The position numbers were made by a program, and so were the translations under genes. A stretch of DNA of 38,433 bases from Saprospiraceae bacterium (GTDB lineage Bacteria; Bacteroidota; Bacteroidia; Chitinophagales; Saprospiraceae), in the NCBI GenBank assembly GCA_020848965.1, contig JADLHE010000155.1:1-38433 (forward strand). Direction: 5' to 3'. This document shows positions 1-38,433 of this stretch, in pieces. The notes under the pieces are model-generated. The model did not search any database. It had not been told where the DNA came from and worked only from the letters and a program-made list of their open reading frames with translations. Each line of letters begins with the position of its first letter. The stretch's first letter is position 1.

Positions 1-2
1 AA

Positions 3-1550
3 TACGGCGGCACCCTGCTCGATACCAACGCCAACACCTTTATTAGTGAGGAACTGGGGCGCATGGGCGGCGGCTTTGCCACCACCATTGCAGCGCACAC
101 GGGCATAGGCATGTTGCCCATCCTGTATTTTGGCACCGAGGAACTGAAGCTGAAATACCTGCCCCGCCTTGCCTCCGGCGAATGGAAGGCCGCCTATTGC
201 CTCACCGAACCCGGCAGCGGCTCCGACGCCCTTGCCGCCAAGACCCGTGCCGACCTCAGTGCCGATGGGTCGCACTACCTCATCAACGGCCAAAAAATGT
301 GGATTTCCAATGCGGGCTTTGCCGACATGTTCATCGTGTTCGCACAGATTGACGGCGACAAGTTCACGGGCTTTGTGGTGGAAGCCAAGACGCCGGGCAT
401 CACCCTCGGAGCCGAGGAGCAAAAAATGGGTATCAAGGGCAGCAGCACCCGTCAGGTGTTTTTTGAAAACGTGCAGGTGCCTGCCGGCAATGTGTTGGGA
501 CAAATCGGCAAGGGGCACCTCATTGCCTTCAATGCCTTGAACATTGGCCGCTACAAGCTTGGCCTGATGTGCATGGGCGGCAGCAAAAAGGCCATTGCCA
601 CCAGCGTGAAATACGCCAACGAGCGCAAGCAGTTCGGCGAAAGCCTCTCCACTTTTGGGGCCATCAAGTATAAATTGGCCGAGCAGGCCATCCGCAATTT
701 CGCCCTCGAAAGCGCCTGCTACCGCATCTCCGACCTCCTCGACGACAAGAAAAACGCCCTGATGGAAGCTGGTGACAGCTACGCCGACGGCACCCTAAAG
801 GCTGCCGAAGAGTACGCCATTGAATGTGCCATCATCAAGGTATATGGCTCCGAGGTGACCGATTATGTGGTGGACGAAATGGTGCAAATCCACGGCGGGC
901 TTGGCTTCTCCGAGGAGTTCACCGCTGCCCGTGCCTACCGGGATGCCCGTATCAACCGCATCTATGAAGGCACGAACGAAATCAACCGGATGCTCATGGT
1001 TTCGCAATTGCTGAAACGAGCGATGAAGGGACAGGTGGACATGGTCGGCCCAGCTTGGGAAGTGCAGAAAGAACTGGCTTCCATGCCCTCCATGGAAAGC
1101 TTGAGCGGCCTGTACGCCGAGGAGAAAAAGGCATTGAAGGATTTCAAAAAAATCATTCTGATGACGGCTGGCGCCGCTGTGAAAATGCAGATGGAAGGCC
1201 AGCTCGACATCAAGGAAGAGCAGGAAATCGTGATGAACGTGGCCGATATGATGATTGATGCTTTTGCCGCCGAGTCATTGCTGTTGCGGGTGGAGCGCCT
1301 GCACGATATGCCAAGCAAAGCGCACGACCAAGCTGTATATGAGGCCATGCTCAAGGTCTTTTTCAACGACGCAACCAGCCGCATCACCAAGGCCGCCAGC
1401 GACGCCATTGCCTCCTTCGCCGAAGGCGACCTGTTGAAGACCTTCCTCATGGGCATCAAGCGTTTTACAAAATACCCGCCCGTGAACGTGAAAAACGCAC
1501 GCCGCACCGTGGCCGATGCGTTGATTGCAGCAGACGATTATTGCTTTTAG
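3..1550 (+). CDS. acyl-CoA dehydrogenase family protein (5' end outside window)
   Basis: Frame is open upstream of the listed ATG at 63 (YGGTLLDTNANTFISEELGRMGGG...), so the gene is truncated by the window. Motifs: AYCLTEPGSGSDA, KMWISNAGFAD, QIHGGLGFSEEFTAARAYRDARINRIYEGTNEINRM. Confidence 0.95.
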   Translation, partial: YGGTLLDTNANTFISEELGRMGGGFATTIAAHTGIGMLPILYFGTEELKLKYLPRLASGEWKAAYCLTEPGSGSDALAAKTRADLSADGSHYLINGQKMWISNAGFADMFIVFAQIDGDKFTGFVVEAKTPGITLGAEEQKMGIKGSSTRQVFFENVQVPAGNVLGQIGKGHLIAFNALNIGRYKLGLMCMGGSKKAIATSVKYANERKQFGESLSTFGAIKYKLAEQAIRNFALESACYRISDLLDDKKNALMEAGDSYADGTLKAAEEYAIECAIIKVYGSEVTDYVVDEMVQIHGGLGFSEEFTAARAYRDARINRIYEGTNEINRMLMVSQLLKRAMKGQVDMVGPAWEVQKELASMPSMESLSGLYAEEKKALKDFKKIILMTAGAAVKMQMEGQLDIKEEQEIVMNVADMMIDAFAAESLLLRVERLHDMPSKAHDQAVYEAMLKVFFNDATSRITKAASDAIASFAEGDLLKTFLMGIKRFTKYPPVNVKNARRTVADALIAADDYCF

Positions 1551-1579
1551 GTGAAAATAGGTTAGCTATTATATATCAG

Positions 1580-1615
1580 AGGGTTCTCGGCAATGCTGGG
1601 AACCCTTTGTTTTTT
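1580..1615 (+). terminator. intrinsic terminator after acyl-CoA dehydrogenase
   Basis: AGGGTTC (1580-1586) / GAACCCT (1600-1606) stem followed by TTTGTTTTTT, 30 bp past the stop. Confidence 0.75.
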
Positions 1616-4600
1616 ACCCCACCGCACACTCCACCCCCAGCCCCTTCACCGCCTCTACCAAATCATTGCTGACGTTCACCTTCTTGGCCTTGCTCGTGAA
1701 GGAGAGGCTCGTCTTGTTTTCGTAATCCAACAGCGTCATTTTCAATTGCTGCTGGCCTTTGTGCTCCTTGCAAAGTGCGTCCAATTGGTCAATCAGCGTG
1801 GGGGTCAGGTCGGCCACGTTGAGCTTGAGGGTGAGGGATTTCACGAGGTTCTTCCCAGCGTTTTCGAGGAGTGTGACTTCTTTTACTTTCAGGCTGAACT
1901 CGTCTTCCCGGCCCCAACGTGCCTCGTAGTTGCCAGTGATGAAGACGCAGTTGCCCTGTTCGAAAAAGCCCTTGAATTTCATGTAATCATCGCTGAAAAG
2001 GCTGAGTTCCAGTGTGCCGTGGTAGTCTTGCAGCACGAAAGTTCCGTAGCCCGTACCCTTCTGGCTCACCTTGTGGATGGATTTCACCACGATGCCCGCT
2101 ACCTTCACGGGTTGGCCTTTTTTCTCCTCCAAATCCTCCAAAGTGCAAGAGATGAAGTTCTCCATTTCCAGGCGGTAGTCATCCAAGGGGTGGCCGCTGA
2201 TATAGATGCCCGTCACCTCTTTTTCCCGCTCCAGTTTCTCGATGAGGCTCCATTGGTTGCACTTGGGCGGTTCCGGCTCGGCGATGTCCATGGCACTGCT
2301 GTCGTTGCCGAAGAGCGACATGGCGGCGCTGGCCTGCCGCTCCTGCCAAGAACTGCCAAAATGCAGCACCTGCTCGATGAAGCTGTCGTATTTCCCGGAA
2401 GGCGCAAAAAACTGCGCCCGGTGGCCTGTGCCTTTTTCCTTGTCCTCAAAACAGTCAAAAGCGCCGCCCAGCACGAGGCTTTCCAGCACTTTCTTATTGG
2501 CGGACTTGGTGTCCAGCCGTTTCACAAAATCATAGATGGATTTGAACGGCCCCCGTTTGTCCCGCTCTTTCAGGATGTCTTCCACCGGCCCCTCGCCCAC
2601 GCCTTTGAGGGCGCTCATGCCAAAGCGGATTTGCCCGGCCTTGTTCGAGGTGAAATCGGAGACCGATTCGTTAATGTCCGGGCCGAGCACGGGCACGTTC
2701 ATGCGGTTGCACTCTTGCAGCAGCTTGGTGATGCCCGAAATATCGCTTTTGTTGTTCGAAAGCACCGCTGCCATGAACTCCGACGGGTAGTTGGCCTTTA
2801 AATATGCAGTTTGGAAACCGAGCAGTGCGTAGCAGGTCGAGTGGCTTTTGTTGAAAGCGTAGCTGGCGAAGGCTTCCCAGTCCTTCCAGATTTTTTCACA
2901 GACCTCTTTCGGGTGGCCGTTCTTCTCGGCTCCTTCGAGGAACTTGGGGTACATCTTGTCCAGTACCGCCTTCTGCTTTTTACCCATCGCCTTCCGCAAC
3001 ACGTCGGCCTCGCCTTTGGTAAAATTGGCCAGTTTTTGCGAAAGTAACATCACCTGCTCGTGGTAAACCGTGATGCCGTAGGTGTCCTTCAGGTATGCCT
3101 CCATCGCTGGCAGGTCGTAGTGGATGACCTGGCGGCCGTGCTTACGGGCGATGAAATCGGGGATATACGCCAAGGGGCCGGGTCGGTACAAGGCGTTCAT
3201 GGCGATGAGGTCGTCGAAATTGGTTGGTTTCAACTCCTTCATGTACTTCTGCATCCCCGAACTTTCATACTGGAATATGGCAACCGTCTCGCCTTTTTGG
3301 AACAACTCGTAAGTCTTGGGGTCGTCGAGCGGAATGGCGTCGGGGTCAATCTTCACCCCATGCACCTGCTCGATGATTTTGACGGCATCGTCAATGATGG
3401 TGAGGGTGCGCAGTCCCAAGAAGTCCATTTTCAGCAGGCCCGCCGATTCTGCCACGCTGTTGTCGAACTGGCTGACGAGCAGCTCGCTGTCCTTGGCCAC
3501 CGTCACGGGCACGTACTTCGTGATGTCGTCCGGGGTGATGATGACCCCGCAGGCATGGATGCCCGTGTTGCGCACCGAGCCTTCCAGCTTTCGGGCGGTC
3601 TGAATCATGTCGCCGATTTGGTCGTGGGCATTGGCTATCTCCCTGAATTTCAAGGCTTTGTCCACATCATCAGCGGAGTTGAACTTGTCACGCAGCTCGT
3701 TTTCTGGCGTTGCCAAAACATCTTTGAGCGTCGTGCCGAGTTGCATGGGGAAGCTCTTGGCCACCTTGTCCACCTCGCCGAGCGGCACGTTCATCACCCG
3801 GCCCACGTCCCGCAGGCTCGATTTGGCGGCCATCGTGCCATAGGTCACGATTTGCGCCACTTGCATCCGGCCGTATTTGTTCACGACGTAATCAATGACC
3901 TTGTCACGGCCCCGGTCGTCGAAGTCAATATCAATATCGGGCATGCTTACCCGCTCCGGGTTTAGGAAGCGCTCAAACAGCAGGTCGTATTTGATGGGGT
4001 CAACGTTGGTGATGCCCGTGCAATAGGCCACCGCCGAACCCGCCGCCGAACCCCGGCCCGGCCCAACGCTCACGCCCATTTTTCGGGCAGTGCTGGTGAA
4101 ATCCTGGACGATGAGGAAGTAGCCGGGGTAGCCGGAGTTTTTGATGACGTTCAGCTCGAAGTTCAGGCGCTCCTCGGTGGAGGCGTCAATGCTGCCGTAG
4201 CGTTTTCTTGCTCCTTCAAAAGTCAAATGCCGAAGGTAATCATCCTGTGTGTCGAAGCCTGCTGGCACGGGGAAGGCGGGCAGCAGCACGTCCCGCACGA
4301 GTTGGAGCGGCTCTATTTTATCGTAAATCTCTTGGGTATAGTCCACCGCCTGTGGCACGTCGTGGAAGAGGCGGTTCATTTCGTCCTGCGTTTTGAAATA
4401 AAAATCGGAGGACGGGAATCGGAAGCGCTTTTCGTCTTCGAGCAGGCTGTTGGTGTTCACGCAGAGGAGGATGTCGTGCGGCATAGAGTCCTCCTCCTCA
4501 ATATAGTGGCTGTCGTTGGTGCAAATGACCTTGAGGTTGTATTTTTTGGCGAAGCCGAGCAGCACCTGGTTCACGTCCTCTTGGCTGATGCCGAGGCCGT

Positions 4601-5165
4601 CAATATTGTCCAAGCCCCGGTGGCGTTGCAGCTCGATATAGTAGTCGTCGGTGCCAAAGAGGTCGAGCCACCATTTGAGCATTTCCTCGGCTTTTTCGGC
4701 GCCGTGGTGGATGATGGTCTGCGGTATTTCCGCCCCGATGCAGCAACTGGAGGCGATGAGGCCCTCGCTGTATTGCGCCAGCAACTCCTTGTCAATGCGG
4801 GGGTATTTGCCATACAGCCCCTCGATAAAGCCGAGCGAGCATAGCTTGGAAAGGTTCTCGTAGCCCGTGCGGTTCTTGGCAAGCAGCAGCTGGTGATGCC
4901 GCACGTCTTCTTCGTTTTTGCTGCGCAAAAACTGCTTTTTGTGGCGGTCCTTCACGAGGTAAAACTCGCAGCCGACGATGGGTTTCAACCCCCGTTTGTT
5001 GGCAGCGTTCACGAATTCGAATGCCCCGAACATATTGCCGTGGTCGGTGAGTGCAACGGCTTTTTGGCCGTCCCGTACGGCCTTGTCCATCATCTTACCG
5101 ATGTCGGAAGCACCGTCGAGTAGGGAGTACTGGGTATGGCAATGGAGGTGGCAAAAGCTGGGCAT
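1614..5165 (-). CDS. dnaE: DNA polymerase III subunit alpha
   Basis: 1183-aa ORF; N-terminal PHP motif HLHCHTQYSLLDGAS; GPGRGSAAGSAVAYCTGITNVDP, PDIDIDFDDRGRDKVIDYV, YRPGPLAYIPDFIARKHG, TYGITVYHEQVM; C-terminal OB-fold region. Confidence 0.97.
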   Translation of the reverse strand: MPSFCHLHCHTQYSLLDGASDIGKMMDKAVRDGQKAVALTDHGNMFGAFEFVNAANKRGLKPIVGCEFYLVKDRHKKQFLRSKNEEDVRHHQLLLAKNRTGYENLSKLCSLGFIEGLYGKYPRIDKELLAQYSEGLIASSCCIGAEIPQTIIHHGAEKAEEMLKWWLDLFGTDDYYIELQRHRGLDNIDGLGISQEDVNQVLLGFAKKYNLKVICTNDSHYIEEEDSMPHDILLCVNTNSLLEDEKRFRFPSSDFYFKTQDEMNRLFHDVPQAVDYTQEIYDKIEPLQLVRDVLLPAFPVPAGFDTQDDYLRHLTFEGARKRYGSIDASTEERLNFELNVIKNSGYPGYFLIVQDFTSTARKMGVSVGPGRGSAAGSAVAYCTGITNVDPIKYDLLFERFLNPERVSMPDIDIDFDDRGRDKVIDYVVNKYGRMQVAQIVTYGTMAAKSSLRDVGRVMNVPLGEVDKVAKSFPMQLGTTLKDVLATPENELRDKFNSADDVDKALKFREIANAHDQIGDMIQTARKLEGSVRNTGIHACGVIITPDDITKYVPVTVAKDSELLVSQFDNSVAESAGLLKMDFLGLRTLTIIDDAVKIIEQVHGVKIDPDAIPLDDPKTYELFQKGETVAIFQYESSGMQKYMKELKPTNFDDLIAMNALYRPGPLAYIPDFIARKHGRQVIHYDLPAMEAYLKDTYGITVYHEQVMLLSQKLANFTKGEADVLRKAMGKKQKAVLDKMYPKFLEGAEKNGHPKEVCEKIWKDWEAFASYAFNKSHSTCYALLGFQTAYLKANYPSEFMAAVLSNNKSDISGITKLLQECNRMNVPVLGPDINESVSDFTSNKAGQIRFGMSALKGVGEGPVEDILKERDKRGPFKSIYDFVKRLDTKSANKKVLESLVLGGAFDCFEDKEKGTGHRAQFFAPSGKYDSFIEQVLHFGSSWQERQASAAMSLFGNDSSAMDIAEPEPPKCNQWSLIEKLEREKEVTGIYISGHPLDDYRLEMENFISCTLEDLEEKKGQPVKVAGIVVKSIHKVSQKGTGYGTFVLQDYHGTLELSLFSDDYMKFKGFFEQGNCVFITGNYEARWGREDEFSLKVKEVTLLENAGKNLVKSLTLKLNVADLTPTLIDQLDALCKEHKGQQQLKMTLLDYENKTSLSFTSKAKKVNVSNDLVEAVKGLGVECAVG

Positions 5166-5186
5166 CTTGAAAGGATTGAAGGCAAC

Positions 5187-5255
5187 AAGGATTGAAGGAT
5201 TGAATGCTGCGAGGGAAATTATTCAATCCTTCCAGCATTCAATCCTTCAATCCTT
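5187..5255 (-). repeat. 23-bp perfect inverted repeat in the dnaE leader
   Basis: AAGGATTGAAGGATTGAATGCTG (5187-5209) and its exact reverse complement at 5233-5255, 23-nt loop. A further copy of the arm word (GAAAGGATTGAAGG, 5169-5182) reaches to within 4 nt of the dnaE ATG (5163-5165). Confidence 0.9.
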
Positions 5256-5352
5256 TCATTAGCGAAGGTAGAACAATTCAGGCATGCCTTTGGGTCGCCG
5301 CAAACCAGAAGTTTTCCACAAAAACGCATCGTGCCGTATTGGCACAAAAACA

Positions 5353-5388
5353 AAACGCCAGCAAGCTTCCACGAGCTTGCTGGCGTTT
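5353..5388 (-). terminator. intrinsic terminator of the 5413-8637 gene
   Basis: AAACGCCAGCAAGCT / AGCTTGCTGGCGTTT perfect 15-bp stem, 6-nt loop; minus-strand tail TTTTGTTTTTG. Confidence 0.85.
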
Positions 5389-5412
5389 CTTTGCTGCGCA
5401 ATGGCCATCCCA

Positions 5413-8400
5413 CTATTTCACGACCAAACGGCCACGGCCCACGATTTCCCCAGCTTTTTCAATGCGGAAGAAATACATGCCGCTCAGCAATTCCTCCCTG
5501 CTCAGCTGCACGGACGGTGCCAAGAATGTTTGCTGCCGCAATTGGACACCCCTTGCATCGAACAAGCGCAAACCGAGCCGCTCGCCATCCAAACCATTGA
5601 TAGTCAATGTGGTGGCGTTTTCAAACGGGTTCGGATAGGCCAGCACGGTGTAGCGTTGGTGGCGTTCAGTCGTGCCGGTTGGGTCGCCGATGTGCAAGCC
5701 AACGGTATTCGTGATGACAGGCTCATTGAAATCAAAAAAGATGGCGGCGGAGTTGTTGATATAATTGCCAAAAGGCACATTGGCCCGCTGTTGCACGGCA
5801 AATTTGACGAAGCCATGCGAGGCGACTTCGTTGATATTGCTGTCCGGCAAAAGGATGTCGCTGAAAGTGAAGCGCATCAGGCCCGTCTCCGTCATTTCGA
5901 AGGTGTAGGGGTGACTGCTGGCACCGGGCCGCACCGTGGCGGGGTCGAGCCAAGTGGACAATTGGTCTTCCACGACGATGGTAAAGGCTGTGTCCGTACC
6001 CGTGTTTTGGAAGCGGATGAGGTATTCCAAAGGCGTGTTCGGGTCCACCCATTCGTCTTCGGGCAGGCCAGCCACGAATGCCCGCTTGTCGTTCGGGTCG
6101 AAGCTGCCGATATTGGCTTGGCATTCTTTCGTTGCTGCAAGGGGCACTTCCGAGCAGGGGGCTTGTGACAAGGTTGCCTCCATGCAATGGGTGTGGCCCA
6201 GTTCGGCCTCACAGGAGACTTTGATGGTAATCTTAAAGGTTTTGCAGTCAAATTTATCAATATCGCCAACGGCGAAGGTGTAAACGGTGCCGTTTTGCGA
6301 GAGCAAGGTGGCCGTGGACGATTCGTAAATGAAATAGGGGTCGAGGTTGACATCCACCGTGACGTTGCTGGCATTGGCCGTGCCTTCGTTGCATATTTTT
6401 ACCGTGTAGCTGTTTTCAAAACAACGGCGCAGCAATGGCGTTGAGAGGTCAACGGTGAGCAATGGGCAAAGGGTCACGGCTGAAATGGGGATTTCAACTT
6501 GCGCCGTATTGCCGCTACCCACGAACGATACATTCGCACCTTGCGGGGCACAACTGTTTTCCCAAAGGTTGTTGGGGAACACAGGTTTTATCGTAAAATC
6601 GCCGGGAGACAAGCCGATGGTGAAATTGCCGTCAAAGCCCGAACTTCTAACGTACTGGTTTCCATTGCCATTGGCCTTTACCAGCCAACCTTGCAGGGGC
6701 AGTTCCCCAGCATCGTACTGGCAGTTCTCGTTTTCATCGAACCAGATTTTGCCTTGCACGGTGTTCTTTTCCGAAGTGGGCAAAGCGGATTTGTAAATCA
6801 CATCGCCTTGGAAGCCTGCATAGAGGTATTGGTCGGCATCAATATAAAGTGCTGAGAGGTTCTGAATATTTTGCAACCCTGTGTTGAATGGCTGAAAACT
6901 GGCGCCATCATCTTCGGAGTAAATAATGCCATTGTTCCAGTCGTTCATGAAAATATCCCCTTCCAAATCGGATACTATCAAGCCGGGGTAATAGTCGCCA
7001 TTCACAAGTTGGTAGTTATTTAAATTGTCATAAGAAACAAAAAGTCCAGAATTGCCATTGATGAAATCATCCATTATGAAATAAATATGGCCTTTGGAAG
7101 TGATATGCAGGCTATAAATATCGGCCTGTGTGAAATCCCCAACATGCTCCCAGGTTAGGCCAGCATCGGCAGTGCGATAGATGCCCGTGCCAATCTCACT
7201 TGAGATATACAGGCTGCCATTAGGGTGGAAAGCTAAACCAGTGATGTAAAATACATTTTGAGGCATGGTCACAGTAATCCAACTATCGCCATTATCAAGT
7301 GACCGGTATGATTCATAGTCTGAAACCACCCACAATTCATTCTGTGGGCTTACGGCTAGTTGGATGTCATAGTAAGGAAGTAAATCAACCGGAGAGATTT
7401 CTTGCCATGTAGCACCCGAATCAATAGAGCGATAAATCCCAGCGCTGGTACTCGTCGCAAATAAATGCCCAAGGCTGTTATTGATGATTTGACCAACAGT
7501 TTCGCCATTTGGGAGCAGGAATTTAGCCCAAGTGTTGCCGTTGTCAGTTGAGCGCTCAATGCCGTACAACTTGCAGGTATTTGCGTATAGGTTGCCTTGC
7601 AGGTCTTTGTATATGCTGTTTACAGAGGGAAGAGAAAACTTTTCCGACAGGTCTTCCCAAGTTGCCCAATTATCGGTGCTGCGCAAGAAGTTTTGGTTTC
7701 CGCAATACGACGAAATCACATATTTTGTACCATTGTTAAAGGCCATGCTGATTTGCCCCGTATAACCATTAAGCGGTACCCCTAGCGTTGTCCAAGTATC
7801 ACCATGATCCGAAGAACTGTAGAACCCAAAACTCGTGCTGGCCAATAATTCGCCGTTTGGTTGAATTATCACATTTGCAATATTTGAAGGTGTAGTCGAA
7901 CCAGGTTCTATTATTTTGGTCGTCCAAGTGAGGCCGTCGTCTTCCGAATAGAAAAATCCGCTATAGTCTCCATAAATAATCCTGCCCGATGCCGCATCGT
8001 AGGTCAAGGCATTGACTGTACCCGATACATTGCGTACCGCCACCACTTCGGAGCCATCATCTGAGATTCTGTAAATCTTGCCGGATGCCCCATAGGAAAC
8101 CGATGCGAAATTGTGCCCGCCACCATTGAAGGTATAAACCCCGGGCCAGCCTTCCAAGGAAGCATCAGCCACAAACAGCGAAAATGTGCTGCCGTTATTG
8201 GTGGAGCGGTATATTCCTCCAAAAGTTTCCACCGCAAACAGGTCGCCTTGCGGGTTCGTGAAAATGACGGAGGTTGACTCAAAATTTGAGATTTCAATTT
8301 CCTCCCAGGCATTGCCACTACTTGCTAGGCGGTACATTTTTTCGCCGCCACAATAGTATATTTTACCATTGGACGCAGTGGCAAAATGACCCTGTGAATA

Positions 8401-8637
8401 ATAATTATCGGTTATGCCCATATTAAAAGGCTCCCAGCTTTCGCCATCATCGCTACTTCTGAAAACGCCTCTTTTATCAGAGACGATATAAACTTTGCCG
8501 TTGTCCGTGGCAGCAATTGCTTGGACCGTAATGCCCTTTGGCCCTGCCAGCGGTTGCCAACTGTTTTGGCCAAATGCAATAAAAGGAAGGCTCAGCAGCG
8601 AGGCTGCCAGAAAGGTAAAAAAAGCGCATGCTCTCAT
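5413..8637 (-). CDS. T9SS type-A-sorted secreted protein with BNR/sialidase-like (YRSxDxGxTW) repeats, SdrD-B-like, DUF11-like and DUF7619-like regions
   Basis: Signal peptide MRACAFFTFLAASLLSLPFIAFG (second Met of ORF 5413..8679); many RSTDNGNTW/YRTADAGLTW repeats; GKIWFDENENCQYDAGE; IGSFDPNDKRAF...FDFNEPVITNTV; C-terminus AYPNPFENATTLTING...SGMYFFRIEKAGEIVGRGRLVVK. Confidence 0.9.
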   Translation of the reverse strand: MRACAFFTFLAASLLSLPFIAFGQNSWQPLAGPKGITVQAIAATDNGKVYIVSDKRGVFRSSDDGESWEPFNMGITDNYYSQGHFATASNGKIYYCGGEKMYRLASSGNAWEEIEISNFESTSVIFTNPQGDLFAVETFGGIYRSTNNGSTFSLFVADASLEGWPGVYTFNGGGHNFASVSYGASGKIYRISDDGSEVVAVRNVSGTVNALTYDAASGRIIYGDYSGFFYSEDDGLTWTTKIIEPGSTTPSNIANVIIQPNGELLASTSFGFYSSSDHGDTWTTLGVPLNGYTGQISMAFNNGTKYVISSYCGNQNFLRSTDNWATWEDLSEKFSLPSVNSIYKDLQGNLYANTCKLYGIERSTDNGNTWAKFLLPNGETVGQIINNSLGHLFATSTSAGIYRSIDSGATWQEISPVDLLPYYDIQLAVSPQNELWVVSDYESYRSLDNGDSWITVTMPQNVFYITGLAFHPNGSLYISSEIGTGIYRTADAGLTWEHVGDFTQADIYSLHITSKGHIYFIMDDFINGNSGLFVSYDNLNNYQLVNGDYYPGLIVSDLEGDIFMNDWNNGIIYSEDDGASFQPFNTGLQNIQNLSALYIDADQYLYAGFQGDVIYKSALPTSEKNTVQGKIWFDENENCQYDAGELPLQGWLVKANGNGNQYVRSSGFDGNFTIGLSPGDFTIKPVFPNNLWENSCAPQGANVSFVGSGNTAQVEIPISAVTLCPLLTVDLSTPLLRRCFENSYTVKICNEGTANASNVTVDVNLDPYFIYESSTATLLSQNGTVYTFAVGDIDKFDCKTFKITIKVSCEAELGHTHCMEATLSQAPCSEVPLAATKECQANIGSFDPNDKRAFVAGLPEDEWVDPNTPLEYLIRFQNTGTDTAFTIVVEDQLSTWLDPATVRPGASSHPYTFEMTETGLMRFTFSDILLPDSNINEVASHGFVKFAVQQRANVPFGNYINNSAAIFFDFNEPVITNTVGLHIGDPTGTTERHQRYTVLAYPNPFENATTLTINGLDGERLGLRLFDARGVQLRQQTFLAPSVQLSREELLSGMYFFRIEKAGEIVGRGRLVVK

Positions 8638-8742
8638 AAAATGGATTTTGATTGGTGAAGAGAAAGTAATAGAGCGCATAAATATCGCCTTTTTCTTTTA
8701 AAAACCAATCAAATAAGCCCATTTGGCGGTCAATTAGCATAT

Positions 8743-10299
8743 TTACAGCGGCACATTTCCGTGTTTCCGCCTTGGCCTGTCCACCACCTTGTTTTCCAGC
8801 ATGGCAAACGCCTTGATGAGCTTCCGCCTCGTGTCCTTTGGGTCAATCACCTCGTCAATAAAGCCACGTTGCGCAGCACGGTAGGGATTGGCGAAGGTCG
8901 CTTGGTATTCCCGCTCCTTTTCGGCCAGCAGTACAGCGGGGTCGGCGGCAGCGTCAATTTCCTTTTTGAAAATGATTTCCGAAGCGCCCTTTGCGCCCAT
9001 CACGGCGATTTCGGCGGTGGGCCAGGCGAAGTTCATGTCGGCACCGATGTGCTTGGAGTTCATCACGTCGTAGGCCCCGCCATAGGCTTTGCGGGTAATG
9101 ACCGTGACCCGTGGCACGGTGGCCTCGCTGAAGGCGTAGAGCAGCTTCGCCCCGTTGGTGATGATGCCGTTCCACTCTTGGTCGGTGCCGGGCAGGAAGC
9201 CGGGCACATCCTCCAGCACCAGCAGCGGGATGTTGAAGCAGTCGCAGAAACGCACGAAACGAGCACCCTTTCGGCTTGAGTTCACATCCAATACCCCGGC
9301 GAGGCTGATGGGCTGGTTGCCGATGATGCCGATACTGCGACCTGCCAGCCGACCGAAGCCGACGACGATGTTCTCGGCCCATTCCCCGTGTATTTCAAAG
9401 AAGCCGTCCTCGTCCCCTTGCGGCTTGTCCAAAATGCCAGCGATGACCTCCCGCATGTCGTAGGGTTGGTTGGCGTTTTCGGGGATGAGGTCGTTGAGTT
9501 GCGGGCGCAGTTCGTCGCCGATTTCAAAGGCCAGCCGGGGCGTTTTTTCCTCGCAGTTCTGCGGGATGTACGACAGCAGCCGCTTTATTTTTTCGATGCA
9601 CTCCAGTTCGTTCACGGCGGTGAGGTGCGTCACGCCGGACTTAGTGGCGTGGGTGTGCGCCCCGCCAAGTTCCTCCGAGGTCACTTCCTCGTTGGTCACG
9701 GTCTTTACCACGTTGGGGCCGGTGACGAACATATAGCTGGTGTGCTCCACCATGATGGTGAAATCGGTCATGGCCGGGGAGTAAACCGCCCCGCCAGCGC
9801 AAGGCCCCATGATGGCCGAAATCTGCGGGATGACGCCGCTGCTGCGCACGTTCCGATAAAATATATCGGCGTAGCCACCCAAGGAGTTGACGCCTTCTTG
9901 GATGCGGGCGCCACCGGAGTCGTTCAGGCCGATGACGGGTGCGCCGTTCTTCACGGCCAAGTCCATGATTTTGCAAATCTTCTCGGCGTGCGTCTCCGAC
10001 AGCGAGCCGCCAAAGACCGTGAAGTCCTGCGCAAAGACATAAACCAAACGCCCATGCACCGTGCCGTAGCCCGTGACCACGCCGTCGCCGAGCACGATTT
10101 GCTCCTGCATCCCGAAGTCGTCGCAGCGGTGGGTGACGAACATGCCGATTTCTTCAAAAGACCCCGCATCGAGCAGGAAGTAGATGCGCTCACGGGCCGT
10201 CAGTTTGCCCTTTTGATGTTGCGCAGCAATGCGTTTTTCGCCGCCGCCGAGCTGTGCCTCGGCTATTTTTTGGTTGAGTTGTTCGAGTTTGTGGTGCAT
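8743..10299 (-). CDS. acyl-CoA carboxylase carboxyltransferase (beta) subunit, propionyl-/methylmalonyl-CoA carboxylase type
   Basis: [78 protein letters not shown]-terminus [11 protein letters not shown]. Confidence 0.95.
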
Positions 10300-10380
10300 G
10301 ATTTTGATTTACGATTGGGGGATTTACGATTAGGGGATATTGATTGTCTATGCAATCAATTCTGCGGTAAAGATATTGAA

Positions 10381-10613
10381 AGTTGGCAGCTTGTCCGCCT
10401 TTGGCGGGTTCGACAGTTCGCAGGTCTTGTCCCGATTCCTCGGGAGGGCAGTCAGTCAGCAGTCGGTTAGCAAAGCTTGCTAAAATGAAAAGGGCGAAGT
10501 CGTTTTAACAACTTCGCCCTTTTGCAATATTCTAAAACAATTTAGCTGATTAGCAGCACCGGACTGCCAACTGCCAACTGTCGAACCCGCCAAAGGCGGA
10601 CAAGCTGCCAACT
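10381..10613. repeat. 38-bp perfect inverted repeat enclosing further hairpins
   Basis: AGTTGGCAGCTTGTCCGCCTTTGGCGGGTTCGACAGTT (10381-10418) is the exact reverse complement of 10576-10613. Internal stems: TCCCGA/TCGGGA (10430-10445), TTAGCAA/TTGCTAA (10467-10483), AAAAGGGCGAAGT/ACTTCGCCCTTTT (10488-10523). Confidence 0.95.
10488..10523 (-). terminator. intrinsic terminator-like hairpin inside the inverted-repeat element
   Basis: AAAAGGGCGAAGT / ACTTCGCCCTTTT, 13-bp perfect stem with A-rich/U-rich flanks; lies downstream of the 10618-11247 gene. Confidence 0.7.
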
Positions 10614-10617
10614 CAAA

Positions 10618-11247
10618 TCACCCCTCCTCTTTCCTTCGGTTGATTTCGTCCCGAATCTTGGCGGCCTGCTCGTAGTCTTCCTTGCCGAGCACGTCTTCCA
10701 GCAGGCGGGTCAGTTCTTCGACGGAATAGGTGTTGAGCGCCGCCGCTTTTGCTGGGCGCTGTTTGGGGGAGGAGGAAGTGCCGCTGCTGCCGCTGCGGGT
10801 CGTGGACGCTTTCTTGGTGGTACTGCTGCCCTCTGGCTCTTCCAGTACCACGCCGGCGGCATCCAAGATGAATTCGTAGGTGTAAATGGGGCAGTTGAAA
10901 CGCACGGCCATTGCCAAGGCATCGGAGGTGCGGGAGTCAATTTCATAGACCTCGCCATTGCGTTCGCAGACCAAGCGGGCATAAAAAATGCCGTCGAGCA
11001 AGTTGTTGATAATCACCTCTTTAAGGTCAATGCTGAACGTTTCGAAGGCGTTTTTGAAAAGGTCGTGCGTCAGTGGGCGGTTGGGGGCCATGCGCTCCAT
11101 GGCCACGGCGATGGCCTGTGCCTCGAAGCCGCCGATGACGATGGGCAGGCGGCGGGTGCCATGTTGTTCGCCCAGTACCACCGCATAATTATGCGATTGC
11201 GTAACGCTATGGGACAGGGCCACTATATCGAGTTCTATTTTTTTCAT
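10618..11247 (-). CDS. bifunctional nuclease family protein (DUF151) with C-terminal UVR-like motif
   Basis: Start chosen at MKKIELDIVALSHSVTQSHNYAVVLGEQHGTRRLPIVIGGFEAQAIAVAMERM (internal Met of ORF 10618..11556); DSRTSDALAMAVRFNCPIYTYEFIL; tail LTRLLEDVLGKEDYEQAAKIRDEINRR. Confidence 0.93.
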   Translation of the reverse strand: MKKIELDIVALSHSVTQSHNYAVVLGEQHGTRRLPIVIGGFEAQAIAVAMERMAPNRPLTHDLFKNAFETFSIDLKEVIINNLLDGIFYARLVCERNGEVYEIDSRTSDALAMAVRFNCPIYTYEFILDAAGVVLEEPEGSSTTKKASTTRSGSSGTSSSPKQRPAKAAALNTYSVEELTRLLEDVLGKEDYEQAAKIRDEINRRKEEG

Positions 11248-11690
11248 TGAAGCCAAAGGTGTTTTGTGAATGATGAATGATGAATGATAAATGCTACTTG
11301 AATTGCACAACCACTCATTTTCAAAATCACTTTGGAATGGGCTTCCGCCTAATAATTCAAGCAAAAAGCCTTCCTTTTTCCAAAAAGCCTGCGAATCTCT
11401 GCTTTTCTGTTGAAACCAACAATTTTCAACAACCGAAATATGCGGGTTTTCAACTTTCAAATGGGTACTTAGCCACAAGGGCCTTATTTTTTGTAAAATT
11501 AAGCAAATTGAATGAATTGGATAAAAAATCAATCTTGCCCCTTTCCTGCCCTGCAATAAAAAAGGCCTTTTTCAAGGCCAATTTTCCATGCTTTTGTTTC
11601 AATCCAAACCAATCCTCAATTTTATTTTTTGTCACAATAGGATTCAAAAATGAAGTTTTATTGAAATTTTGAAACAAATTGATTTCAAAA

Positions 11691-11837
11691 ATTCATTCCC
11701 TGTGATTCAATATTCATTCCCGATGATTTACAATTGACTCCCGATGATTCACATTTCATTCCCCGTCATCAATATACCATGTTTTGTTTCCAGCGAGTCA
11801 TTCCCGAAGGACAACTATTCACTCCCGAAGGCCAATA
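11691..11837. repeat. degenerate 21-nt tandem array (3x7 substructure)
   Basis: ATTCATTCCCTGTGATTCAAT / ATTCATTCCCGATGATTTACA / ATTGACTCCCGATGATTCACA / TTTCATTCCCCGTCATCAATA (11691-11774), 21-nt interruption, then AGTCATTCCCGAAGGACAACT / ATTCACTCCCGAAGGCCAATA (11796-11837). Confidence 0.85.
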
Positions 11838-11877
11838 AATGATTCCTGAAGCTTCGGGAATCATTTATTGGTCTTCG
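11826..11877. repeat. 52-bp near-perfect palindrome
   Basis: CGAAGGCCAATAAATGATTCCTGAAG | CTTCGGGAATCATTTATTGGTCTTCG; 26-bp arms with only two G-T positions, no spacer. Confidence 0.9.
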
Positions 11878-11950
11878 ATAATGAATTATTGGACACAGGG
11901 CATTGCAAATTAAACACAAGAAATTGCAAATTGAGCAGCGAGAATGGCCC

Positions 11951-13531
11951 TTATTTATCAATCTCAATCACCGTGGCCACCACGTTCTTGCCGTTCAGTT
12001 CGCAACTGAACTCCACGGCGTCGGGGGAGGCAAATTTCACGTTGGGCACCTCCTGCTGTGCGATGGCCTCCCGCACCTTGCCGAGGTAGCTGCCCTGTCG
12101 GCTGTTGTTGATGCGGCCATTGAGTTCGTTCCAGTCGAGCTGCGTCTTGCTCACCACCACGGCGATATAGTCCCGCTTGCCCTTGTCGTCGGGCGTCATG
12201 GAGTGGTCCTTCGGAAACAGGCGGGTGCCCGTGATGCCGCAGTAGGGCGAGTGCTTTTCGGTGTAAGGGAAGAGCACGTAGCTGCTGCCATCCACCTCCT
12301 GCCCGAACACATAGACATAACACTCGATGCTGTTCGTGATGGCCACCTTGAACTTCGTGCCCAGCTTCATCGGCGAGCGGGTGCGGAAGGTGCGGTCGCC
12401 AGCAGCTGCGAGCGGGATGAGCGTTTGCGAAGCATTGTCCACCAGCCCGAATTTCACCATCAGCTTGTTCTGGTCGTATTTGGCGGCGTCGCCCATTGGG
12501 TAAAGGCCGTAGGCCTCCTTCGTGAAGGTTTGGAAGGCTTCGTAGGGCACCCAAGCAATGCCGTTGTTGCCCCACTCCGGCCCCCAAGAGTTCATGATTT
12601 GCACCATCTCCTTGTCGTCGTCGTAGCCGATGACGCACATGGCGTGGCCGCTGAAGCCCTGGCCAGAGTAGTCACGTTGCGTTGGCTGCCAGACGCTGCG
12701 CCCCACCATATTGTGCATGAAGGTACCGCCCACCATCATGCCGATGACCACGGGTGCGCCTTGCGCAATGTGCTGCTTCACGCCCTGCATGTCGAGGCCG
12801 TAGTCGTCGCCGCTGTTGCTGAGGCGGTTATAGCCTTTCGTGCGGAACTGGCTGGCCTCCGTGGCCATGCTCTGGGTTGGCTGGCGGGAGCAGTCGCTGT
12901 CGTCGTAGCCGAACTTGCTGAAGGGGAGGTCGCCATGCTCGTGCAGGGTGGCCATTGCATTCTGCATATAAGCACCTTGGCAGCCGTCGAGGGCAATCTG
13001 GTTGTACAAATAAGACGGGCTGAACACCACGCTGTTCGGGTCGGCACCCGTAGCCCTTGCTTGCAGGATGGTGCGGGCGGCATAGCTGCTGGCCCAGCCC
13101 ACGCAGGAGCCTTGGTTGCCCTGGTGCATCCGCTTGGGCGCATATTTCAGCAGCGAGGCCGACACGGGCAGTTGGTTCTCCGCCCCGCCATAGCTCGTTG
13201 CCAGCGGCTCGAACACTTCGGCTTTGTCGTATTCCGCTTCGCTCAAGGTGGCCCCAAAGGTGAACTGGCTGCTCTCCTCGTCGCCGCCAATCAAATCGCC
13301 CTCTCCCCCGCCCGACAAATCGCCGCAGCCGCCGCTCATGAAGTACCAGACGGCCACGCCCGCCAGCACCAGTAGCAGTAGCTTGGGTTTTTTGAATAAA
13401 AAGCCAAGGGCAAGCGGGGCAAGCTGCATCAGCCCACCGAGGCCACCGCCGCCCGTGTTGCGGTTTTGGTTTGAGTTTTCTTCCCTGCGGCGCCCCGGTT
13501 GTTCGGGGTCTTCTTCCATTCTGATTGGCAT
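11951..13531 (-). CDS. membrane-anchored C1 (papain-like) family peptidase
   Basis: Start at MPIRMEEDPEQPGRR within ORF 11951..13624; hydrophobic segment LLLLVLAGVAVWYFM; catalytic-type motifs NQGSCVGWASSYA, GHAMCVIGYDDDKEMVQIMNSWGPEWGNNGIAWVPYEAF. Confidence 0.9.
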   Translation of the reverse strand: MPIRMEEDPEQPGRRREENSNQNRNTGGGGLGGLMQLAPLALGFLFKKPKLLLLVLAGVAVWYFMSGGCGDLSGGGEGDLIGGDEESSQFTFGATLSEAEYDKAEVFEPLATSYGGAENQLPVSASLLKYAPKRMHQGNQGSCVGWASSYAARTILQARATGADPNSVVFSPSYLYNQIALDGCQGAYMQNAMATLHEHGDLPFSKFGYDDSDCSRQPTQSMATEASQFRTKGYNRLSNSGDDYGLDMQGVKQHIAQGAPVVIGMMVGGTFMHNMVGRSVWQPTQRDYSGQGFSGHAMCVIGYDDDKEMVQIMNSWGPEWGNNGIAWVPYEAFQTFTKEAYGLYPMGDAAKYDQNKLMVKFGLVDNASQTLIPLAAAGDRTFRTRSPMKLGTKFKVAITNSIECYVYVFGQEVDGSSYVLFPYTEKHSPYCGITGTRLFPKDHSMTPDDKGKRDYIAVVVSKTQLDWNELNGRINNSRQGSYLGKVREAIAQQEVPNVKFASPDAVEFSCELNGKNVVATVIEIDK

Positions 13532-13802
13532 AGCGAATGTTTTTATTGGTGAAAAATGTGGGGGAAAGGTAGTGAAAAACCTAGTTACCAACCAAACTGT
13601 CAGTTGCACGATTTGGCGGGGCAAAAATAGGTAGGAAGTTCGGACTTGGCATGTAGCAGGAAGGTTGGAAGGCTGCTCGTTTTTGAAGTGGTTGGCTTCG
13701 TTTTTGCCAAATGGAAAGCTGTTTTAGCGCAATGCGGTAAAACAGGAGTTGATGACAAGGCAACGAGACACCCGGCATAAATAGACAAACTGAAACATTT
13801 GA

Positions 13803-15257
13803 ATGAAAATATTAATAGTTAATCCACCACATTTATCCATTGGAAGCAGAATGCCAAATGAGCATTTGCCTCCGTTAGGACTTTTATCAATTGGCGGGCC
13901 TTTAATAGATGCAGGACATGATGTAAAACTTTTAGACGCTGATTATTACAATTACAAAATTGAACTCGTTGCCGAAAAAATATTTGAAAACAATCCTGAT
14001 GCAATAATGCTAGGTCATTCAGGTTCAACCTCGGCACAACCTATTATAAACGACATCTCAAAAATAGTAAGACAAAAAAACAAGAACATAAAGATTATTA
14101 TTGGTGGTGTTTTTCCAACTTATCATTGGAATGAAATTTTAGAAGACAATCCACAAATAGATTATATTGTTTGTGGAGAAGGCGAAGAAATAGCGTTGAA
14201 CTTAATAACAGCTCTTAAAAACAATACAAATTTAGAAATGATTAAAGGGCTTGCATTAAGGTTGAATGGAGTTCCTTTTAAAACCTTACAAGCTGAAAAT
14301 ATTAAAAATCTTGACGATTTCAGGATTGGCTGGGAACTAATGAAAGATTACAATTACACTTATTGGGGTAAAAGGAAAGCAGTTGTAATTCAATTTTCAA
14401 GAGGCTGCCCTTATCCTTGTACTTATTGTGGACAGAGTTTATTTTGGAAAAAATGGAGACACAGAAGTGCTAAATCACTTGCTGACGAAATAGAAATGCT
14501 TCACAAAGAATATGGCATAATTGTATTTAATTTTGCAGACGAAAATCCTTCTTCAAATCCAAAAACTTGGAAAGAATTTCTAGAGGCACTGATTGCAAAG
14601 AACTTGAAATTAATTTTAGTCGGTTCTATTCGAGCTGACAATATTGTAAGAGATGCAGAATTCCTACACCTATATAAGAAAGCGGGATTTGAAAGATTTT
14701 TATTAGGTATTGAAAACTATGATGAAGTTGTACTTGAAAAAATTAAGAAAGCAGGAACAATCTCTAAAGACAAAGAAGCTATTCAACTTTTAAGAAAACA
14801 TAATATCCTTTCAATGGCGACTTATGTTGTTGGCTTTGGGGAAGAAAAATCAAAAGATTTTTATAACAGCCTGAAACAATTATTATCCTATGACCCAGAC
14901 CAAGTACAATTACTATATGTTACACCCCACAAGTGGACACCTTATTTTGAGGACGTAAAGGAAAAAGAAATAATTTTAACAGACCAAAGAAAATGGGGCT
15001 ACAAACATCAAGTAATTAAGACAAAATTTTTAAAGCCTTGGGTTGTAATTTTATATGTAAAAATCATTGAAATAATAATGCAGACAAGACCGAGTGCGTT
15101 GAAAAGACTTTTTTTTCACAGGGAAGCAAGATTAAGAAGTGCTATGCGTTGGTACACAAGAATAGGGAGACGAGTTTGGTTTTGGGAGCTTTATCAATTC
15201 TTCTTTGTTACAAAATTAACAACAGAAAAAGTGAAAATGAAAGACTTTTGGAGATAA
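13803..15257 (+). CDS. B12-binding domain radical SAM protein, BchE-like
   Basis: N-terminal cobalamin-binding-like region (MKILIVNPPHLSIGSRMPNEHLPPLGLLSIGG...IIIGGVFPTYHWNEIL...VCGEGEEIA); radical SAM motif FSRGCPYPCTYCGQS (CxxxCxxC); downstream FWKKWRHRSAKSLADEIEML...FADENPSSN pattern resembles BchE from memory. Markedly AT-rich. Confidence 0.92.
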   Translation: MKILIVNPPHLSIGSRMPNEHLPPLGLLSIGGPLIDAGHDVKLLDADYYNYKIELVAEKIFENNPDAIMLGHSGSTSAQPIINDISKIVRQKNKNIKIIIGGVFPTYHWNEILEDNPQIDYIVCGEGEEIALNLITALKNNTNLEMIKGLALRLNGVPFKTLQAENIKNLDDFRIGWELMKDYNYTYWGKRKAVVIQFSRGCPYPCTYCGQSLFWKKWRHRSAKSLADEIEMLHKEYGIIVFNFADENPSSNPKTWKEFLEALIAKNLKLILVGSIRADNIVRDAEFLHLYKKAGFERFLLGIENYDEVVLEKIKKAGTISKDKEAIQLLRKHNILSMATYVVGFGEEKSKDFYNSLKQLLSYDPDQVQLLYVTPHKWTPYFEDVKEKEIILTDQRKWGYKHQVIKTKFLKPWVVILYVKIIEIIMQTRPSALKRLFFHREARLRSAMRWYTRIGRRVWFWELYQFFFVTKLTTEKVKMKDFWR

Positions 15258-15317
15258 AAAACCCTTCCCACCCCAACCATTCCCCACAAAACAATCGACT
15301 CTCTCCCAACCCCAACA

Positions 15318-15356
15318 AAAAAGCCTCCGACGAACGCAAGTCATCGGAGGCTTTTT
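15318..15356. terminator. bidirectional terminator between convergent genes
   Basis: AAAAAGCCTCCGA (15318-15330) / TCGGAGGCTTTTT (15344-15356), 13-bp perfect stem. Confidence 0.85.
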
Positions 15357-15378
15357 CATTTGTCGGCATGAGGCACTA

Positions 15379-17424
15379 CTACCTCCCGCCCTTAGGGTTC
15401 CCCTCCCCGTACTGTACTTTCACTTGTTCGTCAATGCGGACGACCTTCACCTCGGTGCGGCGGTTGAACTGGTGCTCGTCATCGGAGCATTCAACGCCAT
15501 CGGTGCAGCGGTTGCGGATTTGGGTCTCGCCCTGCCCCATTGCGCTGATGCGACTGCCCTTTATGCCTTTCTGGATGAGGTAGCGCTTGGCCGATTCGGC
15601 CCTTTTGAGCGAAAGCTCCAGGTTGTACTGGTCGTTGCCACGGCTGTCGGTATGGGCCGTCAGTTCTACCTCCATGCTGGGGTATTGCTTCATGAGCTGC
15701 GCCAAGGCGTCCAACTCGGCGCCTGCCCCACGGCGGATGATGTACTGGTTGAAATCGTAGTAGATGTTTTCGAGGAGGATGACGCTGCCCTCTCTTATCG
15801 GCTTTTTGACCACGGATTCGTTGCCCTCCAGCGGTTGCAGCATCAGGTTCACATTGAGGTCTTGGTTGCCTTTCAGGTTGCGGGTAGAGACGGTTGAAGA
15901 GGCAGCGTTGTAGCCCGATTTCTCCGCCGTCAGCAAAAAGTCGCCCTCGGCAGGTAGGCAGTATTCGAAGCTGCCGTTCGCATTGGAGCGCACCACTTTT
16001 TCCTCGCTGGTAGCCTGGTTCACCACCCTGACCAAAGCGTTCGGCACGACCGTATTGTAGCCCTGAACCGTCACGAGGCCGTCCAAGGGCACACAGGTGA
16101 GCGTGTTCATGGGCACCCTGATGCTCTTGGAAGCTGCGCCATCCGCCACGAACTGTACTTCGCCGTCGGTGTAGCCATCCTTTGTGACCAGCACAAAGTA
16201 TTTTTTGCCTTCCCGCAAAGTGCTCGTCACCGTGCCGTTCAGGTCGGTGTAAAGCGAGGGCTTGCCAAGGTCGCTGGCATCCTTGCGCACGAGTTTCATG
16301 CGCAGTTCGCCGTTTTCAGAAGGCAAAAGCTCCACGTCGTAGAGGTCGCTTCCTTCAATGAAGCCATCTTCCGATTGCTGCAGGAGCCTGACGCCCGCAT
16401 CGGGGATACGCTCGTTGGTGGCAGCATCGTAGGCGATGATGGCAGTGCTGATGGGGGTTCCTTGCTCTGAAAGTATCGGCCCATCGGCTTCGAACATGTA
16501 AATATCGTCGCCACCATTGCCACCCGATCGGTCGCTGGCGAAATAGCCCCGCTTGGCGTCAGGTACGAGGATGAAGCCGAGGTCGTCCGTGGCCGAGTTG
16601 ATGGGGGTGCCGAGGTTGTGCAGTTCGCCCCATTCGGCACCGCTGATGTCAATGCCGAAAATGTCCAAGCCGCCCTGGCCCTCCCGTCCATTGGAAGAGA
16701 AGAACAGCGTTCCGGATTCGTGCAGGAAGGGGAATACCTCATTGCCCGTTGAATTGACATCGGGGCCGAGGTTGATGGGCTTCGACCAAGTGTCGGCTTT
16801 TTTGTCCACATAATAAAGGTCGTAACCACCATAGCCGCCGGGCATGTCGGAGGAGAAGAAAAGGCGGTTCCCGTCGGCAGAAAGCGATGGGTGGAAGCAG
16901 GTATAATCGTCGCTGTTGAAGGGCAGCGCTTTGATGTTTTCCCAATCCAATTGGCCCCGCTTTGCCTCATACACCTTCATCGTCACTTGGCCTTTTGCGT
17001 TTGCCTTCGCAATGCCGCCTTCGAGGTTGTTTCGGGTGAAATACATCAGATTGTTGTCACGGCTGAACGAGACCGGGCCTTCGTGCACTTGCGAGTTGAT
17101 ATTGATGGAAAACGGGCGGCCCGATTGTGGCAGGTGTTGGTTGTCCATTTCAGCGTAAAACAGCTCAAAGAACGGTTTGCCGGTTTTGGGGTCTATTGGC
17201 CCATTTTTATGAAAAGTGACATAGACGATGCCGTTCTGGTAGAACGAGGGGGAGTATTCGTAACTATCGGTATTGACGCCCTGGGCGTTCTGAATCTCGA
17301 TATTGCGCACGACCTCGCCCTTCTCGTAGAGTTTGTCGGAGCTTTTGGACTTGGAGCTTTGCTGCTGCGCAAAAAGGCTACAGGCAGTGGACAGTGCTAA
17401 CAGGATAAGAATGCTATTTTTCAT
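15379..17424 (-). CDS. OmpA family protein with PD40 (WD40-like) beta-propeller and carboxypeptidase-regulatory-like domain (PorE-like architecture)
   Basis: PD40 repeats (CFHPSLSADGNRLFFSSDMPGGYGGYDLY; GTLFFSSNGREGQGGLDIFG; KRGYFASDRSGGNGGDDIYMF); OmpA C-terminus NIYYDFNQYIIRRGAGAELDAL...ELTAHTDSRGNDQYNLELSLKRAESAKRYL...NRRTEVKV. Confidence 0.92.
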   Translation of the reverse strand: MKNSILILLALSTACSLFAQQQSSKSKSSDKLYEKGEVVRNIEIQNAQGVNTDSYEYSPSFYQNGIVYVTFHKNGPIDPKTGKPFFELFYAEMDNQHLPQSGRPFSININSQVHEGPVSFSRDNNLMYFTRNNLEGGIAKANAKGQVTMKVYEAKRGQLDWENIKALPFNSDDYTCFHPSLSADGNRLFFSSDMPGGYGGYDLYYVDKKADTWSKPINLGPDVNSTGNEVFPFLHESGTLFFSSNGREGQGGLDIFGIDISGAEWGELHNLGTPINSATDDLGFILVPDAKRGYFASDRSGGNGGDDIYMFEADGPILSEQGTPISTAIIAYDAATNERIPDAGVRLLQQSEDGFIEGSDLYDVELLPSENGELRMKLVRKDASDLGKPSLYTDLNGTVTSTLREGKKYFVLVTKDGYTDGEVQFVADGAASKSIRVPMNTLTCVPLDGLVTVQGYNTVVPNALVRVVNQATSEEKVVRSNANGSFEYCLPAEGDFLLTAEKSGYNAASSTVSTRNLKGNQDLNVNLMLQPLEGNESVVKKPIREGSVILLENIYYDFNQYIIRRGAGAELDALAQLMKQYPSMEVELTAHTDSRGNDQYNLELSLKRAESAKRYLIQKGIKGSRISAMGQGETQIRNRCTDGVECSDDEHQFNRRTEVKVVRIDEQVKVQYGEGNPKGGR

Positions 17425-17564
17425 TGAGAATCCAATGGTTGTGTATGCGGTGAAATGGAGAGGAGAGGGGTTCTGTAGCTTGTTCTTTTTAGCCTTATGG
17501 GTTTCGGCGGTGGTTATAACACCATTTTGGGGTAAATAATTGTATCCAGCGAGAAGTATTGAAG

Positions 17565-17599
17565 CGTACCCATTGCCGCTTTTGGCAGCAATGGGTACG
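17565..17599 (-). terminator. intercistronic hairpin between the PorP/SprF-like and OmpA/PD40 genes
   Basis: CGTACCCATTGC (17565-17576) / GCAATGGGTACG (17588-17599), 12-bp perfect stem; weak U-tract on the minus strand, so it could be an attenuator or processing site. Confidence 0.6.
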
Positions 17600-17628
17600 T
17601 CATTTTGCTTAAAAGGTATTTTGGCCCC

Positions 17629-18591
17629 TTAGAAAAACCTTGGGTTCACGTATTCCTTGTCGCCTTCCGTGGCGGCACCTTTTCCGAAGCAATAGCGCAC
17701 CGAGGCTTCGATGCTGCCGCTGGAATAGTCCTTGATGGCAGAAAGCGTCAGGTCATACGAAACGCCCCGCACCAAATTATCGGTCAATTGGCCTGCCACC
17801 AAAAAGTCCAGCGACTCGCCGTTGCCGTTCTCCTGGTTGCCGCCCAGGCGATAGGTCAAGCCAACGATATACTTGTTCTGGATGGCCAGACTCACGTTCG
17901 CATCGAAGTCAATGGGCGCATTGGCTGCGTATTTCAATAGGCCCTGTGGGCGCAGTGAAAGCTCTTCAGAAAGCGGCAGCGTGAAGCCGCCCATCAAGTA
18001 CAAGTGCTGAACCTCCCGTGAAATGACAACATCGTCGTTGGTGAAATCCGTATTGTTTTCCAGCAAACGAGGGGCTGAAAGGCCGAAATACACTTTGTCG
18101 GTATTGTAATAAACGCCCGTTCCGAAATTGAAAAGGAACTTGCTGCGCACACCACCGGGAATGCTTCCGTCCTGCTCCTTGGGCTGCGTAGCAGTGGTTT
18201 TGGAGAAGTCATTTTCCAGTGAGCGGATGGAGGCTTGCACGCCAATGCCCAAAGTGCCTTTGCCGAGGCGCACCCGATAGGCGTAGGCCAAATCGGCATT
18301 GTACATGGTGGTGATGCCAATGCTGTGGCGTGACAGGTTTGCACCGATGCCCACCCGCTGATTATTGAGCGGCATGTTGAAGCTGGCGATGGCGAGGGAA
18401 GGTGCGCCGTTCAAACCGAGCCATTGCTGGCGGTAAATGCAAGTAACACAAGGGGCTTCTTGGCTGCCCGCAAAGGCAGGGTTGTAGCCCAGTTTGTTGT
18501 ACATGAACTGCGTGTTGTGCGGCTGCTGTTGTGCCTGAAGGCCAACGATGCCAATCACAAGGAATATGATGGTGGTGATGATATTTTTCAT
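17629..18591 (-). CDS. PorP/SprF family type IX secretion system membrane protein
   Basis: Signal peptide then QQQPHNTQFMYNKLGYNPAFAGSQEAPCVTCIYRQQWLGLNGAPSLAIASFNMPL...NQRVGIGANLSRHSIG; YYNTDKVYFGLSAPRLL...; C-terminal SGSIEASVRYCF. Confidence 0.93.
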   Translation of the reverse strand: MKNIITTIIFLVIGIVGLQAQQQPHNTQFMYNKLGYNPAFAGSQEAPCVTCIYRQQWLGLNGAPSLAIASFNMPLNNQRVGIGANLSRHSIGITTMYNADLAYAYRVRLGKGTLGIGVQASIRSLENDFSKTTATQPKEQDGSIPGGVRSKFLFNFGTGVYYNTDKVYFGLSAPRLLENNTDFTNDDVVISREVQHLYLMGGFTLPLSEELSLRPQGLLKYAANAPIDFDANVSLAIQNKYIVGLTYRLGGNQENGNGESLDFLVAGQLTDNLVRGVSYDLTLSAIKDYSSGSIEASVRYCFGKGAATEGDKEYVNPRFF

Positions 18592-18609
18592 TGTTGGATT
18601 GGATTATTG

Positions 18610-18679
18610 GATGGTTGAATTGCTGAATTGTCAGGATTGTTTGTGTTAAACAATGAAACAATACAGCAATTCAACCATC
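18610..18679 (-). repeat. intercistronic 16-bp perfect inverted repeat between adhesin and PorP/SprF-like genes
   Basis: GATGGTTGAATTGCTG (18610-18625) / CAGCAATTCAACCATC (18664-18679), with a further inner TTGTTT...AAACAA pairing. Confidence 0.85.
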
Positions 18680-18683
18680 AATT

Positions 18684-21600
18684 TTATCGCTGAATGATTA
18701 GATAACCGGACATCGGTTTGTCGCCATTGCCGAGGTCAATGATGTAGAAATAAGTGGCTGGCGGCAGGTCTTCCCCATCGAAGGTTCCTTTCCAGTCGTT
18801 CTGGTAAGGTGCTGCATGGAATACCTCATCGCCCCACTGGTTGAAGATGCTCACGACGTTGTCTGCGAACTTGCCATCTTCTGAAAGGCAAGGCACGATA
18901 AAGGCATCGTTCATCTCGTCGCCATTTGGCGTGATGATGGATGGCACATCGCAAGTCGCATTTTCGCCTACCTTGAAGGTGATGGTAGCCGTTGCGCAGC
19001 CACAGCCTTCTTGGCAAACCTCGTAAGTAGCCACATCCTCGCCCACAAAAGGCACATCAGGTTGATAGGTCATCAAGCCACCTTGCGCCTGTTCAAGTGT
19101 GCCATGCTCAGGCTTTTCCGTGATGGTTATTGTCACGTTTTCAAGGATATTGTCATTGAACAGCACGTTGACGATGCCCAATTCAGCGAATGGCACGGAA
19201 ACTTGGTCATCCACTGGCGCCAAGGTGGTGGAGGTTAGTATGAGCGTATCCACCGAATTGGCACCACAGGCCCCACCATAAATCGTCCAAACCAAAATGT
19301 TCTCGCCTGCTTGCAGGTTCTGCACCAAGGTATTGGCAGCGGTCGGTGTTACGAAGGTGATATCAGGGTCGGGGCTGGTCCACATGCCGTTCGTGCTGCC
19401 CTGCGGCTGCACACTTGCTGCCACCGCATCCAATTGCACCGATGCTCCGCAAACCACGTTGCCATCCAAGCCAGCGGAGGCTTGTTCGTTCGTGACGGTC
19501 AGTTGAACCAAATCGGAAGACATGCCACAGCCGCCATCAATCGTCCAAGTGAAAACGTATGGGTTGCCGGGCACGAGGTTCGTCACCTGTGTTTGCGGAT
19601 TTGTTGGGTCAACGATGTTGACGCCAAGTGCGGCCTGCGAGGCGGGTTGCGTCCATGCACCAATATTGGAAGCAGGCATGGTGGCGCTCAAATTGGCGCT
19701 TGTTGCGGAGCAAACCGTGATGGGGTCACCCGCATTTGCAAATTCAAGCACATCAATAAAGACACTGGTTTCATCAGTTGAATAGTCCTCGCAAGCACCG
19801 TTCGACAGCGACCAACGGAACACATAGTGTTGACCGGGCACGACGCCATCAACTGTTGTGGTGGCTTCGTCGGGGTTGGCAATGACGATGCCCGCCGGGT
19901 TGCCGCCCACGAGGGTCCACAGGCCGCTTCCAGCCGTTGGCACAGTAGCCGCCAGTTCCACGATGTCGCCATCGCAGCCCACGATGTCAGCACCCGCCTC
20001 CGCTTGGTTCAATGGAATGGTGTTCAACGTAACCACCGTAGGCACGGAAGGCAGTGAATTGCAACCGTTGAGCGTAGCGATGACATAAAAATCGTGGGTG
20101 CCACTGCCATACTGAGCAGGGTCGGACAGTTGGAAGTTCAGTGATGGTGTGGCATTGCCGAGCGGCTGGCCATTCACATCGTACCAAGTATAGGAAGCAC
20201 CGGGCGTTGCCGAATTATTGGTAACGCTCAACATCACGTTATCGGTATCGGCACAATAGGGGCCTGCGTTGATGGCGGCAGGTACTTCTGGTTTTTCGTT
20301 CACCGCCACGTTCACGGATACGATGTTCGACCAGCAACCGTCCACCCGCTTGCGCACGGTGTAGGTGCCAGCGTGAAGGCCTGGGTTGGCGTTGGATACC
20401 ACTGGGTTGCAAACCGTCGGGCTGAAGCCGCTGGGGCCAGACCATTCGTAAGTTGCGCCAGTGGTACAGTTGACGTTCAATTCAATCGTCTCACCCTCGC
20501 AAACGGGGCTATTGCTCGTTACTTGCACAGAAGGTGCTGCGTTGACAATCAAGTTGGATGAGCCTGAAGTGCCGGACTGGCAATCTCCCACGCTGTACAG
20601 AACCGTATAAGGCCCTGAATCTGAAATAGTTAGGTTATCGAGCGTCAAAGATGGCGTACTGGTTGTGTAATTGCCCGAAGGCGTCTGCCAGATATAGGAG
20701 ACGTTCGGCGAGGGGTATGCGCTCGTTGTGATGGTCACGTCATCTCCTACGCAGTATGGATTGACGATGCCCGCAGGCGGCGTAGGTGTGGCAATAACCG
20801 GGGGAACTGAAAGCGAATAGGTTGCTGGCAATGAGCTACAACCTTGCGCATTGGTCACCACCAAGGTATAAGTGCCGCTGTTGCTAAAGATTGCGTTCGG
20901 TACAATGGCCGTAGCATCCGTAGAGGAATAGCCATTGGGGCCTATCCATAGGTACTGGTAGGTGCCATTGTCTATCGGGAACATGGTAGCCACCAGTTCC
21001 ACATCCACTGGACCGCCCACACATAGCGGCACGTTGCTGCTGAGTCCAGTGATGTCCACACGGTCGTTCACTGTCACCTCGGCAGTGGTCGTTACCGAAC
21101 AACCGTATTGGTTGGTCACAGTTAGCACATAAACTCCATCATTGTTGCTGCTCACATTGGTGAGCAATGGGTTTTGCAAAGCGCTGGTCTGGTTGCTGTT
21201 CGGGTAGTCCCATAGATAGCTTACGCTTTGCGAAGCAGAGGAAGCGGAAAGCTGAACGTCTTGCCCTTCGCAAACGATAGCAGGATTAGCGGCTGCAGAA
21301 ATTGCTTCTGGAGGAAGCACGATATAAACGGTCACTGGCAACGATACCTCTGACACACAAGGGTTTCCGATTGCCTGCACTGTCCATTGTCCGGCATGTT
21401 GCAAGATATTGGCAGCTGGCACGGTCAAGGTGTTGGTCGTTGTGGTAATGTTCGCAAAATTCGGCGTTGTCCAGAGATAAGACATGGCACCTTGCACGTT
21501 CGTCGAAGTCAAGGTCAGTGTCTCGCCTTCGCAAGCCGGAGCGCTCTGGCTCGTTGAGCTAGCAAGGAACGGTTGCGCTGGCTGGCTGACCACCGTCACT

Positions 21601-24600
21601 GCTACATTGGATGGAAGTGACGAGCAGCCGTTTCTGGAAACAACCAAGGTGTAAATGCCGCTATTGCAAAGCGTAGCATCCACGATGGGGGCCGGGCTGC
21701 AATTGAATGACTCGAAGCCGCAAGGCCCCGTCCAATGGCAAACAGTACCGGTCGCATTGTTAATAGAATTCAGCAGTATATTCTCGCCTTCGCAAAGGAT
21801 GATGCTGGTCGGCGATGGCATGGCCGTTGGCGCAGCCTCCACGGTAATATTGATTGGGTCAGATGGCGCAGACTCGCAGCCGTTGCGCTCTACCACTACA
21901 TAGAAACTGAACATGCCAGAAGCAGGAGGCAGCATGGAGTAAGTAGGGACAGTTGTTGTGCCGATAAGCACGCCCGGCACGTTGCCACTGTACCATTTAT
22001 AGATAACGGTGCTGCCGCAAACAGTTGGCGTGGTCAACTCCAAGTTTTCAGATTCACATATCACGTTGTCGGCAGCTTGGAGCGTAGGTTTTTGCAACGG
22101 CAACATATCGCAAGTTACCTGAACCACACCCACTGCATCACAGCCCGTAAGGCCCTGAATCACAACATTGTAGAAGCCGAGGTGGCTGGAATTGGCATCC
22201 AAGATTACCGGGTTTTGCGTGTAGGCAAAAGCCAAGCCTTGTGGATTGTACCATACATATTGGTAAGGATTGGCACCGCCGCCTACTACTGAGGGTGGGT
22301 TGGCAAACAGTGAAAGCGTGCTGCTGCCGCAAGTGGTCGAAACCGTTGGCTCTGGGCCAAGCACCACCACGTTCACGAAGGTATTGCAAGTTGACACATT
22401 GCCCGCCACGTCGGTAACAGTCAACGTAACGGGGTTGGGATTGCCAAGTTCATCGTTGCAAGTAACGGAGCGGGGGGTGACCGTCATGGAGGCAATACCG
22501 CAGTTGTCGGTGCTGCCGAGGTCAATATCAGCGGGCAAGATTGTTTGTGAAACGATACCGGAAGGGTTGATTTCAACGAAAGTAGGGCCACAAACCACCG
22601 TGGGTGCTTGCGTATCGTTCAGCGATACGGTAAAGGAGCAGCTACCTTGATTGCCTTCGAGGTCGGTGGCACCGTAAGTGAAAGTCGTTACGCCCTGATT
22701 TAGGGAGTAAGTCGTGGCTTCGAGCGGCGGTGTCAGCGTCACTTGGGGGATGGTCGTTGCGCCGGTTGCTGAGAAGGTCGGTGAAATGCTCTCGTAGCTA
22801 ATCGTTGCCGCAATCGTGCTGCCATCGGTGTCGCCATCAAAGGTCACTTGGGAAGGGTTGCAGGGGTTGATGCCCCAGCCCGGCCCAGCCGGTGGTATCG
22901 GGTAGCTTTGATAAGAAACTGCCGAAATGGTGATATTGCCCGCAGAAGCCCAAGCATTGAAGGTATTGGCTGGCACGTAGAAAGTCGCTGTACTGGGGGT
23001 ATTGCAATCGCCGGGGGTCACGTGGGCTTGTCCCCTGGCAGTGGTGCCAAGCAGGTTGCCGTCGTTGTCATAAATCAGGTAATAGGCTCCTACAGAGTCC
23101 ACATCGCCTTGAATCGTAATCGTTATCTGCACGTTGCCCGGTGAGGCATTGCCTTGCAGGCCCGTGAAGGTAAAAGACTCATTTTCCGCCACATAGTCCG
23201 TCAAATTCGGGTTGAAAGCATAAGAAATCAGGCTCGAAACGGTCTGTGTCGTTGGGGTCGTCACACCGCACTTGTCCGTGATACTGGAGAACAACGGGAT
23301 GAGCACATCCTGGGTACACTCGCCGGGGGCCAGGTCCAAATTGATATTTGCAGGGCAAGCAATGGCAGGAGCTTCGTTGTCCTCTACGCTCACATCAAAG
23401 CTGCACGTGGACTCGTTGCCTGCACAATCCGTGAAATAATAGGTAACAACGGTATTGCCCTTGGCAAAAGTCTCGGTCACAGGGGCGATGGGCGAAACGA
23501 GGGTCCTTGGCCCACTGTTCAAGCGGTACTCGAACTTGAGGTTGGAAGGGTACTCGGTCATATAGCCCAAATTGGCGGTCACTGCGCCGCCCGGGCAAAT
23601 GGGGTTGATGGAAAAGCGCCCCGGCTGGCCAACTGGCACATTGGGCTTCACCGTGATGGTGAGCACCCCGTCGGCAGCCCATTGGTTGATTTGCGCAGCA
23701 GAAACGGTTATCGTGGTAGTCGTGTCACCACACTGGACAGCAGTACGGGCCACTGGGCCGAGCACCGCCCCATTTTCACCATAAACCATGAAGAACTCGG
23801 TAGGCTCCTCTGAGTCCACATTGTTCAGCACAATGGCCAAAGAAGCATTCGTTGTGGCGATGAACGGAGGGCCGGGCACCCCAAAATTGAACACCAGGTC
23901 GTCCACGGGCGTCTCCACGGGATCTTGTCCGCTGGGTATCGTGAGTGCCTGTGTCAGCGAGAAGTTTTGCGCAGCAGATACATTGCCGCAATCTTCCACA
24001 ATAGTGGGCAGGGCAAGTGTCAGCGTTGCATCGCAAAGGCCGGGGTCCGTGTCCATGATGATATCATCGGGGCAATTGCTGATAGTAGGTGCCACGTTGT
24101 CGGTCACGGTATAGGTAGCCGTGGTGGTGTCACGGTTGCCGCATTTATCCACCACGATGAAATCCACCGTCCGGCTGCGGTAAATGCCAACTGTTGGGCT
24201 GGCACAATTTGGCGCAGCCAAATTTGCGTTCACGTTGGTTCCCGTATTGTATGCAAACCAAGAAAGGTCGCCCACCGCTGAACAGTTGTCGGAGGCCACC
24301 GCACCGCCGTGGTTGGCTACCCAAACGGCAAAGGCCGCATCGGCATCCATTGCGTCATCGCAGGAAACGGAGGCGTTTTGCGCAGCCGTCGTGACCGATG
24401 GGGCAATATTGTCGGTAACGGTGATGATTTGCAGGTCTTCGATGGTATTGCCGCAGGCATCCTTCACCTGCCACGGGCGCTTTAGCACATAGCTATGGTC
24501 GCAAGAGCCTGTCACCAAGGTATCAGGCAAATGGCTGTAGGTGGGCTGGGCATCGCAGTTGTCGGAGAGCAAGGTCGGTATGCCGGTAACGCTCAAATTG

Positions 24601-25835
24601 CCCGCATCTGCACAATCCACTGTAATATCGGCTGGGAAAGTGGCCGTTGGGAAAATCGTGTCCTGAACGGCAATGGTCTGCGTTTTTGAAACGGAATTTG
24701 AACAAGGGTCGCTCACCGTCCATGTGCGGAGGATGGTGCGCTCTTGGGGGCAAGTGCCGTTGTTGACGACATCTGCCATGCTGATGGTCAGTACCGTAGA
24801 GCAGTTGTCATTCACACCGCTGTAGGAACCGAGCGTCAAGGTATCAACGGGAGTGCCGCAGTTCACCACCGTGTCGGCGGGGATGCTGAAGGTCGGCTGC
24901 ACATTGTCTTCCACATTGATGGTCTGGGACTGTGTCACGCTGTTTCCGCAGCCGTCGCTGACGGTCCAAGTGCGCACAATGGAATAGTCGTAATGGTTGC
25001 ACGAAGCGGTATTGGGAGACTGCGAATTGGTCACCGAGAAGGTTGGCACCAAGCCAACCGCACAGTTGTCGTTAGCAGTGACCGTGGCCACGGCAGGTAT
25101 CGGGTCGTCGCAGTCGAGCATGATATTGCCCGGCACGCCCACCAGCGTTGGCAGGGTGCTGTCTGTAATGGTATAAGTGGCAGTTATCGTATCGAAATTG
25201 CCGGAGGCATCCACTACCGTAAACGTGACGGTGACGGAGCCACAGTTGTTGGTGAAATTAACAGGGCCGTTATTGTAAATGGTATCAATGCCGCAGTTGT
25301 CGAAGTCGTTGCGATGTACATCGAGGGAGTCCATTTGGGCTTGGAGCCAGCCCGCGTAGTTGTCCGATTCACAGGTAGCCGTACCGTTGGTCAATGGTAT
25401 ATTGATGACCGGGGCTACTGTATCAATGAAACTCAGTACGTAGCACAAGGTATCTTTCACTGCCGAGGGCGAGGTGATGATATAGTGCACGGTCACATCG
25501 GTGCCTGCCGGAATCGTGGCGCCTATGGGGTAGCCTCCCGGTGGCACGTATTCCACGAAGGTGGAAATATTGCCGCCCGACACCTGTATATAGGTGCTGG
25601 GGCTGTTGAGCGTGCCGATGCAAGAAGTGCCAATGAAAATGGTGTCGGGACCGCAGTAGGTCATGGTGAAGAGGTCGCCGCTGCAAACTTGGCGGGTGCC
25701 GCCGGGGCAGGTGGGGTCGGGAATCATCATCGGAGACCCGCATTCACACTGTGCCTGTAACTGTAATGCTAATGGGATTAGGCCGATTGCGAATAGCAGT
25801 CGCAATTGCCACTTGAGGAGTAATCGGTTCGTCAT
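18684..25835 (-). CDS. giant secreted adhesin-like protein with HYR-like and Ig/PKD-like repeats and gliding-motility-associated C-terminal (type B T9SS CTD, CHU_C) domain
   Basis: ORF 18684..25892 (2402 aa), signal peptide best from internal Met MTNRLLLKWQLRLLFAIGLIPLALQLQAQC; repeated DNVAPTISNCPDDI/DNEAPAIACPANI; repeated CEGExxxL...YxW modules; C-terminus CDVPSIITPNGDEMNDAFIVPCL...VVSIFNQWGDEVFHAAPYQNDWKGTFDGEDLPPATYFYIIDLGNGDKPMSGYLIIQR. Confidence 0.94.
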   Translation of the reverse strand: MTNRLLLKWQLRLLFAIGLIPLALQLQAQCECGSPMMIPDPTCPGGTRQVCSGDLFTMTYCGPDTIFIGTSCIGTLNSPSTYIQVSGGNISTFVEYVPPGGYPIGATIPAGTDVTVHYIITSPSAVKDTLCYVLSFIDTVAPVINIPLTNGTATCESDNYAGWLQAQMDSLDVHRNDFDNCGIDTIYNNGPVNFTNNCGSVTVTFTVVDASGNFDTITATYTITDSTLPTLVGVPGNIMLDCDDPIPAVATVTANDNCAVGLVPTFSVTNSQSPNTASCNHYDYSIVRTWTVSDGCGNSVTQSQTINVEDNVQPTFSIPADTVVNCGTPVDTLTLGSYSGVNDNCSTVLTISMADVVNNGTCPQERTILRTWTVSDPCSNSVSKTQTIAVQDTIFPTATFPADITVDCADAGNLSVTGIPTLLSDNCDAQPTYSHLPDTLVTGSCDHSYVLKRPWQVKDACGNTIEDLQIITVTDNIAPSVTTAAQNASVSCDDAMDADAAFAVWVANHGGAVASDNCSAVGDLSWFAYNTGTNVNANLAAPNCASPTVGIYRSRTVDFIVVDKCGNRDTTTATYTVTDNVAPTISNCPDDIIMDTDPGLCDATLTLALPTIVEDCGNVSAAQNFSLTQALTIPSGQDPVETPVDDLVFNFGVPGPPFIATTNASLAIVLNNVDSEEPTEFFMVYGENGAVLGPVARTAVQCGDTTTTITVSAAQINQWAADGVLTITVKPNVPVGQPGRFSINPICPGGAVTANLGYMTEYPSNLKFEYRLNSGPRTLVSPIAPVTETFAKGNTVVTYYFTDCAGNESTCSFDVSVEDNEAPAIACPANINLDLAPGECTQDVLIPLFSSITDKCGVTTPTTQTVSSLISYAFNPNLTDYVAENESFTFTGLQGNASPGNVQITITIQGDVDSVGAYYLIYDNDGNLLGTTARGQAHVTPGDCNTPSTATFYVPANTFNAWASAGNITISAVSYQSYPIPPAGPGWGINPCNPSQVTFDGDTDGSTIAATISYESISPTFSATGATTIPQVTLTPPLEATTYSLNQGVTTFTYGATDLEGNQGSCSFTVSLNDTQAPTVVCGPTFVEINPSGIVSQTILPADIDLGSTDNCGIASMTVTPRSVTCNDELGNPNPVTLTVTDVAGNVSTCNTFVNVVVLGPEPTVSTTCGSSTLSLFANPPSVVGGGANPYQYVWYNPQGLAFAYTQNPVILDANSSHLGFYNVVIQGLTGCDAVGVVQVTCDMLPLQKPTLQAADNVICESENLELTTPTVCGSTVIYKWYSGNVPGVLIGTTTVPTYSMLPPASGMFSFYVVVERNGCESAPSDPINITVEAAPTAMPSPTSIILCEGENILLNSINNATGTVCHWTGPCGFESFNCSPAPIVDATLCNSGIYTLVVSRNGCSSLPSNVAVTVVSQPAQPFLASSTSQSAPACEGETLTLTSTNVQGAMSYLWTTPNFANITTTTNTLTVPAANILQHAGQWTVQAIGNPCVSEVSLPVTVYIVLPPEAISAAANPAIVCEGQDVQLSASSASQSVSYLWDYPNSNQTSALQNPLLTNVSSNNDGVYVLTVTNQYGCSVTTTAEVTVNDRVDITGLSSNVPLCVGGPVDVELVATMFPIDNGTYQYLWIGPNGYSSTDATAIVPNAIFSNSGTYTLVVTNAQGCSSLPATYSLSVPPVIATPTPPAGIVNPYCVGDDVTITTSAYPSPNVSYIWQTPSGNYTTSTPSLTLDNLTISDSGPYTVLYSVGDCQSGTSGSSNLIVNAAPSVQVTSNSPVCEGETIELNVNCTTGATYEWSGPSGFSPTVCNPVVSNANPGLHAGTYTVRKRVDGCWSNIVSVNVAVNEKPEVPAAINAGPYCADTDNVMLSVTNNSATPGASYTWYDVNGQPLGNATPSLNFQLSDPAQYGSGTHDFYVIATLNGCNSLPSVPTVVTLNTIPLNQAEAGADIVGCDGDIVELAATVPTAGSGLWTLVGGNPAGIVIANPDEATTTVDGVVPGQHYVFRWSLSNGACEDYSTDETSVFIDVLEFANAGDPITVCSATSANLSATMPASNIGAWTQPASQAALGVNIVDPTNPQTQVTNLVPGNPYVFTWTIDGGCGMSSDLVQLTVTNEQASAGLDGNVVCGASVQLDAVAASVQPQGSTNGMWTSPDPDITFVTPTAANTLVQNLQAGENILVWTIYGGACGANSVDTLILTSTTLAPVDDQVSVPFAELGIVNVLFNDNILENVTITITEKPEHGTLEQAQGGLMTYQPDVPFVGEDVATYEVCQEGCGCATATITFKVGENATCDVPSIITPNGDEMNDAFIVPCLSEDGKFADNVVSIFNQWGDEVFHAAPYQNDWKGTFDGEDLPPATYFYIIDLGNGDKPMSGYLIIQR

Positions 25836-26249
25836 GCCTCGTTTTTTAACCAGTTTAAAATTTAACAAAAATGGAATTCCAGGATTTCTCACCTGAGAAG
25901 CGATGCAGTTTTTCTTCTACGAGAAATTTAACCCAAGGTTGGTTGGTGCTCAACGGCGAGCCTTCGTATCAACCTCGTTTTTATTCATGGAAACTATAAA
26001 ACACCCCGGCGGCGAAAAAGCTACGTGCCGGACAAGAGAAGGAAACAGGAGACAGGTTTGTAAAAGGACTACAATCGGCTTCATAGGAAAAAAATGCTCA
26101 TGGGATGATAAATGCTCAACGAAGTTATCACTTCATCGTCGAATCGGCGCCAAAGGTAGGAAACTTTGAAAACCGTGTGGACATATTTTTTTTTCCACAT
26201 TTGTAAACGACTTACTATGAGCGCTAAACTTCGCCAGCATAAAACAAAA

Positions 26250-26321
26250 AAAGGGTACAATACGCTGCCTCCTCTCTGCATTTTTCAATGCGAAACAAGG
26301 ATTCAGGCGATTGTACCCTTT
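26250..26321 (-). terminator. terminator-like long hairpin downstream of glucosaminidase gene
   Basis: AAAGGGTACAAT (26250-26261) / ATTGTACCCTTT (26310-26321), inner GCATT/AATGC stem; minus-strand U-tract TTTTTTTGTTTT follows. Confidence 0.75.
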
Positions 26322-26361
26322 GACTATACTTGAACGTTGCTGGCGTTGGGAGTTATACTGA

Positions 26362-26396
26362 AACTCGCAACTCAACACTTAGAACTCATAACTACT
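26362..26396. repeat. five 7-nt word repeats (AACTCNN)
   Basis: AACTCGC AACTCAA CACTTAG AACTCAT AACTACT in exact 7-nt register, abutting the stop codon of the glucosaminidase gene. Confidence 0.75.
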
Positions 26397-26398
26397 TG

Positions 26399-27268
26399 TC
26401 ACCTGCGCTCGAATTTCGGCGCTGCCTTCGGCAACAACAATGGTATCTTAACAAAGGCATGCTCCGCTGGAATTTCAACGGCTGGCGGCGACAAATTAGA
26501 AGGCCGCTGCTCCTTTGAAATCCGATAACCAGGAGCACTTAGTGCCTGCCTGGGGTCGTGGTTTTCAGCTTCTGCCACGATGGGGGCATGTTGAGCAGCG
26601 GGCATTTGCGGCAATTGAGGTACCTGCGGGACTTGCGGCGCAAAAGCAATCGTTTCGCCCATTGGCTCCACGGCTTCCGTGTACTCCAAATCCTCGAAGG
26701 GCAAGCCCAGCGCCTTAATCTGGTCTTCGGACACCGCCTTGTCATAAATCTGCAGCCCAAACCGCTCAATCGTAGCAATCAATTGCTCGGCATAGTCGCT
26801 CTTGGTGGCATAGCCGCTCTTCTTCAGGCCGTAGCACCAGCCACGGTAGTCCTTGGGCGATAGTTGGAAAAGCGCACGGTAGCGCACATTCTCCCGCAAA
26901 AACTTGGAGTGGTCAACAAAGGACTCCTCAATGCTTTCGTACTTTCGGAAACGTGACTCCACGAGCACGTTCTCCACAGTATCGTCATCAATGGCCTGAA
27001 TGACGGGGCCTTCCCAGCCGTTATTGGCCTTGATGCAGAAATAATTGTTGCCGAGCAGGGCCACCCTGCCCTGCCCCCAGCCCGACTCCACAATGGCCTG
27101 AGCCAAGGTGATACTGGCTGGCACGCCATATTGGCCCATTTGTTCCACGGCCATCTTGGCCCAGGAATCAATGAACAACTGCTGGTCTTTTACAGGAATA
27201 GCATTGGCGGAAGCCGCCTTTGGCATTAGAAATAATGCACAAACGGATAGGATGTGTAGCAATCTCAT
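26399..27268 (-). CDS. glucosaminidase domain-containing protein (FlgJ/GH73-like peptidoglycan hydrolase)
   Basis: Signal peptide MRLLHILSVCALFLMPKAASA; FIDSWAKMAVEQMGQYGVPASITLAQAIVESGWGQGRVALLGNNYFCIKANNGWEG; FRKYESIEESFVDHSKFLR; YRGWCYGLKKSGYATKSDYAEQLIATIERF. Confidence 0.92.
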   Translation of the reverse strand: MRLLHILSVCALFLMPKAASANAIPVKDQQLFIDSWAKMAVEQMGQYGVPASITLAQAIVESGWGQGRVALLGNNYFCIKANNGWEGPVIQAIDDDTVENVLVESRFRKYESIEESFVDHSKFLRENVRYRALFQLSPKDYRGWCYGLKKSGYATKSDYAEQLIATIERFGLQIYDKAVSEDQIKALGLPFEDLEYTEAVEPMGETIAFAPQVPQVPQLPQMPAAQHAPIVAEAENHDPRQALSAPGYRISKEQRPSNLSPPAVEIPAEHAFVKIPLLLPKAAPKFERR

Positions 27269-27773
27269 GTTCCGGGTATGTGTTGCGCTGAACGGCCTTG
27301 TCGAAATGTGGTAACCATGAAACTTGGGGAATTGTCAGCGGTGCACACCACTCCCAATTTCTCAGTTTCCTAATTTCTCATTTCCAGCCACCGATAGCCT
27401 TAAGCCTACCATCGGTAGCAGCCGCCCAAGCTTGTTAAAAATTGTGTTTTCTCTTGTTTTCTCTTCTTTATGACCCAAGGAACATAGGAGGTGGTCTTTA
27501 CTGTCTTCTCAAGTTGGTCTAATCTCCCGTTTTGTAGTTGGCAATGGGGATACGTATTCAAAAAAAATACCAAGTTTTGAATTTTTTAAAAAATAATCAA
27601 ATAAAAATTAATGCGTAGCAAGCTGATTATCCATTGAATAAAATCACCCAAGCCAATTCTACCTAAGAAAACCTAGGCCCACAGGCAAATCTTGACGACA
27701 CTTGATTTTTGTGGCCAAATCGTTTTTTTCACCCAAATCCTCGCATATTCGCATTCACAAATCATCCGCTCAC

Positions 27774-29927
27774 ATGTACACCAAAGAAGAACAACGCCGC
27801 CTTTTCGACCTGTCCAAGCGCCTGCTGCAAGCGCCCGAACCTTCCAACCCCTTGGATGCTGCCGCAATGGCCGCCGAACTGCGGGAAACCATCGTTTACC
27901 ACGAATGGCGCTACTACGCCCAGAACGACCCCGTCGTGAGCGACTACGAGTACGACATGCTCTACAAAAAGCTCCAGGGCATCGAGGCCAAGCACCCCGA
28001 ACTCGTCACGCCCGACTCGCCCACGCAGCGGGTAAGCAGTGATTTGACCGACGAGTTCAACCTCGTGGAGCACCTCACGCCCATGCTCTCCCTCGACAAC
28101 AGCTACGACGCAGCCGACCTCGCCAGCTTCGACGAGCGCATCAAGAACTACCTCGGCCTAGCCGCCGACCTCGAAATCGAGTACTGCGTGGAGCCGAAAT
28201 TCGACGGGGGCACTATCGCACTTGTTTATGAAAACGACCAACTCGTGCGGGCCGCCACCCGTGGCAACGGCGCCCTCGGCGACGAAATCACCGCCAATAT
28301 CCGCACCCTGCGCTCCGTTCCGCTGCGGGCAGAGTTCTCGAAATTCGGCATCGCCAAGGCAGAACTGCGGGGCGAGGCGCTCATCCGCAAGGATGTTTTC
28401 ACAAAAATGAACGAACAGCGGGCCGCCGATGGCGATACCCTCTTCGCCAATCCCCGCAACGCTGCCACGGGCGGCCTGCGCACCAAAGACCCCTCGGAAA
28501 CGGCCAGCCGCCGCATTGAGGCGTTTGTTTACCAAGTCGGCTACGCCGTGGATGCAGCGGGCAACAGCGTTTTGGGCAATTTCAAAACCCACGATAGCCT
28601 CATTGAACTGCTCGGCCAAATTGGTTTCAAAATACCGCAGCACGCCCCGGTGAACAGTGGCTTGGGCGAAAGGAAGGTCTGTCCAAACATCGCCGAAGTC
28701 GCCACCTTCTGCAACGACTGGCAGAACAAACGGGAGCAGTACGCCTACGAAATAGATGGCATGGTGGTGAAGGCCAACAGCCTCGAACTGCAACAGCGGG
28801 CAGGCAGCACGGCGCACCATCCACGCTGGGCCATCGCCTACAAATTCAAGGCGAAGCAGGCGACCACGAAGCTGCTCAACGTGGAGTTCCAAGTGGGCAA
28901 AGTGGGCAGCATCACGCCCGTTGCGAAGCTGGAACCCGTGGCGCTGGCGGGCGTGACGGTCTCTTCGGTGAGCCTTCACAACGAGGATTTTATCCGAAAC
29001 ACAGACCTGCGCCTCGGCGATACCGTGCTGGTGGAACGGGCGGGCGACGTGATTCCGTACATCGTGAAGCCGATGGAGGAACTGCGGGACGGCTCGGAGC
29101 GGGAGATTGTTTTCCCGACGAACTGCCCCGTCTGCAAATCGGAACTGGTGCGAGCCGAGGACGAGGCCGCTTGGCGCTGCGAGAACCCCGATTGCGAAGC
29201 GCAACTCATCCAGCGCATGATTCATCACGTCTCCAAGAATGCGATGGACATTGACGGCTTCGGCGAGAGCCAAATCGAGCGGTTCTACCGCCTCGGCTGG
29301 CTGCACAGCATCGCCGATATTTATCGCCTTGATTATGAGGCCATTGCGAAGCTGGAAGGTTTTGGTGAAAAATCGGCGAAGAACCTGCAAATGGCCATTG
29401 ACAAGGCGAAGAAAAACCCCATCCATCGCCTGTTGCACAGCTTGACCATCCACCATTTGGGCATCAAGGCGGGCAAAATACTCGCCGCCGAAATCGAAAA
29501 CGTGATGGACTTGGCGGGCTGGGACGAGGAGCGTTTCCGCCAAATCAAGGACATCGGGCCAGTGCTGACGCACAACGTCATCCGGTTCTTTCAGAATGAA
29601 AAAAACGTGGCCATCCTTCGGGAAATGGAGGCGCTCGGCGTCAATTTCACCCAAACCGACGAAGACCGCCCGAAGGCCGTCAGCGCCGACGCACCACTGG
29701 CCGGGAAGACGATTTTGTTTACCGGAACATTAATGAAAATGGGCCGCAAGGAAGCCCAAGCCAAGGCCGAAGCCGCCGGGGCGAAGAACATCAGTGCCGT
29801 GAGCGGCAACCTCGACTACCTCGTGGTGGGCGAAGACGCTGGCAGCAAGCTGAAAAAGGCGACTGCGCTGGGCACGGTGACGATTTTGACGGAGGATGCG
29901 TTTTTGGAATTGGTGGGGGGTATGTAA
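27774..29927 (+). CDS. ligA: NAD-dependent DNA ligase
   Basis: Start at ATG 27774 (MYTKEEQRRLFDL; the listed 27702 start is a TTG). EYCVEPKFDGGTIALVYEN (adenylation motif KxDG), Zn-finger CPVCKSELVRAEDEAAWRCENPDCEAQ, HhH region, C-terminal BRCT. Confidence 0.97.
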   Translation: MYTKEEQRRLFDLSKRLLQAPEPSNPLDAAAMAAELRETIVYHEWRYYAQNDPVVSDYEYDMLYKKLQGIEAKHPELVTPDSPTQRVSSDLTDEFNLVEHLTPMLSLDNSYDAADLASFDERIKNYLGLAADLEIEYCVEPKFDGGTIALVYENDQLVRAATRGNGALGDEITANIRTLRSVPLRAEFSKFGIAKAELRGEALIRKDVFTKMNEQRAADGDTLFANPRNAATGGLRTKDPSETASRRIEAFVYQVGYAVDAAGNSVLGNFKTHDSLIELLGQIGFKIPQHAPVNSGLGERKVCPNIAEVATFCNDWQNKREQYAYEIDGMVVKANSLELQQRAGSTAHHPRWAIAYKFKAKQATTKLLNVEFQVGKVGSITPVAKLEPVALAGVTVSSVSLHNEDFIRNTDLRLGDTVLVERAGDVIPYIVKPMEELRDGSEREIVFPTNCPVCKSELVRAEDEAAWRCENPDCEAQLIQRMIHHVSKNAMDIDGFGESQIERFYRLGWLHSIADIYRLDYEAIAKLEGFGEKSAKNLQMAIDKAKKNPIHRLLHSLTIHHLGIKAGKILAAEIENVMDLAGWDEERFRQIKDIGPVLTHNVIRFFQNEKNVAILREMEALGVNFTQTDEDRPKAVSADAPLAGKTILFTGTLMKMGRKEAQAKAEAAGAKNISAVSGNLDYLVVGEDAGSKLKKATALGTVTILTEDAFLELVGGM

Positions 29928-29993
29928 CAGCCAAAGCAGTGGTTTTTCAAGAGAAGAAATTATATTTGGAACAGGAAAACACAAAACGCCCCT

Positions 29994-30470
29994 ATGATTA
30001 CATTTGATGAGAAAGGCTATGTTCATCCTTATGAAGTTATTGAGATGACTTTGGGAGAATTTGAACAGACTTTTGTCGAGGCAATGGAAGACAGCGGCCA
30101 TCGCAAACAATTGTTTACCAACTACTTGCGGTTAATGGAGGACTTTCGTGCCGCCTTGGGTATTCCATTTTTTCAATGGGTCAATGGCAGTTTCACTACC
30201 AAAAAACTGTATCCGGGAGATATTGATGTGGTAAGTTTCATCGAATACGACCAATTTGCACGAAAATTAGCAGTGCTTGACCGTTTTTATTCAATTGGGA
30301 AAAGCAGCTACGACACCGATTTGCATTTTGCCGCCACCTGCAAATGGAACCATCGCTACCACGAAAGGGCGGTCAGTGATGAAGCATATTGGAAGGATAT
30401 TTTTGGTTACTCTAAGCCTGATGACAATGGGTTACGTTATCCTAAGGGCATCATCAAAATCAAATTTTGA
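29994..30470 (+). CDS. nucleotidyltransferase-like protein (DUF6932-like)
   Basis: QWVNGSFTTKKLYPGDIDVVSFI gives a GSx(n)DxD nucleotidyltransferase-type signature, with a candidate third acidic residue in DTDLHF; small 158-aa ORF in a locally AT-rich segment. Confidence 0.65.
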   Translation: MITFDEKGYVHPYEVIEMTLGEFEQTFVEAMEDSGHRKQLFTNYLRLMEDFRAALGIPFFQWVNGSFTTKKLYPGDIDVVSFIEYDQFARKLAVLDRFYSIGKSSYDTDLHFAATCKWNHRYHERAVSDEAYWKDIFGYSKPDDNGLRYPKGIIKIKF

Positions 30471-30473
30471 GCA

Positions 30474-30785
30474 ATGAACGAATTCAAGGGACATAAAATC
30501 CAAGGGATTATTGATGAAATCAACAAGACCCAAGCCATGATAGAACTTCATGTGCGCCACAAAGATGAAGTATCGGTTTTTATGGTCAAGCAGTACAATG
30601 GCATCAAACGCAAACTTTTCAAAGAATTGCTCGCAGAAATGATGCTCGCCGACCTCAGTTACAATGACATGGAGCATTTCATCCAGCGATTGGCCGCCTA
30701 CCTCAAGCAATCGGACGAAGCGACCTCTTTGTCCAAAGAACTCAAATCAAATTTGGCAGCCGTAGAAAAGTTAATGCCAGCGTGA
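30474..30785 (+). CDS. small conserved-looking hypothetical protein, partner of the upstream NTase-like gene
   Basis: 103-aa predominantly helical-looking ORF whose ATG lies 3 nt after the upstream stop (TGA GCA ATG). Confidence 0.65.
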   Translation: MNEFKGHKIQGIIDEINKTQAMIELHVRHKDEVSVFMVKQYNGIKRKLFKELLAEMMLADLSYNDMEHFIQRLAAYLKQSDEATSLSKELKSNLAAVEKLMPA

Positions 30786-30808
30786 CAAGGTGCTTACTTT
30801 TGCGGACT

Positions 30809-30883
30809 TTTAAACACGGAGACACAAAGGTACAGCGTGGCACTCAATTGAAACTCCTGCGACCTCTGTGCCTCGGTGTTAAA
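30809..30883. repeat. imperfect inverted repeat of CACAGAGG-type words upstream of the thiolase
   Basis: TTTAAACACGGAGACACAAAGG (30809-30830) versus CCTCTGTGCCTCGGTGTTAAA (30863-30883): complementary apart from 3 mismatches and a 1-nt gap. Confidence 0.75.
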
Positions 30884-30955
30884 TAAAAGCGGTTGAGCCA
30901 AAGGCGAAACCCAATCCTAAAACCCAACGTTTCCTAATCAAATCACAACCAAATC

Positions 30956-32134
30956 ATGCAAGAAGTTTTCATCGTTTCCGCCGTGCGCACGCCATTGGGC
31001 AGTTTCGGCGGCGTTCTTTCCAGCATCGCCGCACCAGCATTGGGAGCAGCCGCCATCAAGGGCGCACTCGCAGCCGCTGGCGTTTCCGCCGACCAAGTCG
31101 AGGAAGTCATCATGGGCAATGTCGTGTCCGCCAACCTCGGCCAGGCCCCTGCCCGACAGGCCGCCCGTGCCGCTGGCATCCCCGACAACGTGCCTTGCAC
31201 CACCGTGAACAAGGTATGCGCCTCCGGCATGAAGTCCATCATGTTTGCATCGCAAAGCATCATGCTCGGTCACAACGACATCGTGGTAGCGGGCGGTATG
31301 GAAAATATGTCGCAGGCCCCGTTCTACGTGCCCAACGCCCGCTGGGGCTACAAGTACGGCGATGGCGCCTTCATTGACGGTCTCGCAAAGGACGGCCTCG
31401 CCGATGCCTACGAGCAGTGCGCCATGGGCATCTTCGCCGACCGCACCGCTGAGCAGTACGGCATCAGCCGGGAGGCACAGGACGCCTTCGCCATTGACAG
31501 TTACAAGCGGGCCGCCGCTGCGACGGACGCTGGTTTTTTTAAATCCGAAATCGTACCCGTGGCCATCCCACAGAAGAAGGGCGACCCCGTGCTCATTGGT
31601 GAGGACGAGGAGTACAAAAAGGTCATGTTCGACAAGATACCCGGCCTGCGCCCCGCCTTCACCCCGAACGGCACGGTGACTGCCGCCAATGCCTCCACCA
31701 TCAACGACGGCGCTTCGGCGCTGGTGCTGGTTTCCGGCAAAAAGCTGAAGGAACTCGGTCTGAAGCCCCTCGCCCGCATCGCCTCCGTCGCTGATGCCGA
31801 GCAGGAGCCAGCTTGGTTCACCACCTCGCCTACCGTGGCCGCTCCGCTTGCGCTCAAGCGGGCAGGTTTGACGAAGAATGATATTGATTTTTACGAAGTA
31901 AACGAGGCATTCAGCGTGGTAACGTTGGCCTTTGAAAAGCTCATGGAAATCAGCCACGACCAGACCAACGTGTTCGGCGGGGCGGTGTCGCTCGGCCACC
32001 CATTGGGGGCGTCCGGTGCCCGTATCGTCACGACGCTGAACAACGTGCTGCAACAACGCAATGGACGCTACGGCCTCGCTGCCATTTGCAATGGCGGGGG
32101 AGGGGCTTCGGCGCTGATTTTGGAAAGGGTGTAG
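30956..32134 (+). CDS. acetyl-CoA C-acyltransferase (thiolase)
   Basis: EVFIVSAVRTPLGSFGG; NKVCASGMKSIMFASQSI (active Cys); NEAFSVVTLAFEK; GGAVSLGHPLGASGARIV; GLAAICNGGGGASALILERV. Confidence 0.96.
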   Translation: MQEVFIVSAVRTPLGSFGGVLSSIAAPALGAAAIKGALAAAGVSADQVEEVIMGNVVSANLGQAPARQAARAAGIPDNVPCTTVNKVCASGMKSIMFASQSIMLGHNDIVVAGGMENMSQAPFYVPNARWGYKYGDGAFIDGLAKDGLADAYEQCAMGIFADRTAEQYGISREAQDAFAIDSYKRAAAATDAGFFKSEIVPVAIPQKKGDPVLIGEDEEYKKVMFDKIPGLRPAFTPNGTVTAANASTINDGASALVLVSGKKLKELGLKPLARIASVADAEQEPAWFTTSPTVAAPLALKRAGLTKNDIDFYEVNEAFSVVTLAFEKLMEISHDQTNVFGGAVSLGHPLGASGARIVTTLNNVLQQRNGRYGLAAICNGGGGASALILERV

Positions 32135-32192
32135 CAGTTTATTTATGGCGTATTGATAGGATTGCTTTGAGTAATCCTATCAATTAAAACCT

Positions 32193-34025
32193 ATGTCTTT
32201 TTTCGACAAAAAATACCTCCCTGCGCTGGCCTTGTTCGTATTGGCTTTGGCGCTTTATGCCAACACATTGGGGCACGGCTTCGTGCTGGACGACCAAATC
32301 GTCATCACGCAGAACGACTACGTGAAACAGGGCTGGTCGGGCATTTACGATATTTTTTCTCACGATACTTTCGCTGGTTATAGCCGCTTGGCAGGGCAGG
32401 AAAACTCCCTACCAGGTGGCCGCTATCGCCCGCTTTCCTTGGCAGTCTTCGCTGTTTTTTACAGCATTTTTGGTGAAAATACGCTGCCCTACCATGTGCT
32501 GGCCGTGCTGCTGTATGCGCTCACGGGCGTGCTGCTCTTCGTGTTGCTCCGCAACTTGTTTACCGCATTGCCGCAAGGCACCTTGCTCGCCGGACTAACG
32601 ACTGGGCTTTTCATCGTGCATCCCGTGCATACCGAGGTGGTGGCCAATATCAAAAGTTGCGACGAGCAACTGGCCCTGCTATTCGGGTTGGGCGCATGGC
32701 TGGCCACGCTCCGGGCTTATGATACTGGTAAAAAATGGTCTTGGCCACTGACTGGGCTGCTGTTTTTCCTTGCTTGCCTATCCAAGGAAAACGCCGTTTT
32801 GTTAGCCATACTAGTACCGTTTTCATTGGTTGTTTTTAGGAAAGCTAGCATTATGGGCGCTTTGCGACAAGGCATTCCAATCTACCTTGCTTTGACTGCC
32901 TTCCTGATAATCCGGGCGGCAGTTACCTCCTCGGAAGCTGGTGGCCCAACCATGTCCGCCGACCCGCTGAACAACCCGTTTTTGGTATGGAACGGTAGTG
33001 CTTGGCTGCCTTGCTCGGCAATGGAACGGGCTGCGACCGTTCTATACACCTTGGGCTATCAGCTACGGCTGCTTGCACTGCCCCATCCGCTCACCTCCGA
33101 TTATTACCACCTGCAATTGCAGTCGTGCGCAAGTCCCGCCGTATGGTTTGGTTTGCTGGCCTTGGCAGTGACGGCGTTTATTGGCATTTTTTCGCTGCGC
33201 AAACAAGCTGACAATCCACTTCATTCGGCAGTGGGTTTTGGCATTGTGTTCCTATTGCTGACGATTGGCCTTACGGCCAATATTTTGTTCCCAATTGGGG
33301 CATTTATGGCCGAGCGGTTTTTGTACCTGCCTTCGGTGGGGTTCTGCATCGCCGCCGTGGCTGGTGGCAAGCTGCTGTTTGATAAGTATGCGACGAAGCG
33401 CTTAGTACCATTTTTCGTGGTGGCCAAGGTCGTTTTCATCCTGCTCACCTTGCTCCGCAACCCCGCATGGAAAGACAATGCAACACTTTTAGGTACTGAC
33501 ATCCATACCTCCACGGGCAGCCCAAAGCTGAACAGCGATTATGGCACCCAGTTGCTTGAAAAGGGGCTTCAAGATAAAGACCCCACCAAACGCCAAGAAC
33601 TGTTGGCAAAAGCGCAGCAGCACCTACGAACGGCCCTCGACCACCATCCTACCTACTACGATGCCTACCTTGCCCACGGTGCCTGCTCCTATTATCTGGG
33701 GGAATTTGATGCAGCCGTAGCTTCTTACAGGGCCGCATTCAAGCTATCCCCACAAGACCCCAAGTCAAAATTGGGCCTGCAATACGCCCTGCAAGCCCAA
33801 GCCGATGCCCAACATCAAAAGGGCCAGACCGATGCCGCTATCACGGCCATGACTGAGGCTTGGCAGCTACAGCCCGATACCCTTTCAGCCACGCATTTGG
33901 CCATTTATTACCGTGCTAAAAACGAACCCGCAAAAGCAGTGGAATGGATGGAAAAGGCGGTGGAGTTGGTGCCAAGGGATGAAAGGTTGGCTAAAAAAAT
34001 AATTGATGTAACATCAGGACATTGA
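32193..34025 (+). CDS. multipass membrane protein with C-terminal TPR repeats (TMTC/protein O-mannosyltransferase-like)
   Basis: NTLGHGFVLDDQIVITQNDYVKQG, RYRPLSLAVFAVFYSIFGENTLPYHVLAVLLY, VHPVHTEVVANIKSCDE; multiple TM stretches; C-terminal TPR (YYDAYLAHGACSYYLGEFDAAVASYRAAFKLSPQDPKSK). Confidence 0.85.
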   Translation: MSFFDKKYLPALALFVLALALYANTLGHGFVLDDQIVITQNDYVKQGWSGIYDIFSHDTFAGYSRLAGQENSLPGGRYRPLSLAVFAVFYSIFGENTLPYHVLAVLLYALTGVLLFVLLRNLFTALPQGTLLAGLTTGLFIVHPVHTEVVANIKSCDEQLALLFGLGAWLATLRAYDTGKKWSWPLTGLLFFLACLSKENAVLLAILVPFSLVVFRKASIMGALRQGIPIYLALTAFLIIRAAVTSSEAGGPTMSADPLNNPFLVWNGSAWLPCSAMERAATVLYTLGYQLRLLALPHPLTSDYYHLQLQSCASPAVWFGLLALAVTAFIGIFSLRKQADNPLHSAVGFGIVFLLLTIGLTANILFPIGAFMAERFLYLPSVGFCIAAVAGGKLLFDKYATKRLVPFFVVAKVVFILLTLLRNPAWKDNATLLGTDIHTSTGSPKLNSDYGTQLLEKGLQDKDPTKRQELLAKAQQHLRTALDHHPTYYDAYLAHGACSYYLGEFDAAVASYRAAFKLSPQDPKSKLGLQYALQAQADAQHQKGQTDAAITAMTEAWQLQPDTLSATHLAIYYRAKNEPAKAVEWMEKAVELVPRDERLAKKIIDVTSGH

Positions 34026-34026
34026 A

Positions 34027-34065
34027 TAAACAAAAGGCCCAGCATTCAGCCGGGCCTTTTGTTTA
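34027..34065. terminator. bidirectional terminator between convergent genes
   Basis: TAAACAAAAGGCCC (34027-34040) / GGGCCTTTTGTTTA (34052-34065), 14-bp perfect stem. Confidence 0.88.
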
Positions 34066-34074
34066 TCAGTTTTC

Positions 34075-35313
34075 TCACTCATACCGCAACGCCTCAATCG
34101 GGTCCAGCTTTGACGCCTTCATCGCCGGATAGATGCCCGAACCAAGCCCTACCAGCGTACAGACGATAATGGCCATCACAATCCAGTTCCAAGGCATAAC
34201 GAAATTGCCGCCCATGGCCATCGTGACAAGGAGGCCAGCCAAGATGCCAAGGATGATACCCACCACACCGCCCATTTGGCAAATAACAATGGCTTCGGTG
34301 AGGAACTGCCACAGGATGTTCTTGCGGGTAGCACCGAGCGATTTACTGATGCCGATTTCACGGGTGCGCTCCGTCACCGATACGAGCATGATGTTCATCA
34401 GGCCAATGGCGGCACCGAGCAGCGTCATCAGGCCGATGGCCACGGCGGCGGCCCGCAGGTTGGTGGTGTTCTCCTTGATGATGGACACTAGGCTGTCGCT
34501 CTTGAAGATTTCAAAATCGTTCCGTTGGCGGGCCAAGAGGTGGCGCACGCTTCGAAAGATGCCGATGCTGTAAGACTCGGCCTGCTCCATCTGTGTGGCA
34601 TCGTTCAGGCTCACCATCACATTGTAGTTCTGGTTGGGGTTGGCGTAGTAGCGTTTGCCGTCCAGCAGCGGGATGAGCACCACCCGGTCTTCGTTCTGGT
34701 TCATGGCAGAGCCTTTGCTGTTCAGCACGCCCACCACTTTGAACTGCACGTTGCCTACGGCAATCACCTTGTTCAGCGCCCGCTCTGGTTTATCGTTGAA
34801 AAGCGTTTTTACAATATCGGAGCCGATGATGGCCTTGTTGCCGCCATTGAGGATTTCCTGGCCCGTGAAGATACGGCCATGCCCGATTTCCAGCCCCTTG
34901 CCCTCGATATAGTTCTCGTCAATGGCCACCACCCGCACGGTCGGATTGGTCTTTTCGTCCCCATGCTTGATGGTGCCATTCCCTGTACAATCCACCGAAA
35001 CGGAAACCCTAGCCGGAAAGTCGAAGCGCTCCTTGAAATCGAGTGCCTGCTTCAACGAAATGGACTCGCCGAGCTTTTGCCGCCTACCACCCTCCGAGCC
35101 GCTCAGTTCCTGGCCTTTGGGGTAAATGGTGAACGAATTGGCGCCCAAGCCGCTGAAATTGTCGTTGAGGGAAAAGACCATATTGTCAATGGCCGTCAGG
35201 ATGCCCACCAACGCCATGATGCCGAGGGCGATTATCATGAGGGTGAGGATGGCCCTGAGCAGGTTGCTCCGCACCGAGCGCAAGGCTATCATTATAATTT
35301 CACTGTATTGCAT
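34075..35313 (-). CDS. ABC transporter permease (MacB periplasmic core + FtsX-like domains)
   Basis: [111 protein letters not shown]. Confidence 0.94.
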
Positions 35314-35393
35314 GGTATTTTTTTGCGAGGGCTGAAATTACACCGTCTATCTTCCACCGCCTCATTTTGTTGGACAAAAAAAGCATTTTTTAC

Positions 35394-35435
35394 GGTGGAC
35401 GACGGGCGGTGGACGGTGGACGGTGGACGGTGGGT
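35394..35435. repeat. 7-nt tandem array GGTGGAC upstream of upp
   Basis: GGTGGAC GACGGGC GGTGGAC GGTGGAC GGTGGAC GGTGGGT in 7-nt register. Confidence 0.9.
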
Positions 35436-35598
35436 GGCAGACGGACTGCATTTTGGGCTAGGCGTGCGGCGTATTTCCTTCCCATCTCGAAATATTTTCC
35501 GAACGCCTACTTGCTGTGGGCCGTAGGCCGTCCGCCGTATTTTCCTACATTTGCCGCACTGGTTTTGATGATTCAAAATCAGCGAAAAACAAAGATTT

Positions 35599-36249
35599 AT
35601 GGTTGTAAACCTGAGCGATAAAAACAGTTTGACCAACCGCTTCGTGGCCGAACTGCGGGACGTACACATCCAAAAGGACCGGATGCGCTTTCGGCGCAAT
35701 TTGGAGCGGCTGGGCGAGGTGATGGCTTATGAAATCAGCCAAAAACTGAACTACCAAGCCCAATCGGTGGAGACGCCGCTTGGCGTGGCACACCACAGCC
35801 TGCCCGCCGACCGCATCGTCTTGGCGACCATCCTGCGGGCGGGAATGCCCATGCACCAAGGCATGTTGAATTATTTCGACGATGCCGAAAACGCATTCAT
35901 TTCCGCCTATCGCCGCCACCACAAGGACGGCAGCTTCGAGATTGCGCTGGAATACGTTTCCTGCCCCAATTTGCAGGACTGCGTTCTCATCCTTTGCGAC
36001 CCAATGCTAGCGACCGGTGCCTCAGTGGCATTGGCCCTTGAAGCCTTGCGCAAGTTCGGCGTGCCCTCGCAGGTGCATGTTGTCACGGCAATTGCCTCCC
36101 GGCAGGGCATTGACCATATTCGGCGCACATTGCCACAGGCAGGCATCTGGGCAGGGGCCATTGACGAAGAACTGACGGCCAAATCGTATATTGTGCCTGG
36201 CCTCGGCGATGCTGGGGATTTGGCCTACGGGCCGAAATTGCAAGCGTGA
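35599..36249 (+). CDS. upp: uracil phosphoribosyltransferase
   Basis: 216 aa; LVATILRAGMPMHQGMLNYFDDAENAFISAYR-type block; CVLILCDPMLATGASVALALEAL (PRPP loop); YIVPGLGDAGDLAYGPK. Confidence 0.93.
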   Translation: MVVNLSDKNSLTNRFVAELRDVHIQKDRMRFRRNLERLGEVMAYEISQKLNYQAQSVETPLGVAHHSLPADRIVLATILRAGMPMHQGMLNYFDDAENAFISAYRRHHKDGSFEIALEYVSCPNLQDCVLILCDPMLATGASVALALEALRKFGVPSQVHVVTAIASRQGIDHIRRTLPQAGIWAGAIDEELTAKSYIVPGLGDAGDLAYGPKLQA

Positions 36250-36385
36250 TACGGTTGCGGATTGGGAGCCAGAAAGCGTGGCATGAAAAATTAGCGTTTT
36301 TGTAACAAATTTGCACCTGTTCAGTCTCAACACGAAGCAACCTTGACCGTTTTCTTTTTACCAAGAAAATAAAAACTGGCTGGAG

Positions 36386-36413
36386 CCGTCCACCGACCAT
36401 CGTTGGCCGTCCA
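36386..36413. repeat. 7-nt CCGTCCA array downstream of upp
   Basis: CCGTCCA CCGACCA TCGTTGG CCGTCCA in 7-nt register; the word is the reverse complement of the array at 35394-35435. Confidence 0.7.
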
Positions 36414-36434
36414 CCACAAAAAAATCTAAGCTCT

Positions 36435-37073
36435 ATGAAAAAATTCTTGTTGTTCAGTTTTCTGGCCCTGTTCTTCACGGTGGCCTTCCAACACGATGCC
36501 TTCGCACAGAAAAAAGGCAAAAAGAAATCATCGAAAACGGACGAGTATTTTGACGACAGCGGCTTTGCCAACAAGCTCTGGTATGGCGGCAATTTCAATC
36601 TAGGCTTTGCAGGAGGCAACACCCAAAGCCAGTTCGTTTTTGGCTTGTCTCCAATGGTTGGCTATAAATTGCTGAACGATGTGGTATCTCTTGGCCCTAG
36701 GGTCGGTTTCGAGCTGAATAAAATAAAAGTATCGGCTTGCGTTGGTTGCCCGGTGTTCAAGTCTTCGCCAATTTCTTATAATATGGGCGTTTTCGCTAGG
36801 GTTAAACCATTTCAGAACTTCTTCGGCCATGTTGAATACGAGTATCAAAACGCAGAATCTGTAGATCCTGACGGTGACAACCAGATAGAGATTGACAATA
36901 AAGGCAATATCATTACAGGTCGCCTTTCCTACAACAATGTCTATGTTGGGGCTGGATACACTAGCGGTGGTCTTTGGGGCTATGAGTTTTTGGTACTATA
37001 CAATGTCAACCAACCTGCCGAGTCATTTGCATCGCCATTAATCTACCGTGTTGGCATAACGCATAAGTTCTGA
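36435..37073 (+). CDS. hypothetical outer-membrane beta-barrel-like protein
   Basis: Signal peptide MKKFLLFSFLALFFTVAFQHDAFAQ; alternating beta-strand-like pattern; terminal aromatic residue (...LIYRVGITHKF). Confidence 0.7.
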   Translation: MKKFLLFSFLALFFTVAFQHDAFAQKKGKKKSSKTDEYFDDSGFANKLWYGGNFNLGFAGGNTQSQFVFGLSPMVGYKLLNDVVSLGPRVGFELNKIKVSACVGCPVFKSSPISYNMGVFARVKPFQNFFGHVEYEYQNAESVDPDGDNQIEIDNKGNIITGRLSYNNVYVGAGYTSGGLWGYEFLVLYNVNQPAESFASPLIYRVGITHKF

Positions 37074-37087
37074 CCCACATTTTCGGC

Positions 37088-37133
37088 AAACAAAAAAAGC
37101 CGCTTCCCGAACTGGGGGGCGGCTTTTTTGTTT
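37088..37133 (+). terminator. intrinsic terminator
   Basis: AAACAAAAAAAGCCGC / GCGGCTTTTTTGTTT stem 15 bp past the 36435-37073 stop. Confidence 0.82.
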
Positions 37134-37170
37134 CACCTCCTTACTTTTGCGGGTTGATAAAAGTTTAGGA

Positions 37171-37250
37171 GGTTGATAAGGGTTGATTGCTCAGATGAAG
37201 CTGCCCCAAAATATCAAGCTCACCAACCCATATCAACCCAAATCAACTCA
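37171..37250. repeat. 10-nt word arrays in inverted orientation in the leader of the PaaE-like gene
   Basis: GGTTGATAAG GGTTGATTGC (37171-37190) and CACCAACCCA TATCAACCCA AATCAACTCA (37221-37250); 37171-37188 pairs imperfectly with 37221-37238; ATG is at 37256. Confidence 0.8.
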
Positions 37251-37255
37251 AAAAA

Positions 37256-38353
37256 ATGAGCAAATCTTTCCATAACCTGACTGTAAAGCAAGTAACCCCC
37301 GAAACCGCCGACACGGTAACGCTCACCTTCGAGGTGCCAGCCGAACTTGCGGAGCAATACAAATTCACCCAAGGCCAATACCTCACGCTGCGCTTCATGC
37401 TGGGCGGAAAGGAAGAGCGCCGCAGCTATTCCATGTGCAGTAGCCCGTTGGAGGCTGGGTTGAGCGTCACGGTCAAGCGGGTGAAGGGCGGCAAGGTCTC
37501 CAACCATATTTTCGATAAAATAAAGGTGGGCGACGTGGTGGACGTGATGACACCCGATGGCCGTTTTTTCACGGACTTGAACGACGAAAACAAGAAGAAC
37601 TACTACCTCGTAGGGGCAGGCAGCGGCATTACCCCGCTCATGTCCATCCTGAAAACGGTACTGGAAGCCGAGCCGATGAGCTTCGTTTTCCTGCTTTTTG
37701 GCAGCCGCAACGAGGATGAAATCATTTTCAAAAACCAACTGGATGCACTCACAAAGCGCTACGATGGCCAACTCCATGTGGAACACGCACTCAGTCAGCC
37801 CAAATTGGAGAAAGCAAAGGGCTTGGGTGGTCTTTTTTCAAAAGGAAAACCCACTTGGACGGGCAAAACTGGGCGCATTGATGCCGCTATGTTCCGTAAA
37901 TTCATGGAAGAACACCCGCCCCGCCACAAGGATTCGGAGTTTTTCCTCTGCGGCCCTGGTGGCATGATTGACGCCGTGGAGAAAGCCCTGCTCGACCGTG
38001 GCGTTGACAAGAAAAACATCCACCACGAATATTTCTCCGCCTCGCCAAGTGCCACGCCTGTCGCCGCCGGAGGGGTAATGGACGGTGCCAAACTCATCGC
38101 CCACTTGGATGGAAAGGTCATTGAAACGACCGTGACAAAGGGCAAGCACCTTCTTTTTGCGGTCATTGACGCCGGGGCTGATGCACCCTACTCTTGCACG
38201 AGCGGTGCTTGTGCTACTTGCATGGCCAAAGTGGTGAAAGGTACAGTGAAAATGGACGCCTGTTATGCGCTTGACGAGAGCGAAATCAAGCAAGGCTTTA
38301 TACTGACTTGCCAAGCACACCCGACTTCGGAAGTGGTGGAGATTAAGTTTTAA
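37256..38353 (+). CDS. ferredoxin-NADP reductase family oxidoreductase with C-terminal 2Fe-2S domain (phenylacetyl-CoA epoxidase reductase/PaaE-like)
   Basis: YLTLRFMLGGKEERRSYSMCSSP (FAD-binding), LVGAGSGITPLMSILKTVL (NAD-binding), plant-type 2Fe-2S motif CTSGACATCMAKVVKG...CQAHPTSEVVEIKF. Confidence 0.92.
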   Translation: MSKSFHNLTVKQVTPETADTVTLTFEVPAELAEQYKFTQGQYLTLRFMLGGKEERRSYSMCSSPLEAGLSVTVKRVKGGKVSNHIFDKIKVGDVVDVMTPDGRFFTDLNDENKKNYYLVGAGSGITPLMSILKTVLEAEPMSFVFLLFGSRNEDEIIFKNQLDALTKRYDGQLHVEHALSQPKLEKAKGLGGLFSKGKPTWTGKTGRIDAAMFRKFMEEHPPRHKDSEFFLCGPGGMIDAVEKALLDRGVDKKNIHHEYFSASPSATPVAAGGVMDGAKLIAHLDGKVIETTVTKGKHLLFAVIDAGADAPYSCTSGACATCMAKVVKGTVKMDACYALDESEIKQGFILTCQAHPTSEVVEIKF

Positions 38354-38433
38354 CGAATGGCAAAAGTTTATCTACATTACGAACATTTGTAAAATGGAAG
38401 CGGCTGATTTTCAATTGAAAATACGCCGCGTCC

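Follow-up and report, generated by a model that had tools for sequence, protein, structure and literature searches.

A 233-bp intergenic inverted-repeat element of a Saprospiraceae genome as a probable copy of a dispersed repeat family of gene ends

The window analyzed here, a stretch of 38,433 nt from a Saprospiraceae bacterium, carries a 233-bp element bounded by long inverted repeats and filled with smaller hairpins, which raises the question of what such a structure represents. The first-pass annotation likened it to a MITE-like element or to a large structured RNA or terminator complex, and named a one-off foldback as the alternative. Our data indicate that the element is probably a copy of a genus-specific, dispersed, non-autonomous, and non-coding inverted-repeat family of gene ends; on our best reading this arm family is new, with a MITE/REPIN-like behavior that falls under neither definition.

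The element lies in the intergenic space between 10299 and 10618 (Table 1) and is covered by no conserved gene, in keeping with the earlier remark that it holds no open reading frame, although a mechanical ORF (9388-10470, + strand), antisense to the carboxylase gene, does extend into its left part. The bounding inverted repeat, described as perfect over 38 bp, is real, and the full arms measure 43 nt, are 98% complementary (the first 38 nt perfectly so), and stand 147 nt apart. The three nested stems and the further sequence inside each arm (CCGCCTTTGGCGG, present in both) were also found as described. A promoter-like TATCTTTA box of the carboxylase gene is located just outside the left arm. 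The main inner hairpin, AAAAGGGCGAAGTCGTT-TT-AACAACTTCGCCCTTTT, is 94% complementary and has T4 at the stem base, followed by ATTTT; its flanking A-tract and T-tract could allow bidirectional action. A pattern-based terminator scan gave this hairpin no score, because the T run sits within the stem. No tRNA or tmRNA was found, and Rfam returned no match within the window.

Table 1. Features at the window site (window positions) and mirrored words that replace the arms in relatives (genome and site).
Feature	Location	Strand	Remark
Upstream gene: bifunctional nuclease domain and UVR motif	10618-11556	-	Conserved part from 11247
Downstream gene: carboxyl transferase (biotin-dependent carboxylase subunit)	8743-10299	-	
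Short array, GATTTACGATTGGGG x2	10306-10338	+	Just upstream of carboxylase start
Left arm	10381-10423	+	Outer end AGTTGGCAG faces carboxylase gene, 82 nt off
Palindromic module A, CTTGTCCGCCTTTGGCGG, left arm	10390-10407	+	
Palindromic module B, CTTGTCCCGA-TTCC-TCGGG	10426-10444	+	Left arm only
Internal stem, TCCCGA-TTCC-TCGGGA	10430-10445		
Small perfect hairpin, TTAGCAAAGCTTGCTAA	10467-10483	.	Between arm and terminator
Resident terminator-like hairpin	10488-10523	.	A-tract/T-tract flank on both sides
Right arm	10571-10613	-	Nuclease-gene TGA stop 4 nt from outer end
Palindromic module A, right arm	10587-10604	-	
Replacing mirrored word GGGGAATTAGTAAATTGGGG	G001, site L200		
Replacing mirrored word TTGAGAATTTGAGGGG	G009, site L191		
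Replacing mirrored word GGTATGAAGGCATAAGGTATGAAGGTATGTC	G007, site L191		Perfect 31-bp stem
Replacing mirrored word GATTTACGATTTAGC	G009, site L042		
Replacing mirrored word GATTGTTTGATGGCTGAATTGTTTG	G006, site L042		

The proposed comparison of occupied and empty sites was informative, since four relatives (G004, G009, G012, and G013) keep the same gene pair with a GGGCGAAG..CTTCGCCC hairpin at the window site and no AGTTGGC arms; therefore, the window arms surround an apparently resident terminator. In G001 the site holds module-free arms around a different hairpin, and in G010 a short AGTTGGC array follows the stop while a mirrored word precedes the next start; the GATTTACGATTGGGG word builds the mirrored pair of the window site in G009 and G013. 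We infer the direction of change at this site, gain versus loss, from an unrooted comparison of a few relatives. In agreement with the terminator complex suggested at first, the inner hairpin is very likely the terminator of the site, and the window copy very probably provides the nuclease gene with an extended 3' stem that has this resident terminator at its tip. Nuclease-gene transcripts would enter the arm directly past the stop codon. Termination at the GGGCGAAG/CTTCGCCC hairpin, or trimming as far back as the outer stem, would follow, and the transcripts would be insulated from the carboxylase gene.

The arm family, with the consensus AGTTGGCAGTTCGACAGTTGGCAGTTGGCAGTCAG, is abundant in the genome that carries the window (G000, a 5.83 Mb draft of 623 contigs, 85.6% complete). 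When dispersed copies were sought, as the first-pass annotation had advised, the whole element gave 76 matches, the arm pattern 115 (versus 15 for the reversed control), and a stricter 24-mer 91 (versus 0 for the reversed control); the counts for the element and the arm pattern rule out a single-copy foldback. The family is present in 10 of the 13 sampled genomes of the genus, which consists of uncultured Saprospiraceae, and in a few outside it, notably G036, whereas the 24-mer gave three stray matches elsewhere in the order, in two of 198 other genomes. G036, from another genus of the family Saprospiraceae, had 61 arm-consensus matches, the second highest count of that search, which may reflect either transfer or parallel expansion. 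Relatives within the genus such as L091 (JAIPBL01), L090 (WGNL01), and L092 (DIUC01) have intergenic sequences identical to those of G001, G004, and G009. A phage origin was rejected, the exact 24-mer being absent from viral contigs; a carboxylase-query scan of viral contigs gave no matches and was uninformative. A literature search found no paper on the AGTTGGC arm family.

Across 77 loci of the own genome, 126 arms were located, either solo or as inverted pairs that fill the intergenic space. The unit is a polar arm of ~33-60 nt with its outer end, AGTTGGCAG, directed toward the gene; neighboring arms within 400 bp were arranged as '+-' in 38 cases, '++' in four, '--' in two, and '-+' in none. 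Solo arms show the same polarity, the outer end being closer to the gene than the inner one in 16 of 17 (p = 3e-4). Among the stop-facing outer ends, 30 of 37 fell between -2 and +6 nt of the stop codon (median 2), often overlapping stop-codon bases (TAGTTGGCAG, TGAGTTGGCAG), versus 2 of 27 among the start-facing ones (median 47 nt), where gene starts and ends come from a simple codon-usage predictor and certain 'start' labels may be wrong. Furthermore, an asymmetric core, CAGTTGTTTAGTCAGTGCC..TGAACGGCAA.GGACTTAAAGACT, is common to 23 of the 38 pairs, scoring above the maximum of 760 shuffles with a motif that had been read from part of the copies scored. These pairs are therefore copies of one ~134-bp unit, and the many elements with this common core would have spread as units, rather than being one-off foldbacks. 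Given this shared core, we abandoned for most copies the notion that every pair is a native terminator with an independent arm on each side. We kept it for the window copy, which is unusual in that its core is the terminator-like hairpin found at this site in relatives that have no arms there. Modules A and B, both palindromes, occur mostly in arms; they decorate certain arms and are missing from most. The units would have been dispersed by a process akin to transposition or recombination and provided in trans, and would be retained mostly at gene ends, because there they cause little damage or endow the upstream mRNA with a strong 3' stem.

In this context, the MITE-like character first proposed holds for the dispersed, multi-copy inverted-repeat units with a common core; against it, neither a target-site duplication (TSD) nor a matching transposase was found, and solo arms occur. 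As had been noted for the window copy, no TSD is visible; across the 38 pairs the longest flank matches equal the shuffled expectation. No mobilizing enzyme with matching ends was found in a non-exhaustive search, in which the one 900-bp facing-arm case inspected (L191) proved to surround an ordinary gene resident at that place. MITEs, including BrickBuilt of Porphyromonas gingivalis (Bacteroidota), are likewise short, non-coding, dispersed in intergenic regions, and built of inverted ends with internal short repeats (PMC4596501); in contrast, the arm family has no TSD, no parent transposase found, and common solo arms. The distance to the nearest genes is 49-591 nt for BrickBuilt (PMC4596501), whereas the outer ends of the arm family are anchored at stop codons and its core is exchangeable.

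A REP/REPIN system driven by a RAYT (Y1 transposase) would account for polar units between genes, solo or inverted, for the palindromic module of certain arms, and for the Y1_Tnp genes of the genome, and REP, REPIN, and BIME sequences are also clade-specific short units at gene ends (PMC2817692; PMC3733652). We regard it as very unlikely, since the hairpin that a RAYT needs is missing from most arms, the arm shows no terminal GTAG/CGTC tag, and the best Y1_Tnp gene (L086) is surrounded not by arms but by arrays of another palindrome, GGTGCGCTGCACC. A RAYT-driven REP origin was thus rejected, the strong Y1_Tnp gene (one of three matches) being tied to that other palindrome. At L086 (1200-2300, G000:C594), this small Y1 (IS200-like/RAYT-like) transposase gene lies amid about ten GGTGCGCTGCACC copies.

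A comparison of the intergenic slot that took in seven more orthologous sites showed mirrored repeats of other words in place of the AGTTGGC family at the very same stop codons (Table 1), and one slot was empty (G009, site L046). What surprised us most is this slot-level swapping of repeat vocabularies. We tentatively raise the possibility, without calling it probable, that a general process of this genus keeps placing mirrored repeat arrays flush with stop codons. In that case orthologous gene ends would retain the slot and its mirrored layout while unrelated vocabularies are exchanged, and the layout, not any single sequence, would be what is inherited or selected. The observation connects three things that are usually separate: repeats dispersed as inverted pairs, terminators of transcription, and the exact ends of genes. 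Should unrelated mirrored repeats truly refill the slot in each species, this would offer a natural experiment on whether bacterial 3' ends are under selection for structure alone, and would point to an undescribed mobilizing or conversion process that recognizes gene ends.

The presence of several unrelated sequences in the same slots also speaks against a DNA-uptake or recombination signal comparable to the inverted DUS/USS pairs at gene ends of Neisseria and Haemophilus, an explanation that we find extremely improbable. These pairs share with the arms an abundant, genus-specific sequence, often inverted at gene ends and associated with termination (PMC1852404; PMC2397512), but the arm is long and variable instead of a fixed 9-12-mer, has ~100 copies and not many hundreds or more, and the terminator here is a separate hairpin within the arms. 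Similarly, TAACTGA heptamer repeats of Beggiatoaceae, cyanobacteria, and certain Bacteroidetes are lineage-specific intergenic arrays of a 7-nt word, but they are direct and mostly just upstream of start codons (PMC4679880), whereas the arm family forms inverted pairs past stop codons.

A functional structured RNA or extended terminator under selection, with arms conserved since their pairing is needed, is unlikely, despite a very stable stem: the 233 nt, folded in the direction of the flanking genes, reach -146.3 kcal/mol versus -70.4 ± 4.2 for 200 dinucleotide shuffles (z = -18). The precise placement of outer ends past stop codons, and an inverted repeat retained in the slot even where the sequence of relatives is wholly replaced, would agree with such a role. 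However, partner arms are no more alike than others (76% identity versus 78% for unrelated arms), and the overall z of 2.6, which had suggested arm-to-arm covariation or in-place copying, vanishes without the module-bearing copies (permutation z -0.07, n = 30). RNAalifold on 11 full-length copies gave a positive, that is unfavorable, covariation term (+1.88), with double changes in 2 of 38 pairs. The stem thus reflects family ancestry and is not visibly maintained in each copy, and the large structured RNA put forward in the first-pass annotation, for which a covariation check had been recommended, is not supported, because both tests lack arm-to-arm covariation. Moreover, a local hairpin of at least 10 bp is missing from 31 of 38 copies, and Rfam is silent. 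Among the seven copies with such a hairpin, five share a recurring GAGGTGGTATC hairpin, of which the genome has six, five inside arms, and two, L041 and the window copy, a site-specific one.

The likeness of partner arms bears equally on template switching during replication, in which an arm would have been copied inversely across the terminator hairpin as a one-off foldback. The perfect 38 nt of the window arms, the hairpin at the center of this copy, and the perfect long palindromes in other slots of certain relatives (for instance, the 31-bp stem of G007) are in line with it; yet the arms belong to a family that recurs at dozens of unrelated sites, their inner parts differ between sides, and partners are not specially alike across the family, making this origin quite unlikely. 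In a dispersed, unit-wise spread family, as we prefer to read it, template switching may still have homogenized the arms of the window copy once they had inserted.

Strong intergenic inverted repeats (score of at least 16) were present in 29 of 184 regions of the genus versus 2 of 111 in three outside genomes (Fisher p 5e-5), and in none of the shuffles; the sample was not repeat-selected, the window itself excepted (it contributes 4 of the 29, one being the 233-bp element), and the outside sample is small. Regarding single slots, those of L300 (G001:C82) and L294 (G013:C833) are widened by ~1.3 kb and 0.5 kb, next to or between arms, and the extra sequence may contain genes. At site L042, L293 (G009:C42) shows a perfect palindrome, GATTTACGATTTAGCGATTTACGAT-NN-ATCGTAAATCGCTAAATCGTAAATC, that spans the gap between two stop codons, the central NN of which may mark an assembly break. 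The window itself has further intergenic word repeats at 5187-5255, 11691-11763, 18610-18679, and 37170-37250, comprising a AAGGATTG inverted pair, 21-nt CATTCCCGATGATT arrays, a GATGGTTGAATTGCTGAATTGT inverted pair 4 nt from a stop, and a GGTTGATAAGGGTTG inverted pair. Finally, a 15-bp perfect, bidirectional terminator-like hairpin at 34026-34066 begins exactly past a stop codon, between convergent genes.
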